Below are positions 1-64,000 of a stretch of 64,000 nt of DNA, one piece after another (within the stretch, counting starts at the first letter, position 1; each line of letters starts with the position of its first letter). The translations under genes were made by a program, and so were the position numbers. Location of the stretch: positions 186,001 through 250,000 of the forward strand of contig PNKZ01000007.1 in the NCBI GenBank assembly GCA_013822735.1, written 5' to 3'. This DNA comes from Pirellula sp. (GTDB lineage Bacteria; Planctomycetota; Planctomycetia; Pirellulales; PNKZ01). The notes beneath the pieces were generated by a model that saw only the letters and a list, made by a program, of their open reading frames with translations, searched no databases and had not been told where the DNA came from.

Positions 1-196
1 GGCTCCCTTGCGAAGCGACCTGCGTGAGGTACTTGCGGGCACGGATAAGGCCGCGAATGGTTTCGCGGACGTCGATGATGTGGATCAGGTTGCGGCGCCC
101 GTAGATATAGGGCCGCATCTTCGGATTCCAACGGCTGGCACGGTGGCCGAAATGGACACCGGCTTCGATCAACTGCTTCACGAGTTCAGAAGACAC
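1..196 (-). CDS. rpsB: 30S ribosomal protein S2 (5' part only)
   Basis: Small-subunit ribosomal protein S2, which binds 16S rRNA together with S1. Only the first 65 or so codons are present; the gene runs off the left edge. Reading the minus strand from GTG at 196 gives an N-terminus with the motifs [34 protein letters not shown] and [14 protein letters not shown], which are typical of bacterial S2. The GTG start is preceded by ACAGGAG at a good distance and fits the usual S2 N-terminus. The start codon and the truncation explain why a simple ATG-based ORF scan would miss it. The downstream partner, normally tsf, would lie outside the window. Confidence 0.95.
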
Positions 197-493
197 GCAC
201 TCACTCCTGTAAAACTAAGCACACCGGCAAAAGTCCGCCGAGCGATCGACCTATTGGCGACGGCCAAAGATTCGAGGCTGCGGGGCGTCCGGCGTTCATG
301 GGGTATTCGGTCAATCGGGAGAAACTCTCCAGGCGCGGACCGTGCACGCCGGAGAAGCCCCTTATCGTACAGGGGCTGCCCGAGAGCGTCAATCGACGCT
401 AAGTGCCGATGGCGGATGAGTTTGAGCGCCGTGACGGCGTACCGCGTCCGGGAGCAAGTGTCGAGGCGTAAGGCCGACGTGTCTGAGGAGGCG
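197..493. other. spacer upstream of rpsB with one repeat copy
   Basis: About 300 bases lie between the small membrane-protein gene and rpsB. Several overlapping ORFs on both strands exist but none has a recognisable product or ribosome-binding site, so I do not call a gene. The stretch should hold the rpsB leader and promoter, but I cannot identify hexamers convincingly. Bases 456-483 carry a copy of a short repeat (core CGTAAGGCCGACGTGTC) that recurs at 63802-63832 and, inverted, at 13915-13944. Confidence 0.6.
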
Positions 494-787
494 CTAGGCG
501 TTGCCGGCCGGCGGCGTCGTTTGCTTGAGGCGTTGCGTGTATGCCACCCAAGCACACACGCCTGCCAAGCCGGCCGTTAGTCCGGCGTAGAGCATGTCGC
601 CGTTGAGGATTTGCGGCACGGTGAGCAGGCCGAAGAACACCGTTTCCGCCGCGTAAAACTTCCACGACAGACTAAGCGTCCACTGGCCGTAGCTTTGGCA
701 GCGCTCCTTGTGAAAGACGCGGAGGTAGATGCCGATGGCGGCGCCGATGCTTACGGAGATCAGGAGCGTGATGAGTTGATGCGACAT
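494..787 (-). CDS. small membrane protein, paralogue of the one at 1527-1823
   Basis: Predicted 97-residue integral membrane protein of unknown function. Three hydrophobic stretches are visible, at about residues 4-22, 34-52 and 58-78, followed by a short polar tail ending in a Pro-Pro-Ala motif. I start it at ATG 787, which has AAAGGAA about eight bases upstream; longer in-frame starts add a low-complexity N-terminus. It resembles the neighbour at 1527-1823 in length, spacing of hydrophobic segments, a central Y..W..SL.W pattern and the T...PPA tail, so the two look like diverged duplicates. A lipoprotein gene lies between them on the same strand. No family name is recognised. Confidence 0.7.
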   Translation of the reverse strand: MSHQLITLLISVSIGAAIGIYLRVFHKERCQSYGQWTLSLSWKFYAAETVFFGLLTVPQILNGDMLYAGLTAGLAGVCAWVAYTQRLKQTTPPAGNA

Positions 788-854
788 GGGTTGGATTCCT
801 TTGTGGGGAAGATTTGCGAAAGGGTGAATGCTTACGGAGAGCGAGTTGCGTGAA

Positions 855-1343
855 CTATTGTTTGTGGACCGGAAAATTCGTGAACGAGCCTTCGAGCACG
901 TACGCATGTTCGTCAAAGGGAACCTTGGCCGAGGTTTGGAAGTTGCCGGAGCAACGGGTGCTTGTAAGTTGCGTGAACTTCACTTCGCCGGCTTCAGGAC
1001 GCACGTTGCTTTGCGAGACGCTCACCAACGTCAGCGACGCATTGCCGGGAACCGTATCGTCGCCGAAGGGAAACGTGCCGACCTGCGGTCGATTGACGTT
1101 GAGAACGAGCGAATGATCGGCGTCGGGACTGTTGAGAAAAAGCGACATGTCGTCGTCAATTTGAACCGCGGCGTTGCCGGCGCCGTTGGTACGGTATTCG
1201 AGAACGACTTGGCCGTCTTTCAACAGCCGAACTTCACAAGCGGCCGAAGGGGCGGCCGAAGCGGAATCGACCGCTTTCGACGACGAGCCGCAGCCGGTTG
1301 TGAATAGAAGCGTGAGACCGACCAAAAGTGCGAAGCATCGCAT
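855..1343 (-). CDS. putative lipoprotein of unknown function
   Basis: 162-residue predicted lipoprotein. From ATG 1343 the N-terminus is a short basic and hydrophobic signal ending in a lipobox-like LLFTTGC, with the lipidated Cys at residue 18, followed by a Ser/Ala-rich linker. The rest looks like a compact beta-rich domain (patterns such as RLLKDGQVVLEYRT and HSLVLNVNRPQVG). Two cysteines, one near residue 37 and one in STRCSG, could form a disulfide. The longer ORF start at 1406 would put 21 residues ahead of a clear signal peptide, so it is rejected. It sits between two related small membrane-protein genes on the same strand, but spacers of 70-180 bases and a terminator upstream suggest a separate transcript. 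No family is recognised. Confidence 0.7.
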   Translation of the reverse strand: MRCFALLVGLTLLFTTGCGSSSKAVDSASAAPSAACEVRLLKDGQVVLEYRTNGAGNAAVQIDDDMSLFLNSPDADHSLVLNVNRPQVGTFPFGDDTVPGNASLTLVSVSQSNVRPEAGEVKFTQLTSTRCSGNFQTSAKVPFDEHAYVLEGSFTNFPVHKQ

Positions 1344-1452
1344 GGGAATTTCTCGCGGAGCGAAGGGTTGCGTTCGACGGCGCGTCGAACCGGATGTCTT
1401 ATGCAACTCTCCAGCGGAAACGGACCGCGAGTGTTACAGGGCGTATCCAACG

Positions 1453-1484
1453 AAAAAGGCCTTGAGCGAATGTTGCTCAAGGCC
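1453..1484 (-). terminator. rho-independent terminator after the 1527-1823 gene
   Basis: A perfect 10-bp stem (GGCCTTGAGC with GCTCAAGGCC, seven-base loop) lies at 1458-1484. Read on the minus strand it is followed directly by five T residues (1453-1457). It would end transcription of the small membrane-protein gene before the lipoprotein gene. Confidence 0.85.
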
Positions 1485-1526
1485 CTAGGAGATTCGGCGA
1501 TTTGTTGCGCGGCAACCGTTTTCGAG

Positions 1527-1823
1527 CTACGTGGGTTCGCCGAGCTTTGCCGGCGGGTTTGCCTTGGTGAACACGGCAAAATAAGCGTAGACGCCCGCCA
1601 CGCCGCCGAATGTGAAGGCGCCCATCCAATCGCGACCGAATAGTTCGACGAGCGCGAGCAAGCCGAACGTCACCGCGAAAGTCGTGTGGGCACTCCAATT
1701 GAGCGAGCCGAACCACTTGGCGTAGCGCTCGACCAACCGCGGATGCCGGATGAGAAAATAGGCGCCGACCGTCAGACAGACGCTGGCGCAAAGAACGACG
1801 AACAACAAGTAGTGATACAGCAT
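1527..1823 (-). CDS. small membrane protein, paralogue of the one at 494-787
   Basis: Predicted 98-residue membrane protein with three hydrophobic segments (about residues 2-22, 36-54 and 62-80) and a short tail containing Pro-Pro-Ala. Start ATG 1823 is preceded by GGGAGAG at ideal spacing; the longer in-frame start at 1874 adds residues that do not look coding. Layout and several residues match the 97-residue protein at 494-787, which suggests an old local duplication. It is followed by a strong terminator, so it is probably monocistronic. Function is unknown. Confidence 0.7.
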   Translation of the reverse strand: MLYHYLLFVVLCASVCLTVGAYFLIRHPRLVERYAKWFGSLNWSAHTTFAVTFGLLALVELFGRDWMGAFTFGGVAGVYAYFAVFTKANPPAKLGEPT

Positions 1824-1941
1824 AAAACTCTCCCGAATATGACACGAAGCGGGTAATGGATATTGCGCGGGCAATGATCCATTACAGCGCCGCGGGAGAG
1901 CGAATGTTACGGGCCGATGTTACAAGGCAAGTGGGCGAACG

Positions 1942-3219
1942 TTAGCCGATGCGGTCTTTGCCCATGTACTTACGCAACACTTCGGGCACGACGATCGTGC
2001 CGTCGGCTTGTTGGTAATTTTCCAGCACGGCGATGATGGCCCGGCTCAGCGCCACGGCGGTGCCGTTGAGCGTGTGGGCGAAATGCGTCCCCTTCTCGCC
2101 TTTCTTGCGATAGCGAATGCCGAGACGCCGAGCTTGGTAATCCGTGCAGTTGCTCGTGCTCGTCACTTCGCCGTATTCGCCGCCGTTGCCGCGGCCCGGC
2201 ATCCAGGCTTCGAGATCGTATTTGCGATAGGCGGGCCCGCCGAGGTCGCCGGTCGCCGTATCGACGACGCGATAAGCGATGCCCAAGCCGTCGAAGATCC
2301 GGCATTCGAGATCGCAGAAGTATTCGAGCATCGCGTCGCTCTGGTCGGGGAGCGTGAACGCGAACATCTCGACCTTCGTAAACTGATGCACGCGATACAG
2401 GCCGCGCGAGGCCCGACCGCCGGCTCCCGCTTCGGTGCGGTAGCAGTGGCTGATGCCGCACATCTTGATCGGGAACACGTCTTCTTCTTGGATCGTGTCG
2501 GCCAGATAGCCGCCGAGCGTAATCTCGGCCGTGGCGACGAGGCTCAAGTCGCTCTCGGCGATGCTGTAGATCTGCGTCTCGGGCCCGCGCGGGATGTAGC
2601 CGGTGCCGTGCAAGACTTCGTTACGCGCCAGGTCGGGCGTGATGGTCGGCGTGAAGCCTTCGCCCATCAGTAAGTGGATCGCGTATTGCTGGAGTGCGAG
2701 TTCCAAGAGCACGGCGTCGTTCTTGAGGAAGTAAAATCCGTGGCCCGTCGTCTTCGCGCCGGCTTCAAAGTCGATGAGGTTCAGCTTCTCGCCGAGTTCC
2801 ACATGATCAAGCGGCTTGAAATCGAACTTCGGCGGGGCGTGCTTTCCCTTCTTCACTTCGAGGTTGGCTTGATCGTCGCCGCCGATCGGCGCCTGCGGGT
2901 GCGACATGTTCGGAATCGTCCGCTGCACGGCGTCGATATCCCCTTCGAGCGCCGTCAGCTTTTCACCGGCCGCCGTGCATTGGTCGCGCAGTTCGCGCCC
3001 CTGGGTCTTCAGCGCTTCGCGCTCTTCCGGAGTTTTCGCCTTGCCGATGAGCTTCGACGTTTCATTGGCCTGACGGTTCAGCTCGTCGACCTGCTGCTGC
3101 ATCTGACGACGCTGCATTTCCAATTCGACGAACCGATCGATGTCGGCCTTGGAATTGCGACGGGCGCAGTTCTCTTTAACGAGTGCGGCGTTTTCTACGA
3201 TGAATTTGCGATCGAGCAT
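1942..3219 (-). CDS. serS: serine--tRNA ligase
   Basis: Cytoplasmic class II aminoacyl-tRNA synthetase that charges tRNA-Ser with serine. At 425 residues it has the usual length. The N-terminal third (residues 25-110) is the long coiled-coil arm rich in Q, R and E (for example RRQMQQQVDELNRQA). Class II motif 2 is visible as CYRTEAGAGG...YRVHQFTKVEMF, and motif 3 as LNGTAVALSRAIIAVLENYQ near residue 390. The start at ATG 3219 gives the standard MLDRKFI N-terminus, although no Shine-Dalgarno is seen. It lies 25 bases downstream of a same-strand M20 dipeptidase gene and is likely co-transcribed with it. Confidence 0.97.
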   Translation of the reverse strand: MLDRKFIVENAALVKENCARRNSKADIDRFVELEMQRRQMQQQVDELNRQANETSKLIGKAKTPEEREALKTQGRELRDQCTAAGEKLTALEGDIDAVQRTIPNMSHPQAPIGGDDQANLEVKKGKHAPPKFDFKPLDHVELGEKLNLIDFEAGAKTTGHGFYFLKNDAVLLELALQQYAIHLLMGEGFTPTITPDLARNEVLHGTGYIPRGPETQIYSIAESDLSLVATAEITLGGYLADTIQEEDVFPIKMCGISHCYRTEAGAGGRASRGLYRVHQFTKVEMFAFTLPDQSDAMLEYFCDLECRIFDGLGIAYRVVDTATGDLGGPAYRKYDLEAWMPGRGNGGEYGEVTSTSNCTDYQARRLGIRYRKKGEKGTHFAHTLNGTAVALSRAIIAVLENYQQADGTIVVPEVLRKYMGKDRIG

Positions 3220-3244
3220 GGTTCTATTTCGGCGTGAGAATTCG

Positions 3245-4618
3245 TTACTTCTTAAGTTTGCCTAGCTGTTCCCAGAGCGCGGCCGAGGCTTTAATGCCGC
3301 GGTGAAAATCGGCGAGGCAGAACTTTTCGTTGGGGCTGTGCGTGTTGTCGTCGTTCAGGCCCCAGCCTAGTAGCAAGGTATCGACTCCCAACAATTCGTG
3401 GAAGGTCGAGACGACGGGGATGCTTCCCCCTTCGCGAATGAATACCGGCTTGCGACCAAAACCATGCGCGACCGCCTCGACCGCCGCGGCCACGTACGGG
3501 CTCTCCAGCGGCACCACCACGCCCGGCGCACCGTGGTAGCTGATGAGTTCCATCTGAATGCCGACCGGACAGAGCTTCTTGAGCATCGCTTCCAGCGCCG
3601 TCTTGAGCTTGTCGGGCTCCTGATTCGGCACCAAACGAAAGCTGAACTTCGCCGAGGCCTTGGCCGGCAGCACCGTCTTGGCCCCTTCCCCTTGGTAGCC
3701 GGACGTGAGCCCGTTGATATCGCAAGTCGGCCGTGCCCAACGGCGCTCGATGTTCGTAAAGCCCTTTTCGCCGTTCAGCTCCGCGACGCCGATCGACTTC
3801 TTAAACTCGGCCTCGTCGTACGGCAGTGCGGCAAATTCTTTCCGTTCGCGCTCCGTGAGCGGCAGCACGTCGTCGTAGAAGCCCGGCACTTGCACGCGGC
3901 CGTCGCCGTCGACCAAGGCGGCCAGCATTTTCACCAGCGCACCGGCCGGATTCACCGCCGCTCCGCCGAACACGCCGGAGTGCAGGTCACGATCCGGCCC
4001 CTGCAGCTTGAGTTCAAAGTAGCTGATGCCGCGCAGGCCGTAGGTGATGGCCGGCAAGCCGGGCCCAAATTGCGAGGTGTCGCTGATCACGCAGACGTCG
4101 GCCTTGAGCTTCTCGCGATTGGTCGCGATGAAGTCGTCGAGATGTGCGCTGCCGACTTCCTCTTCACCTTCGATGAGGAACTTCAAATTCACCGGCAGCT
4201 TGCCGACCGTCTTGAGCCAAGCTTCCGCACTTTTCACGTGCGTGAACATTTGCCCTTTGTCGTCAGTCGCGCCGCGCGCATAGAGATTGCCGTTGCGGCG
4301 CGTCGGCTCAAAGGGGGGCGTTTCCCACAGGTCGAGCGGGTCGGGCGGCTGCACGTCGTAATGCCCGTACACGAGCACGGTCGGCGCGCCGGGCGCTTGG
4401 CAATGTTCGGCATAAACGATCGGATGGCCGGCCGTTTCGCAGATTTCCGGCGACATTCCCAAATTGCGGAACTGTCCGGCCACCCATTGGGCCGCGGCGC
4501 GAATATCGCCCTTGTGGCGGCTATCGGCGCTCACACTAGGAATTCGGAGCAATTCGCAGAGCTGCTCCTCAAACACGGAGGAATTCTGCGAAAGATAGGC
4601 GTCGACTTCGCTGGGCAT
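3245..4618 (-). CDS. M20-family dipeptidase (cytosolic metallopeptidase)
   Basis: Zinc-dependent peptidase of the M20 family, related to CNDP-type dipeptidases and succinyl-diaminopimelate desuccinylase; it should hydrolyse small peptides in the cytoplasm. The 457-residue length is normal. Visible metal-site features are GHYDVQPPDPLDLW (His and Asp ligands, about residue 85), ARGATDDKG, the catalytic pair in IEGEEEVGS, and a late His in DDNTHSPNEKF near residue 425. The dimerisation (lid) domain lies in the middle, around residues 195-350. No signal peptide is seen. It is upstream of serS in the same direction. The exact substrate cannot be read from sequence. Confidence 0.92.
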   Translation of the reverse strand: MPSEVDAYLSQNSSVFEEQLCELLRIPSVSADSRHKGDIRAAAQWVAGQFRNLGMSPEICETAGHPIVYAEHCQAPGAPTVLVYGHYDVQPPDPLDLWETPPFEPTRRNGNLYARGATDDKGQMFTHVKSAEAWLKTVGKLPVNLKFLIEGEEEVGSAHLDDFIATNREKLKADVCVISDTSQFGPGLPAITYGLRGISYFELKLQGPDRDLHSGVFGGAAVNPAGALVKMLAALVDGDGRVQVPGFYDDVLPLTERERKEFAALPYDEAEFKKSIGVAELNGEKGFTNIERRWARPTCDINGLTSGYQGEGAKTVLPAKASAKFSFRLVPNQEPDKLKTALEAMLKKLCPVGIQMELISYHGAPGVVVPLESPYVAAAVEAVAHGFGRKPVFIREGGSIPVVSTFHELLGVDTLLLGWGLNDDNTHSPNEKFCLADFHRGIKASAALWEQLGKLKK

Positions 4619-4635
4619 GCCGTGAACTCCGGAAA

Positions 4636-4664
4636 TTGCGACAATTCGAGCGGGCTAATATAAT
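4636..4664 (+). promoter_or_regulatory. sigma70-type promoter for clpS-mtaB
   Basis: TTGCGA at 4636-4641 and a perfect TATAAT at 4659-4664 are separated by 17 bases. This is upstream of clpS in a divergent spacer, with an expected start of transcription near 4671. Position and spacing are read directly; activity is inferred. Confidence 0.7.
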
Positions 4665-4738
4665 GCCTCGACGGCGTCTCGACCATTGCGAGCGCCCGCC
4701 GTCAGTTGGGGCCGTCGTGTTGGGGAGGAGAAGTTGTC

Positions 4739-5101
4739 ATGTCAAACGATGCCGCAGTCGCCGTACCTGAAGTAGAGGAAACGGTTCAGGCTGCGCCGGA
4801 AGTCGCCGAACCGGCCAAGAAACCAAAACGCCAGCCGCGCTATCACGTCGTGCTCTGGAACGACGAGGACCACACGTACGAATACGTCATCGTGATGCTC
4901 CACGAACTCTTCGGTCACCCGCCGGAGAAAGGCTTCCAGATCGCCCAAGAAGTCGACTTACGCGGCAAGGCGATCGTGCTGACGACGACGATGGAACATG
5001 CGGAGCTGAAGCGCGACCAAATCAAAGCCTACGGCAAAGACCCCGGCATCAAGGCCTGCGCCGGCTCGATGAGCTCGACGATCGAAGCGGCGCCGGAGTA
5101 A
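4739..5101 (+). CDS. clpS: ATP-dependent Clp protease adaptor ClpS
   Basis: Adaptor that binds the N-domain of ClpA-type AAA+ unfoldases and delivers N-end-rule substrates. The protein is 120 residues. An Ala/Glu/Pro-rich flexible N-terminus (1-36) leads into the ClpS core, recognised by YHVVLWNDEDHTYEYVI, LHELFGHPPEKGFQIAQEVD and a T..EHAELKRDQI helix. Start ATG 4739 follows GGGGAGGAGAAG, a strong ribosome-binding site; the GTG 33 bases earlier would lie ahead of it. Its TAA stop overlaps the ATG of mtaB by one base (TAATG), so the two are translationally coupled. No clp ATPase gene is nearby. Confidence 0.93.
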   Translation: MSNDAAVAVPEVEETVQAAPEVAEPAKKPKRQPRYHVVLWNDEDHTYEYVIVMLHELFGHPPEKGFQIAQEVDLRGKAIVLTTTMEHAELKRDQIKAYGKDPGIKACAGSMSSTIEAAPE

Positions 5102-6402
5102 TGCCCACCATCCGCACCGCAACGCTCGGCTGCCGCGTCAATCAATACGAAACGGAATTCGTGCGGCAAGGGCTCGAGCGCGTCGGTTATCGCGATGCCG
5201 TCGAAGGCGAAGCGGCCGACCTCTGCATCGTGAACACCTGCACGGTGACGCACGAAGGAGACGCCAAGAGCCGGCAGACCGTGCGGCAGATGGCCAAGCG
5301 CAATCCCGATGCCCGCATCGTCGTCATGGGTTGCTACGCCACGCGAGCGCCCGAAGAAGTCGGGGCGCTCCCCGGCGTCGCGGAAGTGATCACCGATAAG
5401 CGCGAGCTTCCTGACCTCTTGCAACGTTTCGGCGTGGTCGACGTCCCGACCGGCATCGCCCGCTTCGATAATCGCCAGCGAGCCTACGTCAAAGTGCAAG
5501 ACGGCTGCATGCTCGCCTGCACGTTCTGCATCATCCCCTCGGTGCGGCCCAACCTGCGGAGCCGATCACCGGAGCATATCGTCGACGAAGTTCGCAAGCT
5601 CGTCGATCACGGACACCGCGAGATCGTGCTCACGGGCATCCACCTCGGGCACTACGGCGTCGACCGCAACCAAGGCCGCCCGAAACACGAATGGGTCCGC
5701 CTCTCGCATCTCTTGGAGCAACTCGTCGCCGTCGACGGACGCTTCCGCATTCGCCTTTCGAGCATCGAAGCGACGGAAGTCACGCGCGAACTCGTCGCCG
5801 TCATGGCGCGGTATCCGGAGCGCATCTGCCCGCATTTGCACGTTTCGATGCAAAGCGGGAGCGACGGAGTGCTACGACGGATGCATCGCCGTTGGGGCGC
5901 GAAGCGCTTCGTCGACCGCTGCCGACTCGTGCAAGACTCGCTCGATCTCCCGGCACTCACGACCGACGTGATTGTCGGTTTTCCGGGCGAGACCGACGCC
6001 GAGTTCGACGAAACCTTGCGCGTGTGCGACGACCTCGGCTTCTCGAAGATCCATGTCTTTCCCTTCAGCCCGCGTAAGGGGACCCCGGCGGCGACGATGC
6101 CCGACCAAGTTGCGCCGGAGGTGAAGCAAGGGCGCGTCGACCAACTCGAACGCCTCGGCGAAGCGCTCCGCGATCGCTACCACACGTCGCTCGAGGGGAA
6201 GCGTCTGCAGATGCTCGTCGAGGGACGTTTGCCCGACCGGCCTGACGTCGTGGCCGGCACCTCCTGCCGCTATACGCTCATGGAGCTTTCGAGCGACCAT
6301 GCCGGCGGCCCGTTGCCGGCACGGAGCACGCTGGTCGAAGTGGAAGCGGGCCCATCGGAATTCGGCCGCATTCAAGCCCGAGCCGTTCCAATATCTCTGT
6401 AG
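5101..6402 (+). CDS. mtaB: tRNA t6A37 methylthiotransferase (MtaB-type radical SAM)
   Basis: Radical SAM enzyme that converts t6A37 to ms2t6A37 in tRNAs reading ANN codons. The 433 residues show the three expected parts: an N-terminal UPF0004 domain starting TLGCRVNQYETEF with cysteines in TCTVTHEGDAKSRQ and VVMGCYA; the radical SAM motif CMLACTFC (CxxxCxxC, about residues 137-144) with TGIHLGHYG and LHVSMQSGSD; and a short C-terminal TRAM-like region. The CxxxCxxC spacing with TLGCRVN favours MtaB over MiaB or RimO. It is coupled to clpS by a one-base overlap. The stop codon (6400-6402) lies inside a dispersed repeat beginning at 6397. Confidence 0.92.
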   Translation: MPTIRTATLGCRVNQYETEFVRQGLERVGYRDAVEGEAADLCIVNTCTVTHEGDAKSRQTVRQMAKRNPDARIVVMGCYATRAPEEVGALPGVAEVITDKRELPDLLQRFGVVDVPTGIARFDNRQRAYVKVQDGCMLACTFCIIPSVRPNLRSRSPEHIVDEVRKLVDHGHREIVLTGIHLGHYGVDRNQGRPKHEWVRLSHLLEQLVAVDGRFRIRLSSIEATEVTRELVAVMARYPERICPHLHVSMQSGSDGVLRRMHRRWGAKRFVDRCRLVQDSLDLPALTTDVIVGFPGETDAEFDETLRVCDDLGFSKIHVFPFSPRKGTPAATMPDQVAPEVKQGRVDQLERLGEALRDRYHTSLEGKRLQMLVEGRLPDRPDVVAGTSCRYTLMELSSDHAGGPLPARSTLVEVEAGPSEFGRIQARAVPISL

Positions 6403-6425
6403 GGAACGCCCTCCGTGGCGTTCCG
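6397..6425 (+). repeat. single arm of the GGAACGCC/GGCGTTCC dispersed repeat
   Basis: A 29-base unit starting CTGTAGGGAACGCCC. It contains a hairpin of GGAACGCC against GGCGTTCC with a six-base loop. The same unit is found at 8592, 8771 (inverted), 51916, 51961 (inverted) and 63770. Here it follows the last sense codons of mtaB and its internal TAG is the mtaB stop codon. No second inverted copy is seen before 6615. Confidence 0.85.
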
Positions 6426-6615
6426 TCTGGTGGGCAATCCAGGAATCGTCGTCCCGCAACTGGCGCATCGCCTGCGGCTCTACCCCGGCCGCCCAACCGC
6501 TCTGGTTCGCACTCCGGGCATTTGCTAGAGTCCCGCCCCCTGAGGGACCTCGCGCCGCGATCTATCCGGCCCAGGTCGCCCCGATCCCAACTTCGCATTC
6601 GTCGAGACCTCCGTC

Positions 6616-7776
6616 ATGTTGCGCTTCGTTGTTCGTTTCGCCATGCCGCTGATCGCTTGTTGCACATTGTTCGCTTGCTGCGCTCTGTTTCCCGCGGTCG
6701 CCGTGGCCCAGTCGCCGCTGAGCAAGCTGTCGCTTTTCAAGCATCTCGAAGCCGACCCGAACAAAGAATACAAGATCGCCGAAAGCAACGGTCCGTGGCT
6801 GATTCTTTGCTCGACGTTTCTCGGCGAAGAAGGGAAGAAACAAGCCAAACAGCTGGTGCTCGAATTGCGGCGCGAGTTCAAACTCAACGCCTACATGCAC
6901 CAGATGGAATGGGACTTCAGCGGCAAGGTGCAAGGTCGCGGCGTCGACAAGTACGGCAAGCCGAAGCAAATGGAACATGCCAACTACGAGAAGCGGGAAG
7001 AGTACGCCGTGCTGATCGGCGACTTTCCGACCGTCGATGACGAAGGGGCTCAAGCTACGCTCGAGAAAATCCGCTACTTGAAGCCGATCTGCCTCGACCC
7101 GGAATACATCACGAAGACGGGCCAAAAAAACGCTCGGACCTTCGCGGGTTGGCGCATGGCATCGGCCCAGTTGCTTTCCAATGATGAAGAGCTCAAGCGC
7201 CGCGGGCCGATGGGCAAAGCGTTCCTCGTCACCAATCCGATGATTCCGCAAGAGTACTTCCGACCGAAGGGCCTTGATCCCCTGGTCGAACGAATGAACG
7301 AACCGGTGCAGTACAGCCTGCTCAAGTGCCCGGGCAAGTACACGGTGAAAGTCGCCACGTTCGGCGGAGCGATGATCTCGATGCAAAAAGACATCGACGC
7401 CGTCGAGCAAGGTCGCAAACAGCTCAAGAGCAAACTCGAACAAGCGGCGATCAACGCGCACTTGTTGACCGAAGCCCTGCGCGCCAAAGGTTACGACGCC
7501 TATGAGTTTCACGACCACGGCGCCAGCCTCGTGACGATCGGCAGCTTCGACTCGGTAGGCACGCCGCGCTCCGACGGCAAGATCGAGATCAATCCGGAAG
7601 TGCACAAGATCATGCAAACGTTCGGCCCATCGCAAAAGCTCGGTCCCGACGGCAAGTCGACCTACGTTCCCGGCGGCTTGGCAGGCATTCCGTTCGACGT
7701 CCAGCCGCTCCTGATCGAAGTGCCGAAGCGCACGATCTCCTCCGCCTACGACCGCTCGCGCTTGAGCGTTCGATAG
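6616..7776 (+). CDS. exported protein with two SPOR-like halves, function unknown
   Basis: 386-residue predicted secreted or periplasmic protein. Residues 1-32 form a signal peptide with a long Ala/Cys/Leu hydrophobic core ending VAVAQ. After it, two regions share the look of SPOR-type domains: about 45-145 (GPWLILCSTFLGEEGKKQA then LRREFKLNAYMH) and about 240-320 (YTVKVATFGG then TEALRAKGYDAYEFHDH and VTIGSF). SPOR domains bind denuded peptidoglycan glycan strands, but similarity here is by eye only. It stands alone between repeat elements at 6397 and 7786. It is probably a lineage-restricted planctomycete protein, and I know no name for it. Confidence 0.75.
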   Translation: MLRFVVRFAMPLIACCTLFACCALFPAVAVAQSPLSKLSLFKHLEADPNKEYKIAESNGPWLILCSTFLGEEGKKQAKQLVLELRREFKLNAYMHQMEWDFSGKVQGRGVDKYGKPKQMEHANYEKREEYAVLIGDFPTVDDEGAQATLEKIRYLKPICLDPEYITKTGQKNARTFAGWRMASAQLLSNDEELKRRGPMGKAFLVTNPMIPQEYFRPKGLDPLVERMNEPVQYSLLKCPGKYTVKVATFGGAMISMQKDIDAVEQGRKQLKSKLEQAAINAHLLTEALRAKGYDAYEFHDHGASLVTIGSFDSVGTPRSDGKIEINPEVHKIMQTFGPSQKLGPDGKSTYVPGGLAGIPFDVQPLLIEVPKRTISSAYDRSRLSVR

Positions 7777-7785
7777 ATTGTGTCC

Positions 7786-7872
7786 GGGTGGCTGGGGCAG
7801 AACGAAGTAATGCCCCAGTCTTCGTCTTCGCATCGCGTCTGGGGCATCGCATTCGCTCTGCCCCAGCCACCC
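7786..7872. repeat. nested inverted repeat (GGGTGGCTGGGGCAG element)
   Basis: The outer stem is 15 bp and perfect (GGGTGGCTGGGGCAG at 7786-7800 against its complement at 7858-7872). Inside it a second 9-bp stem (ATGCCCCAG at 7810-7818 with CTGGGGCAT at 7839-7847) shares the GGGGCA core. The element begins 10 bases after the preceding stop codon and fills most of the spacer before rdgB. It may act as a transcript end or be a miniature mobile repeat. Confidence 0.8.
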
Positions 7873-7937
7873 ACGCAGGCCCGCCCATTCGCACTTTCGG
7901 TTGACCGCGGCGTATCGGCATGGCACAACCATGCCCT

Positions 7938-8555
7938 ATGAAACCTGCGCTTGTGATCGGCACCGGCAATAAGAAAAAAGGGGGCGAGCTCGCCGCCCTC
8001 GTCGCTCCGTTCGGCCTAGTGGTACACACGCTCGCCGACTTCCCGCCGCTCGAGGCCGTCGAAGAAACCGGCCGCACGTTCGCCGACAACGCCGAGCTCA
8101 AAGCGGTCGGCTATGCGAAGCTCTTGAACCAATGGGTTCTGGCCGATGATTCCGGTCTCTGCGTCGATGCCCTCGGCGGAATGCCGGGAGTCGACTCCGC
8201 CCTCTACGCGGGCCGCCACGGCGAAGACGAAGCCAACAACGATAAGCTCCTGGCCGAACTCGGCGCGCGACCGCCCGACGAGCGCTGGGGTCACTATGTT
8301 TGCCATATCGTGCTGGCCGACCCGCGCGGCACGGTTCGCTTTCGCACGGAAGACTACTGCCGCGGCCGCATCCTCACGGTCCGCGCCGGCGTCGGCGGCT
8401 TCGGCTACGACCCGCTCTTCGAGGTGGTGGAATATCACCGCACGTTCGGCACGCTGAGCCCCGCCGTCAAGGCCTGCATCAGCCACCGCGCCCGAGCCAT
8501 GCGCAAGCTACTGCCGGAATTACAACGCCTCCTCGCGGCCGGCGAGTGGAAATAG
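7938..8555 (+). CDS. rdgB: dITP/XTP pyrophosphatase (RdgB/HAM1 family)
   Basis: House-cleaning nucleotide phosphatase that removes non-canonical purine triphosphates (dITP, XTP), releasing pyrophosphate. It is 205 residues, the usual length. The N-terminus LVIGTGNKKKGGEL matches the family's substrate loop, and the signature ADDSGLCVDALGGMPGVDSA holds the catalytic Asp pair (about residues 65-70). GGFGYDPLF and SHRARAM are the expected C-terminal nucleotide-binding motifs. I prefer ATG 7938 because it puts the TGN motif at the usual distance; ATG 7920 is also in frame and adds six residues. No Shine-Dalgarno is clear for either. Confidence 0.93.
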   Translation: MKPALVIGTGNKKKGGELAALVAPFGLVVHTLADFPPLEAVEETGRTFADNAELKAVGYAKLLNQWVLADDSGLCVDALGGMPGVDSALYAGRHGEDEANNDKLLAELGARPPDERWGHYVCHIVLADPRGTVRFRTEDYCRGRILTVRAGVGGFGYDPLFEVVEYHRTFGTLSPAVKACISHRARAMRKLLPELQRLLAAGEWK

Positions 8556-8591
8556 CTTGTTCGTCGCCGACATTGCGAGATACTGAGCACA

Positions 8592-8799
8592 CTGTAGGGA
8601 ACGCCCTCCGTGGCGTTCCGCGCGCCGGCGAATGACCAAATTCCAAGCACCAAATTCCAAACGAATACAAAGCACCGAATGACCGAATTGCGGTGCGGCG
8701 CACATTTGAATTTCTGTCATTTGTCCTTGTTTGTGATTTGGTGCTTGGTCATTGGAATTTCGCCCACCGACGGAACGCCGCAGAGGGCGTTCCCTACAG
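8592..8799. mobile_element. MITE-like element with 29-bp terminal inverted repeats
   Basis: The ends at 8592-8620 and 8771-8799 are inverted copies matching at 27 of 29 positions by eye; each contains the GGAACGCC/GGCGTTCC hairpin. Inside lies a second, imperfect inverted pair made of word-like repeats (ACCAAATTCC, AAGCACCAAA) at 8631-8662 and their complement at 8729-8760. No ORF is present in the roughly 208 bases, so any mobility would depend on an outside enzyme. Related single arms lie at 6397 and 63770, and a compact version at 51916-51989. Confidence 0.75.
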
Positions 8800-8832
8800 A
8801 TGAATTAAAGCATGTACTTGGGAGTCTCCACG

Positions 8833-10158
8833 ATGTACCGTCATACCCTCGGCCTCGTTCTTGGCCTTTGCACTCTGGCCGCGACGGCACGCGCCGAAGA
8901 TCCCCAAGCGTGGGCCGATGCGCATCTCGACGAAATCGTGACCCTGTACAAGTGGTTCCATACTCATCCCGAGCTTTCGCTCCGTGAGAAGGAAACGGCC
9001 GCGCGCTTGGCCGAGGAATGGAAGGCCGCCGGACTCGACGTGACCACCGGGATCGGCGGGCACGGCGTCGTCGGTATTCTCGAAAACGGCGACGGTCCGC
9101 GGATCATGGTCCGCACCGATCTCGACGCGCTCCCGGTCGTGGAAAAGACGGAACTCGTGTACGCGTCGACCGTGAAAGCTCCCGACGGCGCAGGCGGCCA
9201 AACCGGCGTCATGCACGCCTGCGGCCACGACATCCACATCACGAACACGGTCGCCGTCGCTCGCTATATGGCGACGCATAAGGACCGCTGGAGCGGCACG
9301 CTGATGTTCATCGGCCAGCCGGCTGAAGAACGCGGAGCGGGCGCTCAGAAGATGCTCGACGACGGGCTCTTTACGAAGTTCAAGAAGCCGGACTTGGCGA
9401 TCGCCCTGCATTGCGACCACCGGCTGGAAACGGGGCGCGTCGGCATTAGCCCCGGCTTCATCTTGGCGAACGTCGACAGTATCGACATCGAAATCTACGG
9501 ACGGGGCGGCCACGGCGCGAGCCCGCATTCGACGATCGATCCGGTCGTCATCGCCGCGCATCTGATCGTCGACTTGCAAAGCATCATCGCGCGCGAGATC
9601 AAGCCGGGCGAACCGGCGGTCATCACCGTCGGCTCGATTCACGGCGGCACGAAGCACAACATCATCGGCGACAGCTGCAAACTGGAACTCACGGTCCGCA
9701 GCTACAAAGACGAAACGCGCAAGCACCTCTTGGCGGGCATCCGCCGCAAGGCGTTCGCCGCCGCAGCCTCGGCCGGCGCGCCGGAGCCGAAGGTCCTTGC
9801 GACGGAAGGGATGCCCGCCACTTACAATGAGGAAAAGCTCACGGCGAAGCTGGAGAAGACGTTTCGCCGCGTCTTGGGGGATAAGCAAGTGATGTCGCCG
9901 CCGGCGACGATGGGAGGCGAAGACTTTAGTCTTTACTACGTCGTCGGGAAGGTGCCGTGCTGCATGTTCCGCCTCGGCACGATCGACGCGGAACGGATGT
10001 CCGGCTACGAGCGCCTGAAGCTCGAACCGCCGTCGTTGCACTCGCCCCTCTTTTATCCCGACCCGGAACCGACCTTGCGCACGGGAATCACCGCTACCTG
10101 CTGGGGGCTCATGGATTTAATGCCGCCGGCAACCACGGCGAATAAAAACGGGAAGTAG
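8833..10158 (+). CDS. secreted M20 amidohydrolase (peptidase/deacylase)
   Basis: Metal-dependent amidohydrolase of the M20D type (relatives: hippurate hydrolase, N-acyl-amino-acid amidohydrolase, IAA-amino-acid hydrolase). The protein is 441 residues. ATG 8833 has TGGGAG eight bases upstream and starts a signal peptide (hydrophobic core about residues 5-20, ending ATARA), so it acts outside the cytoplasm. Family motifs are WFHTHPELSLREKET, RTDLDALPV, HACGHDIHI (metal Cys/His), GQPAEERGAGA (catalytic Glu), ALHCDHRLETG and GGEDFSLYY near residue 365. The dimerisation domain covers roughly 205-320. An earlier in-frame ATG at 8812 would place seven residues before the signal. The substrate is not known. 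Confidence 0.9.
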   Translation: MYRHTLGLVLGLCTLAATARAEDPQAWADAHLDEIVTLYKWFHTHPELSLREKETAARLAEEWKAAGLDVTTGIGGHGVVGILENGDGPRIMVRTDLDALPVVEKTELVYASTVKAPDGAGGQTGVMHACGHDIHITNTVAVARYMATHKDRWSGTLMFIGQPAEERGAGAQKMLDDGLFTKFKKPDLAIALHCDHRLETGRVGISPGFILANVDSIDIEIYGRGGHGASPHSTIDPVVIAAHLIVDLQSIIAREIKPGEPAVITVGSIHGGTKHNIIGDSCKLELTVRSYKDETRKHLLAGIRRKAFAAAASAGAPEPKVLATEGMPATYNEEKLTAKLEKTFRRVLGDKQVMSPPATMGGEDFSLYYVVGKVPCCMFRLGTIDAERMSGYERLKLEPPSLHSPLFYPDPEPTLRTGITATCWGLMDLMPPATTANKNGK

Positions 10159-10232
10159 AATAGAATGTCCTTTGGCGACCGACTCCCGGTCGCTTGATCG
10201 GCGGCTTATTTGACGGCTTACTTGATTCCGGC

Positions 10233-10613
10233 ATGCAACGCTCCACCCTCGGACTTCTATTCGGCTACGTCGCGGCGCTCGCGCTCACGGTTTGGGGGAT
10301 GAGCGAAGCCCGCAGCCGCACGCTGGCGTCGCTCGACAACGCGCAATCGAATGCCGAATGGCAATCTTGGCGCGAGGAGACGATTCGTCAAAGCAAAGAA
10401 GTCGGACCGGTGAAACGTCGCCCGGCGAAGGCGCAAGAGCCGCCGATGCTCATCTTACTCCGCGACCATTTCGCCGCGGCCACGGTGACGACGATGCTCG
10501 CCGTGACCATCTTCTATTGGTTCTTCGGGCTCGTGATTCGCGGCAGCGCTCAATCAAAGCAATATGGCGAACGAGCGGCGAGCGAAGTGACGAAGCCGGG
10601 GGCAGTCTCATGA
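10233..10613 (+). CDS. small membrane protein, unknown function
   Basis: 126-residue predicted inner-membrane protein. A hydrophobic helix at about residues 7-24 (FGYVAALALTVWGM) and another near 85-103 (TVTTMLAVTIFYWFFGLVI) flank a charged region of about 55 residues rich in Glu and Arg. ATG 10233 is chosen; the alternative TTG 10194 adds 13 residues. Its TGA stop overlaps the ATG of the next gene (ATGA at 10610-10613), so the two are coupled and may act together. No recognised family. Confidence 0.65.
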   Translation: MQRSTLGLLFGYVAALALTVWGMSEARSRTLASLDNAQSNAEWQSWREETIRQSKEVGPVKRRPAKAQEPPMLILLRDHFAAATVTTMLAVTIFYWFFGLVIRGSAQSKQYGERAASEVTKPGAVS

Positions 10614-11233
10614 CCGACGAACATCGTTCCGACGTCGTGCTCGCCGAATCGGAAGCAGCGCCAGTCGCCGCGACGGGCGTTTCCCCTCCGGCGGAAGCGC
10701 CGATGGTGTTGCCGGCCGAAGTCGCACGCTCGACCGGTGACAGCGCCACCGCGGCGTACACCGGTCCGGGTGCCGGCAATAGTTCGGGCCGCACGACCTC
10801 TGCCGGTTCGCGCACGTTGACGCCCGTACCGATTGCGTGGCAAAGCTGGCCGGTGATCGATTCCGTCTGGGTGTTGCTCGGCCTAACAGGGGTGGTCGTC
10901 GCCGTACCGACGGTCGTTTGGTCGACGGTTCGCAACCTGCCGATGGCTGTCGCTTGCGGACTGGTGGCGGCGTACTCCGTTTGGCGTCAATTTGTGCCGA
11001 CCTTGTTCGAGCTCAACGCCCTGGGGGTCACCACGCGTACGCTGGGCCGGAGCCGCCGCGTGCCGTGGATTTCGATCGATCGGTTCGTCGTGGGCAATCG
11101 CGGGGCGCTGCTCACTTCGTCGGGCGCACCGCTGGAGATTTTTCGAGGACTCTATCTCCCTTGGGGCGGCCATCGGGAGCAAATCCTTAGTTCGCTGCGG
11201 TACTATTTGCCGCATGCCGAAGACGCACAGTAG
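10610..11233 (+). CDS. membrane protein with PH-like C-terminal region
   Basis: 207-residue protein coupled to the preceding membrane-protein gene by an ATGA overlap. Residues 1-75 are Ala/Ser/Thr/Pro-rich and probably disordered. Two hydrophobic helices follow (about 82-102 and 108-125). The last 80 residues resemble a bacterial PH-like domain: a beta pattern with FELNALGVTTRTLGRS, VPWISIDRFVVG and GALLTSSGAPLEIFRG, then a C-terminal helix (HREQILSSLRYYL). Such domains follow membrane helices in many small bacterial proteins of unknown role. The assignment is by pattern only. Confidence 0.65.
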   Translation: MTDEHRSDVVLAESEAAPVAATGVSPPAEAPMVLPAEVARSTGDSATAAYTGPGAGNSSGRTTSAGSRTLTPVPIAWQSWPVIDSVWVLLGLTGVVVAVPTVVWSTVRNLPMAVACGLVAAYSVWRQFVPTLFELNALGVTTRTLGRSRRVPWISIDRFVVGNRGALLTSSGAPLEIFRGLYLPWGGHREQILSSLRYYLPHAEDAQ

Positions 11234-11465
11234 CGTCGATTCCGCACGCGCCCCCTATCAAACCTCCGCCTTCGCCGCTCGCGCTGAGGGCGATGGAACG
11301 GTTGTTCGGAAAGCGACCGCTTCGCGCGAATCTCGCGCCCAGCCGGTAAATTGCCTCCGGCGAGCTTCGCCGGTTGCGCAAGACGGTGCGTTTCTCGACG
11401 AAGGGAACATGGTTTGCAAGTTAACCAACCTTCCGGCCTCGCGGTTTGGTCTTAGGAGAGAAGCC

Positions 11466-11807
11466 ATGCATCGCTTTATTGCCGTTTGCGTTATGCTCGC
11501 ATCGGGAGCACTTCGTATCGGGGCTCTGGCGTCGCCGACGGATGACGTCTACCAGGGACGCGTTTCGGCCGTCTCGAAAAGCTCGGTCGCCATCGTCGAC
11601 AAGCAGGGGGAGAACGTAACGTTTCTCATCGGCGCCGAATGCAAAATCACTCGCGACGGGAAGCCGAGCGAAGCGATGATGCTGGGCACCGGAGATCGAG
11701 TACAGATCACCGCGAAGGAAGACGCCGGCAAACTCGTCGCCGTCGCCATCTCCGCTTTTAGCGCCGAACGTGTCGTCGTTTCGAGAAGCTACTCGCGGGC
11801 TCACTAA
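11466..11807 (+). CDS. small exported protein with a beta-barrel-like domain
   Basis: 113-residue predicted periplasmic protein. ATG 11466 has AGGAGAG directly upstream at good spacing, and the first 22 residues form a signal peptide ending GALA. The mature part (VYQGRVSAVSKSSVAIVD, NVTFLIGAECKITRDGK, GDRVQITAKEDAGKLVAV) has the alternating pattern of a small OB or DUF5666-like barrel. It is transcribed towards the opp operon with ten bases between stop codons. The exact role is unknown. Confidence 0.7.
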   Translation: MHRFIAVCVMLASGALRIGALASPTDDVYQGRVSAVSKSSVAIVDKQGENVTFLIGAECKITRDGKPSEAMMLGTGDRVQITAKEDAGKLVAVAISAFSAERVVVSRSYSRAH

Positions 11808-11816
11808 CGACGCCGG

Positions 11817-12854
11817 CTAGACGATCGCCGTCGGCAAATTCTCACGCGCGAAGTAGCAAGCTGCGCGATGTGTATCCTCGCGTCCGGCGATTCCTTCGAG
11901 CTGCGGCGGCGATCGGCGGCACTCGTCCTGCACGATCGGACAACGATCGGCGAACGGGCATCCGGGGTACTGCCTGTCCGGCGACGGGACCTCTCCCTTC
12001 AAAACGATGCGCCGTCGCTTTCGCTCGGTGATCGGGTCGGCGTCGGGCACCGCCGATAGGAGCGCCTGCGTATAAGGGTGGCGCGGATTCCGATAGATTT
12101 CTTCCGCGGTTCCGATCTCGACGATGCGACCTAAGTACATCACGCCGACGCGATCGCAAATATGCCGCACCACGGCCAAGTCGTGCGCGATGAAGACGTA
12201 TGCCAAGCCGAGCTGCTGCTGCAAGTCGTCGAGCAAGTTGACGACTTGCGCCTGAATGGAAACGTCGAGCGCGGAAACCGGCTCATCGCAAAAGATCACC
12301 TTCGGACCGACGGCGAGCGCGCGGGCGATGCCGATCCGCTGCCGCTGGCCGCCGGAAAACTCATGCGGGTAGCGATTCAAAAATCGCGGATTGAGCCCGA
12401 CTAACTCTAGAAGCCGCATCACTTCCAATTCGCGATCGCGGCGCGACAAGTCCGAAAAGATCACGAGCGGCTCGCCGACGATCCGCCCGACCGTCATCCG
12501 CGGATTGAGCGACGCGAACGGGTCTTGAAAGATCATCTGCATCTCACGCCGAAGCGGCAGCATGGCGCGGTCGTCGAACCCTTGAATCGGCCGGCCGCGG
12601 AACAACACCTCGCCGCCGGTCGGATGCACCAGGTTCAGGCAAGCGCGGGCCGTCGTACTTTTGCCGCAGCCGCTTTCGCCGACCAGCCCGAGAGTTTCAC
12701 CCTCGCGAAGCGTGAAGCTCACACCGTCGACCGCTCGAACAGCGCCGTGCGTCCGTCGCCAGAACGGGCCGTGTGAAAAGGGGAAATGCACTTCGAGATT
12801 GCGCACTTCCAAAAGCGGCACGCCGGCGGCTTGCGAGTTGGTCGTCGTGCTCAT
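11817..12854 (-). CDS. oppF: oligopeptide/dipeptide ABC transporter ATP-binding protein (OppF-type)
   Basis: One of the two ATPases that power peptide import. It is 345 residues. Walker A is GESGCGKSTTA (about residues 58-68), the ABC signature FSGGQRQRIGIARAL near 168, and Walker B VIFCDEPVSALDVS near 190, followed by the H-loop AHDLAV. The C-terminal 80 residues carry the oligopeptide-transporter extension with cysteines in GCPFADRCPIVQDECR, typical of OppD/F and able to bind a 4Fe-4S cluster in some members. It overlaps the end of oppD by four bases (ATGA type) and is the last gene of the operon. Confidence 0.95.
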   Translation of the reverse strand: MSTTTNSQAAGVPLLEVRNLEVHFPFSHGPFWRRTHGAVRAVDGVSFTLREGETLGLVGESGCGKSTTARACLNLVHPTGGEVLFRGRPIQGFDDRAMLPLRREMQMIFQDPFASLNPRMTVGRIVGEPLVIFSDLSRRDRELEVMRLLELVGLNPRFLNRYPHEFSGGQRQRIGIARALAVGPKVIFCDEPVSALDVSIQAQVVNLLDDLQQQLGLAYVFIAHDLAVVRHICDRVGVMYLGRIVEIGTAEEIYRNPRHPYTQALLSAVPDADPITERKRRRIVLKGEVPSPDRQYPGCPFADRCPIVQDECRRSPPQLEGIAGREDTHRAACYFARENLPTAIV

Positions 12855-13867
12855 GTTCGCACCTCGGCGGCTTCAGGCAGGTGCGTCGGCGCGGTTTCCA
12901 CGTCGATGTGGCAGGCAAACCGGCTTCCCTCGGGCGACGGCCTTAGCTCCGGCCGGTCCGTGCGACAGCGATCGATCGCAAAACTGCAGCGCGGCTGAAA
13001 CGCGCAGCCGCCGGGGAGCAACGCCACGTTCGGCGGCTGCCCGGGAATCGGCTCCAGTCGACTCGCACCATCGGATCGGAGCTTCGGCCGGGAGTTCAAT
13101 AGACCAAGCGTATACGGATGGCGCGGCTTGTAGAACAGCGTGTCGACGGCGGCTTCCTCAATAATACGACCCGCGTACATCACGGCGACCCGACGACAGC
13201 TATTCGCCATCACGCCGAGGTCGTGCGTGATGAGAATCACCGCCGTTCCTTCTTGCTCCTGCAGTTCGCGAATGAGCTCGAGAATTTGGGCCTGAATCGT
13301 CACGTCGAGCGCCGTCGTCGGCTCGTCGGCGATCAAAAGCTCCGGCTTGCACGAAAGCGCCATCGCAATCATCACGCGCTGCCGCATACCGCCGGAGAAT
13401 TGATGCGGATAGTCGTGCACGCGCCGCGCTGCCGCCGGAATGCCGACCCGCTCCAACATCATCACGGCGTGGTCGAGCGCTTGCCGCGCCGTGTGGCCCA
13501 GATGCAGCCGCGTCATTTCCGTTAGCTGGTCGGCGACGGTCATCAGCGGATTGAGCGACGTCATCGGATCTTGAAAGATCATGGCGATATGTCGGCCGCG
13601 AATCTGCCGCAGCCGATCCGGCTTCATGGTCAGCAAATCTTCGCCGCGAAACATTGCACGACCGGCAACGACGCGACCCGGCGGGCTGGGAATCAGCCCG
13701 AGCAATGCGAGATTGGTCACGCTTTTGCCGGAGCCGCTTTCGCCGGCCAATCCCAAAGTTTCCCCGGCTGCGACGCTGAACGAAACGTCGTTCACCGCGC
13801 GCAACGCTCCCTCGTCGGTCTTAAACTCGACGCTGAGGTTTTCAACTTGGAGGAGCGGGCTTGGCAT
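12851..13867 (-). CDS. oppD: oligopeptide/dipeptide ABC transporter ATP-binding protein (OppD-type)
   Basis: Partner ATPase of OppF; 338 residues from ATG 13867. Walker [18 protein letters not shown] (near residue 43), signature [16 protein letters not shown] (near 160), Walker [19 protein letters not shown] (near 180) and an ITHDLGVMA switch are all intact. The C-terminal cysteine motif [16 protein letters not shown] is present. An earlier in-frame start at 13918 would add 17 residues that match no family member and run into a repeat, so it is rejected; no Shine-Dalgarno is seen. The 79-base gap to oppC is the only sizeable one in the operon and holds the repeat at 13915-13944. Confidence 0.94.
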
Positions 13868-13884
13868 AAAAGCAACTGCTGAAT

Positions 13885-13944
13885 TTTGAACAACTGACAA
13901 CTGACCAATCCCAAACACGTCGGCCTCACGGCTCGACGCTCGCC
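13885..13944. repeat. short repeats between oppC and oppD
   Basis: Bases 13915-13944, read on the minus strand, match the repeat at 63802-63832 (core GGCGAGCGTCGAGCCGT) and, more weakly, 456-483. Directly downstream, 13885-13905 carries a CAACTGACAACTGACC word-repeat typical of other spacers here. The insertion separates oppC from oppD inside an otherwise overlapping operon. Confidence 0.7.
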
Positions 13945-13946
13945 AT

Positions 13947-15062
13947 TTATCGATGTTTCAATCGCGGATCCAGCGCATCGCGCAACCCGTCGCCGAGTCG
14001 ATTGAGCGCAATACACGTGCTACCGAGCGCCAAGCCCGGCCCGACGATGAGCCACCAGACGATGCTGATCGGCGTAATGTGCTTGGCGCCCTCGTTAGCG
14101 AGTAACCCCCAAGAAACGTCCGGCGGCTCGACGCCGAGCCCGAGAAACGACAAGAACGCTTCGAACAGCATCACGCGCGGAATCGTCAGCGTGAGGTACA
14201 CGATGATCACGCTCAGCAAATTCGGCACAAGGTGCTGAAAGATAATTCGCGCACGACCGCAGCCGATCGTACGGGCCGCCTCGATGAATTGCTGCTGCTT
14301 GAGCGAAAGCACCTGCCCCCGCACGACGCGGGCCATCGTCAGCCAGTAGATCGCGCCGACGACGACATAAAAAATCACGATCCGATCGATACCGTACTCA
14401 AGCAGCCACTTCTTGATCGACGCTTCACTGAGCACCGTGATCAGAAAGATGACGATGAAGATAAACGGCACGGAATAGAGCACGTCGATCACGCGCATCA
14501 TGGCCGCATCAACCCAACCGCCGACGTAGCCGGAAGTGGCGCCGTACGACACGCCGATCACGAGCGAAACCAGCCCGGCCACGAGGCCGACTAAGAGTGA
14601 GACGCGAGCGCCCCAAAAGAGCCGGGCCAGTTGATCGCGGCCGAGATCATCGGTGCCGAGCCAGTGCGTGGTCTCCCAACGGCCGAAGCACGTCGCGCGA
14701 GCTCGCATCAGCAGACGGTTCAGCGGATTGGGAGTGCCGAAGCCTTCCTCCAATTTGGCTTCGACAATCGCCCCCTGATCGTCGACCCAAGGAGCAGTCG
14801 CTGTAAACAGGGGAGAAAGTTGCGGCCGCAGAAACTTGCGTTCGGTATCGACGGTTCGCGGCGCCTGTAAGGGAAGAAACGGCGTGAGCAGCGCGAGCAG
14901 CCCGAGCAACGCCAAAAACAGCAGCGCCGCAAACGACGCTCGGTCGCGCTTGAGTCGTCGCCAAGCATCCTGCCCGAGCGATACGCCGTGCACCTGGCGC
15001 GACTCCTTCCAGAGTTGCTCCAGGCGTGCGGCGTCGGCTGTTGGCGGTGCGGCGGTGCTCAT
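13947..15062 (-). CDS. oppC: oligopeptide ABC transporter permease (OppC-type)
   Basis: Inner-membrane permease subunit, 371 residues. A cytoplasmic N-terminus precedes the first helix (about 42-62). A large periplasmic insert of about 80 residues is present before the motif HWLGTDDLGRDQLARLFWGARVSL that marks OppC/DppC proteins. Five further helices follow. The EAA loop that docks the ATPases is visible as EAARTIGCGRARIIFQHLVPN near residue 275. The C-terminus LGDGLRDALDPRLK is typical. It overlaps oppB by four bases. The first extracellular loop is longer than in most OppC proteins. Confidence 0.94.
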   Translation of the reverse strand: MSTAAPPTADAARLEQLWKESRQVHGVSLGQDAWRRLKRDRASFAALLFLALLGLLALLTPFLPLQAPRTVDTERKFLRPQLSPLFTATAPWVDDQGAIVEAKLEEGFGTPNPLNRLLMRARATCFGRWETTHWLGTDDLGRDQLARLFWGARVSLLVGLVAGLVSLVIGVSYGATSGYVGGWVDAAMMRVIDVLYSVPFIFIVIFLITVLSEASIKKWLLEYGIDRIVIFYVVVGAIYWLTMARVVRGQVLSLKQQQFIEAARTIGCGRARIIFQHLVPNLLSVIIVYLTLTIPRVMLFEAFLSFLGLGVEPPDVSWGLLANEGAKHITPISIVWWLIVGPGLALGSTCIALNRLGDGLRDALDPRLKHR

Positions 15063-15979
15063 GAGTCGAGCTTTACTCGAGGGTCCAAAAGCTTGTACAG
15101 CACGTCGACTACAAGATTCATCAGCGACAACAGCAGGAAGTACAAGAGCACGAGCCCCATCGCGAGCGTGTAGTCGCGCTGTTGGGCCGATTGCACGAAA
15201 TGGATGCCGAGGCCGGGAATCGCGAAAATCGCCTCCTCTATCAAAGAGCCGGTGAGAATGCCGGCCGTCGCGGGCCCGAGAAAGGAAACCACCGGCAACA
15301 TGGCGCCTTTTAGGGCGTGTCGCAGGACGACGTCACGCGGAGCCAGCCCTTTCGCATGGGCCGTGCGGATGTAATCTTGCGAAAGCACGTCGAGCATGCC
15401 GGTGCGCGTGAGACGCGCGATGTACGCGGCGTACGGCAACCCGAGGCAGACGCTCGGCAGAATCAGCTGCTGCCACGAACCCCAGCCCGCGGCCGGAAAC
15501 AGCGGCCAGACGAAGACGAACAAGATGATCGCCAACGGCGCGACGAAAAACTCCGGCAGCGCCATGCCGATCGTCGCAATGGTCATCGAGCCGTAGTCGG
15601 GAAGCTTGCCGCGCCGCGTCGCCGCCAGAATTCCGACGGGCAACCCCAGGCCGATGGCGAAGCATAGCGCTAAAGTGCCCAGCGACGCCGAAACGGGAAA
15701 GCCCTGCGCAATGATTTCGTTCACCGTGTAATCGGCCAGCTTGTAGCTCGGCCCCAAGTCGCCGCGGCAGACTTTGCCCAACTCGCGGAAGTATTGCACG
15801 GGGAGCGGATCATTGGTGCCGTAGCGTGTTTCAATGTTGCGTTTGATCTCCGGATCAAGCTTTCGCTCGCCGTCGAAAGGCCCGCCGGGTACGCTGCGCA
15901 TGAGGAAGAACGTAATCGTGAACACGACCCACATCGTGGCGGCGGTCCACAGCAGACGATTGACGAGGAAGCCGATCAC
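15059..15979 (-). CDS. oppB: oligopeptide ABC transporter permease (OppB-type)
   Basis: Inner-membrane permease subunit, 306 residues, starting with GTG that overlaps the oppA stop (GTGA). The N-terminal helix with the FFLMRSVPGGPFDGE motif, the YGTNDPLPVQYFRELG segment and the conserved LPVGILAATRRGKLPDYG are all characteristic of OppB/DppB. The EAA-type loop is near residue 215 (RTAHAKGLAPRDVVLRHAL), and the C-terminus LVDVLYKLLDPRVKL is standard. It pairs with OppC to form the channel. Confidence 0.95.
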   Translation of the reverse strand: MIGFLVNRLLWTAATMWVVFTITFFLMRSVPGGPFDGERKLDPEIKRNIETRYGTNDPLPVQYFRELGKVCRGDLGPSYKLADYTVNEIIAQGFPVSASLGTLALCFAIGLGLPVGILAATRRGKLPDYGSMTIATIGMALPEFFVAPLAIILFVFVWPLFPAAGWGSWQQLILPSVCLGLPYAAYIARLTRTGMLDVLSQDYIRTAHAKGLAPRDVVLRHALKGAMLPVVSFLGPATAGILTGSLIEEAIFAIPGLGIHFVQSAQQRDYTLAMGLVLLYFLLLSLMNLVVDVLYKLLDPRVKLDS

Positions 15980-17844
15980 TTCAACCCCTCGGCCTTGAAA
16001 AACCGGGCCTTCTCTTCCTGATCAATCGACATGGCCCAGAGCGGATGTTCGTCGCGCACGTTCTGATAAATGCCGTGCACGTAAGGGCGCACCATATCTT
16101 TGGAAACGTAGTAGAACATCGGAATGATCGGCAGTTGCTGCATTAGATACGCCTCCGCATCGTGCAGCAGCTTCAGCCGCTTGGCAGGGTCGATCTCGCG
16201 CCCCGAGGCCTCCATCATGGCGTCGTACTTCGGATCGCTGAACCCCGTCTGATTGTTCTCGTTCGTCGAGACGAAGAGGTCGAGAAACGTGTTGGGGTCG
16301 GGATAGTCGCCGATCCACCCCGTGCGCGAGATGTCGTATTCGAGCTTGCGCGTCGAGCTGTTGAAGACGCCCCATTCCTGGTTGCTCAGGCCGACATTGA
16401 TACCGAGCCGCTTCTTCCACTGGCTTTGAATCAGCTCGGCGATCGAACGATGCATCTCGTGGGTGTTGTAAAGAATTTCGATCGTGGGAAAGCCGCGGCC
16501 CCCTGGGTATCCCGCCTCGGCAAGCAAACTCTGAGCCTCGGCGACATTCTCCGGTGAAGCCAGGCCCGTCTCGTATCCGGCAATGCCCGGCGGAACGACG
16601 CTCAGCGCAGGGACTTCGCCGGCGCGTGGGCCGGCCTCCACGATCTCGCGGCGATCCAGCGCCATCGAGAGTGCCCGACGCACGCGCACGTCGTTGAGCG
16701 GCTTCCGCGTGACGTTCACGCGATAGAAATAGATCGATTGTTGCGGCTGAGGATCGTATTCGTTCGGCCGGGTCTTGCGCAACTCCCCCTTCGCGCCAGG
16801 TGGAACGTCGGTAATCCAGTCGGCCTTGCCGGTGAGATACAAGTTCAACATCGTCGTCAGGTTTTCGGCGGCCAGCGCGTCGACGGTGTTGAGCTTCACA
16901 ACGTCGCGGTTCCAATAGGTGTCGCTTTTGACCAAGCGAATCCGATCGCGAATGTGGCGAAACTGCAACCGATAGGCGCCGTTGGAAACGATATTTTCCG
17001 GCTTCGTCCAATTGGGATAGCCGTACTTCTCGACGCAGGCCCGTTGCACGGGAGCCAGCGGATAGTAGGAGATGATATCGAGGAAGTACGGGGTCGGGTT
17101 CGTGAGCGTGATTTGTATGGCCCGCGGTCCGACGACCTTTACGCCGACTTCGCGAAAGTCGAGGAGCACCGTTTCGCAAAGCTCGGCGCCGCCGACATTC
17201 TTCGACGATGTGAAGCGGCGCTGCTTGCCGTCGATCTCCACCACGAACACGCGCTGATCGTCGCTCGTCGCCCCTTCCTCTTCCTGCGGAGCTTCCCCTT
17301 CGATCTTGAGCAACTTCCCGAGCAGCAACTCGCCGCGAATGCTATCAAGTGCATCGGCCGGCTTCCGTAACTCCACTTCCACCGGGTCGCCGACGGCCAA
17401 GATCCGCTTCGTGTACTTCTCGGAGTTCTTCACGACGAAGAAAAGCGTGCTGTACTCGCCGCCGGTGGCCGGGAGCAAGAAACGGCGAAACGAGTAGTGG
17501 AAGTCTTCGGCCGTGATCGGCGTGCCGTCGCTCCACAAGGCATTCGAGCGAAGGTGAAACGTGTAGGTCTTATGGTCTGTGGAAATCTCCCAACGTTCGG
17601 CGACGCCTGGAATGGGCTTCAGAGTTTCGGGATGTCGCTGAAGCAGGCCCTCGAACAAGGCGCCGACGATCCGGCCCTCGGGCTGGCCGTTGATGCGATG
17701 CGGGTCGATCGACTTCACTTCCGTAGCATTGCAAAACGTCAGATCGGCCGGCGGCAGCGTACCGATCGAAAGTGCCCAGACCGCCGCAGCCAGCAAGAAC
17801 ACCGGAAAGAGCCACGGCAGGAGTTTTCGCCCGGGGGCAGGCAT
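15976..17844 (-). CDS. oppA: oligopeptide ABC transporter substrate-binding protein (OppA-type)
   Basis: Periplasmic peptide-binding protein (SBP_bac_5 family), 622 residues from ATG 17844, first gene of oppABCDF. A hydrophobic segment (about residues 10-28) directs export, but no lipobox Cys is visible, so it may stay anchored by this helix. Family motifs are EVKSIDPHRINGQPEG, LFEGLLQRHPETL, GVAERWEISTDHKTYTFHLR, WSDGTPITAEDF and VRRALSMALDRREIV. Compared with E. coli OppA it is about 80 residues longer, the extra lying around residues 140-230, where a charged segment interrupts the first lobe. The longer ORF start (17955) is rejected because it adds 37 residues before the export signal. Confidence 0.92.
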   Translation of the reverse strand: MPAPGRKLLPWLFPVFLLAAAVWALSIGTLPPADLTFCNATEVKSIDPHRINGQPEGRIVGALFEGLLQRHPETLKPIPGVAERWEISTDHKTYTFHLRSNALWSDGTPITAEDFHYSFRRFLLPATGGEYSTLFFVVKNSEKYTKRILAVGDPVEVELRKPADALDSIRGELLLGKLLKIEGEAPQEEEGATSDDQRVFVVEIDGKQRRFTSSKNVGGAELCETVLLDFREVGVKVVGPRAIQITLTNPTPYFLDIISYYPLAPVQRACVEKYGYPNWTKPENIVSNGAYRLQFRHIRDRIRLVKSDTYWNRDVVKLNTVDALAAENLTTMLNLYLTGKADWITDVPPGAKGELRKTRPNEYDPQPQQSIYFYRVNVTRKPLNDVRVRRALSMALDRREIVEAGPRAGEVPALSVVPPGIAGYETGLASPENVAEAQSLLAEAGYPGGRGFPTIEILYNTHEMHRSIAELIQSQWKKRLGINVGLSNQEWGVFNSSTRKLEYDISRTGWIGDYPDPNTFLDLFVSTNENNQTGFSDPKYDAMMEASGREIDPAKRLKLLHDAEAYLMQQLPIIPMFYYVSKDMVRPYVHGIYQNVRDEHPLWAMSIDQEEKARFFKAEGLK

Positions 17845-18329
17845 GGCGGATGTGGTTGGGGCCGAGGCGGGGTCATGCACGCAACTCCGCCAAGCATAAT
17901 GAGTTGCCGTACCGCACGCCACCCAAGCCGACGACTCGTGCTCTCGCCCGCGCAACGATTGTCCGACTTACGGGTGCGTGCGCAAAATAATATACAATTT
18001 CACATCTTTCCGCTTTGATCTGTTGGCCGCGTTGTTAAAATGCGGGCTGAGAATCGCAGATGGTGCGCAGAACCACACGTCTTTTGGCGACATCGCCGAG
18101 AACGCGCCATCCCGTTTACACGTCTAGTCGTTTGCATATCTCCGGCAGCTCGGTCGCATCGATTTGAAGATGCCGGGTTTGCGTTAGCTTTCGATGCCGC
18201 GAGTCGTTCGCACTCGTCGCGCCGTCGACTTTCGTGAACCCGACAGGCACTGAAACTTGCGCCGGGCCATTAAGGATGTTCGCCGTGAATCCCGTCATAC
18301 CTCGTTCACGCTCCGGCAAGAAGGACGCC
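17845..18329. other. divergent spacer between oppA and the ArsR-type gene
   Basis: About 485 bases with no convincing gene. A small A/T-rich island (17985-18005, TAATATACAATTTCA) and a second around 18030-18040 are the likeliest places for promoters, but I cannot assign -35/-10 pairs with confidence. Any operators for the divergent regulator would be expected here; no clear palindrome was seen. Confidence 0.5.
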
Positions 18330-18743
18330 ATGATTAGCACGCCGCAACTTCGCGAATCGAATAGTTCGGCCGGCGGCAATGTTCCGGGAGTGTCGCTCCC
18401 GGACATGCCGGAGCCGATGATCAAGGACCTCGTCAAGGTATTCAAACTACTTTCCGACGAGACCCGCATGCACATCCTGCTGTACCTGACGCGCACGCCT
18501 GAACTGCATGTGCGGGCGCTGTGCGAGCTGCTCGGCCAAAGCCAACCGGCCGTAAGCCACCACTTGGCGTTGCTGAAGGGGGCGGAGATCATTGAGCTGC
18601 GCCGCGAGGGAAAGCACAACTACTATCGCCTAGTGCCGCAACGGTTTCAGCAAGTGCTCGACCTCGTATTCGACGGGACGCCCGCCGAAAAACGCCGCAT
18701 TCGCTTTGAAGATTACCTGCTGACCTACGCGCCGCAGCGGTAA
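18330..18743 (+). CDS. ArsR-family winged-helix transcriptional regulator
   Basis: 137-residue DNA-binding regulator. The N-terminal 40 residues are Ser/Gly/Pro-rich. The core follows the ArsR pattern: VFKLLSDETRMHILLYL, then the recognition helices VRALCELLGQSQPAVSHHLALLK (about residues 72-94) and a beta wing REGKHNYYRL. The metal-binding ELCVCDL motif of arsenic sensors is absent, so it probably senses something other than heavy metals. ATG 18330 has AAGGA at six bases; the earlier start at 18234 lacks support. It is divergent from oppA, but whether it controls the transporter is only a guess. A good terminator follows. Confidence 0.88.
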   Translation: MISTPQLRESNSSAGGNVPGVSLPDMPEPMIKDLVKVFKLLSDETRMHILLYLTRTPELHVRALCELLGQSQPAVSHHLALLKGAEIIELRREGKHNYYRLVPQRFQQVLDLVFDGTPAEKRRIRFEDYLLTYAPQR

Positions 18744-18890
18744 CTAAGCGCTCCGTTAGCTTTGCATCGCAGGCCTTTGCGGAATCCTCACGTAAACCGC
18801 GCGGTAAATTGATTCGACATTCGTCGTGCGGAGCGGATATTCACGGGTGTCCGCCCCCACCCGACACGATTCTGTGTCACCCCGCCTTGT

Positions 18891-18926
18891 GCCGCCGAGA
18901 ATCACCCCCTCGGCGGCCTCTTTTTT
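18891..18926 (+). terminator. rho-independent terminator after the ArsR-type gene
   Basis: A 9-bp stem GCCGCCGAG (18891-18899) pairs with CTCGGCGGC (18909-18917), followed by CTCTTTTTT. It lies about 150 bases after the regulator's stop codon and before the SpoU methyltransferase gene. Confidence 0.8.
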
Positions 18927-19009
18927 GCGCGTTAGGTTAGAGCACCCCGGGCCCGACGGCGGACGCTCGTCGTCAATGATTCCGCGCAACGAAAGAACGT
19001 TCCCTCGTG

Positions 19010-19540
19010 ATGTTTGAGCAACAACGCCACAAGCCGCTGGTACCGCTGGAGCGGCCGCGCGAACTGGTGATCGCCTGCACGCCGCTGCGCAGCAACGTAA
19101 ACCTTTCGCGCATCGTGCGGGCCGCGGGCTGTATGGGCGTACGCCGGTTGATCGCGTGCGGAGCGGCCAAAGTCGTGCAGAAGATCGCGCGGAACAGCGT
19201 CGATGACGGCAACGCGGATTCAATCGACGGCGACGGCCCCGGCGTCGAAATCGAGACGCATCGCACGCTGCCGCCGGTGCTGCGCGAGCTGCGCGCCGAG
19301 GGTTATCAACTCGTCGGCCTAGAACAAACGACGAACTCCGTTTCGATTTTCGATTTCGCCTTCGAGCGCAAAACGGTGCTCGTGGTCGGCAACGAGCGCT
19401 CCGGCATCGATGAAGAATCGCTCCGCTTGCTGCATCGCGTGGTGGAGATTCCGATGTTCGGTTTACCGTATGCCCTGAACGTCGGCACGGCCACGTCGAT
19501 GGCGCTATTTGAGTACTGTCGCCAATTTCCGCGGGGATGA
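19010..19540 (+). CDS. SpoU/TrmH-family RNA 2'-O-methyltransferase
   Basis: SPOUT methyltransferase (trefoil-knot fold) that transfers a methyl group from SAM to a ribose 2'-OH in tRNA or rRNA. The 176 residues hold the three SpoU motifs: motif 1 SNVNLSRIVRAAGCMGV near residue 28, motif 2 VLVVGNERSGIDEE near 125, and motif 3 IPMFGLPYALNVGTATSMALFEY near 148-170. It is a minimal catalytic domain without the extra N-terminal RNA-binding domain of RlmB. A GTG at 19007 precedes the ATG directly; neither has a Shine-Dalgarno. The target nucleotide cannot be predicted. Confidence 0.88.
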   Translation: MFEQQRHKPLVPLERPRELVIACTPLRSNVNLSRIVRAAGCMGVRRLIACGAAKVVQKIARNSVDDGNADSIDGDGPGVEIETHRTLPPVLRELRAEGYQLVGLEQTTNSVSIFDFAFERKTVLVVGNERSGIDEESLRLLHRVVEIPMFGLPYALNVGTATSMALFEYCRQFPRG

Positions 19541-19583
19541 AGCATCGTTTCACACCAGCGGGCGTAAGAACGCGCGAGCACAG

Positions 19584-19799
19584 ATGAAATCGATTGTCGC
19601 AATTCCGTTTTTCGCCCTCGGATTGGTTTGTCTGTTCGTCATCACTCGTGATTTGCGGCATGGCGTGCTTAGCCGAAGCAAGATTCGACGCTCCGATTCG
19701 CCCAGGTTGTTCTGGTCCGTCGGCATCGGGTGCGCGGTTTTTGCACTTTACGTTTGCTATATGACTGCACGGATTGCAGTTGGGCTCGCCGCAAAATAG
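19584..19799 (+). CDS. 71-residue membrane protein, unknown
   Basis: Small predicted membrane protein with two helices, about residues 3-20 (IVAIPFFALGLVCLFVI) and 42-65 (FWSVGIGCAVFALYVCYM), joined by a basic loop (RDLRHGVLSRSKIRRSDSPR). I start it at ATG 19584, which puts the first helix at the N-terminus; the ORF continues upstream to 19509 but overlaps the methyltransferase gene. No good ribosome-binding site and no recognised family. It is slightly richer in AT than its neighbours. Confidence 0.5.
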   Translation: MKSIVAIPFFALGLVCLFVITRDLRHGVLSRSKIRRSDSPRLFWSVGIGCAVFALYVCYMTARIAVGLAAK

Positions 19800-19896
19800 A
19801 AAACTATCGAATTTCGCATATCCTTGTCCGCTTTTCCGCACTCGTCTAAACTATTGGGTTTGGAGTGCCGTGTCCTTTTAGCAGTGAGAGTTTGCC

Positions 19897-21225
19897 GTGC
19901 CTGGAACATGCGTGATCGGTTTGCAATGGGGTGACGAAGCCAAAGGGAAGATCGTCGACCTGCTGACCGAGAACCACGACATCGTCGTTCGCTACCAAGG
20001 GGGTGCGAACGCAGGACACACCGTCGTCACCGGCGGACAAACCTACAAGCTCTCGCTCATTCCTTCGGGCATCCTCAACCCCAAGGTGCAAAACGTCATC
20101 ACCGGAGGCGTCGTCCTCAACCCGCCGAGCATTCTCGCGGAGATCGACGGCCTGCTGGCCCGCAACGTGCGGATCGATCGCAATATGACGATCAGCGATC
20201 GGGCCCACGTGATCTTCCCTTGGCACCTGGAAGAAGACCGCCTTACGGAAGCCCGCAAGAACACGAGCGGCGAAGCGATCGGCACGACGCAACGCGGCAT
20301 CGGCCCCTGCTATCGCGACAAGGTCGGCCGCACGAACGCGTTCCGCCTCGGCGACCTCTTCCGTCCGAATTTTGCCGAGCGGGTTCGCATGGTCGCGGCC
20401 GAGAAAAACGTGCTGCTCAAAACAATCGCCCCGGCCGGGCAAGGGCCGCAGCTCGATGCCGAGCAAATCGTGAAGGACTACACGACGTACGGCGAACGCC
20501 TGAAGCCGTTTGTCGGCGACACGACCGCTTTCCTGCTCGACGCCGTCGATGCGGATCGCCGGATGCTCTTCGAAGGGGCTCAAGGGGCGCTACTCGACGT
20601 CGATCACGGCACTTATCCCTACGTCACCAGCAGCAATAGCTCGGGCGTCGGCATCTCCTCGGGCTCCGGCGTGCCGGGGAGCTTCTACAAGCGGATCATC
20701 GGCGTCGTGAAGGCGTACGGCACACGCGTCGGCGGAGGACCTTTCCCCACCGAGCAAGACAACGAGATCGGTCAGCATCTGCGCGACCTGGGGAACGAGT
20801 ACGGCACCGTCACGCGTCGCCCGCGACGTTGCGGCTGGTTCGATGCCGTGGCGGCCCGCTACACCGTGCGGCTCAGCGGCGTCACGACCTTGGCCGTCAT
20901 GCTGCTCGACGTCTTGAGCGAGGTGCCGGAAATCCAGGTCTGTACGGCCTACGAAATTAACGGCAAGCGCGTCGAGACGTTCCCGAGTCATGTCGACGAC
21001 CTGCGCGACGCCCGGCCGATCTACACCACGTTCCCGGGCTGGCAAACCGACATCAGCAAGATCACCCGCTGGACCGACCTGCCTGAAAATGCGCAGGCCT
21101 ACATCGCGGGGCTGGGTAAAATTCTTGGTCGGCCGGTGGAGATTACGTCCGTCGGTCCGGATCGGGCCGCCACGATGTTTGCGCCCAACGCAAGTTGGGC
21201 GCCACCGACATTTCTTGCGCAGTAG
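19897..21225 (+). CDS. purA: adenylosuccinate synthase
   Basis: Cytoplasmic GTP-dependent enzyme that joins IMP and aspartate to give adenylosuccinate, the first committed step to AMP. The 442 residues start with GTG 19897, giving PGTCVIGLQWGDEAKGKIVD, the classic P-loop and catalytic Asp. Further motifs are GGANAGHTVV (catalytic His, near residue 44), GTTQRGIGPCY, FEGAQGALLDVDHGTYPYVT, and TRVGGGPFPTE. The basal GTG has GTGAGAG a few bases upstream. The stop codon lies at the edge of a word-like repeat region (21226-21320). Confidence 0.97.
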   Translation: MPGTCVIGLQWGDEAKGKIVDLLTENHDIVVRYQGGANAGHTVVTGGQTYKLSLIPSGILNPKVQNVITGGVVLNPPSILAEIDGLLARNVRIDRNMTISDRAHVIFPWHLEEDRLTEARKNTSGEAIGTTQRGIGPCYRDKVGRTNAFRLGDLFRPNFAERVRMVAAEKNVLLKTIAPAGQGPQLDAEQIVKDYTTYGERLKPFVGDTTAFLLDAVDADRRMLFEGAQGALLDVDHGTYPYVTSSNSSGVGISSGSGVPGSFYKRIIGVVKAYGTRVGGGPFPTEQDNEIGQHLRDLGNEYGTVTRRPRRCGWFDAVAARYTVRLSGVTTLAVMLLDVLSEVPEIQVCTAYEINGKRVETFPSHVDDLRDARPIYTTFPGWQTDISKITRWTDLPENAQAYIAGLGKILGRPVEITSVGPDRAATMFAPNASWAPPTFLAQ

Positions 21226-21320
21226 CTAGTAGCAAGTTGCTAGTAGCTAGAAAAAGCCCGATGCCGTTGATTCCTAGGCGATGAAGCGTTTCCCCAAACT
21301 AGCAACCAGCTATTAGCTAC
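21226..21320. repeat. CTAGTAGC word-repeat with inverted arms
   Basis: The left arm (21226-21250) is made of overlapping TAGTAGC/TAGCAAG words. The right arm (21298-21320) carries the complementary CTAGCAACCAGCTATTAGC. The 47-base middle is unrelated. It fills nearly all of the purA-uppS spacer. Confidence 0.7.
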
Positions 21321-21326
21321 TCTGCC

Positions 21327-22097
21327 GTGACCCAAGCCGCAGTCGAACAACGCGACGAACTCGCCGACGTACCGCCGGAAAAGCGGCCGCAGCATATTGC
21401 CGTGATCATGGACGGCAACGGCCGTTGGGCACGTCGCCAAGGGTTGCCGCGCATCGAAGGTCATCGCCGCGGCGTGGCGAGCGTACGTGCCGTCACGGAA
21501 GAGTGTGCTCGACTCAAACTCAAGCAACTCACGCTCTATTGCCTTTCCAGCGAAAACTGGAAGCGGCCGCAGCCGGAACTCGACTTCTTGATGCACCTGC
21601 TCGAGCAGTACTTGGTCGAAGAACGTGCGACGCTGCTCCGCGAACAGATTCGTCTCACCGTGATCGGCCGGCGCGAAGGGATCCCCGCCTCGGTGCAAGA
21701 AGAAATGGACCGCACGATCGCCATGACCGCGGGCCACACGGGGCTGAATCTCTGCTTGGCGATCAACTATGGCGCGCGCGGCGAGATCGTCGACGCCGTG
21801 CGCCGCATTGCCGCGGATGCCCGAGCAGGCATTATCGATCCGGCCTCGCTCGACGAGTCGACGATCGAAGCCAAGCTCTACACGGCCGGCATGCCCGACC
21901 CTGACTTGCTCATTCGCACGGCCGGTGAAATGCGGTTTAGCAATTACTTGCTGTGGCAGATCAGCTACGCGGAGTTTTGGGTGACGGAAACCTGCTGGCC
22001 GGAATTCCGCGAGCCGCAACTGCACGCGGCCATCCGCGACTACGCCGCCAGAAACCGCAAATTCGGCGGCCTGAACGCAGCGGACCTGTTGGCCTAG
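21327..22097 (+). CDS. uppS: isoprenyl transferase (undecaprenyl diphosphate synthase type)
   Basis: Cis-prenyltransferase that extends farnesyl diphosphate with isopentenyl units to make the lipid carrier for envelope polysaccharides. The 256 residues show HIAVIMDGNGRWARRQGLPRIEGHRRG (catalytic Asp and diphosphate-binding Arg/His, residues 24-50), YCLSSENWKRP, and the C-terminal PDLLIRTAGEMRFSNYLLWQISYAEFW. The GTG start at 21327 fits the family's length; upstream is a repeat. It is followed 60 bases later by cdsA, the same order as in many bacteria (uppS-cdsA). Confidence 0.95.
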   Translation: MTQAAVEQRDELADVPPEKRPQHIAVIMDGNGRWARRQGLPRIEGHRRGVASVRAVTEECARLKLKQLTLYCLSSENWKRPQPELDFLMHLLEQYLVEERATLLREQIRLTVIGRREGIPASVQEEMDRTIAMTAGHTGLNLCLAINYGARGEIVDAVRRIAADARAGIIDPASLDESTIEAKLYTAGMPDPDLLIRTAGEMRFSNYLLWQISYAEFWVTETCWPEFREPQLHAAIRDYAARNRKFGGLNAADLLA

Positions 22098-22156
22098 CTC
22101 TCTTCCGGCTTGCTCTGCCTTCCCCCTTCCGCCCTCCCCCTTGCTTCTTTGTCTTC

Positions 22157-23104
22157 ATGCTTCGCTGGCGACTCATTCTCGGCGCACTCTTCATCTCCGC
22201 GGTAGCCGCGCTGATGTGGATCGACGCGCACGGTGTCGGGGATTGGCATTACCCGGGCATCGCGCTGATACCGCTGGCGTTGCTGCTCACCGTGGGCGGT
22301 ACGCAAGAGTATCTTTCAATGGTCCGCACGCGCGAGCCGGATGTGCCGCGTTGTGCGCTCTACTTCGGCAACATCGCCATCGTGGCGACCGCGGCCATTC
22401 GCAACCAACATGTCTCCGTCTACTGGCAACTCGCCGCTTTTGCCGGCGCGTTTCTGCTGCACGTCGTCATCGAGGTCTTTCGCTACGACAAAGACCGATC
22501 GCAACGGGTCACCGAACGGCTCGGCCTTAGCGTGCTCGGGCTCGTCTACATCGGCCTGCTCATGAGCTTCATCGTCCGACTGCGATTAGTCGGCGTTGCA
22601 TCCCTCTTTCCGCTCATCTCGATGTTGGTGGTCGTGAAGGCGGCCGACATCGGGGCCTACACCGTCGGCCGGCTCTTCGGCAAACACAAGCTCGCGCCCA
22701 AGCTCAGCCCCGGCAAGACGGTGGAAGGGCTATTCGGCGGGCTTCTGTTTTCATTGCTCGGCGCCGCGCTCGTCAGTTATTTCGCCCAGTTCACGGTCGA
22801 CCAAGTCTCGGTCTTCGTGGTCGACAAGGCGGTTGATTCTGCGAGCGGTCTCGTCGTCGAGACGAGCAACATGGTGATGATCGGCGGTCCGTCCCAGTTT
22901 TGGCATTGGTTTGCCTACGCCATCGTGGTCAGTCTCACCGGTACGTTGGGCGACTTGATCGAGTCGCTCCTCAAGCGCGACTTTGCCCGCAAAGACTCCA
23001 GCACCTGGTTGCTCGGTTTCGGCGGGGTGCTCGACATCATCGATTCGCTGCTCCTCGCCGCCCCCGTAGCTTGGGCCTTTTGGCACTGGGGCTGGATCCG
23101 CTAG
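22157..23104 (+). CDS. cdsA: phosphatidate cytidylyltransferase
   Basis: Inner-membrane enzyme making CDP-diacylglycerol from phosphatidic acid and CTP, the branch point of phospholipid synthesis. From ATG 22157 the protein has 315 residues and seven or eight predicted helices. The family signature is near the C-terminus: SLTGTLGDLIESLLKRDFARKDSS, followed by GFGGVLDIIDSLLLAAP; VVVKAADIGAYTVGRLFGKHKLAPKLSPGKTVEG (near residue 160-190) is also diagnostic. A 35-residue insertion around residues 210-250 between helices has no counterpart I recognise. The longer ORF start (21953) overlaps uppS in another frame and is rejected. Confidence 0.94.
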   Translation: MLRWRLILGALFISAVAALMWIDAHGVGDWHYPGIALIPLALLLTVGGTQEYLSMVRTREPDVPRCALYFGNIAIVATAAIRNQHVSVYWQLAAFAGAFLLHVVIEVFRYDKDRSQRVTERLGLSVLGLVYIGLLMSFIVRLRLVGVASLFPLISMLVVVKAADIGAYTVGRLFGKHKLAPKLSPGKTVEGLFGGLLFSLLGAALVSYFAQFTVDQVSVFVVDKAVDSASGLVVETSNMVMIGGPSQFWHWFAYAIVVSLTGTLGDLIESLLKRDFARKDSSTWLLGFGGVLDIIDSLLLAAPVAWAFWHWGWIR

Positions 23105-23316
23105 TAACGGCTCGAACGATCGCGCAGCGCGAAACCGGACTGTCGCCCCGACAAATCGTCACCTGCCGGCACACCTAAGCCACTGCAAGGCAATAGGTTA
23201 CAGTTTTCACCCCAGGATGGTCCGCTAGTACGTTTCGGTGTGGGATACTATAAACAAGGACCGTAGGAAGCGGTCGTTTGAGGTCCTGGATGCGTCGCAG
23301 ACCGCGGCGCGTGTGA

Positions 23317-24306
23317 ATGAGCGAAGCTAGTATCTCCGTTGATGATCCGCAGGCGATGCTCTCGCTCTTCGGTCCCCGCGACCAACATCTGCGCCGCATT
23401 CGCGAGGCGCTCGACGTTCGAATCGCCGCGCGCAACGGGCAGATCGTCGTCGAAGGCGCCGAGTCGTCGGTCTCCAAAGCCACCGACATCTTCGAACAAC
23501 TCAAGGCGTTTCTCACGCAGCACGGCAACCTCGATTTCGCCGAGGTCGAGCGCACGCTCGGTAATGTGCTCGGCGTCGGAGCCGGTCCCGGGGGCGTCGG
23601 CAATGCCAAGCAAGCCCTCGTTGAAGTGCCCGCCATCGACGTCTTTCAGGCTTCGCGAAAGGTCCAGCCGAAAACGGCCGGCCAAGCGCGCTACCTGCGA
23701 GCCATCCTCGACCACGACGTGATCCTCGCCGCCGGACCTGCCGGAACCGGCAAGACGTATCTGGCCGTGGCGATGGCGGTCGCCGCCCTGAAGGCCGAAA
23801 AGGTCCGCAAGATCGTGCTCGTACGTCCGGCCGTCGAAGCGGGCGAAAGTCTCGGCTACTTGCCGGGCGACATGCAAGCCAAGATCAATCCCTATCTCCA
23901 GCCGTTGCTCGACGCGTTGCGCGAGATGATGGACAACGAAATGCTCAAGCGTTTCATGGAGCAGCAGGTCGTCGAAGTGATTCCGCTCGCCTACATGCGC
24001 GGCCGCACGCTCAACGACGCCTACATCATTCTCGACGAAGCGCAAAACGCCACCATCGCGCAGATGAAGATGTTTCTCACGCGCATGGGGCGCAATTCCA
24101 AGATCGTCGTCTCCGGCGATATGACGCAAGTCGATCTCCCTTCGCACACCCAAAGCGGCTTGGTCGACGCCATGCGGCGGCTCGGCGGCATCGAAGGCAT
24201 CGGTATCATCACGCTCAGCGGTTCCGACATCGTCCGGCACCGGCTCGTCCAAGAAATTGTGAGGGCCTACGACGAAGGCCCGGCCGCCAAGCGGCAGAAA
24301 CACTAA
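23317..24306 (+). CDS. phoH: PhoH-like ATPase
   Basis: Cytoplasmic P-loop ATPase/RNA helicase-like protein of the PhoH family. Residues 1-95 form a KH-like N-terminal part (LFGPRDQHLRRIREALDVRI, GAESSVSKATDIFEQL). Walker A is LAAGPAGTGKTYLAVAMAV near residue 145; Walker B is AYIILDEAQNATIAQMKMFLTRMG near 238; VVSGDMTQVDLP and SDIVRHRLVQEIVRAYD complete the family set. Length 329 is normal. It begins a run phoH-pgpH-ybeY-recO that is conserved in many bacteria and linked to ribosome/rRNA maintenance. Confidence 0.94.
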   Translation: MSEASISVDDPQAMLSLFGPRDQHLRRIREALDVRIAARNGQIVVEGAESSVSKATDIFEQLKAFLTQHGNLDFAEVERTLGNVLGVGAGPGGVGNAKQALVEVPAIDVFQASRKVQPKTAGQARYLRAILDHDVILAAGPAGTGKTYLAVAMAVAALKAEKVRKIVLVRPAVEAGESLGYLPGDMQAKINPYLQPLLDALREMMDNEMLKRFMEQQVVEVIPLAYMRGRTLNDAYIILDEAQNATIAQMKMFLTRMGRNSKIVVSGDMTQVDLPSHTQSGLVDAMRRLGGIEGIGIITLSGSDIVRHRLVQEIVRAYDEGPAAKRQKH

Positions 24307-24318
24307 CCCAGCGCGATC

Positions 24319-26619
24319 ATGTCGACCGGCGGTAAAAAGAAAATTCGTTCTACTCGCGTCGCTCCGCTCGAGCTTCCGCCGAGTCGGTTCGAACGTGCGA
24401 TCATGGCGTTGCAGCGCGTCGATGTGCTGCTCCGGCTGATGATGTGCCTCGCGACGGCCACGGCCATCTGGGGCATCAGCAGCGCCTGGGCCCCGGCCTT
24501 TACGTTTCGAGTCGGCTACGTGCCGTCTCGCGACGTCACGGCGCGCGTCGCCTTCGAACGCCCCAACGCCATTCAAACCGAACTGGCTCGCGATCGGGCC
24601 CGCGCTCAAACGCCGTTCGTCTATCGTCAAGATCCGAAAGACCTCGACCTACTGCGCGCCTCGCTCGAACTGGGCCTCAACGAAGTTCTCGCGACCGAGA
24701 ACTACAAGGACGTGAAGCCGGAGACGTGGCGGCAGTTTCAGCCTGCTCCGGCCGCCACCGACGCCGCCACCGCCAAGCCGGTCGACCCGTCGGTGGAAGC
24801 TGAACAGTACAAGCAGTTCCATACGGCGCTCGTGGCCCTCGGCGGCCCGGAAAAGCTGAAGCTGGCGCTCAACGAGATCTTCACGCCCCTCAAAGAGCGC
24901 GGCGTGCTCGACACGCTGCCGGAGCAACACAACAGCACGCGCAATCAGAAAGACATCCTCGTCTACCCGATCGGCGATCCGAAGGATCAGTCGAAAGAAC
25001 TGTTGACCGACGTACTCATCGGCGACGGCACGCGCATCCGCAACCTTGTCCGTGAACATTTGGGCAATTCGCCGGCTGCCGATCACGTGGCCCTCTGGCT
25101 GCTGACGCCGACGGACAACGGCAAGCCTCGCCTCAAATCGACCCTCACGCTCGACGACGTCGAAAGCAAAAAGAAGCAAGACTTGGAAGCGGCCGGCGTG
25201 AAGGAAGTGCAGACGAAGTACGAACTCGGCGCGCTGCTCGCACCGGCCGGCAAGCCGATCACGGTCGATGAACTCGACTTGCTCCACTTGGAATACGACC
25301 AGTTCGTCGACACCTTGCCGCTGAAGCGTCGCCTCGAACGTACGACGGCCGTGTTCGGCATGATCTTCGCGCTCTATGTACTCTGCGGCTACTACGTCTA
25401 TTTCCGCGAGCGCAAGCTGCTCAGCGACATGATCCTTTTCGGCACGATGCTGGCCTCGGCCATCGCCGTCATTACGGCCGTGCACTGGACGACCGCCGAC
25501 CCTTGGCGTGCCGAGCTCATTCCACTGTTGCTTTTTAGCATGACGTTCGGCATCGCGTACCACCGCGACGTTGCGCTGATTCTCTCCACTTCGATGGCGC
25601 TCATCGTCGCCATGACCGGCGGCGAAGGGCTCGGTGAGTTCATCGTCCTGATGGGCACCGTCGCTTCGGCCGTGTTGCAGCTCGACACCATTCGTACTCG
25701 CGGCAAGCTGATCCGCGTCGGCCTGATTTCCGCGATCGTGGCGTTCTTGCTCTCGCTCGGCATGGCGATGTTCGACGACCAGCCGCTAGGTGAAACGATC
25801 ATTCGACACGCGGCCCGCAACGCCCTCTGGACGTTCCTCACCGGCTTCCTGATGACCGGTTTGCTCCCGTACATCGAACGGCTCTTCGGCGTGCTCACCG
25901 ATATGAGCTTGCTGGAACTCGCCGACCCGTCGCACCCGCTCATGCAAGAGCTCGTCCGCAGAGCTCCCGGCACCTACAACCACTCGATCAGCGTCGCTTC
26001 CATTGCGGAAGCCGCCGCCGAATCGATCGGCGCTCGGGGCTTGCTGCTCCGCATCGGGGCGTACTTTCACGACATCGGCAAGATGCTGAAGCCGAACTAT
26101 TTCATCGAAAACCAGGGCCTGCAGGGAAATCGCCACGAGAACCTGCTCCCGGCGATGAGCACGCTCATCATCATTGCCCACGTGAAAGACGGCGCCGATT
26201 TGGCCCGGCAACATCACCTGCCGCAACCGATCATCGACTTCATCGAGCAACACCACGGCACGACGCTCGTCGAATACTTCTATCGCCGCGCCAACGAGCA
26301 GAGCGAAGCGAATCCGGAAGCCGGCGAAGTGCAGGAGAGCTCCTACCGCTACCCCGGCCCGAAGCCGCAGACCGTGGAAGCTGCCATTCTCATGTTGGCC
26401 GACTCGGTCGAAAGCGCCTCGCGCACTTTGGTCGAGCCGACGCCGTCGCGCATCGAGAACCTCGTCGAGCAGATCGGCATGAATAAGCTGCTCGACGGTC
26501 AATTCGACGAATGCGGCCTCACGCTGCAGCAGTTGCGCATCGTGGAAGACAGCCTCATTAAGTCGCTCACCGCCGTCTACCACGGCCGCGTGAAGTACGC
26601 GAGCACGGCTTCCGCCTAG
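24319..26619 (+). CDS. pgpH: 7TM receptor with HD hydrolase domain (PgpH/YqfF-like)
   Basis: Integral membrane protein of the 7TMR-HD family; characterised members hydrolyse cyclic di-AMP. The 766 residues are arranged as a single helix (about 36-56), an extracytoplasmic 7TMR-HDED domain (60-335), seven helices (about 345-530) and a cytoplasmic HD domain. The HD site is clear: APGTYNHSISVASIAEAAAE, AYFHDIGKMLKPNYF (HD pair about residue 583), NLLPAMSTLIIIAHVKDG and IEQHHGTTLVEYFY. It follows phoH by 12 bases and precedes ybeY by 13. Some of the extracellular domain is Lys/Glu-rich and poorly conserved. That it acts on c-di-AMP is family inference; no c-di-AMP cyclase is in view. Confidence 0.92.
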   Translation: MSTGGKKKIRSTRVAPLELPPSRFERAIMALQRVDVLLRLMMCLATATAIWGISSAWAPAFTFRVGYVPSRDVTARVAFERPNAIQTELARDRARAQTPFVYRQDPKDLDLLRASLELGLNEVLATENYKDVKPETWRQFQPAPAATDAATAKPVDPSVEAEQYKQFHTALVALGGPEKLKLALNEIFTPLKERGVLDTLPEQHNSTRNQKDILVYPIGDPKDQSKELLTDVLIGDGTRIRNLVREHLGNSPAADHVALWLLTPTDNGKPRLKSTLTLDDVESKKKQDLEAAGVKEVQTKYELGALLAPAGKPITVDELDLLHLEYDQFVDTLPLKRRLERTTAVFGMIFALYVLCGYYVYFRERKLLSDMILFGTMLASAIAVITAVHWTTADPWRAELIPLLLFSMTFGIAYHRDVALILSTSMALIVAMTGGEGLGEFIVLMGTVASAVLQLDTIRTRGKLIRVGLISAIVAFLLSLGMAMFDDQPLGETIIRHAARNALWTFLTGFLMTGLLPYIERLFGVLTDMSLLELADPSHPLMQELVRRAPGTYNHSISVASIAEAAAESIGARGLLLRIGAYFHDIGKMLKPNYFIENQGLQGNRHENLLPAMSTLIIIAHVKDGADLARQHHLPQPIIDFIEQHHGTTLVEYFYRRANEQSEANPEAGEVQESSYRYPGPKPQTVEAAILMLADSVESASRTLVEPTPSRIENLVEQIGMNKLLDGQFDECGLTLQQLRIVEDSLIKSLTAVYHGRVKYASTASA

Positions 26620-26632
26620 TGCGGTCTCTCCT

Positions 26633-27082
26633 ATGATCCGCGTCGATATCGCCGTCGAGCACGAGCCCTTCCCGGTCGACGTCCAGCGCCTGCTCACGGC
26701 CGTACGCCGCATCACCCAGGACGCCGGCAAGACCAAGGGAGCGATCAGCGTCGCCGTGGTCGACGACGCGACGATCCACGACGTCAACCTGCGATTCCTC
26801 CAGCATGACGAGCCGACCGACGTCGTTAGCTTCGTGCTCGAAGAAGACGACAAGCTCTTGGAAGGGGAAGTCGTGCTCGGGGCCGACGTCGCCGCACGAT
26901 CCGCGGCGGAGCTCGGCGTCCCCCCCGACGATGAGCTGCTGCTGTATTGCATTCACGGCACGCTGCACCTGGTGGGGCACGACGATCTCACGCCTGAGCC
27001 GCGCAAACTCATGCGAGCCCAAGAGCGCGCCTACTTGGCCGGCTTCGGAATCGAACTGCCGAGTCCTTCGGAAGACGTTTAG
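26633..27082 (+). CDS. ybeY: endoribonuclease YbeY
   Basis: Zinc-dependent single-strand endoribonuclease for 16S rRNA 3'-end processing and ribosome quality control. The 149 residues contain the motif HGTLHLVGHDDL (metal His residues, about 104-112), where many homologues have HGxLHLxGYDH; here the third ligand position is Asp, as in some members. TDVVSFVLEEDD corresponds to the usual TDVLSFP segment. The start ATG 26633 is 13 bases after the 7TM-HD gene, so translation is probably coupled. Confidence 0.93.
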   Translation: MIRVDIAVEHEPFPVDVQRLLTAVRRITQDAGKTKGAISVAVVDDATIHDVNLRFLQHDEPTDVVSFVLEEDDKLLEGEVVLGADVAARSAAELGVPPDDELLLYCIHGTLHLVGHDDLTPEPRKLMRAQERAYLAGFGIELPSPSEDV

Positions 27083-27182
27083 GCGAGTCGACGCACCGGC
27101 GAAATCGCCGGCGTGCTTGCACCGCCGACTGCCGGCATACCGACGGCGTCAAACGGCATCGCCCCCGCCGGCGTTGCTCGCG

Positions 27183-27188
27183 TATAAT
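27183..27188 (+). promoter_or_regulatory. possible -10 element upstream of recO
   Basis: A perfect TATAAT lies 57 bases before the recO start in the 162-base ybeY-recO spacer. No convincing -35 hexamer is seen at 16-18 bases, so this is tentative. The following bases 27198-27240 are a CACT/CGTCACTCGCCACT word-repeat. Confidence 0.35.
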
Positions 27189-27244
27189 TCCGTTCTTGTC
27201 ACTTTTCGCCGCTCACCACTCGTCACTCGCCACTTCTCTCCCGC

Positions 27245-28012
27245 ATGTCGACGGAAAAAGCCGAAGCCCTGGTACTCCGCGTCATCGATTTCAGCGAAAC
27301 GAGCGCCGTCGTGACGCTGTTTTCGCGCGAGTTCGGGAAGATCGCAGGCTTGGCGAAAGGAGCTCGTCGGCCGAAGGGGCCGTTTGAGTCTGCCCTTGAC
27401 CTGCTCTCGCGTGTTCGACTAGTGTTCCTCCGCAAATCGTCCGACGCGCTGGACTTGCTGACCGAAGCCAAGCTGGAGAAGCGGTTTCGAACGGCAAGCC
27501 GTGACCTTTCCCATCTGTACGGAGCTTATTACGTCGCGGAGTTGTTAAACGAACTCACGCACGATTTCGATCCCCATCCCGAACTTTTCGACCTCGCGGT
27601 CGATACGCTGGAAAAGCTCGGCTCGGCCTCGATCTCGTCGGGAATCGTGATTCTGCGATTCGAACTCACTGCATTACGCATGCTGGGTCATTTACCGTCG
27701 ACGCGCGAATGCGTGGAGTGCGGTAAATCGATCGCCGGCGAACGACGAACGGCTTTCGGGCTCTCGTCGGGCGGAGTGTTGTGCGAAGCTTGTCGGCCGG
27801 GAAAGCGGCATGTCGTGTCGTTGTCGAAAGAGGCGGTAACGTGGATCGAAACGCTCGTCGAACCCGGCGAAGCGTGGATCACGAAGCCTCTCGAGCGGCG
27901 ACAGGCGGGCGAATTGCGAGGAGCCGTTAGTCAGTACATGTCCCACGTGCTCGGCCACAAGCCGCGCATGCTCGAATACATCGGCCTACCGAGCGCTTCG
28001 GCGCTCGCCTAG
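27245..28012 (+). CDS. recO: DNA repair protein RecO
   Basis: Recombination mediator of the RecFOR pathway; binds SSB-coated DNA and helps load RecA. The 255 residues start with the OB-fold motif KAEALVLRVIDFSETSAVVTLFS and GKIAGLAKGARRPK. A zinc-finger-like cysteine set is visible near 158-183: CVECGKSIAG then GVLCEACRPGK. The C-terminal helix has RRQAGELRGAVSQYMSHVLGHKPRML. No Shine-Dalgarno. It completes the phoH-pgpH-ybeY-recO neighbourhood; era is missing from this group. Confidence 0.93.
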   Translation: MSTEKAEALVLRVIDFSETSAVVTLFSREFGKIAGLAKGARRPKGPFESALDLLSRVRLVFLRKSSDALDLLTEAKLEKRFRTASRDLSHLYGAYYVAELLNELTHDFDPHPELFDLAVDTLEKLGSASISSGIVILRFELTALRMLGHLPSTRECVECGKSIAGERRTAFGLSSGGVLCEACRPGKRHVVSLSKEAVTWIETLVEPGEAWITKPLERRQAGELRGAVSQYMSHVLGHKPRMLEYIGLPSASALA

Positions 28013-28111
28013 GCGCCGCGCACGCACATTTCGTTCGCCTCACGTCTTCGCTTCCCGTATTGCTTCGATTCGGCTTCGAATTCCCCAACACCCCTTGCGG
28101 ACGCACACGGC

Positions 28112-29350
28112 ATGGATGCCCGGCGGCTGACGCTGAACTTAGCCTGCTTTTCGACGATGCTCGCCATCGTCGGCTGCGCTGCGCCCCTCGGCAAGCTTCC
28201 CGACCCGTTTGCGTCGAAAGCCAAGGCGGCGGAAACTGCAAAAGCGGCGGAAGGCTCCGGCACTTCGATCACGCAAGCAGGCTACGACGCGCCGAGCGAC
28301 GGCGCGAAACCGGGCGTCTCCATCGCCGATCCGGCCGCGGAGGAAAAGCCGAGCCTTTGGCGGCGCACGCAAGACACGCTCTCCACCAAGAACCTCAAGA
28401 AGCAATTCAAGACGATGACGGGCAAAGCGCCCGATGAAGGGGTCGCGAAGACCCTCTATACCGAAGGCCACGAGCTCTTTAAGGCCCAAAAGTATGAAGA
28501 AGCCGGCGAAAAGTTCGCCGAGGCCGCCGAACGCTGGCCCGATTCACTGCTGGAAGAGGACGCGCTCTTCATGCAAGGCGAGGCCTACTTCTTCGCCGAT
28601 AGTTACCACGACTCGCGCATCGCCTTCGATACGCTGGTTAAAAAGTACGAGAACTCGCGACATCTCGACCGCGTGACCGCTCGGCAGTTTGCGATCGGCC
28701 GTTTCTGGGACGCGAAGGGGCAAGAGCATTCGATGCTCGCTCCCAACTTCTTCGACAAAACGCGTCCTTGGTTCGACACGCACGGCAACGGCATCAAGGT
28801 CTACGAAAACATCCGCCTCAGCGATCCGACCGGTCCGCTGGCCGACGATGCCCTCATGGCGCAATCGACGGCCTACTTCCTCGACAACCGTTTTGAGGAC
28901 GCGGCCTATCACTACGAGCTCATTCGCAAAGACTACGCCTCGAGCGAACACCAAAAGCAGGCGCATCTCCTCGGCTTGCAGGCCTATCTGAACTCGTACC
29001 AGGGCCCGCAATACGACCCGACGCCCCTTAACAAAGCGGAAAAACTCGCGGATCAAACGATCAAGAACTTCGGTCACACCCTTTCCGACGATCGCCCAAG
29101 GCTCTACCAAGCACAAGAGACGGTTCGCGCGCAAATTGCCGAGCGCGAATACGATCTTGCCGAATACTACCGCCGACTCGATTACAACCGCGCGGCACGC
29201 GCGCACTACGCGAACGTGATGCGCGACTACCCCGACACGAAATTCGCCGAACTCGCCAAGCAGCGCATGGTGGAAACGGAAAACCTCCCGCCGGAACCGC
29301 CCGATCACTTCCCTTGGCTGACAAAATGGCTCAGCAGAACGCAGCAGTGA
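28112..29350 (+). CDS. BamD/YfiO-like outer-membrane assembly lipoprotein
   Basis: Predicted lipoprotein of 412 residues with tetratricopeptide repeats. The N-terminus has a signal with lipobox LAIVGC (Cys about residue 22). Residues 30-105 are a low-complexity linker. From about 110, TPR-like helices follow: GVAKTLYTEGHELFKAQKYEEAGEKFAEAA, SLLEEDALFMQGEAYFFADSY, DDALMAQSTAYFLDNRFEDAAYHYELI, and YDLAEYYRRLDYNRAARAHYANVM. This is the layout of BamD, which supports BamA in inserting outer-membrane barrels. It is longer than proteobacterial BamD (about 245 residues). Its 3' end overlaps the LptE gene by 25 bases, linking two outer-membrane biogenesis genes. Confidence 0.8.
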   Translation: MDARRLTLNLACFSTMLAIVGCAAPLGKLPDPFASKAKAAETAKAAEGSGTSITQAGYDAPSDGAKPGVSIADPAAEEKPSLWRRTQDTLSTKNLKKQFKTMTGKAPDEGVAKTLYTEGHELFKAQKYEEAGEKFAEAAERWPDSLLEEDALFMQGEAYFFADSYHDSRIAFDTLVKKYENSRHLDRVTARQFAIGRFWDAKGQEHSMLAPNFFDKTRPWFDTHGNGIKVYENIRLSDPTGPLADDALMAQSTAYFLDNRFEDAAYHYELIRKDYASSEHQKQAHLLGLQAYLNSYQGPQYDPTPLNKAEKLADQTIKNFGHTLSDDRPRLYQAQETVRAQIAEREYDLAEYYRRLDYNRAARAHYANVMRDYPDTKFAELAKQRMVETENLPPEPPDHFPWLTKWLSRTQQ

Positions 29351-29883
29351 CGCCGATACACGCGCTTCGCTTCACGGCGATGTTGTCCGTCGGCCTGATG
29401 CTCGTCGCCGGGTGTGCCCGATATCAGATGGGCACCAAGTCGCTCTATTCCTGCAACGTCCGCACGGTCTACGTGCCGATGTTCGAATCGAATTCCTATC
29501 GCCGCAACCTCGGCGAACGGCTCACGGAAGCCGTGGTTAAGGAAATCGAACGCCGCACGCCGTACAAGGTCGTGAGCTCGTCGGACGCCGACAGCATCCT
29601 CACCGGCAAGATCCTGACCGAATCGAAGGGCGTATCCGTGGAGACGCCGCAGGACGATCCGCGCGAATTGTCGATCAACATGACCGTGCAGACGAACTGG
29701 ATCGATCGCAACGGCGTCGCCCTCCAAGGCATGCAAGCGGTACCGGTGCCGGAAAGCTTGGTGCAAGTGTACGGAATGCAGAACATGTATCCCGAATTGG
29801 GCCAATCGATCAGCACGGCCCAACAAATCGAAATCGATCGCCTAGCCCGGCAGATCGTCGGGCTGATGGAAACGCCGTGGTAA
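29326..29883 (+). CDS. lptE: LptE-like outer-membrane lipoprotein
   Basis: Predicted outer-membrane lipoprotein of the LptE (lipopolysaccharide-assembly) type, expected to plug the LptD barrel. The protein is 185 residues from ATG 29326. A signal peptide ends with the lipobox LMLVAGC (Cys near residue 32). The mature part begins GTKSLYSCNVRTVYVPMFESNSYRRNLGERLTEAVVKEIERRTPYKVV, the beta-alpha start seen in LptE proteins, and continues with SADSILTGKI-like strands and a C-terminal helix. A TTG at 29314 is an alternative start. It overlaps the BamD-like gene. Confidence 0.78.
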   Translation: MAQQNAAVTPIHALRFTAMLSVGLMLVAGCARYQMGTKSLYSCNVRTVYVPMFESNSYRRNLGERLTEAVVKEIERRTPYKVVSSSDADSILTGKILTESKGVSVETPQDDPRELSINMTVQTNWIDRNGVALQGMQAVPVPESLVQVYGMQNMYPELGQSISTAQQIEIDRLARQIVGLMETPW

Positions 29884-29889
29884 GCGGCG

Positions 29890-30015
29890 TCATTGCAAAT
29901 TGCAAATCGAAAAATGCAAATTGCAAATTGACTGCAAACGGTTAGCCGCCCCGTACTGCCAATTTGCAATTCTCAATTTGCAATTCTCAATTTGCAATTC
30001 TCAATTTGCAATCGA
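29890..30015. repeat. GCAAATT word-repeat with inverted arms
   Basis: The left part (about 29893-29938) is built from TGCAAATTGCAAA words. The right part (29959-30012) is four near-identical copies of CAATTTGCAATTCT, 14 bases each. The two parts are complementary in style and could fold back. AT-rich, unlike the coding DNA around it. It fills the lptE-folP spacer. Confidence 0.8.
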
Positions 30016-30055
30016 ACCGCTGCAAACGAGCGGCGTTTCACCCTAGAATGAGAAG

Positions 30056-30931
30056 ATGCTTACTTCGCCTTCCCCGTTCGCCGACCATTGGCAGCTTCGC
30101 ACACGGCGACTGACGTTTGAGCGTCGCCCGCTGGTGATGGGCATCGTCAACGTAACGCCCGACAGCTTCTCCGACGGCGGCAAGTATTTCGACGCCGCGG
30201 CTGCGATCGAGGGCGCCTTGCGACTGGCCGACGACGGCGCCGACATTCTCGACATTGGCGGCGAGAGCACGCGCCCTTATTCCAAGAGTGTCGATGCCGA
30301 CGAAGAACGGCGCCGCGTCCTCCCTGTGATCCAGGCCATTGTCGCGCGGACCAATGTGCCCGTATCGATCGACACGTCGAAGGCCGCCGTCGCCCGTGCC
30401 GCATTAGATGCCGGGGCCGAAATCATCAACGACGTGACGGCCCTCGGCGGTGATCCGGCCATGCTACGGCTCGCCGTGGACTCCCAAGCCGGCGTCTGTG
30501 CGATGCACATGCAAGGAACGCCGCAAACCATGCAAGACGCGCCGACCTACAACGACGTCGTGGCCGACATCCACCGCTACCTTGCCGAGCGTCGCGACCA
30601 ATTGCTGGCCGCCGGGCTCGAACAATCCCGCCTCGCGCTCGACCCCGGCATCGGGTTCGGCAAGACCCACGAGCACAACATCGAGCTGGCCCGCAACTGC
30701 CGGCAGTTTCTCGATTTGGGGTGTGTCCTACTCGTCGGTCATTCGCGCAAAGCGTTTATCGGTAAGGTGATGGCACGTGAGCAGCCCCGCTGGAGCGACG
30801 CCGAGCGAACGTTTGGCACGCTCGGCGTGTCGTTGGCCTTGGCGGCTCAGGGGGTCCACGTACTGCGCGTTCACGACGTGGCCGCCACGCGGCAAGCCTT
30901 GGCCCTCTTCCATGCCGCCGGCGGCGTGTAA
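30056..30931 (+). CDS. folP: dihydropteroate synthase
   Basis: Folate pathway enzyme that joins p-aminobenzoate to 6-hydroxymethyl-dihydropterin diphosphate. The 291 residues have the TIM-barrel signature PLVMGIVNVTPDSFSDGGKY (residues 24-43), DGADILDIGGESTRPYS (about 64-80), VPVSIDTSKAAVARAALDAGAEIINDV, CAMHMQGTP, LDPGIGFGKT and LLVGHSRKAFIGKV. All sulfonamide-site and pterin-binding positions look intact. Start ATG 30056 follows GAATGAGAAG. Placed after the LptE gene with an AT-rich repeat between them. Confidence 0.96.
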   Translation: MLTSPSPFADHWQLRTRRLTFERRPLVMGIVNVTPDSFSDGGKYFDAAAAIEGALRLADDGADILDIGGESTRPYSKSVDADEERRRVLPVIQAIVARTNVPVSIDTSKAAVARAALDAGAEIINDVTALGGDPAMLRLAVDSQAGVCAMHMQGTPQTMQDAPTYNDVVADIHRYLAERRDQLLAAGLEQSRLALDPGIGFGKTHEHNIELARNCRQFLDLGCVLLVGHSRKAFIGKVMAREQPRWSDAERTFGTLGVSLALAAQGVHVLRVHDVAATRQALALFHAAGGV

Positions 30932-31084
30932 ACTAGCATTAGCTAACTCGCCGACGCGGCGAGAGTTACGTCGCCCCTCCGCTGCATGCCGGCAGGGCGA
31001 ACGACGTTGACGTAACGTCCCATTTTCAAGATACTCCCGACCCCGCGTTTCTTGACGCGGCAGCCTCGCGCAAGAGAAGCAGTA

Positions 31085-32371
31085 ATGGCGATTGCCGATA
31101 CCACCGCCGCCGTCGACGAACTTTACGACTATTGCCTCGCGACCGCTCGTCGCGCGCAGGCCGCGTCGGCCGAGCTTGCCGTGGTGCCGGGCGCCGTGAA
31201 GAACGCCTGGTTGCGCCGCAGCGCCGGGGTGCTGCGCGAAAGGTACGAAGAAATCCAAAGGGCCAACGCGCTCGATATCGCCGCCGCTCCGAGCTACGGC
31301 CTCACACCGGCTGCGATTGATCGGCTGAAGCTCACGCCCAAGACCGTCGACGGCATGGCCCGGGCCTTGGAAGAAGTTGCGGCGCTGCAAGACCCGATCG
31401 GCGAAACGATCGAAGGCTCCGTGCGCCCGAACGGTCTCGACATCCGCAAGATCCGCGTGCCGCTCGGCGTCGTGTTCTTCATTTACGAATCGCGGCCGAA
31501 CGTCACGGTCGATGCCGCCGCCATTTGCGTGAAGAGCGGCAACGCCGTGATTCTCCGCGGCGGCAAAGAAGCGCTGCACTCGAACAAGCTGCTGGCCGAG
31601 ATCCTCGCGGCAACGGCGCTCGAATGCGGCATTCCCGCCGACGCCGTGCAACTCGTAAACACCACCGATCGCGGCGCGGTCGGCCATTTTCTGAAGCTCG
31701 ATCAATACATCAGCGTGGCTATTCCGCGCGGCGGCGAAAGCCTCATTCGCCGCGTTGCCGATGAAGCCCGCATGCCGGTAATCAAGCACTTCGACGGCAA
31801 CTGTCACGTGTACGTCGATGCGGCCGCCGACCTGGCGATGGCCACGGCGATCACGGTGAATTCCAAGTGTCATCGGTTGGGCGTCTGCAACGCGGCGGAA
31901 TCGCTACTAGTGCATCAAGCCGTGGCGGCGGAGTTCCTGCCGCAAGTTGCCGCCGCACTCACGGCCCAAGGTATCGAACTTCGCGGCTGCCCGGCGACGC
32001 GTCGCTTCGTCCCCTCGGCCAAAGAAGCGACGGAAGCCGACTTTGGCGCCGAATATCTCGGCCCGATTATCTCGATCAAGGTCGTCGACTCCGTGTTGCA
32101 GGCGATCGAGCACATCAATCGCTACGGCTCACATCACACTGACTCGATCGTCACCGGCGACCTCGACGCGGCCCGCGAGTTTACGGCCCGCGTCGACAGC
32201 GCAGCGGTGATGGTCAACGCATCCACCCGCTTCAACGACGGCGGTGAATTCGGGCTCGGCGCGGAAATCGGCATCAGCACGGATAAGTTTCACGCTCGCG
32301 GACCTTGCGGCCTCAAGGAGCTTACGAGCTACAAGTATGTGGTGTACGGCACAGGCCAAACGAGGCAGTAG
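31085..32371 (+). CDS. proA: gamma-glutamyl phosphate reductase
   Basis: NADPH-dependent reductase producing glutamate-5-semialdehyde for proline synthesis; aldehyde-dehydrogenase-like fold. The 428 residues from ATG 31085 have [22 protein letters not shown] (near 120), [16 protein letters not shown], and the catalytic Cys in [18 protein letters not shown] (about residue 265). [22 protein letters not shown] is a conserved late motif. ProB, its usual partner, is not in the window. The earlier start (31052) precedes the AGAGAAG ribosome-binding site and is rejected. Confidence 0.96.
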
Positions 32372-32436
32372 GGAATCAGTCGGCGGTAAGCGATCGGCTT
32401 ACAAATCGAGAGAACTCTTGCGGCAAGGATGCCTAG

Positions 32437-33459
32437 ATGAGCGGCGGCGACGTACTCAGCCAAGCGGAAGTGGAAAGCCTGCTCAGCGCCATGGAGCAGA
32501 CGCAACAGCGCGCACCGGCGGCGCGCAAACCGATGCCCCCGTCGGCCTCTTCGGCTCCGAGTAAACCGCGCGAGAAGGTGACGCCGTACGACTTCAAGCG
32601 CCCGGAGCGCGTCGGCAAAGAGCAGATGCGGGCTCTGCAAACCCTGCACGAAGGTTTCGGCCGCAACTACGGCGCGGCCCTGTCGGCGATGCTTCGCTCG
32701 ATCGTGGAAGTGAAGCTCACGAGCGTCGACCAACTCACCTACAGCGAATTCGTTTTCAGCCTCGAAAACCCTTCGTGCTTCAATTTGCTCAAGGCGGAGC
32801 CGCTCGAAGGGCATCTGATTCTCGACATCAACCCGTCGATCCTCTACCCGATCATCGATCGGATGCTCGGCGGCGGTAAAGAACCGAACACGCATACCCG
32901 CCGACCGCTCACGGAGATCGAACTCCGGCTGGTACACCGCATCACGACTCTGTTCCTCGAAGAACTTCGCAAGGCGTGGGAAAACGTCCTGCCGATCGCG
33001 TTCGAAGTCGTGCGCGTCGAAAGCAATCCGCAACTCGTGCAGATTGTGCCGCCGAACGAAGTCGTGGTGCTCATCAGTTTCGAGCTCACGCTCGGCGAAA
33101 TGCGCGGCATGCTCAACTTATGCATCCCGTTCAACTCGATTGAACGCATCGGCGGTAAGCTCTCGGCAAATAGCTGGATCAGCCCGAGCCGGAAGACGTC
33201 GAGCGCGGAAACGGTCGAAAGGATTACGAAGAACCTCCGCGGGGCGCCGGTCGAAGTCGTGGTACACTTGGCCGATACGACGATCTCAACGCGCGACCTG
33301 ATCGGCCTACGCGTGGGCGACATCATCACGACGGAAAAGGATGTGAAAACGTCGCTGATCGTGAACGTCGAAGGGGTCACGAAATTCCGCGGCAAAGCGG
33401 GGGCGATGAAGGGCCATAAGGCCATCCGCATCGAAGACGCGGAGCCGGTGAAGAAGTAG
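32437..33459 (+). CDS. fliM: flagellar motor switch protein FliM
   Basis: C-ring protein that binds phospho-CheY and sets flagellar rotation direction. The 340 residues begin with the CheY-binding peptide LSQAEVESLLSAM (residues 7-19), then a Pro/Ala linker, the FliM core starting YDFKRPERVGKEQMRALQTLHEGFGRNYGAALSAML (including the conserved GGxG-like loop DRMLGGGKE near 145), and a C-terminal SpoA/FliN-like domain (DLIGLRVGDIITTEKDV, RGKAGAMKGHKAIRI). It is the only flagellar gene in the window, next to proA, so flagellar genes are scattered or clustered elsewhere. Confidence 0.94.
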   Translation: MSGGDVLSQAEVESLLSAMEQTQQRAPAARKPMPPSASSAPSKPREKVTPYDFKRPERVGKEQMRALQTLHEGFGRNYGAALSAMLRSIVEVKLTSVDQLTYSEFVFSLENPSCFNLLKAEPLEGHLILDINPSILYPIIDRMLGGGKEPNTHTRRPLTEIELRLVHRITTLFLEELRKAWENVLPIAFEVVRVESNPQLVQIVPPNEVVVLISFELTLGEMRGMLNLCIPFNSIERIGGKLSANSWISPSRKTSSAETVERITKNLRGAPVEVVVHLADTTISTRDLIGLRVGDIITTEKDVKTSLIVNVEGVTKFRGKAGAMKGHKAIRIEDAEPVKK

Positions 33460-33539
33460 GCGCATTCCGAGGTGCGGCCTCGTATCATGCAATTGCGGGT
33501 CGACTCCACATAGCACCAGCAACGACTAGAGGCGCCGTC

Positions 33540-33809
33540 ATGCAAGTAACCGGAATTGCGTACTACATGAGCGCGGTGCTGCTCGCGGCGGCCGGGATGC
33601 TGTCGCTCATCACCGTCGTGCCGGGACGGGAAAGCACAATCGGTTGGGCGATGGCGGGGGCCGTGGCTGCGGCGGTCGTCTGCTTCGCCTCGGCGATCGG
33701 GCTGCAGCGGCTGCCGGCCGACCATTGGGCGCACCGATCGCGACCGCTGCGGCTCGGCATGGCGGGGGCCGCGGGGCTGCTGACGGTGCTGACCCTGTTG
33801 GCAGTGTAG
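33540..33809 (+). CDS. 89-residue membrane protein, unknown
   Basis: Small hydrophobic protein with three predicted helices, about residues 5-25, 35-55 and 70-89. ATG 33540 has a GAGG motif about eight bases upstream. It lies after fliM, in the same direction, with 80 bases between them. No recognised family; length and Ala/Gly/Val richness leave some doubt that it is a real gene. Confidence 0.5.
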   Translation: MQVTGIAYYMSAVLLAAAGMLSLITVVPGRESTIGWAMAGAVAAAVVCFASAIGLQRLPADHWAHRSRPLRLGMAGAAGLLTVLTLLAV

Positions 33810-33825
33810 TCCGCCACTGTATTTA

Positions 33826-33871
33826 GCCCGCCGTCGGCGACGGCGGGCGCCCCCTGGTCGCCGACCAGGGG
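33826..33871. repeat. two adjacent GC-rich hairpins
   Basis: The first stem is GCCCGCCGTC with GACGGCGGGC (33826-33848, loop GGC). The second is CCCCTGGTCG with CGACCAGGGG (33851-33871) with almost no loop. They sit just after the small membrane-protein gene and before the YTV gene's terminator; no T-run follows on the plus strand. Confidence 0.7.
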
Positions 33872-33902
33872 CCAAATAAGCGGCGCGATGAGCGTTGCGC
33901 AT

Positions 33903-33939
33903 AAAAAACGGCGGGCCGATCCTTGCGAATCGACCCGCC
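33903..33939 (-). terminator. rho-independent terminator of the YTV-repeat gene
   Basis: An 11-bp stem (33910-33920 with 33929-33939, one mismatch) is followed on the minus strand by six T residues (33903-33908). It lies about 75 bases beyond the stop codon of the YTV protein. Confidence 0.85.
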
Positions 33940-34013
33940 GCGGCTATTTCCAATTCTTACGACTCGGTGTCCAGTCCGAGCCGTCCAGGCTTCTTAGGCT
34001 TGGCTTCTCGTTC

Positions 34014-36218
34014 TTAGGCTCCGCAACCTTCGCAGCAGTTCGGAACCGGGCAGCAGACCGTTACCGGCACTTGCTTGCAGACGACTCGCGGGCAGCAGCG
34101 CGTCACCGTGTAGGAGACTTGCTTCGGCACGCACCGTTGGCACATGATCGTCTTCGTCGTGTGCACCGGCTTGCAGACGCAGTACGGAACTTGCCGCGTG
34201 CACGTTTGGCTCACCATCTTGCAAGTGGTGTAAGGCACTTGCTTGGTGCAGCATTGCGATTCCATGCGGCAGACCGTGTAGCAGATCGTCTTGGTGCGTT
34301 GTTCCGGAACCATCTGGCACGTGGTGTACGTGCATTGACGGACCCGTTGTTCCGGCACCATTTTGCAGGTCGTGTAGCAAACATTGCGAACCCGTTGTTC
34401 CGGCACCATGCAGCACGTGGTGTAGGTGCAGGTACGCATCCGTTGCTCGGGCACCATCTTGCAGGTGGTGTACGTGCAGGTCTTCACGCGTTGCTCCGGC
34501 ACCATGCGGCAGGTCGTGTAGCAGCAGGTCTTCATCCGTTGCTCGGGCACCATCTTGCAGGTGGTATACGAGCAGGTCTTCACGCGTTGTTCCGGCACCA
34601 TCTTGCAAGTGGTGTAGCAGCAGGTCTTCACCCGTTGCTCGGGAACCATCTTGCAAACTTGCCAGGTGCAGGTCTTCACGCGTTGCTCGGGCACCATCTT
34701 GCAGGTGGTGTACGAGCAGGTCTTCACGCGTTGTTCCGGCACCATCTTGCAGGTCGTGTAGGTGCAGGTCTTCGTGCGTTGTTCCGGCACCATCTTGCAA
34801 ACCGTGTACGGAATCCGCTTCTCGCAGCATTCCTTCACCAGCTTGCAGGTCTTGTAGGTGCAGGTCTTCACCCGTTGTTCGGGAACCATCTTGCAGACCG
34901 TGTAGCTGCATTGCTTCACGCATTGTTCGCGGACGTAGCGAACGCAGGTGATTTGCTTCTCACGCATCTCCGGAACCCAAACCTTCTTGCAGCAGCGAAT
35001 CGGCGGGCATTGCACTTCGCACTTGCGAACACAACCCGGCTTGTAGACGCAGCGGCAGCAGCAAGGATCCCAAACCCAGGTACCCGGGTCTTGGATGCAC
35101 TTGGTGATCACGCGTCCCGGCTTCTCGCAGACTTGCGTCTCCCAGCGGCCGCAGCAAACCTGAATCGTCTTCGTTTCGCAAACCGGCTTGCACACCGTGT
35201 AGCAAACGTCGCGGGTGCGCGTTTCCATCACCGGCTTGCAGACCGTGTAGCAAATGTCCTTCGAATGCGTCTCCCACACCGGCTTGCACACCGTGTAACG
35301 GCAGACCTTTTCATGGGTCTCGTACACCGGCTTGCAGACCGTGTAGCAGATGTTCTTCGTGTGCGTCTCCAACACCGGCTTGCACACCGTGTAGCAAATG
35401 TTCTTGGTGTGCGTTTCGTAAACCGGCTTGCAGACCGTATAGCAAATATCCTTCGAACGGGTCTCCCACACCGGCTTGCAGACCGTGTAGCAGATGTTCT
35501 TGGTGTGGGTTTCGTAAACGGGCTTGCAGACCGTGTAGCAGATATTCTTGGTGTGCGTCTCGTACACCGGCTTGCAGACCGTATAGCAAATGTTCTTCGT
35601 GTGCGTCTCGTACACCGGCTTGCAGACCGTGTAGCAGATGTTACGCGTGTGCGTCTGATACACGGGCTTGCAGACCGTATAGCAGATGTTCTTCGTATGC
35701 GTCTGATAAACCGGCTTGCATACCGTGTAGCAGACCTGACGCGTGTGCGTCTGATACACGGGCTTGCAGACCGTGTAGCAGATGTTCTTCGTGTGCGTCT
35801 GGTAGACCGGCTTGCACACCGTGTAGCACACGTTGCGCGTCCGCGTCTCGTACACCGGCTTGCAAACCGTGTAGTTCACCGTTCGGTAGCAGGTTTCGTA
35901 CACCGGCTTGCAGACCGTGTACTCACAGTTCCGATAGCAAACTTCCTTCACGTAGCTCACACAGTTGATCGTCTTCGGTTCGCAGACCGTTTCATAAACG
36001 GTTTTGCAGCAGGTGTACTGCTTCTGCTCGTAGACGACCTCCTTGCAGGTCTTCATGACCGTGTGGCATTGCTTCTTGCAACAAGCGTAGTCGACGGGGT
36101 CGCAACACGCCGTGCAAGACTTATACCGCGCCGCGCCGCAGTAGCTGGCGTCGGCTTCGCCGGACATCATCGCAAATACAAGCGCGATGAATATCGGCAC
36201 TCCCCGAAGCGCTCTCAT
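34014..36218 (-). CDS. cysteine-rich YTV-repeat cell-wall protein
   Basis: Exported structural protein of the planctomycete YTV family, members of which were found in the proteinaceous cell wall of Rhodopirellula. The 734 residues begin with a signal peptide ending GEADA (about residue 24). The N-terminal half holds 16 tandem copies of a 16-residue unit, consensus YTVCKPVYETHTKNIC. A unique Cys/Trp-rich linker follows (about residues 370-445, with DPCCCRC). The C-terminal half holds 12 copies of a related unit, consensus YTTCKMVPEQRVKTC, plus four diverged ones. Each unit has two Cys, so dense disulfide cross-linking is likely. ATG 36218 has AGGAGGAGG upstream, one of the strongest sites in the window, suggesting high expression. 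Monocistronic with its own terminator. Confidence 0.93.
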   Translation of the reverse strand: MRALRGVPIFIALVFAMMSGEADASYCGAARYKSCTACCDPVDYACCKKQCHTVMKTCKEVVYEQKQYTCCKTVYETVCEPKTINCVSYVKEVCYRNCEYTVCKPVYETCYRTVNYTVCKPVYETRTRNVCYTVCKPVYQTHTKNICYTVCKPVYQTHTRQVCYTVCKPVYQTHTKNICYTVCKPVYQTHTRNICYTVCKPVYETHTKNICYTVCKPVYETHTKNICYTVCKPVYETHTKNICYTVCKPVWETRSKDICYTVCKPVYETHTKNICYTVCKPVLETHTKNICYTVCKPVYETHEKVCRYTVCKPVWETHSKDICYTVCKPVMETRTRDVCYTVCKPVCETKTIQVCCGRWETQVCEKPGRVITKCIQDPGTWVWDPCCCRCVYKPGCVRKCEVQCPPIRCCKKVWVPEMREKQITCVRYVREQCVKQCSYTVCKMVPEQRVKTCTYKTCKLVKECCEKRIPYTVCKMVPEQRTKTCTYTTCKMVPEQRVKTCSYTTCKMVPEQRVKTCTWQVCKMVPEQRVKTCCYTTCKMVPEQRVKTCSYTTCKMVPEQRMKTCCYTTCRMVPEQRVKTCTYTTCKMVPEQRMRTCTYTTCCMVPEQRVRNVCYTTCKMVPEQRVRQCTYTTCQMVPEQRTKTICYTVCRMESQCCTKQVPYTTCKMVSQTCTRQVPYCVCKPVHTTKTIMCQRCVPKQVSYTVTRCCPRVVCKQVPVTVCCPVPNCCEGCGA

Positions 36219-36958
36219 GGTCTTGCCTCCTCCTGGAACATTCAAAACGTGGAAATAGCCTGGACAACGACCCTAGTTCGTCTAGTCAGTCTTCGGCATG
36301 CAAACTCTGTGCACTCTAGGCAAATAACCTGAGTCGCCTGCACTGCTCACACGAACCATAGGTTCCAATTAACGCAAAACCACGCCTACTACCATGTAAA
36401 CGGACGATCTGCGCATAACTGGGTAATTTAGTAATTCGACAGCATGCCGGCAGACGCTGACGATCGGCTGCGGATTTCCCAATAAGGCGAGTAACCGGAA
36501 CAAGACGCCTCTACCAATTTGCCGAGTGGCAACAGATCGGCCGCGCGCAACGACCACGCCGCCTCTAAGGCCCGCGCGTTCTATGCCGATCGTGCGATCC
36601 CGGCCCACCACGAAGGCGCAGCCCGCTACTCTGCGGCAAACGGAGCGGATCGCCGCGTGGTCTTCGGGTTGCCCAGGGAACTCGCAGAGTAAATTCCACA
36701 CCCGGCGAGTCTCGGCGATCGCTACAACCTGCGCCACCGCGCTGCGCGTTAAGAAATCCACCCTCTACGGGGCCGTCGGCATTCCGGCCATCCCATCAAT
36801 TTTTTGACCGCGCACCAATTGCAACCTACTTATTCCTGTGCCCTCGCTCATGGGTGGATTCACCCGAAAGTTTCCGGCACCGACCTGACCGACGTCCGTC
36901 GGCGGTCGCACGTTGCAAATACGCTCGATTGAAATACTCCTCACAAGGAACCGTACCC
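36219..36958. other. divergent spacer between YTV gene and pseudopilin gene
   Basis: About 740 bases. Short ORFs on both strands (for example 36369-36761 minus and 36526-36807 plus) have no recognisable product, no good ribosome-binding site and overlap each other, so no gene is called. The stretch should hold promoters for two probably well-expressed envelope genes. Near the pseudopilin gene TTGCAA (36913-36918) precedes TACTCC by 16 bases, a weak promoter candidate. Confidence 0.5.
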
Positions 36959-37405
36959 ATGTTGAAGGCCCAAAAGCGCGGTGGCTTTACGCTCGTCGAA
37001 GTTCTGATCGTCGTCGTGATCATGGCCATCTTGGCCGCCACGATCATCCCGCAATTTTCCGACAGCACGAAAGACGCCAAGTCGAACACCAGCAAGTTCA
37101 ACTTGCACACGATCCGTTCGCAAATCGAACTCTTCAAGTCGCAACACGACGGTAAAGTGCCGGCCTCGCTGGACGACCTGACCAAGAAGACCAACACGGC
37201 CGGCACCGTCGGCACGACCTCGGCCTTCCCGTACGGCCCGTACCTGCAAGAACTCCCGGCCAACCCGTTCACGGGCAGCCAAACGGTTTCGGCCGCCAGC
37301 AGCAACCCGCCGACCGCCGCCACCGGCAGCGCCACGGCCGGCTGGCTCTATCACGCTGCCTCGGGCGGCGTCTGGATCGACAACGCCGATCTTCTTTCGG
37401 AATAG
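36959..37405 (+). CDS. type II secretion / type IV pilin-like pseudopilin
   Basis: 148-residue prepilin-like protein. The N-terminus is a short basic leader followed by a prepilin peptidase site RGG/FTLVEVLIVVVIMAILAA, cleaved before Phe at about residue 10, with Glu at +5. The transmembrane helix leads into a C-terminal domain resembling GspG: ATIIPQFSDSTKDAKSNTSKFNLHTIRSQIELFK, then GPYLQELPANPFTG and a late GWLYHAASGGVWIDN. These are major-pseudopilin features, so it may serve a type II secretion system elsewhere. ATG 36959 has AAGGA at a good distance. Followed by a strong terminator. Confidence 0.88.
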   Translation: MLKAQKRGGFTLVEVLIVVVIMAILAATIIPQFSDSTKDAKSNTSKFNLHTIRSQIELFKSQHDGKVPASLDDLTKKTNTAGTVGTTSAFPYGPYLQELPANPFTGSQTVSAASSNPPTAATGSATAGWLYHAASGGVWIDNADLLSE

Positions 37406-37448
37406 CGAGTCGAGGGGCTTAGTTCCCTCAATTGAGCAATGCAACAGA

Positions 37449-37482
37449 ACCCCTCGGGCGCACCTGTGCCCGAGGGGTTTCT
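37449..37482 (+). terminator. rho-independent terminator of the pseudopilin gene
   Basis: An 11-bp perfect stem ACCCCTCGGGC (37449-37459) with GCCCGAGGGGT (37468-37478) is followed by TTCTT, 44 bases after the stop codon. Confidence 0.85.
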
Positions 37483-37621
37483 TGCGTACTGAGGAAGTTG
37501 GCAGGTTAGGTAAGGTCGCGCCCCCTGGCCCTTGTCGGCCGCACGGCGTTACGATACAAAAATCACGCAATTCTCGCCTGCTTGCGAGTGTTTCGCCGCC
37601 CCACCTTCTCATCGAAATCGC

Positions 37622-38296
37622 ATGTCCGACTTCGAGCCCAAACCCGCCGCCTCCGATGCCGACGCGTCGATTCCGAAGGCCGTGGTGAGCCGTTTGAGCT
37701 TGTATCTGCGACAGCTGCAACAAGGGCAGCGCGACGGCCAAACGACGATTAGCTCGAAGGAACTCGGCCGGCTCCTCGGCTTCACCGACGCGCAGGTCCG
37801 CAAAGATCTCGCGTACTTTGGCCATTTCGGCTATCCCGGCATCGGGTACCGCTGCGACGAGCTGATCACGGCGATCAAGCGCATCTTGGGAACCGATCAA
37901 ACCTGGCCCGTGGCGCTGGTGGGCGTCGGTAACCTCGGCCGTGCCTTGCTCGGCTACAAAGGGTTCGCCCAGCGAGGCTTTACCATCGTCGCGGCCTTCG
38001 ATACCGACGCCCATGTGCTCGCCGGCGGCTCCATCGACGGCCTGCCCGTGTACCACTTGGACAACTTGCCAGAAGTGGCCCGACAAAATAGGATACGGCT
38101 AGGAATGATCGCCGTCCCCGGCCCCGCCGCTCAAGGAGTTGCGGACCGCCTGTTGGCGGTGGGAGTAGAAGGAATCCTGAACTTCGCACCCGTCACGATC
38201 AAACTTCCTGAAGGCGTCAGCCTCGTCGGGGTCGATCTCGCGATCGAACTTGAGCAATTGACGTTTTCGGTCGTGAACCGAGGGGCTACAACCTAG
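37622..38296 (+). CDS. rex: redox-sensing transcriptional repressor Rex
   Basis: Repressor that reads the NADH/NAD+ ratio and controls fermentation/respiration genes. The 224 residues have an N-terminal winged helix (VVSRLSLYLRQLQQGQ, ISSKELGRLLGFTDAQVRKDLAYFGHFGYPGIGY, residues 18-80), then a Rossmann domain with VALVGVGNLGRALLGY (about residues 98-113) and AAFDTDAHVLAG, and the C-terminal swapping helix (LAIELEQLTFSVV). Start ATG 37622 gives the usual length; upstream in-frame starts are unsupported. It is alone, followed by tRNA-Gln. Confidence 0.94.
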   Translation: MSDFEPKPAASDADASIPKAVVSRLSLYLRQLQQGQRDGQTTISSKELGRLLGFTDAQVRKDLAYFGHFGYPGIGYRCDELITAIKRILGTDQTWPVALVGVGNLGRALLGYKGFAQRGFTIVAAFDTDAHVLAGGSIDGLPVYHLDNLPEVARQNRIRLGMIAVPGPAAQGVADRLLAVGVEGILNFAPVTIKLPEGVSLVGVDLAIELEQLTFSVVNRGATT

Positions 38297-38403
38297 CTCT
38301 TCGTAAACGACGCCCTCGGGCCGCCAAAGCCCAGGGAGCTCAAGAAGTGGGCCCCACGGCACCCGCCGCCGGGTCGCAAGAAGCCCGCAACGCAGCGACA
38401 CGA

Positions 38404-38474
38404 TACCCGATGGTGTAATGGTAACACTGGAGATTTTGGCTCTCCCATTCTAGGTTCGAATCCTAGTCGGGTAG
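38404..38474 (+). tRNA. tRNA-Gln (anticodon UUG)
   Basis: A complete cloverleaf is visible. The acceptor stem TACCCGA (38404-38410) pairs with TCGGGTA (38467-38473), the D-arm region has TGGTGTAATGGTAACA, the anticodon stem GGAGA/TCTCC encloses the loop TTTTGGC with anticodon TTG, and the T-arm has GGTTCGAATCC. CCA is not encoded. A strong terminator follows 11 bases later. Confidence 0.96.
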
Positions 38475-38484
38475 TTCAGTAAAA

Positions 38485-38520
38485 CGGCCCGCGTTCCCGC
38501 AACGGAACGCGGGCCGCTTT
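38485..38520 (+). terminator. rho-independent terminator after tRNA-Gln
   Basis: A 13-bp perfect stem (38485-38497 with 38504-38516, loop CGCAAC) is followed by CTTTCGTT, directly after the tRNA gene. Confidence 0.8.
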
Positions 38521-38624
38521 CGTTGGCGGGTCGCCGATGCCTGACCCGAGAGAGTCGCAACGTTTTGCCGACCGGTCTATGATGCGTCGGCGTAACGTCG
38601 CCGTGGTTCGGAAATCTTCGGCTA

Positions 38625-39854
38625 ATGAAATCAACTGTCGAAAGCACGCTTACGGCAGAACCATCGCCCCCGGCTGAAGCGACATCGCACGAACCAAGTC
38701 ATCGCGCTTTCTATTTGGACGTCGTTCGCGGTTTCGCCGTCTTGCTCGTGCTGGGGCGCCACTGTCCCGCAAACATACGTATCCATCCCGCATTGGATAC
38801 GATTTCCGACATACTTCACCAGGTCGGCTATTTGGGCGTCGACTTATTTTTCGTACTGAGCGGCTACCTGATCGGCGGGCTGCTCTTCAAGGAACTGGAT
38901 CGCACCGGCACCATCGGACTCCGACGATTCTTCGTTCGGCGCGCGTTTAAGATCTGGCCGGCCTACTTGATCTGCTTGACTGCGAGCTGCCTGGCGCTCG
39001 CCTTTTTCGACAAGCGATTCGTAGCAAACGAGCAGCCTTTGGAGTCGGTTGCACGCCTGATGTGGCCGGCGTTTCTTCATATTCAGAACTACTTCCCTTC
39101 GACTCGCGTTCTAAGTTTCCTTTGGAGCCTGGCGGTCGAAGAGCACTTCTATTTGTTACTGCCTGCCGCACTGTTGCTCATGCGACGCGGCTCGCGAAGC
39201 GGCAATATTTGCTACCGAGTGCTGCTCACCTTCTTAGCCTTGGCCATGACTTGCCTGCTTTTACGCTTCGCGGCACGGGAAGCAAATCCCGTGTTCAGCA
39301 GCTACGCAAATCTGTTTCCAACGCACCTCAGGATCGACTCCCTCATGGCGGGAGTCGCGCTCGTCGCGACGACTCGATACTGCCCAAATCTTACGGAGAG
39401 GTTGCGACCTACTCGTTGGCCCGCATTGCTCATCGGCGTCGCACTATTGCTGCTCCCGTGGTTTTTCCCTCCTTTGCCCCCCGGCAAGTATCCGGTTATT
39501 TATCCCGTGGAATTCAGCATGTTCAGCGGAGTTCTTTTCGTCGCGGCCGCACACTACGCCGATCATCCGGCATCTTCGAGCGCCGTTGCGCAGCGACTTC
39601 GAAAACTCTTGGCGCCCGTGGCAGCTGTCGGAGTCGTTAGTTACTCGACCTATTTGTGGCACGGGTACTTCGCGCCACCGATCTCGGCGCGCGTGATGCA
39701 CTTCTTCCATGTCCCCGTTTCTGGGAGCGGATTGTCGACGGTAGTCCACTATGCGTGCTATGTGGTTGTGGCGCTTGCCATGGGCATTGCGTCGTACTAC
39801 GTAATCGAGCGTCCATTTCTGGCTTTGCGCGAGCACGTCGCCAAGCGGCCCTAG
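38625..39854 (+). CDS. acyltransferase 3 family membrane protein
   Basis: Integral membrane O-acyltransferase of the OafA/YrhL type, which adds acetyl or similar groups to extracytoplasmic sugars. The 409 residues start with a short cytoplasmic part and then the family motif FYLDVVRGFAVLLVLGRHC (His near residue 46), then YLGVDLFFVLSGYLIGGLLFKEL and RRFFVRRAFKIWPAYLICL. About ten helices follow; SLAVEEHFYLLLPAALLL (near residue 168) is the second conserved motif. Its codon use and lower GC look a little different from its neighbours, so recent transfer is possible. The substrate is unknown; no polysaccharide cluster is adjacent. Confidence 0.88.
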   Translation: MKSTVESTLTAEPSPPAEATSHEPSHRAFYLDVVRGFAVLLVLGRHCPANIRIHPALDTISDILHQVGYLGVDLFFVLSGYLIGGLLFKELDRTGTIGLRRFFVRRAFKIWPAYLICLTASCLALAFFDKRFVANEQPLESVARLMWPAFLHIQNYFPSTRVLSFLWSLAVEEHFYLLLPAALLLMRRGSRSGNICYRVLLTFLALAMTCLLLRFAAREANPVFSSYANLFPTHLRIDSLMAGVALVATTRYCPNLTERLRPTRWPALLIGVALLLLPWFFPPLPPGKYPVIYPVEFSMFSGVLFVAAAHYADHPASSSAVAQRLRKLLAPVAAVGVVSYSTYLWHGYFAPPISARVMHFFHVPVSGSGLSTVVHYACYVVVALAMGIASYYVIERPFLALREHVAKRP

Positions 39855-40088
39855 TTCCATCGATGGGCGAACGTCGGGCTGTCCACAGCTCGCCACAACC
39901 CGAACAAACAGAGTCGGATCACGACAGGGCCCGCATAAGCCACGGCCTGAGTCGCTTGTTGCAATTACTTGAATCCAGGCGTAGTCTCCGGACCGCGAGC
40001 GATTCCCGCAAATTGCCGCACAATACTCAGCCGCTTCGTTCGCGGAGGTATACTTCGTCGCATCGCCACCCCATTTCAAGGAACTGCC

Positions 40089-40553
40089 ATGAAACAAAAC
40101 TTCATCTTGAGTCTCGCCGTCGGATTGCTTGTCGTATCGGGCGTCGTCGGCTGTCAGCCTGCCGGCGAAGCGAAGAAGACCGCTCCCGACGACCTGAAGA
40201 ACGTGGAAGGAGCCTGGACCTTGGTGAGCGGCGAAGTCGACGGCACGGCGATTCCTGAACAAGAGGTCAAGAACGCCAAGCTCACCATTGTGGGCGACCA
40301 GTACACGGTCGACTTGGGAGAGAAAGGCGTGAAGAAGGGAACTCAAAAGCTCGATGCGACGAAGACCCCCAAGCAGATCGACGCGAAGGACACCGAAGGT
40401 CCGACGGTCGGCGAAAACCACGGCATCTACGAGTTCACGGCCGACGGCGACTTCCGCGTCTGCTTTGCGGCCCCGGGAAAAGAGCGGCCCATCGCGTTTG
40501 TGACAAAGCCCGGCAGCGGACACTTCATGCATTTGTGGAAACGCGCCAAGTAA
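40089..40553 (+). CDS. TIGR03067-type planctomycete lipoprotein
   Basis: 154-residue predicted lipoprotein belonging to a family that is greatly expanded in planctomycetes (TIGR03067). ATG 40089 has AAGGA six bases upstream. The signal peptide ends with the lipobox SGVVGC (Cys about residue 21). The domain shows the family hallmarks NVEGAWTLVSGEVDGTAIPEQEVKN, KLTIVGDQYTVDLGEKG, LDATKTPKQIDA and GIYEFTADGDFRVCFAAPGKERP. The fold is probably a lipocalin-like barrel, with unknown ligand. A strong terminator follows. Confidence 0.88.
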   Translation: MKQNFILSLAVGLLVVSGVVGCQPAGEAKKTAPDDLKNVEGAWTLVSGEVDGTAIPEQEVKNAKLTIVGDQYTVDLGEKGVKKGTQKLDATKTPKQIDAKDTEGPTVGENHGIYEFTADGDFRVCFAAPGKERPIAFVTKPGSGHFMHLWKRAK

Positions 40554-40572
40554 GCTGATGAAGTGCCAAGAT

Positions 40573-40610
40573 AGCCAAGCCCACGGGTTCGATTCCGTGG
40601 GCTTGGCTTT
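40573..40610 (+). terminator. rho-independent terminator of the TIGR03067 gene
   Basis: A 14-bp perfect stem AGCCAAGCCCACGG (40573-40586) with CCGTGGGCTTGGCT (40595-40608) and an eight-base loop is followed by TT, then GG. The T-run is short, so it may work in part as a barrier to convergent transcription from the minus strand. Confidence 0.65.
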
Positions 40611-40683
40611 GGCCGGCGAGTCAATGACTAAGCGTTGACGCGGTCCGCGTTTTCCTTCGCGTGCAACTTCGCACATGGCAATG

Positions 40684-42029
40684 CTAAATGCGATCGGATT
40701 TTACCAAGTTGCATTTCCGGCAAAGCAACTGCACGTTTCGCTCGTCGTTGCTCCCTCCCTTGGCAACCGGGATAATGTGGTCATACTCGAGGTATTGATC
40801 CGATTTACAGTCGGCGCAGCGACCGCCATAGGCTTGCCAGACCCGTTGGCGCACGTCGCGTGCAATATGCCGGCCGGGCAATTCGGTGATCTTTTGCACG
40901 ATCGTCTGATTCGCGCGCCCCACGGCAGTCCGCAGAATCGCCGTGGCAACGGCCGGATTGCCTCGAAATAAATACTCGCCCGCTCCTTTCGCGGAACTGC
41001 GAATCTCGACGCCGAAGGTATTCGGCAAACAGCCGATGATGTTTCGCAGGTTGACGGTAAACGTCTTTCCCGCCGAGCAGAAGATAAAGCGAGAATCCGT
41101 TACAAGACATACGCCCTGGAACGACTCGACGCGAGGGCCGCTTTTCAGCATCTTCGTCGTCCGAAAGATCGATTCCTCGACGTGATGCAGGATTTCTCCC
41201 GCACGAAGTTCGACCGTCGAATTATTTTTCAACGACGGCAAGATTCCGTTCGCGGCGTTCGCCAGGATGCGAAGGACGAGAATTTCACTCTGCACGTAAG
41301 CGACAAACTCGGCCGGAAGCACAAATGCCTCTAACAGCCAATTAAGCAGCGCATCTTCTTCCGGGCTGAAGACTTCGTCGGCCTTCGCGCCAATACCTGT
41401 TCGACAAACACCTGCGCCTGAGGCTGAAGCATCTTCAACAGTTCCTCGCGCCCCACTCCCAGCTGTTCGGCCGTTTTCCAAAGACGTTGCCATTCGAACT
41501 GGGAAATCTCACCGTCGCGAATGATGACGGCGAAGAGATCCCGGAACAGAGAGTCGGCCGACTCGGAGCAATACGCGCGAAACAAGAGCGGGACCGTCGA
41601 GTGCACGGACTTCGCGATACCGTCGAGGCGCGCGTATTCGGCATCCGTGATCATGCCGTCGTCCAAGGCGTCGACAAACGCCTTTTCAAACCGGTCTTTG
41701 GCAAATTGGCCGTGAATGCGCGAGACGACGGCGGATGAGAGCTGGAGTGCCTCGCCGAGCCACTGCAAGGTCTTCAACTCTTCCTGACGCACGGTGTCGT
41801 CGGCCCAGGCTTTAGTGAGGACGTGGCGAAAAACGCGCTCCTTCACCTCTTGTAACTCGGGTCCGGAAACACGCTGCAGCAACGGCGACTTTTCCAACGA
41901 AAAGCCGCGTCCCGCCTTGGCGACCTCTTGGTGCAGGATCGCCGTATTCTTCTCGACGCGAGCCTCACGCTCCGGATCGAGCAAGGAGACGACCCCTTTC
42001 AGAAATCGCTTCGCAAACTCTGCCGCCAT
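40684..42029 (-). pseudogene. TerB-like / PH-like / HNH endonuclease gene split by a frameshift
   Basis: One gene read in two frames. From ATG 42029 (AGGAGG ribosome-binding site upstream) the first frame runs to a stop at 41331. Near 41386-41400 the sense continues in the -1 frame to 40684, where the spliced product would be about 450 residues. The N-terminal part has TerB-like helical repeats (DDGMITDAEYARLDGIAKSV, RDGEISQFEWQRLWKTAEQ, and after the shift VFSPEEDALLNWLLEAFVL). A middle segment looks PH/GRAM-like (CLVTDSRFIFCSAGKTFTV). The C-terminus is an HNH nuclease: CADCKSDQYLEYDHIIPVAKGG then QLLCRKCN. A single missing base explains the break. It could be an authentic lesion, a sequencing error, or less likely programmed frameshifting. 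TerB and HNH domains often occur in defence or conflict systems. Confidence 0.8.
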
Positions 42030-42220
42030 GTTCGCCTCCTGGAAAATGCCCTGCTGTTTTACAACGCGCCCCGAGGCGGTTCCAGCGAAGAAAGCCCGTT
42101 GACGACGGCCCACGAAGTAATCACCGTGACAATCCGCCGTAGAGTCTCGACAAATGCCGCTTCCGTTAGAATGGTCTACTATTGGCGAGATCGGCGAAAT
42201 CTGAGAGATCAACGCGACTT

Positions 42221-43159
42221 ATGAAACTTTGTCTTCCGACGCTCGTGATCCTGATTTGCTTCGCTCCGCTTACCAGTATCCAAGCGGTCGAACCGTCGCG
42301 GATCGTGCGCGACATCTGCTATAAGTCGACGCCCGAAGGTGACCTCTCGCTGGACCTTTACTACCCGGAGGGTGAACCGCGGGGCAAGTGTCCCCTGGTG
42401 GTTTACACGCATGGCGGCGGCTGGACGACGGGGAGCAAACGGAGCGCGCAAATCGGCGCGATGGTCCGAGCGGTCGACAAGCTTCTCGTGCAAGGCTTCT
42501 GCGTCGCTTCGGTCGACTATCGACTCTACGTCGAAGGAGGGCCGACGCGCGTGCGCGATTGCGTGGCCGATTGCAAAGACGCCGTGCGCTATCTGGCGCA
42601 ACGCGCAAATGAACTCCGCATTGACGCCGAACACGTTTTCACATTCGGCGACTCCGCGGGGGGGCACATTGCGCAGATGTTGTTGCTCTCGCCTGCCGCC
42701 GAGTTTCCGGAAGCCCCGGGGCGGGCAGCTGCGCCGTTCACGATGATCGCAGGCGTATCTTGGTACGGACCTTGTGATTTCGAGAAGACGGAACTCTTCC
42801 GAAGCGACGAGCAGACCCCCGTCCGCGATCGCTTCGAAGCCCGCATTCTACCGTCGGACGCCGACCCGAAAGACAAGCTTCGGCTCTATCGCGAGATCAG
42901 TCCCGTGAATTATCTGCGTGCCGAGAGTCGGCCGCTGTTGATGATTCAAGGAGATAAGGATACGACGATTCCGGTGCGGCACGCGCGCTACATGAAGGAA
43001 CGAGCCGATGCGGTCGGGGCGCCGGTCGATATCGTGGTCGTGGCAAACGCCGGGCACAACTGGCGCCGCGTCGACGCCGATATCGAGCCAAGTGTCGAAG
43101 AGATCGTCGAGAAGACGGCTTCGTTTCTCAAGCAAGAGCTCGAACGAAGTGCTCGATAA
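42221..43159 (+). CDS. secreted alpha/beta-hydrolase (carboxylesterase)
   Basis: Predicted secreted esterase of the BD-FAE / acetyl-esterase type. From ATG 42221, 312 residues with a signal peptide ending SIQA (about residue 21). The oxyanion-hole motif is YTHGGGWTTGSKRS (near residue 63), the nucleophile elbow is GDSAGGH (Ser near 145), the acid lies in LMIQGDKDTTIP (near 247) and the His in ANAGHNWR (about 277). DLYYPEGEPRGKCPLVVY is typical of such enzymes. An upstream in-frame start at 42182 overlaps no ribosome site and is rejected. Likely role: removal of acyl groups from polysaccharide or small esters. Confidence 0.88.
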   Translation: MKLCLPTLVILICFAPLTSIQAVEPSRIVRDICYKSTPEGDLSLDLYYPEGEPRGKCPLVVYTHGGGWTTGSKRSAQIGAMVRAVDKLLVQGFCVASVDYRLYVEGGPTRVRDCVADCKDAVRYLAQRANELRIDAEHVFTFGDSAGGHIAQMLLLSPAAEFPEAPGRAAAPFTMIAGVSWYGPCDFEKTELFRSDEQTPVRDRFEARILPSDADPKDKLRLYREISPVNYLRAESRPLLMIQGDKDTTIPVRHARYMKERADAVGAPVDIVVVANAGHNWRRVDADIEPSVEEIVEKTASFLKQELERSAR

Positions 43160-43169
43160 CGGCCGCGAT

Positions 43170-44513
43170 CTACACGTCGGCGAGCACCCGTAGCGTTTCG
43201 TCGCAAAGACGCTGCGCTTCGGCCGCGGTCGGGGCTTCGGCGATGGCGCGGACGATCGGCTCCGTGTTGCTCGCGCGCACGAGCAACCACCGGCCGGGCC
43301 AATCGAGCCGCAGGCCGTCGAGCGTGTCGACCGCGGCGTCGTAGAAATGTTTGCGCAGTGCGGCGAGGCCCGCTTCGAGCTTCGCCGGCGGCAGCGTCAT
43401 CTTCGTCTTCACGATCTCGTAGCGCGGCAACGATGCGGCCCATCGGCTGAGCGTGCCGCCGCGCGCGGCAAGGCCGTCGAGCACCAGCGCCATGCCGAGG
43501 AAGCTGTCGCGCACATAGCCGACGCGCGGGTCGATCGGCCCGCCGTTCCCCTCGCCGCCGAAGACGGCGCGGCGCGCGATCATCTCGCCGGCGACGTTCG
43601 CTTCCCCGACGGCCGAGCGCGAGAACGAACAGCCGTACTTGGCGGCCAGGTCTTCGGTCATCCGACTTGTCGAGCAGTTCGTAACGACCGCGCCGGGTGT
43701 TTGCCCGAGCACATGGTCGACGCACATGGCGAGCGTGTACTCTTCGCCGATGTACCGGCCGCGCTCGTCGAGCAATGCGAGCCGGTCGGCGTCGGGATCT
43801 TGGCAGAATCCGACGTCGCAACCGGCTTCGGCAATCGCCGAGCTGACGGATATCAGGTTCTCGGCCGTCGGCTCCGGAGGATGGGCAAAAAGGCCGTCGG
43901 GCGTGCCGCCGAGCAGTTCGATCTTGCAACCGAGGGCATCCAAGAGCGGCCAGCCCAGCACGCTTCCCGAGCCATGGTTCGAGTCGAGCAACACGCGAAA
44001 GCCCCGAGCCCGAATCGCCGCGACGTCGACCAAGGCCAGCACCTTCTGCAAGTGGGCCTCGATCGTGCCGTCGATGGCTTTCGCACTGCCTAAGCGTTCG
44101 CAACTCACTGAAATCGGGGAACCTCGGCGGTAGGCGTCGAGGACGCGCCCTCCAAATTCGGCGGGCACGACACGCCCCTCCGGCGAGAAGAGCTTCATCC
44201 CGTTGTATTGCGGCGGATTGTGACTGGCGGAAATCTGAATGCCGCCGGCCGCGTGCAGCTCGCGCACGAGTACGCCAGTGGTCGGCGTGGCCGCGATGCC
44301 GCCGTCGAGGCAGTCGCGCCCAAGTTTGGCGACCGTCTCGCAGATCACTTGGGCAAAGTCGGCGCCCGAGGCACGCCCGTCGCGCGTCACGACGATCGGC
44401 CCGACTTCCAACAGCGCGGCAAAGGCGGCCGTATAGTTCGCCGCCACGGCGGGCGTCAGGCTCTCGCCGACGATTCCTCGTAGTCCGCTCACGCTAATAA
44501 TGGGCTCGGGCAT
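43170..44513 (-). CDS. glmM: phosphoglucosamine mutase-like phosphohexomutase
   Basis: Alpha-D-phosphohexomutase, 447 residues. The phosphoserine motif is QISASHNPPQYNGMKLFSPEG (Ser about residue 99), the metal loop CQDPDADRLALLDERG (near 240), the sugar-specificity loop GGEGNGGPIDPRVGYVRD (near 320), and the phosphate-binding RASNTEPIVRAIAEA near the C-terminus. GlmM proteins have GEGNGG? or GEQSGH at the sugar loop; this variant also occurs in bacterial and archaeal GlmM/PMM enzymes, so substrate (glucosamine or mannose phosphate) is not certain. The ATG at 44513 gives the standard start. It is divergent from the larger mutase at 44691. Confidence 0.8.
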   Translation of the reverse strand: MPEPIISVSGLRGIVGESLTPAVAANYTAAFAALLEVGPIVVTRDGRASGADFAQVICETVAKLGRDCLDGGIAATPTTGVLVRELHAAGGIQISASHNPPQYNGMKLFSPEGRVVPAEFGGRVLDAYRRGSPISVSCERLGSAKAIDGTIEAHLQKVLALVDVAAIRARGFRVLLDSNHGSGSVLGWPLLDALGCKIELLGGTPDGLFAHPPEPTAENLISVSSAIAEAGCDVGFCQDPDADRLALLDERGRYIGEEYTLAMCVDHVLGQTPGAVVTNCSTSRMTEDLAAKYGCSFSRSAVGEANVAGEMIARRAVFGGEGNGGPIDPRVGYVRDSFLGMALVLDGLAARGGTLSRWAASLPRYEIVKTKMTLPPAKLEAGLAALRKHFYDAAVDTLDGLRLDWPGRWLLVRASNTEPIVRAIAEAPTAAEAQRLCDETLRVLADV

Positions 44514-44690
44514 GTCGGGAAGTATACGAATGCGGCGGATTCTGTAAACGCGGCTCGGATCAATGTGCGAAATTCGGCCACGCGTGGAAAAGTCCAACTG
44601 GGAACCGCGCGGCGGAGCCTTGAATTCGGCCCGCCGCATCCGTCACAATGGGCGGCGACTTAACTCACTTCCGGAGGCTCGTTTTCCGCC

Positions 44691-46499
44691 ATGCCGCTCG
44701 ACATTGCCGCTCTTGAAACGTCCGTGAAACAAGCCGTCGGGCAAAAGCAACTGACGCAACCCGCCGCCGATAATATTCACATCTGGCTCACCGATCCGCG
44801 TTACGCACAGTATGCCGAGCAAGTGGCGGCGCATATAGCCAGCGGTCAATGGAAGGCCCTCGACGACGCCTTTTGGACGATCATCCCCTTCGGCACGGGC
44901 GGACGTCGCGGCAAGATGTACCCGATCGGCTGCAACGCCATCAACGACAGGACGATCGGCGAAAGCGCCCAAGGCCTGGCGACCTACGTAAAGAAGAATC
45001 TGCCGGCCGGCGCGACGCTCGCCTGCGCGATCGGCTACGACACGCGGCATCGCTCGCGGGAGTTCGCCGAACTTTGCTCCGAGATCATGGTCGCCAACGG
45101 CTTTCAGGTCTACTTCCTCGACGGCTACCGCAGCACGCCCGAGGTTTCGTACACGGTTCGCTATAAGAACTGCGTCTGCGGCATCATGGTCACGGCGAGC
45201 CACAATCCGCCGAGTGACAACGCCGTGAAGGCATATTGGGCCGGCGGCGTACAAGTGCTCCCGCCGCACGATAAGGGCGTGATCGATGAAGTGATGGCCT
45301 GTGCGTCGATCGCGCGCGTGCCGTTTGCCCAGGCGTTGGCGGAAGGTAAGGTCGTATACTGCCAACAGGAAGTCGACCCGGCCTATATTCAAGCGGTGCT
45401 CACGCAAAGCTTTGCCGGTCCGCGCGATTTGAAGATCATTTACTCGCCGCTGCACGGCGTCGGCGCGGCCACGGTGATGCCGATCCTCGAGAAGGACGGC
45501 TTTGCGAACGTCGAACTCTATGGCCCGCATGCCGAACCGAACGGCGACTTTCCCAACGTGCCGGGACATGTGTCGAACCCGGAAAATCCGCAAGTGTTCG
45601 ACGCCATGATCGAACGGGCCAAGCAAACCGGCGCGGAACTGATCCTCGCGACCGATCCCGATGCCGACCGCGTCGGCTGTGCCGCCCCCACGAAGACCGG
45701 CGGCCCTTGGAAGACGCTTACCGGCAACCAGATCGGCGTGCTACTGGCCGACTACGTGCTCGAGCGCCGCAAAGCAGCGGGCTCGCTGTCGCCGCAGCAT
45801 TACGTGGCGAAGACGATCGTCACGACGGAAATGATCCGCCGCATCGCCGAAAGTTACGGAGTTCGAACGATCGGCGATCTGCATGTCGGCTTCAAATGGA
45901 TCGGCCGCACGATCGATGCCGAAGGCCCCGGAGGCTTCGTGCTCGGTACGGAAGAATCGCACGGCTACCTCACCGGTACGCACGCCCGCGATAAAGACGC
46001 CGCGGTCGCCGCGATGCTGTTGGCCGAACTCGCGGCCCGCGTGAAGTCGGAAGGTAAGACGCTGCACCAAAAGCTCGAATCGCTCTTCTGGCAGCATGGT
46101 TGTCACGTCGAACGGCTCTACAACCAAAGCCTTCCCGGCAGCGAGGGGATGGCAACGATGCGGAAACTTATGGAAAAGCTCCGCACGGCGCCGCCGGCCG
46201 AACTGGGCGGCCTCAGAGTGCGGCAGGCCCGCGATTACCTCAATCTCACGATCAAGAGCCCCGACGGCCAGTCGAAGCCGCTCGCCGAGGAAAAGGGAGA
46301 CATGATCGTGCTCGACTTCGCCGACGAAGGGAATTTCGTCGCCGTGCGTCCGTCAGGCACCGAGCCGAAAGTAAAGTATTACATGTTCGCCTACGAGCCG
46401 GCCGAACAACTTCACAACCTCGACGACGCGCGAGCCGAGCTCGAAGCCCGACTCACGCGCATCGAAACAGACTTCCAAGCCCTGGCGGCATCGCTATAG
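44691..46499 (+). CDS. phospho-sugar mutase (phosphoglucomutase-type)
   Basis: 602-residue alpha-D-phosphohexomutase of the long bacterial phosphoglucomutase/phosphomannomutase type (PgcA-like), linking glucose-6-P and glucose-1-P. Motifs: active Ser in GIMVTASHNPPSDNAVKAYW (about residue 168), metal loop LATDPDADRVGCAAP (near 321), sugar loop GTEESHGYLTGTHARDKDAAVAAMLL (near 423-445), and phosphate-binding VRPSGTEPKVKYYMF near 555-570. The extra length lies in the N-terminal 60 residues and in a segment before the C-terminal domain. It is transcribed away from the smaller mutase with 177 bases between start codons. Confidence 0.9.
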   Translation: MPLDIAALETSVKQAVGQKQLTQPAADNIHIWLTDPRYAQYAEQVAAHIASGQWKALDDAFWTIIPFGTGGRRGKMYPIGCNAINDRTIGESAQGLATYVKKNLPAGATLACAIGYDTRHRSREFAELCSEIMVANGFQVYFLDGYRSTPEVSYTVRYKNCVCGIMVTASHNPPSDNAVKAYWAGGVQVLPPHDKGVIDEVMACASIARVPFAQALAEGKVVYCQQEVDPAYIQAVLTQSFAGPRDLKIIYSPLHGVGAATVMPILEKDGFANVELYGPHAEPNGDFPNVPGHVSNPENPQVFDAMIERAKQTGAELILATDPDADRVGCAAPTKTGGPWKTLTGNQIGVLLADYVLERRKAAGSLSPQHYVAKTIVTTEMIRRIAESYGVRTIGDLHVGFKWIGRTIDAEGPGGFVLGTEESHGYLTGTHARDKDAAVAAMLLAELAARVKSEGKTLHQKLESLFWQHGCHVERLYNQSLPGSEGMATMRKLMEKLRTAPPAELGGLRVRQARDYLNLTIKSPDGQSKPLAEEKGDMIVLDFADEGNFVAVRPSGTEPKVKYYMFAYEPAEQLHNLDDARAELEARLTRIETDFQALAASL

Positions 46500-46520
46500 C
46501 GAACCGTTCGCGATCCGCTT

Positions 46521-46600
46521 CCCCTCTCCCCATGCATGCGGGAGAGGCCGTGTCCGATTTCCCCTCTCCCCTTGCGGGAGAGGGGCTAGGGGTGAGGGGT
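46521..46600. repeat. CCCCTCTCCC...GGGAGAGG hairpin repeats
   Basis: Two hairpins in tandem: CCCCTCTCCC with GGGAGAGG at 46521-46547, and CCCCTCTCCC with GGGAGAGGGG at 46561-46585, the second followed by a CTAGGGGTGAGGGG tail. This type of C/T-rich hairpin is common between genes in many bacteria. It separates the convergent mutase and isomerase genes. Confidence 0.8.
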
Positions 46601-46614
46601 CAATCGCGAAAAGA

Positions 46615-47463
46615 CTACGCCGAAACGGCCTTCGCCACGGTCCGCGCCACTTCCAGGCATTCCTTGATGTCGGCAATCGGATCTTTCGGGTTCTCTTCGT
46701 ACTCTAGCGAGAGTGCCCCGTCGGCCGGGAACTTCACTTCGCGCAATGCGACAAACACTTGTTCGACGTTCATGTGTCCCTTGCCGAGGATCACGCCGTG
46801 CGTCTTATCCTGCATCTCGGCAAAGTCCTTGAGGTGCACGCCGTACAGACGCCCCTTCAGGGCCCGAATGACGTCTTCCGGCTTCTCGCCCGAGCGAATG
46901 TAGTGTCCTAGGTCGGCGCAGGCGCCAATTCGTTCGTCATGCCCTTCAATCGCTTGTAACGTGTCGACGACTTTGTTGTAGCGATGCTTCGGGCCGTGGT
47001 TGTGGATTCCGACGCGGATGTCGTATTCCTTCACCAGCGAGTCGAGGCTTTCAAACGAATCGGGATCCGGATCGGCCGTGATGTTGCGAATGCCCGCCGC
47101 CTTCGCGAAGGCAAAGAGCTTCTTGTTCTTCTCGTGGTCTTTGGTGAGCCGATTAACGCCGTGGGCCGAGATGACTTGGCCGTAGCCTTCGAGCTTTTCC
47201 TTGAGCGCGGCAATTTGCTCCGGTGTGCTGTCGACGCTGAACATGCCGGGATAAAACTCGATATGGCTGACGTCGAGGTCGTGGCACTTGAGCAGCGCGT
47301 CGTCGACCGGAAAGCTGCGGAGCGAGTAGATCTGCAGACCGACATTGAATCCTTCGAACTCCGCGGCACGCAACGTGCGAACGAGAAACGAAGAAGCAAC
47401 AACGCCGCCGACGGCGACCGCGGATTGCTGCAAGAAACGACGACGAGCGATGGGCGACTTCAT
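46615..47463 (-). CDS. Tat-exported sugar isomerase/epimerase-like TIM-barrel protein
   Basis: 282-residue protein of the xylose-isomerase-like TIM barrel superfamily. From ATG 47463 it starts with a twin-arginine signal (PIARRRFLQQSAVAVGG, residues 4-20), so it is exported folded. The barrel shows GLQIYSLRSF, HIEFYPGMFS, ISAHGVNRL, GIHNHGPKHRYN (metal-type His/Asn), GACADLGHYIRSGE, YGVHLKDFAE and GALSLEYEENPKDP, giving the usual Glu/Asp/His metal ligands. Such Tat-exported members are frequent in planctomycetes and are mostly uncharacterised. An upstream in-frame ATG at 47577 lacks support. Confidence 0.88.
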   Translation of the reverse strand: MKSPIARRRFLQQSAVAVGGVVASSFLVRTLRAAEFEGFNVGLQIYSLRSFPVDDALLKCHDLDVSHIEFYPGMFSVDSTPEQIAALKEKLEGYGQVISAHGVNRLTKDHEKNKKLFAFAKAAGIRNITADPDPDSFESLDSLVKEYDIRVGIHNHGPKHRYNKVVDTLQAIEGHDERIGACADLGHYIRSGEKPEDVIRALKGRLYGVHLKDFAEMQDKTHGVILGKGHMNVEQVFVALREVKFPADGALSLEYEENPKDPIADIKECLEVARTVAKAVSA

Positions 47464-47653
47464 GGTGGGGGCTACTCCGGGCCGGCGAAAATCGGCGAAT
47501 GCGAATGACCGAATGCGATTAAAAATGCGCCGCGAGGAAAATGCCGCGCGGCGAAGCCCCATCGTAACGCGCCGCAATGCGAGATGCCGGCCGGCGCGTT
47601 TGTCCGAAGATTCGAACCGGCGGAACGAATCTCGCGGAGGACTTCGAGGGATG

Positions 47654-47692
47654 AAAAAAGCCGATTCCGCGCACGAGGCGCGGAATCGGCTT
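47654..47692 (-). terminator. strong rho-independent terminator of the 27-codon gene
   Basis: A 15-bp perfect stem (47658-47672 with 47678-47692, loop ACGAG) is followed on the minus strand by a run of six T (47654-47659). It lies about 70 bases after the tiny ORF at 47762-47845 and there is no other minus-strand gene it could serve. Confidence 0.85.
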
Positions 47693-47761
47693 AGGAACTA
47701 ACCAGAAAGGGAGCGACTACGCAGGACCAGCCTTGCGGTCGTATTGCCCGGCAGTTGTTTA

Positions 47762-47845
47762 CTAACCTTGCGGCCTCGGCGCGGTGATCAGATCGATCGA
47801 AAGGAGCGCCAAGATTCCGACACCAAACATCAAAACGGCAGACAT
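47762..47845 (-). CDS. possible 27-residue membrane micro-protein
   Basis: A tiny ORF, ATG at 47845 to TAG at 47762-47764. A GAGG motif sits five or six bases upstream. The product has one hydrophobic segment (core VLMFGVGILALLSIDLI, residues 4-20) and a short tail ending PRPQG, so it would be a single-pass membrane peptide. Downstream is one of the strongest terminators in the window, which argues that a real transcript passes here. Alternative: the transcript is a small RNA and the ORF is chance. No homologue is recognised. Confidence 0.45.
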   Translation of the reverse strand: MSAVLMFGVGILALLSIDLITAPRPQG

Positions 47846-48165
47846 GAAAACCTCGATCGCCGACAATAGTCCGTTCAAATTGAAAAGAAGCCGAGCATTC
47901 GGAAACCGAAATTTCCTCACCGCTCGCAGAAGTAGTTGCCGCTAGTAACGCAAGCGTCACAACTTCCCGGGAATTTTCCGGGTGCTTGGCGCAAGTGCTG
48001 GAACTAGAGAGACTTCCGCGATGGGCCGATTGCGATGACCTCTCCCCGCCATGCTCCGTGGTCGCCCGCGCATTCATTGCAACCGGTCAAACCGTGAGCA
48101 GTCGGATAGAATGACGCATTGCTTTCGTTTAGGCAAGCTGACCATAGCGGAATTTCGAGGGAAAC
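47846..48165. other. spacer upstream of uvrC
   Basis: About 320 bases with no supported gene. It should hold the divergent promoters of the micro-gene and of uvrC. A longer minus-strand ORF (47691-48077) crosses this region in a different frame from the micro-ORF but has no ribosome site or family resemblance, so it is not called. Confidence 0.5.
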
Positions 48166-49572
48166 GTGATAGACGGACCGACGCCCGAGCCCCCTGATTC
48201 CCCGCCACCGCCCCCGCCGGAAAACCCGCTCGTCCTCGAATTTGGCCTCGGTTACGGGCATTCGGCCGCGAAAGTTCGGGAATTTCCCCAGACCCCCGGC
48301 GTTTACCTGATGAAGGATAGCGCCGGCCGGGTGATTTACATCGGCAAAGCCAAAAACCTGCGAAGTCGGGCCGGCAGCTACTTTCTCAAGGCCGCCGCCG
48401 AGGAACGCCGCACGGCGGAACTGGTCCGCGAAGTCTGCGATATCGACTACATCGAGTGCGAAAGTGAAGTCGACGCGCTCTTGGCCGAATCACGGCTGAT
48501 CAAAGACATTCAGCCGAAATTCAATCAGGACCTGAAAGACGACAAGTCGTTCCCCTACTTGGAAATCTTCATTCGCGAGGATTTCCCGCGCGTGGAATTT
48601 ACGCGCGAGCCGCAAGAACGCGGCACAAAACTCTACGGGCCGTTCGCTTCGGCCGGCAGCCTACGGGGCGCCATTCAGGTGCTGCAAAAGATCTTCAAGT
48701 TCCGCACCTGCAGCCTCGACATCGACGACGGCGACGAACGTTGGCGCTGGTTCCGGCCTTGTCTACTCGCCAGCATTCAGCAATGCACGGCCCCCTGTAA
48801 TTTGCGCATTTCCAAAGAGGAATATCGCAAAGACATCGACCGCCTACGCATGTTCCTGGAAGGGAACAAGAAGAAGCTGCTCAACGAACTGCGCAACGAA
48901 ATGGCCGCGGCCGCCAAGGCCCTGCATTTCGAAAAGGCCGGCCGATTGCGCGACGAAATTCGCATGCTCGAAACGCTCGACGATCGGGGGGAACTCGATA
49001 CGCACGAGCAACCGGAAGTGTTTTTCATCGATCCGAAGAAGGGGCTCGCGGGGCTCAAGAAGATACTCGGCCTTGCGAAAACCCCGCGCACCATCGAAGG
49101 GGTCGACATCGCGCATCTCGGCGGGGGCGAAACGGTCGCTTCGCTCGTGCAGTTTATCGACGGGCTCCCGTTCAAGCCGGGCTATAAGCGGTTCAAGATT
49201 CGCAACGTCGCCGGAATCGACGACTTCGCGAGCATCCACGAGGTGGTCGCTCGCCGCTTCAAGCGCCTCGACGACGAAGGGCTCGTCTTCCCGGATATCT
49301 TGCTCATCGACGGCGGCAAGGGACAACTCAACGCGGGACTCGCGGCATTTCGCGCGCTCGGGATCGAACCGCCGACGGTCATTTCACTGGCCAAGCGTGA
49401 GGAAGAAATCTATATCCCCGGCGCCGAGGAACCACTTCGGCTCAGTCGGCATGCGTACGCATTAAGGCTTTTGCAGTACGTTCGTGATGAGGCCCATCGC
49501 TTCGCCCAGCACTATCATCACATGCTGCGGCGCAAGACGACTTTCGACGGAACGGACGAGCGGAAGGACTAA
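48166..49572 (+). CDS. uvrC: excinuclease ABC subunit C, short form lacking the HhH domain
   Basis: Nuclease of nucleotide excision repair that makes the 3' and 5' incisions with UvrB. The 468 residues start at GTG 48166 (GAGG upstream) with a Pro-rich N-terminus. The GIY-YIG domain follows (TPGVYLMKDSAGRVIYIGKAKNLRSR, about residues 42-67, with EVDALLAESRLIKDIQPKFN). A UVR helix (AAKALHFEKAGRLRDEIRMLE) lies near 248, and the RNase-H-like 5' nuclease domain begins about residue 308 (IEGVDIAHLGGGETVASLV, ILLIDGGKGQLNAGL, REEEIYIPG, VRDEAHRFAQHYH). The sequence ends there. The C-terminal helix-hairpin-helix pair of full-length UvrC (about 600 residues) is absent. Its stop overlaps the convergent synthase gene by four bases. 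Confidence 0.9.
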   Translation: MIDGPTPEPPDSPPPPPPENPLVLEFGLGYGHSAAKVREFPQTPGVYLMKDSAGRVIYIGKAKNLRSRAGSYFLKAAAEERRTAELVREVCDIDYIECESEVDALLAESRLIKDIQPKFNQDLKDDKSFPYLEIFIREDFPRVEFTREPQERGTKLYGPFASAGSLRGAIQVLQKIFKFRTCSLDIDDGDERWRWFRPCLLASIQQCTAPCNLRISKEEYRKDIDRLRMFLEGNKKKLLNELRNEMAAAAKALHFEKAGRLRDEIRMLETLDDRGELDTHEQPEVFFIDPKKGLAGLKKILGLAKTPRTIEGVDIAHLGGGETVASLVQFIDGLPFKPGYKRFKIRNVAGIDDFASIHEVVARRFKRLDDEGLVFPDILLIDGGKGQLNAGLAAFRALGIEPPTVISLAKREEEIYIPGAEEPLRLSRHAYALRLLQYVRDEAHRFAQHYHHMLRRKTTFDGTDERKD

Positions 49573-50837
49573 GCAGCCGCGCGGCGGAAATCGCCGGATC
49601 CGAATCCTTCGGCGGCGTCATTCCAGCGGCGCAGCGCGACGGCGGCCATGTGTCCGCCGAACGCCACGGAGATCTTCACAGCATTGGTCATCCGGTTCGA
49701 CGCGCGGCCGACCAGCGGAATGCAATCGAGCCCGACTTCCGGATCGGGATCCGTGAGATTCATCGTCGGGGGAGCAAAGCCGTCGCGAAGTGCGAGCGTG
49801 GTAATGGCAAGCTCCACGCTGCCTGCGGCGTTGATGAGATGCCCGAGCATCGATTTTGTGGAGCTTACCCAAATGCGATCGGCCGCCGGGCCCAAGGCCT
49901 GACGAATGCCGCGCGACTCCATGATGTCGTTTTGATGCGTGCCCGTGCCGTGAGCATTGATGTATTGGACGTCGTAGGGAGCGATATCCGCGTCGCGCAA
50001 GGTCGTATCGATCAAATGCGCCAGGCCGTTGCTTTCGATGTCGAGGCTCGTAATGTGATGCCCTTCCGACATCAGGCGCGTGCCCGCCAATTCGGCATAG
50101 ATTCTCGCGCCGCGGCGCTGGGCATGGCTGAGCCGCTCGATGACGAACATCGCGGCCCCTTCTCCCATGACGAAACCGTTGCGATTGCGATCAAACGGTC
50201 GCGGGGCTTGCGCCGGATCGTCGTGAGAGGCCAACACGCGCATCGACTGGAACCCGGCGGCCATCAACGGATGAATGACTTCCGAACTTCCCGCCAAGGC
50301 GATATCGCAATGCTCGTCGCGAATGCGATCGGCGGCCGCCATGATGTCGATCAGGCCGCTGGCGCAGGCCGTGCTGTGCGAAATGCGCGGGCCGTGCAGA
50401 CCAAAATGATTCGCGACGGCGACGCAACTGGTATTCGGAAGCCACTGCGTCCACCACGGCGGGAGCGCAGGATCGCGAACTTGCGGGCTGCCGTCGGCAT
50501 AGAGGACGCCGCCGGTGTCGCCCATGTGGCCGCTGATGGCGCAGGCGAAGCGCTCCAAATCGACCGTCGAGAAATCAACGTCGGCGTCGGCCAATGCCTC
50601 GCGTGCCGCGCGCATGGAGAGGGTCGTATGCTTTACCTGCCCCGGATAGTCGAGTTCGATATCGACGGGCGCGGCGATTCCGGTTCCGAAATCGCGTTGA
50701 AATCGTTCGCCCATGCGTCGCACGCCGCTCTTGCCGGCCTTCACGGCCTTCCAAACGCTTTCGCGATCCGCACCCACCGAGGCGATGAGCCCGATGCCGG
50801 AAATCACGATCGGTTCGAATTGGCGGCGACGACTCAC
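49569..50837 (-). CDS. beta-ketoacyl-ACP synthase (FabF/KAS II-like)
   Basis: Condensing enzyme of fatty-acid or polyketide synthesis, 422 residues from GTG 50837. The active Cys lies in HSTACASGL (about residue 158), and the two His sites are in INAHGTGTHQND and SMLGHLINAAG, the full Cys-His-His triad. FVMGEGAAMFVIERL and the C-terminal SVAFGGHMAAVALRRW are typical. Fatty-acid genes are not adjacent, so it may serve a specialised lipid or polyketide. GTG 50837 is a best guess: it places the VISGIGLIASVG motif near residue 10; longer starts run to 50996 without support. Confidence 0.85.
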   Translation of the reverse strand: MSRRRQFEPIVISGIGLIASVGADRESVWKAVKAGKSGVRRMGERFQRDFGTGIAAPVDIELDYPGQVKHTTLSMRAAREALADADVDFSTVDLERFACAISGHMGDTGGVLYADGSPQVRDPALPPWWTQWLPNTSCVAVANHFGLHGPRISHSTACASGLIDIMAAADRIRDEHCDIALAGSSEVIHPLMAAGFQSMRVLASHDDPAQAPRPFDRNRNGFVMGEGAAMFVIERLSHAQRRGARIYAELAGTRLMSEGHHITSLDIESNGLAHLIDTTLRDADIAPYDVQYINAHGTGTHQNDIMESRGIRQALGPAADRIWVSSTKSMLGHLINAAGSVELAITTLALRDGFAPPTMNLTDPDPEVGLDCIPLVGRASNRMTNAVKISVAFGGHMAAVALRRWNDAAEGFGSGDFRRAAA

Positions 50838-51219
50838 GGAATGCGTTTTCCCAATGCGTGGCGGCTGTCGCTGCAAAGTCCGACGAAGGGCGTACTTAAT
50901 CGTTGCGCGAAGCCTTGGCGTGCGGCGAGGAAAGTAGCGAATTTCCGCAGTTGGTCCTAGGCGAGTTTCCGACGCCGAGCCGTCCCTGCGAGGCAATTTC
51001 GGTGAGATTTCTTGGGCAAGTTGCTTGCAAAATCAACAACTAGCGATATGATCGCTCCTCGTGGGACGGATGCCCAAAACGCGGCCTCAAATGCCAGATT
51101 TTCGGGATTTCCAACCCACGCGATCTTTGGCAGTTTGATTTCGGACGGATCCTGAATCCAGTTTTGGGCCGCCCCTGTCGTACGAGTTCGACCGACAATC
51201 AGGCGCGTTTCGGAATCCG
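50838..51219. other. divergent spacer between the synthase gene and mraZ
   Basis: About 380 bases. Apart from the mraZ promoter at 51025-51052 nothing is supported. The spacer includes G-rich direct motifs near the promoter (TTGGGC at 51013 and GTGGGAC at 51061) that are reminiscent of the TGGGN boxes bound by MraZ, but spacing is not regular and this is only a suggestion. Confidence 0.45.
51025..51052 (+). promoter_or_regulatory. sigma70-type promoter upstream of mraZ
   Basis: TTGCAA at 51025-51030 and TATGAT at 51047-51052 are 16 bases apart, about 165 bases before the mraZ start codon. Five of six and four or five of six positions match consensus. Confidence 0.55.
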
Positions 51220-51720
51220 ATGAGCGAACCATCCCGGACCGACGCGGCAGACCTGATTCTCGGCGAGTTCCCTCGGACGCTCGATGAACGTTTTCGCGTA
51301 GCGGTGCCGACGGAACTGGTGGCGGCGTTACATGCGGTCGACGGAGCCTGCGTGTTGGCCAAACAGCGCCCCGGCTGTTTGAGTTTGTGGGAAGCTGCGG
51401 CGTGGCGCAAGCAGATGGATGCCGGCGTGGAACTGATTCGCGCCAAGATGCGGGCGGGAAAACTGGAAGGACGGTCCTCGCAGGTTCAGATGCTCGGCCG
51501 GCTGCTTTCAACGCGGCACGCCGACGTTCAACTAGGAGATCGCGGCAGATTGCTGATACCCGACGGCTTTCGTCCCTTCTTGCAAGCCGAGGCCGGGGGC
51601 GAAGTAGTGCTGGTCGGAGCGGGAATTTGCATTGAAATCTGGAAGCCTGAGTCTTGGCTCGATTACCTCAATCGCCGCATCCCTCGCTTTAAGAAACTGT
51701 TCGATCGACTTTCCGATTAA
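51220..51720 (+). CDS. mraZ: MraZ-family DNA-binding protein (solitary)
   Basis: 166-residue member of the MraZ family, which binds TGGGN repeats and represses the division and cell wall (dcw) operon in other bacteria. The two swapped-hairpin (AbrB-like) halves are visible: ILGEFPRTLDERFRVAVPTEL (residues 11-31) and QLGDRGRLLIPDGFRPFLQ (about 105-123), each with the DxxxRxxxP pattern. It ends with KPESWLDYLNRRIPRF. In most bacteria mraZ is followed by rsmH and ftsL; here a repeat and an unrelated gene on the other strand follow. Planctomycetes lack ftsZ and divide without the usual dcw set, so its targets must differ. Confidence 0.88.
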   Translation: MSEPSRTDAADLILGEFPRTLDERFRVAVPTELVAALHAVDGACVLAKQRPGCLSLWEAAAWRKQMDAGVELIRAKMRAGKLEGRSSQVQMLGRLLSTRHADVQLGDRGRLLIPDGFRPFLQAEAGGEVVLVGAGICIEIWKPESWLDYLNRRIPRFKKLFDRLSD

Positions 51721-52003
51721 AACTCTTCATCCACCACTCAATTCAATTCATTCGAATCAAGGTCCGGTTCGGTTGTGAAGCTCGCTTTCGTCTGCTCCCC
51801 GTTGTCACCCGGTGCGTAGCGAATTCCCAGGGATAGGAACACAAGGCCAGGATGGCCACAGCGAAGTTTCCCCGAGCCGGACTTTTTATTTCGGCGCGTG
51901 AGAAGGCAATAGTTCCTGTAGGGAACGCCCTCTGCGGCGTTCCGTGATTCGCGTTGTGCGCGGAACGCCGCGGAGGGCGTTCCCTACAGAAGCCGGAGAG
52001 CGG
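51721..52003. other. spacer after mraZ holding a compact repeat
   Basis: No supported gene. Bases 51916-51989 are a compact inverted repeat (separate entry). The rest shows no structure that I recognise. Confidence 0.5.
51916..51989. mobile_element. compact inverted-repeat element (two 29-bp arms)
   Basis: The arms 51916-51944 and 51961-51989 are inverted copies with one mismatch, separated by 16 bases. Each is the same GGAACGCC/GGCGTTCC unit as at 8592, 8771, 6397 and 63770. This is the short form of the 8592-8799 element, with no internal sequence. It could be the residue of internal loss or a minimal copy. Confidence 0.8.
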
Positions 52004-52300
52004 CTACTTCTTCATCTGCACGTAGAGCATGCGCAGGTCGCGCAAGAGCGTCTCGTTCAGGTGCGTCTCGTCGGGGGTCCGGTTCCCCTTCGTCTTTTCT
52101 TCGAGCATCGCGATCAGATCTATAAAGTGTCGCGATTGGTCGAGGTCGACCTCGCGCTTCTTCGTAAGCGGGTGCTCAATCTGCCCGAGCGTCAGCAGCG
52201 CCTGAGTGCCCAACGTCGTGAGCAGCGTTTGCAACGTCGGCGGAGGGATCGGGCCTCGCTCCAGATTCTTTGTGTCATTGGATGCCGGTACGTCGCTCAT
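52004..52300 (-). CDS. DUF1844 protein
   Basis: 98-residue cytoplasmic protein of the DUF1844 family, unknown function. The pattern [22 protein letters not shown], [22 protein letters not shown] and [13 protein letters not shown] matches the family, which is frequent in planctomycetes and some other bacteria. Its ATG overlaps the TGA of pyrG (four bases), so it is probably co-transcribed and coupled with CTP synthase. Confidence 0.85.
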
Positions 52301-53967
52301 CGCTGTTCCTCGTAGGTGATCTCGGGCGATTGGTCCGTGCGCGGCTCGCTGCGAAGTTCGCCGCGCGACTTGTGCCGTTCGACGGCCGCGGCGATAAACG
52401 CCGCAAACAGCGGGTGGGCCTTGATCGGCTTGCTCTTAAATTCCGGATGGAACTGCACCGCCAAGAACCAAGGATGCGACGGCAGTTCCAAAATCTCCAC
52501 GAGCGAGCCGTCGGGGCTGGTGCCGGAGAATTTCATTCCGTGCGCGGCAAACTGCTGCCGGTACACGTTATTGAACTCGTAGCGATGGCGGTGCCGCTCG
52601 TCGATCTTCGCCGCACCGTACGCCGTGGCGGCATGGCTGCCGCTCTCCAACTTGGCGGGCTGCGTGCCGAGTCGCATCGTGCCCCCCAGGTCCGTAATGG
52701 TCTTCTGCTCATCAAGCAGGCAAATCACGGGGTGCGACGTGTCTTTGCTGAATTCCGTGGAGTGGGCGCCGCTGAGGCCGATCACGTTGCGAGCAAATTC
52801 GATCGCCGCGCATTGCATGCCGAGGCAGATGCCGAAAAACGGAATATCGCGCTCGCGGGCAAAGCGGATCGATTCCACCTTCCCCTCGATGCCCCGCTCG
52901 CCGAAGCCGCCGGGTATAAGAATGCCGTCGTAGCCCGAAAGCAGGCGTTCCGGGCCTTCGCGTTCGACTTCTTCGGCCTGAATCCGCTGGATTCGCACTT
53001 GGGCGTGGTTCGCCAAGCCGGCATGGTCGAGCGATTCGTAGATCGACTTATACGCATCGCGGTGTTCCGCATACTTGCCGACCACGGCGATGCTGATCTC
53101 TTCACGCGGGTTGCGCAGCCGATGCAACAAATCGCGCCAGGCGTCGAGTTTGAGTTGGCCGAGCGGCAGCGAGAGCTTCTTGCAAATCTGTTCGTCGAGC
53201 TTGTTTTCGACCAAGCTCAGCGGCACTTCGTAGATCGAAAAGTCTTTGTCCTTCTCTTCGATCACCGCTTCGAGCGGCACATTGCAGAAGAGCGCGATCT
53301 TTTCGCGGTCTTCCCGGCTAATGGAGCGTTCGGTGCGGCAAATCAAAATGTCGGGCTGGATACCGATCTGTCGCAGTTGGCCGACCGAGTGTTGCGTCGG
53401 TTTCGTCTTGAGTTCGCCGGCCGCCTTGAGATACGGCACCAGCGTCAAATGGATATAGAGGCAGTTTTCTTTGCCTACGTCGAGCGAAAACTGGCGAATC
53501 GCCTCCATAAACGGCAGGCTTTCGATGTCGCCCACCGTGCCGCCAATTTCCGTGATCACCACATCCACGTCGTCCGAAGCGAGTCGATGGACGCAATCCT
53601 TAATTTCGTTGGTGATATGCGGTATCACCTGTACGGTCTTGCCGAGAAACTCGCCGCGCCGTTCCTTATTGATCACCGCCAAATAGATCTGGCCGGTCGT
53701 ATAGTTAGAATCGCGGGTCAGCGGGCCGTTCGTAAAGCGCTCGTAGTGCCCGAGGTCGAGGTCGGTTTCGCTGCCGTCATCGAGCACGTAGACTTCGCCG
53801 TGCTGGTAGGGGCTCATGGTCCCCGGGTCGACGTTGATATACGGATCGAACTTCTGCAACCGAACCCGCAGCCCGCGCTGCTCGAGGAGCATGCCGACCG
53901 AGGCGCTAGTGAGCCCCTTTCCGAGGGAACTGACCACGCCGCCGGTTACAAAAATGTGCTTCGTCAT
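52297..53967 (-). CDS. pyrG: CTP synthase
   Basis: Glutamine-dependent amidotransferase making CTP from UTP. The 556 residues have the synthetase domain [25 protein letters not shown] (P-loop, residues 1-25), [25 protein letters not shown] and GHYERF, and a class I glutaminase domain with [17 protein letters not shown] (catalytic Cys near residue 385) and a final FHPEFKSKP His/Glu pair near 525. Length is normal. It is followed by the coupled DUF1844 gene. Confidence 0.96.
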
Positions 53968-54376
53968 CCGTTTGAGATACCTTCCGTGCCGCAGGTTACC
54001 GACTTACCGAACGCCCCAGAACCCAAACGACCGATTTTAGCAACAATCGCCCCCGCCGGCACGGCCCCGAAAACTGCGGGAAAACACCGTCCGACAGTGT
54101 AGTAGGCACGCTCCGCGTGCCGTCGGGCGATTTATGAAAGTCGGTTTCGGCAATTCATATCGACTTCGATGCAAACCACCTCGCCCACTGGGAGACGTCG
54201 ACGAGCTTTAGCTCGGCGGATGAGGGTCGTGCCGCATGACGCTTGGCTCAAAGATCGTTAACGGCGCCGAGCATGTGCCGCGCGCGATGCCAAGCGTTGT
54301 GCGACCTCACCGTCATCCGCGCCTAACGGCCACCTTCTCCCAGTGCGAGAAGGTTTCATGCACGGCTCTCCCTGCG
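53968..54376. other. spacer upstream of pyrG with short hairpins
   Basis: About 410 bases without a supported gene. A short hairpin GGCACGCTCCGCGTGCC lies at 54106-54122 and another, ACCTTCTCCCAGTGCGAGAAGGT, at about 54332-54354. Both resemble repeats seen widely between bacterial genes. The promoter for pyrG must be here but no clear hexamers were found. Confidence 0.5.
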
Positions 54377-56476
54377 CTACTTCGCAGGCAGCCATTGCAC
54401 GGCGTCGACCACGGTGTAGCCGTTGGTATCTGCGTTCGTCAGGATCACCGTCGCCGGTTGGTCGGCGGCAAATTCGAACACGCCGAGCGAAACAAACAAG
54501 TCGTCGATCGGCGGTGTTTCACGTTGATTCACGCGCACGATGTCGGTCCCCTTGGCGTGCTGGATTTGCACCGGCGCCGCCGTCGCGCGATTGGTGTTCG
54601 GAGCATAGGCAAGCCGCACTTCGTACTTTCCCGCCGCCGGCAACTTCGCCATGAACGTCGCGGTATGCTTGCCGTCTTTCGTGTTGCCGTCGTGCCGATA
54701 CCCTTCGCCGATGAACTTCTTCGCGGCGCCGCTTCCCGTCCAATCGCCTTCATACTTGGCCTGAGCGTCGTCGACGATTACACCTTCGAGCTTCTTCACG
54801 TCGACTCCCTTCGCGCTCGCAGGACCCGTGTATTCCAGCACTTGCCCGTCGGCGATGAGCTTTTCGCGAAGCTTCGCGTACGGCACGTCTTGCACCGCTT
54901 GGCCGGCGTCGATCGCCATGGCCGCCGCGGTCGCAGCCGATTGGCCGAGAATCATAAACACCGGCTCCATGCGAATGCTGCCGAAGGCGATGTGCGTGCT
55001 GGAGACGCAAACCGGCACCAGCAGGTTATCGCATTGCTCGCGCTTGGGGACCAGCGAACCGTAGGCTATGGCGTAAGGCCCGAACGTCGAGACGCCGATG
55101 TCTCCTTCGTTCTGCACGTACCCTTCCGGCGTGATATAGCGCTGGATGTTGTGCGAGTCGATGCCGTATGAGCCCATGCCGACGGAGTCGGCCGTCGGCT
55201 TCTTCTTTTGCAGTTCGTTCTGCGTCATCACGAACGAACCGACCATCCGCCGGGCTTCACGCACATAGATCTGGTGCGACCAACCGCCGTTATCCTTGAA
55301 TTCGTCCTTCGGCAAACCCCACGTTTTCATCTCGTTCTGCACATCGCTCGGGATGCGCGGGTCGTTGGCGATGAAGTAGAGCCAGCCTTGCTGGTAGGTC
55401 GTGTGCTCGGCGATGATTTCCTTGCGACGCTCGTACGACGCATCGGGATAATCGTAGTTGTAGCCGATGTTGTCGGTGCTCATCGGGCCGTGGTTGTTCG
55501 TATCGGTTTTGTGATTCGGAATCGGATCGAACTTATTGAACGTTTGCGTCCAACCGGCCTCGTACACGCGTACGAGCAATTCATATTGCTTCGGGTCGTA
55601 CCCTTCCGGCTTTGCAAACGGGATGCGGTTCGACGGGTCGTTCGTGAGGCACATCCGGAAACAGTAGGCCTGCACCTTCTTGTCTTCCGAGCCGTATTCC
55701 CCGGGCGTTTCCGTGGTGATGCGAGGCAACACGCCGCTGGAGGGATCGCCGGGAATCACGTACGGGCTGATCTTTTTCGACAAGCCGCCGAAGTGATGCT
55801 GATGGTGCAAGATGCCGGTCTGCACGCCGTTCCATTGTTCGCCATACTTTGCATTGGCTTCGCGCCCAACGTGGTAATCGACGCCGGCCGCGGCCATAAG
55901 GTCGCCTTCGTAGGTGCCGTCGATAAAGATTTTGCCGCGGTACGTCTTGCCGGAAAGCGTAGTAATCGCGGTGATTCGCGTCCCGTCCTTCGCCACGCCC
56001 TTGGCGCGATCGAGCCATTCGTCACGGACGACCGGAATGTCGTTCTCGCGGACCCAATCTTCGAAGACTTGCTCGGCGACGTGCGGTTCGAAGATCCACA
56101 TCGTCCGTTCGGCGCCGTCTATCGCCGGCGTGCCTTGTCCCTTGTTGCCGTATTCCTCGCGCTTCTGCTGGACCCAAGCTTCCGGCTTGTCGTAGTGCTT
56201 CCAAACGCGATGGTAGAAATCGCGCGCTAGGCCGCCGATCGTGGCTTTGTTGCCGGTGTCGGTGAAGCCCAGACCGCCCGACGAAAGGCCCCCCAGGTGC
56301 TTGTCGGGGGAAACAACGATGACCGTCTTCCCCATTCGCTTGACCTGTACGGCCGAGGCGATGGAGCCTGATGTGCCGCCGTAGACGACGACGTCGTAGA
56401 TCTTTTCTTCCGCGGCGCGGGCGGAGCCTGTGAGGAACGAGAGCGCGAGGGCGAGCGAGAGAATGCGATGGGGCAT
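54377..56476 (-). CDS. secreted FAD-dependent oxidoreductase with golvesin-like C-terminus
   Basis: 699-residue exported oxidoreductase. A signal peptide ends GSARA (about residue 21). The FAD-binding dinucleotide fold starts YDVVVYGGTSGSIASAVQVKRMGKTVIVV (about residues 26-55), then GGLSSGGLGFTDTGNKATIGGLARDFY, and the FAD-dependent section with GVDYHVGREANAKYGE and a MGSYGIDSHN motif. Residues about 575-699 form a beta-sandwich like the golvesin/xanthan-lyase C-terminal domain (ending YTVVDAVQWLPAK), which probably binds carbohydrate. It shares its architecture with the protein at 60010-62103. The substrate is unknown, likely a sugar. Confidence 0.85.
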   Translation of the reverse strand: MPHRILSLALALSFLTGSARAAEEKIYDVVVYGGTSGSIASAVQVKRMGKTVIVVSPDKHLGGLSSGGLGFTDTGNKATIGGLARDFYHRVWKHYDKPEAWVQQKREEYGNKGQGTPAIDGAERTMWIFEPHVAEQVFEDWVRENDIPVVRDEWLDRAKGVAKDGTRITAITTLSGKTYRGKIFIDGTYEGDLMAAAGVDYHVGREANAKYGEQWNGVQTGILHHQHHFGGLSKKISPYVIPGDPSSGVLPRITTETPGEYGSEDKKVQAYCFRMCLTNDPSNRIPFAKPEGYDPKQYELLVRVYEAGWTQTFNKFDPIPNHKTDTNNHGPMSTDNIGYNYDYPDASYERRKEIIAEHTTYQQGWLYFIANDPRIPSDVQNEMKTWGLPKDEFKDNGGWSHQIYVREARRMVGSFVMTQNELQKKKPTADSVGMGSYGIDSHNIQRYITPEGYVQNEGDIGVSTFGPYAIAYGSLVPKREQCDNLLVPVCVSSTHIAFGSIRMEPVFMILGQSAATAAAMAIDAGQAVQDVPYAKLREKLIADGQVLEYTGPASAKGVDVKKLEGVIVDDAQAKYEGDWTGSGAAKKFIGEGYRHDGNTKDGKHTATFMAKLPAAGKYEVRLAYAPNTNRATAAPVQIQHAKGTDIVRVNQRETPPIDDLFVSLGVFEFAADQPATVILTNADTNGYTVVDAVQWLPAK

Positions 56477-56482
56477 GGGCGC

Positions 56483-56692
56483 GGGGAGTTATAAGTTATG
56501 AATTGGGAGTTATGAACGTGGGCGACACGACTACTTCACACTAGCCCCGACGCGCAAGCGAGGGGACGTTCGGCAATGCTGAATGCTGGGTGCTGAGTGC
56601 TGAACGGCGAAGATATTCGCACTTCATAACTCATAACTCTGAACTCATAACTACCCTAAGCGTCCCCTCGCTTGCGCTTCGGGGCTAGTGTG
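56483..56692. mobile_element. MITE-like element with 32-bp terminal inverted repeats
   Basis: The arms at 56537-56568 and 56661-56692 are inverted copies with 31 of 32 positions matching, starting CACACTAGCCCCGA. The middle (56572-56655) consists of word-like repeats: GCTGAATGCTGGGTGCTGAG and ATAACTCATAACTCTGAACT. A further TTATAAGTTATGAATT word-repeat lies just outside at 56488-56510. The right arm ends eight bases from the stop codon of the large dehydrogenase. No ORF inside. Confidence 0.78.
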
Positions 56693-56699
56693 CGGTGGT

Positions 56700-59600
56700 T
56701 TACTTCTCAACAGGGAGTGCGACTTGCGAGCGGCTTTGCAGATACCCGAAGAGGTCGCGGAGTTGGGTTGCCGTCAGCGGTTGCAATTGATTCTCAGGCA
56801 TGAGCGACAGCGGCACAATCTGGCGTTCTTCGATCGACGACTTTTCCAGCGTCACGGTTTCCGTCGCGGTGCGCAGCGTGACCGTCTTTTCCGTTTCAGC
56901 GAGGATCAGGCCGTTGAAGGTGCGGCCGTCGTCGAGCGTGAGGACCGACATCCGGAAATCGGCCGACACCACGGCGCTCGGGTCGACCATGTTCTCCAGC
57001 AAGTAATCCATGTTGTCGCGATTCGCGCCCGTGAGATCGGGCCCGACCGATTGCCCTTCGCCGAAGAGCTTGTGGCACTGCGCACACGACTTTGCGAACA
57101 GGGCCCGGCCGGCGCTTTTGTCGGCCGACGCCAAGAGGCTCGGCGTCAACTTCGCCTTGAGTTCGGCGATGAGGGCTTTCTTCTCGGCCGGGCTATCGCG
57201 GAATTCTCCCCAGGTCTGCGAAAGAAGTTTCTTCAACTCCGGATCATTGAATCCGTGGATTTGGCGCGCAAGCGAGGCGTTGAGATCGGTGCGGAGAATT
57301 TTTTCTTCCACGATCGCCGTAAGGAACGCCTTCGCATAGGTCGGCCGCGAAGCAAGCACCGTGAGGAGTTGCGCTCGTTCGGAGTGATGAAACTTCTTGT
57401 AGGCCTCGACGAGTTGCTTCGCCGCGGCCGGGTCGTCGAACTGGGCCAGCCCTCGCGCAGCCACGGGATTGAGGAACCGCACGCCGAGCGTTTGCTCGCA
57501 GATCTTGCGTAAGTCCGGCGGACGGGCATCAATGAGCGTTTGCAAGGCCGCCTTCCGTACGGCGACGTCCGCCTTGCCGTCGAGCGCCAAGGCCTTCACG
57601 GCGTCGAGCGCCCGACCATCGCCGAAGAGAACGCTGAGCTCGCGAACTTGCCCCGCCAACACTTGGTCGTCGGTCATCGCCAGAGTTTGTGCGAACTTGC
57701 CCCACGCCGCAGGCTTCGGAGCCTTGCGCCAGCCGGTAAGCGCCGCCGAAGCCCCAGCGACGATATCGGCCGCCAGGGCCGGATCGTTCTTCTCGATGGC
57801 CGCGGCCAACAGATCGTTGAGCGGAGCAGGATGCTTTTCGACATCCTCCGCCAACCGTCGGGCAATCAACCGTCGCGTCGTCGGCAACTTGCACTCAGCG
57901 GCGAGCTTGGCCAACTCGGTCGCATGCTTCTCTGCCGTCGGAATCAGGCCGTACCAGATCATGAGCGGGATGTTGTGGTCGCCAGCGTCTTCAGAATGTT
58001 GCACGAGTTCACGAGCCACGCCGATCCGTTGGTCGGGGTGTAGACGCTGCAAGGCTGAGGCAACGGCTAGGCGAACATGCGGAGACTCGTCGTGGCGCGC
58101 GGCGTTCCTCAGAAGCTCCAGCCTTTCGTTCGCAAGGCCTGGATCATCGCCGGCCGGACGCTTCGACATGGTCGTGTCGAGCGGCAAATTATCGACCAAC
58201 ATTCGAATTGCCCAGGTTCGCACATGAGGATCTGCATTCTTGCAAAGGTCAACGAAAGGAAGGTCCTTTGCCTGGTTCAACGATGCGAGCGACCAGATCG
58301 CATGCAAAACTTCGTTTCTATCGGGACTGCGCAGTTTCGAAAGGTTGTCGTCACCTGCATACGAGGACACCGAAGCTTGAAATTCAGGTTGAAGATGAGC
58401 GCGGTATGCCGCTGACTCCAGAGCGTTTCGATAAAGCTTGGGGTACCACGACATCATGGAATGTCGCGACTTGCTGGGGAATAGCCGCAGTTTTCCTCCA
58501 GGTATCACGCCGACTTCCACTTCGCGTTGATGCTGCGGCGCGCTCTCGTACACGATCCGATAAATCCGTCCGCTGCGACGGTGAACGCCGTTGCGTTCGT
58601 GGCATTCTCCGGTGTCGCTCCAATCGGCCACGTACACGGCGCCGTCCGGGCCTTCGCTCAGCTCCATGCCGCGAAACCATTTGTCGGCGACGACGAATAA
58701 GTCCGGCTCGTGCTTTGCCAGGAAGCCGGAGCCGTCGCGGTCGAGCCGTTCCGTGTTGGCGCGCAGGCCGTGCATATTGAGAGTAAAGAGTCGATCGCGG
58801 TATTTCTCCGGCCACTGATTGCCTTGGTAGATCATGCAGCCAATATGGGCATGACCGCCTCCGTATTCATTGGCCGCTCCGTCGCGTGATTTGCTCCATT
58901 CTTGCTTTGTGTCGAAGTGCCAATGGTCGGCATGAAAATCGATCAGCTCATACACGCGCGGGTTCGGGTCAATCGTATGCGGCCGCGTATAGTGGGCTCC
59001 GGCGATCGAGTGCCACAGATGGCCGTTCACCGTGTTGATGAAGAACAGCTCGCCATGTTTATCCCAGTCATGGCCCCAGGGGTTCGTCGTGCCGGCGTTA
59101 AGCGACTCGAATACGTTGGTAAACGGCGAGTAGCGCCACATGCCGCCGCGCAGCGGAATGCGCTCTTCCACCGGAGTGCCGGGCCTGCCGACATCGCCGG
59201 GACTCGACGCGCCGCAGCGCCCGTAGAGCCAGCCGTCGGGCCCGAAGCGGAGTCCGTTGGCGAGGTTGTGGTAGTTTTCCGGCGGTACGCGGAAGCCGTC
59301 GAGATGTAGTTGCGCAGGACCGTCCGGTTTGTCGTCGCCGTCTTTGTCGGCGAGGAACAAGAGCTGCGGCGGGCAGATGCACCAGACGCCCCCCAGTCCG
59401 ATCTCGATGCCGGTGAGCATGGTGAGATCGTCGGCAAACACTTTGCGCTCGTCCATCCGGCCGTCGCCGTCGGTGTCGCTGAGAATGATAATCCGGTCGC
59501 GGAGCTTGAGATCGAACTTGATGCCGGCTTCGGCATAGGTGTAGTTCTCGGCGACCCAGAGCCGGCCCTTCGCATCCCAGGCCATGGCGATGGGGTTCTG

Positions 59601-59822
59601 CACGTCGGGCTCGGCCGCGAAGACGTTCGCCTTGAAGCCCGGCGGAAGCTTCATCGTCCGCACGACTTCTTCCGGCTTCATGGCTCCGGCGCCGACTTCG
59701 GTTTCGGAATCATACGGCTCGGGAAACGTCTCCGCCGCGAGAACAATCGCAGGAAGCGACAACAGGGCAAGACCGAAGGCGGCGACTAGTGCGCGACGGG
59801 TTACGTTTCGCGAGTGCAGCAT
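56700..59822 (-). CDS. PVC-type membrane-bound dehydrogenase with CxxCH heme site
   Basis: 1040-residue exported redox protein. The signal peptide ends VLA (about residue 31). N-terminal beta-propeller dehydrogenase region, about residues 60-420, has MAWDAKGRLWVAENYTY and DGDGRMDERKVFADDL, and GPDGAVYVADWSD. The middle, about 480-850, is helical and repeat-like (HEAT-type: HVRTWAIRMLVDN, HVRLAVASALQRL, AVRKAALQTLIDA). The C-terminus carries a cytochrome c motif CAQCHKLFGEGQSVGPDLTG (heme Cys about residue 909) and a conserved LDDGRTFNGLI/LMPENQL ending. It probably oxidises a sugar or alcohol and passes electrons to a periplasmic carrier. It is transcribed with the FAD enzyme at 54377 (same strand), the MITE-like element lying between them. 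Confidence 0.87.
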   Translation of the reverse strand: MLHSRNVTRRALVAAFGLALLSLPAIVLAAETFPEPYDSETEVGAGAMKPEEVVRTMKLPPGFKANVFAAEPDVQNPIAMAWDAKGRLWVAENYTYAEAGIKFDLKLRDRIIILSDTDGDGRMDERKVFADDLTMLTGIEIGLGGVWCICPPQLLFLADKDGDDKPDGPAQLHLDGFRVPPENYHNLANGLRFGPDGWLYGRCGASSPGDVGRPGTPVEERIPLRGGMWRYSPFTNVFESLNAGTTNPWGHDWDKHGELFFINTVNGHLWHSIAGAHYTRPHTIDPNPRVYELIDFHADHWHFDTKQEWSKSRDGAANEYGGGHAHIGCMIYQGNQWPEKYRDRLFTLNMHGLRANTERLDRDGSGFLAKHEPDLFVVADKWFRGMELSEGPDGAVYVADWSDTGECHERNGVHRRSGRIYRIVYESAPQHQREVEVGVIPGGKLRLFPSKSRHSMMSWYPKLYRNALESAAYRAHLQPEFQASVSSYAGDDNLSKLRSPDRNEVLHAIWSLASLNQAKDLPFVDLCKNADPHVRTWAIRMLVDNLPLDTTMSKRPAGDDPGLANERLELLRNAARHDESPHVRLAVASALQRLHPDQRIGVARELVQHSEDAGDHNIPLMIWYGLIPTAEKHATELAKLAAECKLPTTRRLIARRLAEDVEKHPAPLNDLLAAAIEKNDPALAADIVAGASAALTGWRKAPKPAAWGKFAQTLAMTDDQVLAGQVRELSVLFGDGRALDAVKALALDGKADVAVRKAALQTLIDARPPDLRKICEQTLGVRFLNPVAARGLAQFDDPAAAKQLVEAYKKFHHSERAQLLTVLASRPTYAKAFLTAIVEEKILRTDLNASLARQIHGFNDPELKKLLSQTWGEFRDSPAEKKALIAELKAKLTPSLLASADKSAGRALFAKSCAQCHKLFGEGQSVGPDLTGANRDNMDYLLENMVDPSAVVSADFRMSVLTLDDGRTFNGLILAETEKTVTLRTATETVTLEKSSIEERQIVPLSLMPENQLQPLTATQLRDLFGYLQSRSQVALPVEK

Positions 59823-60009
59823 GAGAATTGGGCCTAAGCTATCCATCCATCGACGAGCATGAAAACGACCGGCCCATGATAACTTCGCGGCCGGCCAAAA
59901 AGTAGCGGCGGCGGTTGGTTAAAAGATTGCCGGCGCTTGCGTTACCGCAAGGCGCGGCATACGGTGAGGCGTCTCGCGATTCCCGCTCGATTCCGCCCTT
60001 CACATCCTC

Positions 60010-62103
60010 ATGAATCACATGACGCGATTCTTATCCGCGATCGTCGCACTGAATGCACTCTGGCTGTTCGCCGGCGCTTACAGCGAAGCAGCGGCGGCGG
60101 AAGTCGTCGCGGCCGATGTCTGCGTCTACGGCGGCACGTCCGGCGGGGTGATCGCCGCAGTAGAGGCAGCGCGTCTCGGTAAGCGAACCGTGCTCATCGA
60201 GCCGGGGCGACATCTCGGCGGTATGAGCAGCGGCGGCCTCGGTTGGACCGACAACGGCTCGACCGAAACCATCGGCGGCATTTCGCGCGAGTTCTACCAA
60301 CGAATTTATCGCTTCTATCAGCAGCCGTCGGCCTGGAAGTTTCAAAAGCGCGACGACTACCTCGCCTGGCTCCCGAAGATCTGGGGCGTCGACGGCCCGC
60401 GAATGGAACAGATCGCCGCGCAGTTCATTTTCGAACCGCACGCGGCCGAAGCGGTGTTCAACGACATGGCCCGCGAGGCCGGCGTGCAGATAATCTACGG
60501 CGAACGGCTCGACTTGAAGCCGGGCGTGGGCGTGCAGAAGGCAGGCGGCGCAATCACGCGCATCGTCATGGAAAGCGGTCGGGCGTTCGACGCCAAAGTG
60601 TTCGTTGACGCAAGCTACGAGGGAGACCTCATGGCGCGGGCCGGTGTGAAGTACATCGTCGGTCGCGAGCCCAACAGCCTCTATAACGAAACGCTCAACG
60701 GCACGTTTCCGTTTACCCCCGCGCCGTTTCCGAAGATCAGCCCTTACGTAATCGCCGGCGATCCGCAGAGCGGGCTCTTGCCGCGCATCGAGCCCAAGCC
60801 GCCGGCCGCGAAAGGTTCCGGCGATCATCGGGTGCAGGCCTACAACTTTCGCATTTGTCTCACGGACATCCCTGAAAACCGGCTCCCGCTTACGAAGCCG
60901 GCCGCTTACAACCCGCTCGACTATGAACTGCTCGCCCGCCACATCGCGACGATGAAGAACGTAAAGCCCGGCCCGCGCAAACATGCGGCCATCGGGCTGC
61001 GCGGCAACGGCGGCGACCTGGCGATTAACTTCGAACTCGTGCCGAACCGGAAGACCGATTCGAACTGCGGCAGCGAATTCGGCACCGATATGTTCGGCGC
61101 GAGCTACGGCTGGGCCGAGGCCGACCATGCGGAGCGCCAACGCATTTTCGATCTGCACAAGAACTACACGCAGGGCATTCTCTGGTTTCTCGCCACCGAC
61201 GAGCGTCTGCCGCCGGAAGTGCGGGCCGAGATGAATCGCTGGGGTTGGCCGAAGGATGAGTTTGTCGACAACGGCGGCTTCCCGCATCAGCTCTACGTGC
61301 GCGAGGCCCGACGGATGATCGGCGATTTCGTCGTCACGGAGAACGACGCCTACAATCGCCGCCCGATCGACGACTCGGTCGCGCTCGCGTCGTACCCGCT
61401 CGATTCGCACGGCGTCACGCTCTATATCGACGAAGCCGGCGTGCTCCACCGCGAGCGCGGGTTCTTCACCGGCATCAAGCCGTTTGCCATTAGCTATAAG
61501 TCGCTCCGTCCGCGGGCCGGCGAGTGCGACAACTTGCTCGTGCTCAGTTGCCTCTCGGCGTCGCACGCCGCGTATGGTTCGGTGCGGATGGAACCGGTGT
61601 TTATGATGCTGGGCCACGCGGCCGGAGCAGCCGCGAGTCTGGCGATTGATAACAAGGTGACGGTGCAGAACGTTCCGTACCCGGCACTGAAGGAGCGGCT
61701 GCTGGCGGAGAAGCAAGTGCTCGATCCCGCGGCCCGGTATCCTTCGCCCCCTGCGGCGCCGAGTGCGCTGACGACGCCTACCGACGACAAGTCGCCCAAC
61801 GAACAACTCACGGCCGACGTCCGCGTGCTCGTCGAAAAGAAGATCACGGCCGAGCCCGACTATTGGATGGCAAATGCCCGAATCGGCCGCAATTGCGACG
61901 GCCCGAGGGTCGCGGAGCTGCTGCTTGCGATGGCTCGGCACTTTGAGCCGGTCGACGACCGCGCGGCGGCGCTCAAGGTGTTAACGGCAAATAAGGTACT
62001 GAGTTCGGCCGTCTATTGGGAGGAACGAACCGTGGCCACGCGTAAATGCGGCGGCGACAACGTTCGCTCTGTCATACGCAACTTCGTCCGCGCCTCGCAT
62101 TAA
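60010..62103 (+). CDS. secreted FAD-dependent oxidoreductase (paralogue of 54377-56476)
   Basis: 697-residue exported enzyme, divergent from the dehydrogenase. The signal peptide has its core at about residues 8-24. The FAD fold VCVYGGTSGGVIAAVEAARLGKRTVLI (about residue 37) with HLGGMSSGGLGWTDNGSTETIGGISREFYQRIY closely parallels the other FAD enzyme. KTDSNCGSEFGTDMFGASYGWAEADHAERQRIF and VALASYPLDSHGV are shared later motifs. The C-terminal 100 residues differ: helical, no golvesin-like domain. The ATG 60010 is ambiguous with 60019. It overlaps nothing; the sulfatase gene starts 18 bases after its stop, so the two are likely one operon. Confidence 0.86.
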   Translation: MNHMTRFLSAIVALNALWLFAGAYSEAAAAEVVAADVCVYGGTSGGVIAAVEAARLGKRTVLIEPGRHLGGMSSGGLGWTDNGSTETIGGISREFYQRIYRFYQQPSAWKFQKRDDYLAWLPKIWGVDGPRMEQIAAQFIFEPHAAEAVFNDMAREAGVQIIYGERLDLKPGVGVQKAGGAITRIVMESGRAFDAKVFVDASYEGDLMARAGVKYIVGREPNSLYNETLNGTFPFTPAPFPKISPYVIAGDPQSGLLPRIEPKPPAAKGSGDHRVQAYNFRICLTDIPENRLPLTKPAAYNPLDYELLARHIATMKNVKPGPRKHAAIGLRGNGGDLAINFELVPNRKTDSNCGSEFGTDMFGASYGWAEADHAERQRIFDLHKNYTQGILWFLATDERLPPEVRAEMNRWGWPKDEFVDNGGFPHQLYVREARRMIGDFVVTENDAYNRRPIDDSVALASYPLDSHGVTLYIDEAGVLHRERGFFTGIKPFAISYKSLRPRAGECDNLLVLSCLSASHAAYGSVRMEPVFMMLGHAAGAAASLAIDNKVTVQNVPYPALKERLLAEKQVLDPAARYPSPPAAPSALTTPTDDKSPNEQLTADVRVLVEKKITAEPDYWMANARIGRNCDGPRVAELLLAMARHFEPVDDRAAALKVLTANKVLSSAVYWEERTVATRKCGGDNVRSVIRNFVRASH

Positions 62104-62121
62104 GCAAGAGAGTTTCCAACC

Positions 62122-63756
62122 ATGCGACACATAGCCTTGTTCGTACTATTGCTCGCGCTACTCGGTCGCGACGCTTCCGCCGCCGCGCCGCCGCATCCCA
62201 ACATCATTGTCGTCCTCTGCGACGACCTCGGATACGGCGACGTCCGGGCCCTCAATCCGGAAGGGAAATTCGCGACGCCGAATTTCGATCGCCTCGCGAG
62301 CGAAGGGGTCGCGTTTACCGATGCCCACAGCGGCTCCAGCGTTTGCACTCCCACGCGTTACGGCGTCCTCACCGGCCGCTACGCATGGCGCACCAAGTTG
62401 CAAAGCTTCGTCCTCGGCGGCCTCAGTCCAAGGCTCATCGAGCCGGGCCGCGAGACGCTCGCTTCGCTACTGAAAAGCCAAGGCTACAACACCGCCTGCG
62501 TCGGCAAGTGGCATCTCGGCATGAATTGGAAACTCCTGCCGGGCAAGGACGTCGCCGAGCTCAATATCGAATCCCCCGAGCAAGTGCACAACGTCGACTA
62601 CTCCGCTCCGATCACCGACGGCCCCACGAGCGTCGGCTTCGACTACTACTACGGCATCTCCGCCTCGCTCGACATGGTTCCGTACTGCTTCATCGAGAAC
62701 GATCGCGTCACCGCGCAGCTCACAGAAGAACGCGAGTATCCGCTGTTCATGGGGCGCGACCAAGGCAAAACTCGCCTCGGCCCCGCCGCACCCGGCTTCA
62801 CCACTGAAGGAGTGCTGCCGGAGCTAACGCGCAAGGCCGTGCAATACGTCGAACGTTCGGCGGCCGATGCCCGCGGCGGCAAACCGTTCTTTCTTTACCT
62901 GCCGCTCAACTCGCCTCACACGCCCGTCGCGCCGTCGAAAGAATGGCAAGGCAAGAGCGCGCTCGGCCATTACGGCGATTTCGTCATGCAGACCGACGAC
63001 ACCCTCGGGCAGGTCATGGCCGCGCTCGATCGCGAAAAAATCCGCAACGACACACTGATCGTGCTCACCAGCGACAACGGCTGCTCGCCACAGGCCGACT
63101 TCCCGAACCTCATTCGCCAAGGACACAACCCGAGCGGCATCTTCCGCGGCAACAAGGCCGACGTGTTCGACGGCGGCCATCGCGTGCCGTTCATCGTCAG
63201 CTGGCCCGCCGGCGCGCGGCAAGGGGTGAAGTCGGAGCATCTCACCTGCCTCACCGACATCTACGCGACCTGCGCGGAGATCGTCGGCGTCAAACCGGTC
63301 GACACGGCCGGCGAAGACAGCTTCAGCTTCCTCTCGGCGCTTACAGGCGACACGCTCAATACGTCCGGCATTCGAACTTCGGTCGTGCACCACTCGATCA
63401 ACGGCTCGTTCGTCATTCGCGACGGCAATTGGAAGCTCGCGTTCTGCCCCGACTCCGGAGGCTGGAGCAACCCGCGCCCCGGCAGCACGCTCGCCGAAGG
63501 CCTGCCCCCCGTCCAACTTTACGACATGGAAAAAGACCCGAGCGAGAAGGTCAACTTGCAGGGCGATCACCCGGAAATCGTGGCCCGGCTCACGTCGCTG
63601 ATGGATACGCTCGTCTCCAAGGGACGGAGCACGGCAGGCGCGCCGCAGAAGAACGCCGTCGCCGTCGACTTCCGCAAACCGGCCGCCGGCGTTCAGAAGA
63701 AGCAAGCCGGCGCAAAAGGCAAAGTACCGCCGAATCCGCTGGCGAATCCGTCGTAG
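62122..63756 (+). CDS. secreted sulfatase (formylglycine-dependent)
   Basis: 544-residue sulfatase that removes sulfate from a sugar or other ester. Signal peptide about residues 1-21. The metal site is CDDLGYGDV (Asp pair about residues 34-39), and the active-site signature is SSVCTPTRYGVLTGRYAWR with the Cys at about residue 75, converted to formylglycine by a separate enzyme not in this window. Further motifs: YNTACVGKWHLG, PLNSPHTPVAP and LTSDNGCSP. The C-terminus ends with a Lys/Ala-rich tail. Planctomycetes carry many such genes for marine-type sulfated polysaccharides. It follows an FAD oxidoreductase in the same direction with an 18-base gap. Confidence 0.93.
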   Translation: MRHIALFVLLLALLGRDASAAAPPHPNIIVVLCDDLGYGDVRALNPEGKFATPNFDRLASEGVAFTDAHSGSSVCTPTRYGVLTGRYAWRTKLQSFVLGGLSPRLIEPGRETLASLLKSQGYNTACVGKWHLGMNWKLLPGKDVAELNIESPEQVHNVDYSAPITDGPTSVGFDYYYGISASLDMVPYCFIENDRVTAQLTEEREYPLFMGRDQGKTRLGPAAPGFTTEGVLPELTRKAVQYVERSAADARGGKPFFLYLPLNSPHTPVAPSKEWQGKSALGHYGDFVMQTDDTLGQVMAALDREKIRNDTLIVLTSDNGCSPQADFPNLIRQGHNPSGIFRGNKADVFDGGHRVPFIVSWPAGARQGVKSEHLTCLTDIYATCAEIVGVKPVDTAGEDSFSFLSALTGDTLNTSGIRTSVVHHSINGSFVIRDGNWKLAFCPDSGGWSNPRPGSTLAEGLPPVQLYDMEKDPSEKVNLQGDHPEIVARLTSLMDTLVSKGRSTAGAPQKNAVAVDFRKPAAGVQKKQAGAKGKVPPNPLANPS

Positions 63757-63769
63757 AACCATTCCGCGG

Positions 63770-64000
63770 CTGTAGGGAACGCCCTCCGTGGCGTACCGCA
63801 AGGCGAGCGTCGAGCCGTAAGGCCGACGTGTCCGCATCGAAGCACCAATATCCAAGCACCAAATTCCAAACAAGGACCACTGACGGAAATTCCAAGGTGC
63901 GCTGCGGCGCATTTCGATCATTCGGTCCTTCGTATTTGTTTGGTATTTGGTGCTTGGTCATTGGTCATTGGTCATTTTTTCAGGCACACAGCCCTTTCAA
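63770..64000. repeat. left part of another MITE-like element (cut by window end)
   Basis: Begins with the 29-base GGAACGCC/GGCGTTCC arm at 63770-63798 (one mismatch in the right half), followed by the short GTCGAGCCGTAAGGCC repeat at 63802-63832. Then come word-repeats around CAAGCACCAAATTCCAAAC (63854-63872) and complementary words such as TTGGTATTTGGTGCTTGG (63939-63956) with three copies of TCATTGG. It is the same material as 8592-8799, but its right end is not seen. Confidence 0.72.

Follow-up and report, generated by a model that had tools for sequence, protein, structure and literature searches.

A probable GTAG REPIN, seemingly orphaned of its RAYT and enclosing an independent palindrome, in a Pirellula genome

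The closest described systems are the GTAG REPs, REPINs and BIMEs of Pseudomonas and E. coli, which are intergenic, high-copy, GC-rich hairpins with a RAYT (TnpA-REP) gene flanked by REPs (PMC3733652, PMC6006769). Nesting of REP dimers with palindromes of another kind has already been published, examples being long palindromes with GTAG-15 of A. variabilis, GTAG-23 of T. roseum and CGTC-1 of H. neapolitanus (PMC3733652). Class 3 Y1 genes are associated with CnGA-footed repeats and are reported mainly from Planctomycetes, Acidobacteria and Proteobacteria (PMC6006769). The unit described here occupies positions 8592-8799 of a 64,000-nucleotide stretch of a Pirellula sp. genome, referred to as the window. 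Its ends belong to a family termed R1, which resembles the Pseudomonas and E. coli elements in the GTAG foot, the short GC-rich hairpin, the intergenic placement, the high copy number and the inverted doublets (PMC3733652, PMC6006769). It differs from them in occurring in Pirellulales, in being orphan of its RAYT, and in that 11 of 46 sampled doublets carry an unrelated palindrome of ~134 bp, the core, in the spacer. With the palindrome-associated dimers it shares the nesting of two palindromic families, in the opposite order: in the published cases the REP dimer lies inside the palindrome (PMC3733652), whereas here the palindrome lies inside the REP dimer and is also found alone. Unit 8592-8799 is very probably a REPIN: a pair of REP hairpins, each with a GTAG tag, is arranged as an inverted repeat with the tags on the outside, and an independent palindrome occupies the spacer. 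The unit would have been moved by a RAYT and would now be an orphan or mobilised in trans. It is read as an orphan REPIN rather than a conventional DDE-type MITE because the GTAG tags point outward, target site duplications are lacking and the RAYT is found in relatives and not in the own genome.

The features of the locus and of the related copies in the window are as follows.

6397..6425, +: single R1 REP, its GTAG giving the TAG stop codon of ORF 5101-6402, which we take to be MtaB-like
7920..8555, +: upstream gene, presumably RdgB/HAM1-like, a conserved neighbour serving the empty-site test
8592..8620, +: left R1 REP, CT-GTAG followed by the hairpin GGAACGCC-CTCCGT-GGCGTTCC and G; 153 genome copies at ≤3 mismatches
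8621..8628: remnant of the left REP-doublet spacer, part of CGCGCCGGC (by eye)
8629..8762, +: core, heptad-phased palindrome (GAATGACC...AAGCACCAAATTCC ... GGTGCTTGGTCATTGGAATTT), an independent dispersed family
8763..8770: remnant of the right REP-doublet spacer
8771..8799, -: right R1 REP, inverted, 27/29 identity with the left
8833..10158, +: downstream gene, with the unit just upstream of it; by its sequence presumably an M20-type amidohydrolase/peptidase
51916..51989: short R1 REPIN, 16-bp spacer, no core
63770..63969: composite remnant with one R1 REP, R2 (63803-63832) and core (63838-63969), the second R1 arm missing
63803..63832, +: R2 repeat (GGCGAGCGTCGAGCCGTNAGGCCGACGTGTC)

A first-pass annotation had described near-perfect inverted ends, each of them self-folding, around a nested inverted pair, and all of this anatomy was borne out. 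When recomputed, 8592-8620 and 8771-8799 matched except at two loop positions out of 29. Each arm was seen by eye to consist of GTAG immediately 5′ of the hairpin GGAACGCC-CTCYGY-GGCGTTCC with a 6-nt loop. The nested pair was recovered within an 88-nt inverted repeat formed jointly by the REP and core arms (76% complementary). Folded as DNA, the 208-nt unit reached -67.9 kcal/mol (z = -10.3), a value equalled by 0 of 200 shuffles. The CGCGCCGGC stretch was also seen by eye beside some other core copies. An assignment to CGTC REPs, a class with a CGTC tag and lacking a transposase of its own, was ruled out by the GTAG tag and the RAYT partner found.

The window holds 6 R1 arms at ≤3 mismatches, against a maximum of 0 in 100 shuffles; since two of them are those of the unit itself, four others remain (6397, 51916, 51961 and 63770) and not the five annotated initially. 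Genome-wide, 79 + 74 = 153 arms were found at ≤3 mismatches in the own assembly (G000; 6.88 Mb, 38 contigs, 99% complete) and none with the reversed control pattern, in agreement with the early description of a dispersed, structured, non-autonomous unit. The arrangement was analysed in 85 stretches (337 kb) covering 128 of the 153 arms plus 4 weaker ones. These formed 82 groups: 43 isolated +- pairs, 35 single arms and 4 others. Isolated -+ pairs were not encountered, and the sole -/+ adjacency below 400 bp lay between two neighbouring doublets. After splitting there were 46 +- doublets, all 46 with GTAG outward. Short spacers of 12-26 bp separated the arms in 32 doublets, with a mode of 16 bp (11/32); spacers of 36-49 bp occurred in 3 doublets, each with an R2 repeat, a second REP-like sequence, and spacers of 149-206 bp in 11, each with the ~134-bp core and some also with R2. 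Sequences in the short class were mostly unrelated, except for a small subset resembling each other (6 pairs scoring ≥8 vs ≤2 in 20 shuffles). A flanking duplication of 4-9 bp was found for none of the 46 pairs, and shorter matches were at the shuffled level. With genes called simply from codon usage, 76 of the 84 units sampled were intergenic, 3 inside genes and 5 partly so, compared to 77% of random 80-mers falling inside genes; REPs in general are described as placed in this way (PMC3733652). Within the order, R1 REPs are carried by 17 of the 146 genomes searched. The short REPIN at 51916 is missing from the aligned sequence of the relative G003, and another relative, G001, has other sequence there; the composite at 63770 is missing at the orthologous place in both. 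At the end of the same MtaB-like gene in G002 (L254) a different GTAG REP (GTAGCAGGCACGTTCCACGTGCCG) likewise provides the stop, and independent REP families seem to have hit this one spot.

The core consists of conserved inverted arms of ~30 bp around a variable middle, and 30 copies were collected, of which 22 were aligned (3 one-anchor copies and 5 long-middle copies being left out). Its arms are phased by 7, with self-identities of 0.489 at lag 7 and 0.439 at lag 14 compared to ~0.30 when shuffled, and are built of heptad words of the type AANNNCC (AATGACC, AAATTCC, AAGCACC). None of the 25 stem pairs showed two-sided changes, which indicates that the core is conserved as sequence. The core arm word has 78 matches at ≤3 mismatches in the own genome. 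At ≤2 mismatches it has 73 there, 29 in G001, 24 of a variant in G050, 7 in G003, 2 in G004 and 1 in G012, and it is absent from the other 140 of 146 genomes. The family occurs mainly in the genus of the source genome. Three of these genomes (G050, G004, G012) have the core word and no R1 REP, and 14 of 17 R1 carriers are without the core word; as each family occurs in genomes lacking the other, the two are independent. The inner palindrome, originally taken as part of one element, thus belongs to a separate family. Both REPs were found near 11 of 34 core units, one near 9 and none near 14, with the unit at 8592-8799 assigned by eye. At least one outward-oriented REP was present within 90 bp of 20 of the 34 units, and a REP in the wrong orientation beside none. 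Two further loci, L275 and L280 of G004, hold tandem heptamer arrays matching the core arm word in 7-base steps, and such arrays are a possible source of the heptad-phased palindromes. At 29883-30021 of the window an inverted repeat of 14-base units (CAATTTGCAATTCT), 2 x 7, recalls the heptad phasing. A 39-bp inverted repeat at 56530-56699 (90% paired) belongs to another dispersed family, a similar CACTAGCCCCGACGCGCAAGCGAGGGGAC lying beside the core copy at C1:531571.

The lack of a neighbouring REP in 14 of the 34 core units implies that the core spreads alone, and the nesting could then have arisen in reverse, with the core as the mobile element proper and the REPs as later insertions on either side of it. 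Other bacteria have REP dimers that lie within long palindromes (PMC3733652), which would be in line with such an order. This is improbable in view of the 11 full composites, in which the two REPs enclose the core and have REPIN polarity, of the division of doublet spacers into classes of 16 and ~16 plus the core, and of the 32 doublets without a core. In the preferred reading of a REPIN with an independent palindrome in its spacer, the core, as a separate element, would instead have entered the spacers of some REPINs, and a part at least of the composites may later have been copied as a unit. Copying as a unit is weakened for many doublets by the mostly non-conserved short-spacer sequences. 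A transposase for the core was not found, which counts against this reading. The core gave no BLAST match at E 0.01 in 48 Y1 loci, and candidates for an autonomous core element, sought as core-arm pairs more than 500 bp apart, were rejected: C32:23607-24942 contains two core copies in decay and an ORF of ordinary appearance, with no transposase seen, and C5:91725-92267 appears to be two half copies. The core might conceivably, though we consider it unlikely, represent a distinct transposase-less class of repeat growing and spreading by heptamer duplication and hairpin strand switching, with the REPIN interior as preferred landing and copying platform, a parasite of a parasite.

The strong fold of the unit and its position, judged by eye, after a GATACT-like box and ahead of the downstream gene's start codon would also suit a conserved RNA structure or a regulatory element in the 5′ leader. 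Such a role is highly improbable, as the same leader occurs without the element: in all four relatives read at the locus (G001, G002, G003 and G006, of six relatives, G004 and G005 being left out) the same gene neighbours flank a site with neither REP nor core. The position is thus variable among relatives, as had been anticipated in the first reading. The Rfam scan of the window returned no match other than a tRNA, and 8500-8900 gave no promoter or terminator match. The stem of the core without two-sided changes also speaks against an RNA, as do the genes neighbouring R1 units, which are convergent in 26 cases and divergent in 3. A further palindrome upstream, at 7783-7873 (GGCTGGGGCAGA...TCTGCCCCAGCC), for which G001 gave several matches and G003 some, represents another dispersed intergenic family.

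The partner of the R1 REPs was encountered in other genomes of the order. In G010, a Y1 gene (frame of 191 aa) lies between a set of 3 R1 REPs and a set of 2 inverted ones. A homolog in G028, 76% identical to it, is bracketed by 9 R1 REPs, three of them at 4-5 mismatches, and a third RAYT, in G367, has exact R1 REPs upstream and decayed ones downstream. The G010 and G028 proteins scored 75.5 and 66.9 bits (3.7e-21 and 1.7e-18) with the NCBIfam model REP_Tyr_transpos, narrowly missing its cut-off of 80, and fell below the Pfam gathering score; HuH (DHLHF) and Tyr motifs were recognised by eye. At E 1e-20, RAYT matches are restricted to 3 of 396 genomes of the order. No cognate RAYT was detected in the own genome, and seven REP-bearing genomes (G000, G001, G003, G006, G060, G075, G090) gave no close match, or distant ones only (25-35% identity), for which reason the R1 family looks orphaned in most carriers, unless a diverged gene, or one missing from the assemblies, serves it. 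The own Y1 genes were rejected as movers, since the 8 loci found with Pfam PF01797 showed no R1 REP at ≤8 mismatches within flanks of ~1.5 kb. NCBIfam NF047646 likewise gave 8 Y1 places in this genome, of which G000:C4:89091 was left out of the REP scan. Among the first 30 Y1 loci of relatives scanned, one lone REP, in G003, was separated by ~0.9 kb from a Y1 gene and was judged to be chance; 37 further Y1 stretches of relatives yielded one REPtron, that of G010, and 30 NCBIfam Y1 loci yielded none, only the lone G003 REP again. By analogy with the TnpA-REP literature, a RAYT would have cut and joined single-stranded REP or REPIN DNA at the GTAG foot and would have inserted the copies mostly between genes. 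With the RAYT now absent from, or undetected in, this lineage, the present elements would be orphan copies or be moved in trans.

Like MITEs, the unit is non-autonomous and dispersed with inverted ends, and a conventional MITE, whose terminal inverted repeats a DDE transposase encoded at another genomic site would recognise and whose internal sequence would be the inner palindrome, would account for near-perfect ends, non-coding content and insertion polymorphism; this reading is highly improbable, given 46 pairs free of target duplications, arms that are self-sufficient hairpins standing singly in 35 of 82 groups, internal sequences unrelated between spacer classes, and bracketed genes that encode Y1/HUH RAYTs. 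The MITE-like classification in the first-pass annotation most probably does not hold in its conventional form, as each arm is a complete REP hairpin and arms were found to bracket no genes other than RAYTs, all of these in other genomes. The refuting observation that the annotation had named, a lack of flanking duplications in every copy, was made for the 46 pairs, but HUH-type movement is expected to leave no target duplication. By each feature tested at the sequence level, the R1 arms are of the GTAG REP/REPIN kind, with a RAYT found in relatives and not in the own genome. REP anatomy, dispersal, outward-only pairing, a modular spacer, missing duplications, the empty site and RAYT bracketing elsewhere are all documented here by sequence.

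Literature searches retrieved no description of either repeat, and those by REP and core sequence words gave papers with unrelated titles. As far as these searches show, the R1 family together with its RAYT is new, as are the heptad-phased palindrome and the modular way in which they are nested, and the nested architecture of three families is unusual. A planctomycete REP family with its partner transposase identified in three genomes is hereby added, and genomes without a detected RAYT are shown to retain the same REP sequence in tens of copies. The copies constitute a natural series of REPIN, REPIN with R2, REPIN with core, REPIN with R2 and core, and core alone, and together with the empty sites in congeners it allows nesting order and REP persistence without a RAYT to be addressed by strain comparison.

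The third family, R2, is an optional module that is absent from the unit at 8592-8799 and occurs elsewhere in the window at about 454-485 and 13912-13943. It flanks both sides of a Y1 gene at locus L061 of the own genome, and its reverse strand has, by eye, a CGGA or CAGA foot in 2 of 3 window copies. By these features R2 may be likened to the CnGA repeats of class 3 Y1 genes (PMC6006769). At L059 (G000:C9:186861-190094) a second REP system was observed, with a Y1 gene surrounded by GTAGTCCGCCRCTCCGYGGCGGA repeats, and at L056 (G000:C12:698-4039) a Y1 gene is accompanied by a 23-bp inverted repeat AAAAAGGTGTCAGGAACCTTTTT and, to one side, by several copies of half that repeat spaced in steps of 16 bases. 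Two runs of 48-bp direct repeats at 34149-35994 of the window, with 14 and 12 copies listed, likely encode a 16-residue protein repeat.

Follow-up and report, generated by a model that had tools for sequence, protein, structure and literature searches.

The molecular function of the ter genes is a puzzle of long standing. As outlined in PMC7824862 and PMC11090510, Ter-dependent stress and defence systems comprise TerB, TerC, TerD and TerF together with PRTase, HAD, and ATP-grasp proteins. Shango and Bunzi, two systems tested against phages, contain TerB domains as well, and Shango lowers phage plating (PMC10952713, PMC10250203). Given this occurrence of TerB, a conflict role is plausible for a protein combining TerB, PH, and HNH domains. 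Proteins of this kind have so far been annotated as "TerD family protein" (NCBI) or by matches to generic HNH or TerB models. Our literature search found no paper joining TerB or TerD with HNH and PH domains, and the 2012 ter survey (Anantharaman et al.) may mention such fusions.

The window analysed here is a stretch of 64,000 nucleotides from contig PNKZ01000007.1 of Pirellula sp. It contains two minus-strand ORFs, running from 42029 to 40684, which overlap by about 160 nucleotides, the second being in the -1 frame relative to the first. This TerB-PH-HNH locus is single copy in the 6.88-Mb genome, and its features are the following:

42030..42045, minus strand: AGGAGG ribosome-binding site upstream of the ATG, read from the sequence
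42029-41331, minus strand: first ORF, 232 aa, ATG behind AGGAGG, Pfam TerB
41391..42029, minus strand: first half of the broken gene, TerB-like hairpins 1-3 (ORF, Pfam, and homologue alignment)
41804-41778, 41663-41637, 41519-41493, minus strand: acidic loops of hairpins 1-3, about 48 residues apart
41389..41390, minus strand: frame break in the fourth TerB-like hairpin, in the conserved HxLADAKxD motif
41331..41390, minus strand: out-of-frame tail of the first ORF, up to the stop codon (ORF call)
41323..41388, minus strand: remaining part of TerB-like hairpin 4, encoded in the second frame (alignment, coordinate mapping)
41493-40684, minus strand: second ORF, 269 aa, HNH at the C-terminal end
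40888..41247, minus strand: PH-fold domain (residues 281-374 of the model of homologue L024, Foldseek PH matches)
40687..40872, minus strand: HNH nuclease domain, CxxC...DH...N...CxxC complete (Pfam HNH)
40573..40608, no strand: perfect inverted repeat of 14 bp, situated where the nuclease gene and the ORF at 39969-40553 converge, likely a bidirectional terminator
38476..43171, no strand: variable spot, flanked by tRNA-Gln and a rex-type regulator and by a phosphoglucomutase/phosphomannomutase-family gene
38404-38474: tRNA-Gln, at the edge of the variable spot

The initial annotation, made from the letters of the DNA, had read the two overlapping ORFs as one protein with a strong AGGAGG start and an intact HNH motif at its end. 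Both halves match the same single-frame homologues, far beyond chance, the ATG at 42029 is preceded by AGGAGG, and all HNH residues are present. Pfam HNH (PF01844) was found in the second piece with E=5e-12 and 46.2 bits, compared with a curated cut-off of 21.4, and TerB (PF05099) in the first piece with E=2.4e-5, a borderline pass at 25.0 bits against a cut-off of 24.4. No homologue in the family alignment matches the out-of-frame tail of the first ORF, and the inverted repeat behind the gene was not picked up by a scan for T-run terminators.

An AlphaFold2 model of the intact homologue L024 (449 aa, pLDDT 89) contains four TerB-like hairpins, a PH fold, and a C-terminal HNH domain. The hairpins, each built from a long and a short helix, follow one another at about 48 residues, and each carries an acidic loop with a consensus of roughly D-[DGN]-x-[IVL]-x-x-x-E; a helix behind them leads into the PH fold (residues 281-374), which has seven strands and a C-terminal helix in the secondary structure of the model and is followed by HNH. 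The first half of the window gene aligns to residues 1-211 of the intact homologues, with its acidic loops at residues 76-84, 123-131, and 171-179 and the fourth directly past the break. A profile search returned TerB (2ou3), Tic110 (4bm5, helical), HNH (4h9d), and McrA (6ghc), and Foldseek matched the middle part to PH domains (4tyz, TMt 0.57; ASAP1, 5c79, TMt 0.62). Pfam bPH_3 alone stays below its cut-off (E=0.12 on the window), the PH assignment resting on the model and Foldseek. Foldseek also returned full-length DH-PH matches, whose TM-scores near 0.2 reflect helices plus a PH domain and not homology. As modelled, the intact protein begins with four helical hairpins that are EF-hand-like or TerB-like and continues with a PH fold and the HNH tip, in agreement with the three domains named in the initial annotation.

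Among 397 genomes of the same order, 15 encode the protein in a single open frame of about 450 codons, several of them being single-contig genomes, and the window copy is the only full-length one in this sample that is split into two pieces in different frames. Approximately 18 near-full-length Planctomycetota loci were found in an independent collection. In the family alignment, the zinc-binding and catalytic residues of HNH are nearly invariant. Some intact homologues score below the TerB cut-off, and the Blastopirellula locus L050 reaches 47.5 bits.

Between the anchors FVEHVL and KAD, 18 of 18 intact homologues have 27 nucleotides and the window has 23. The window is therefore 4 nucleotides short at about 41389-41390 relative to these homologues, with a net frame effect of -1; the one-base shift proposed earlier for 41386-41400 was correctly placed but wrong in size. 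The overlap of the frames and the -1 position of the second might suggest that the ORFs are separate genes, or that a single protein arises from them through programmed -1 frameshifting or phase variation. This is very improbable: every other full-length homologue found is in one frame, except for a differently broken copy in a Planctomycetaceae MAG (L042), and the break cuts a conserved hairpin. The stretch searched holds a single slippery-type heptamer, TTTCCCA (phase 1, gene position 523), some 115 nucleotides ahead of the break, with none near it, and no tandem repeat was found at the break, which makes a programmed shift or phase variation unlikely and leaves the earlier suggestion of a phase-variable gene unsupported. 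The ratio of N-half to C-half identity is 0.63 in the window and 0.65 ± 0.09 in intact pairs, and since the halves are no more diverged than those of intact pairs, the break either happened recently or reflects faulty assembly. An error of assembly or sequencing in a gene that is intact in the organism would also fit the preserved start site and HNH residues and the draft state of the genome (38 contigs). Typical indel errors are single bases in homopolymers, whereas here 4 nucleotides are missing at a site that is neither homopolymer nor tandem repeat, and two relatives carry breaks from other lesions, so that we consider an error unlikely, while giving it real weight. The other possibility raised in the initial annotation, inactivation, is supported by a frame split, in a draft assembly, where homologues keep one frame, and the window copy is probably frame-broken and inactive.

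The two relatives differ from the window in their lesions. L042 is 1 nucleotide short at another site, in the PH region, and in G461 (L177:1506-1835) only the first 60 or so codons and the HNH tip are left, abutting each other, about 1.03 kb of internal sequence being deleted in comparison with the homologue L027. As assembled, the gene is thus broken at least three times by different lesions. All three cases come from draft assemblies, in which an error may look like a small lesion; errors do not typically take the form of a 1-kb deletion. The distribution of the copies is patchy, and the gene is absent from six of six other genomes of the window's family. A different kind of change was observed in Blastopirellula, where L050 (9950-10915), G020, G392, G441, and G477 have an open frame that keeps the TerB-like array and is without the PH domain. 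Where it was read, the catalytic DH of HNH is replaced by VR in these forms, and they are possibly nuclease-dead derivatives that have been repurposed.

The genomic position of the window copy was compared with three congeners, whose homology to the window extends up to 38476 and resumes at 43171, the end of the phosphoglucomutase/phosphomannomutase-family gene. In the window, the 4.7 kb in between contain an acyltransferase, a small uncharacterised ORF, the nuclease, and an esterase, and in the congeners the spot measures 2.1, 1.6, and 0.75 kb and holds other genes, different in each, which makes the nuclease gene accessory cargo at a variable spot. No flanking direct repeats (attachment sites) were found around the spot, and no integrase was noticed within it. 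Elsewhere in the window, a short repeat at 46504-46616, in the stretch that follows a 602-aa sugar-phosphate mutase gene, recurs dozens of times across the genome and in congeners, with many 40-nt matches at ≥90%. A tRNA-Gly predicted at 45521-45620, on the other strand inside the phosphoglucomutase-like ORF (44691-46499), is probably a false prediction.

To learn about the wider family, one genome per species was searched, which yielded 80 loci. Outside the Planctomycetota, the proteins share HNH, the PH fold, and the final one or two of the TerB-like hairpins with the planctomycete form, a core that was detected in Chloroflexota, Nocardia, Acinetobacter, Thiospirillum, and Deinococcus. When an HMM was built from just the PH region of the planctomycete proteins, it recovered all 20 of the differently headed proteins tested (E 1e-14 to 1e-4; best value in a shuffled control 0.27), indicating one homologous core rather than chance reuse of HNH. 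Pfam identified a TerD end in Nocardia, Gordonia, Protofrankia, Acinetobacter, Thiospirillum, and Deinococcus, an FHA end in Armatimonadetes, a GYF_2 end in Luteolibacter, and a TPR end in Chloroflexota; zinc-ribbon-like CxxC pairs occur at the N-terminus in Herpetosiphon and others. The model of a TerD-headed Thiospirillum protein (AF2, pLDDT 82) has the same order of helices, PH, and HNH as L024. In the tree, the window groups with the planctomycete TerB-array branch (93/99, slightly under the starred level), and the inner branches are weak. IscB/Cas9 was also considered as a related group and rejected, since the NCBIfam similarity is limited to HNH and far below the cut-offs.

The surroundings of the relatives are diverse. 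On plasmid pRadio2 of D. radiophilus (L157:127-12202), a TerD-TerB-PH-HNH gene belongs to a complete ter cluster such as PMC7824862 describes. It stands first in a series that comprises three TerD genes, one VWA gene, and one DUF475 gene and that faces a run of ATP-grasp, phosphoribosyltransferase, HAD, AIM24, StiP-type, and HpcH genes. A similar full-length gene on a D. radiodurans replicon (L156:5992-7623) is located outside a ter cluster, and in three Nocardia loci a VWA-TerD gene is nearby. In an A. kyonggiensis prophage (L087:9347-10876, L106:7347-8876), a TerD-TerB-PH-HNH gene stands alone on the opposite strand of the tail module, between an anti-repressor gene and a tail-assembly-chaperone-like gene, with tape measure and head genes adjoining; a lone opposite-strand gene among prophage tail genes is in the classic accessory "moron" position. 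Around the planctomycete copies, no conserved partner gene emerged when 882 neighbour ORFs were clustered, and PADLOC and Pfam on 100 neighbours gave scattered matches only and no consistent defence island. Restriction-modification genes adjoin 2 of 21 planctomycete loci, and many loci are flanked by housekeeping genes.

We favour, with some confidence, the reading that the window holds a broken copy of a stand-alone, signal-gated TerB-PH-HNH nuclease, in which sensing by the N-terminal end, docking by the PH fold, and DNA cutting by HNH are the putative functions. The helical N-terminus, or a TerD, FHA, GYF, or TPR end adding to or replacing it, would sense a signal, for which a metal ion, a nucleotide-like ter metabolite, or a phosphoprotein are candidates; a metal or ligand might suit TerB and TerD, a phosphopeptide FHA, and the nucleotide-like ter metabolite could be what TerD-headed forms with a link to ter genes respond to. 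In the resting protein, the sensor would keep the HNH tip inactive and the PH fold would dock it to a partner or membrane. The signal would then free the tip to cut DNA, whether that of an invader or that of the stressed cell itself. A mis-triggered enzyme of this kind would be costly, which would explain repeated loss.

As to its role, the initial annotation had proposed a defence or DNA-damage nuclease. The D. radiophilus ter cluster and the A. kyonggiensis prophage make that class plausible, but the planctomycete copies have no consistent defence context: their neighbours, which it had asked to see, are not shared, and with so few restriction genes adjoining them, defence is no more than a possible role. 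The gene probably encodes a nuclease that acts in stress or against phages and has been little studied. A general stress or DNA-repair nuclease responding to metal, tellurite, radiation, or oxidative stress, and not to phage, is a serious alternative that we hold to be somewhat short of an even chance; it agrees with the TerB/TerD architecture, the ter-cluster member in a radiation-resistant Deinococcus, the D. radiodurans copy, the wide presence in Nocardia chromosomes, and the housekeeping flanks, whereas conflict genes more typically show patchy spread, a prophage copy, a place in a variable spot beside a tRNA, and recurrent inactivation. That the HNH tip is a selfish homing-type nuclease is scarcely credible, even though HNH domains are common in homing enzymes and one copy lies in a phage genome. 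In the branch studied, HNH forms the C-terminus of a sensor-PH protein that is large and conserved, full-length relatives are absent from 50,697 phage records, which gave only 60-residue HNH matches, and no intron or intein context was seen. The best reading for the kin of the window gene is a signal- or metal-gated stand-alone DNase of the Ter stress or conflict kind, its activity, ligand, and anti-phage role being putative.

A broader proposal, which we put forward tentatively and consider doubtful, is that TerB-PH-HNH forms an immune nuclease module in its own right, encoded by a single gene and fitted with interchangeable sensor ends (TerD, FHA, GYF, TPR, zinc ribbon, or TerB array). In this view, ter clusters, prophages, and variable spots of several phyla carry the module, which would have been lost repeatedly and would be an as yet unrecognised defence family. 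The joining of TerD and TerB to PH and HNH, once inside a ter cluster, points to DNA cutting as a testable output of ter. For biochemical work, the stand-alone planctomycete form is a compact variant, and the ends, being exchangeable, hint at a general design for signal-gated nucleases.

The described systems share parts with this gene. The PADLOC candidate PDC-S48 matches its TerB-like stretch (E=5e-13), and was rejected since the match covers TerB only, a part of the profile, with HNH and PH outside. Shango is a three-gene operon of TerB, ATPase, and helicase, while the window gene is a single gene with its own HNH nuclease; like Bunzi, Shango was not recovered at this locus, where the gene stands alone and has an acyltransferase, an esterase, an uncharacterised ORF, and housekeeping genes as neighbours. 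McrA-type HNH restriction nucleases (6ghc) have the C-terminal HNH motif and CxxC zinc sites in common with it, but the window family contains PH and TerB domains in place of a modified-base-binding domain, no such domain having been recognised. With Ter-dependent systems it has the TerB-like domain in common, and its sister form is genetically linked to them: TerC, TerD, or VWA genes and metabolite-synthesis genes are linked only to the D. radiophilus sister gene, no ter genes surround the window gene, and no TerD was found in its genome or in 57 relatives, so that the planctomycete form does not work together with a TerD-type ter system. The TerD-headed HNH proteins of D. radiophilus (WP_126352148.1) and D. 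radiodurans (WP_162177623.1) have the same core of TerB-like hairpins, PH, and HNH as the kin of the window gene. They begin with an N-terminal TerD beta-sandwich and can sit in a ter cluster, whereas the planctomycete form, in a genome without TerD, carries a longer TerB-like array instead.
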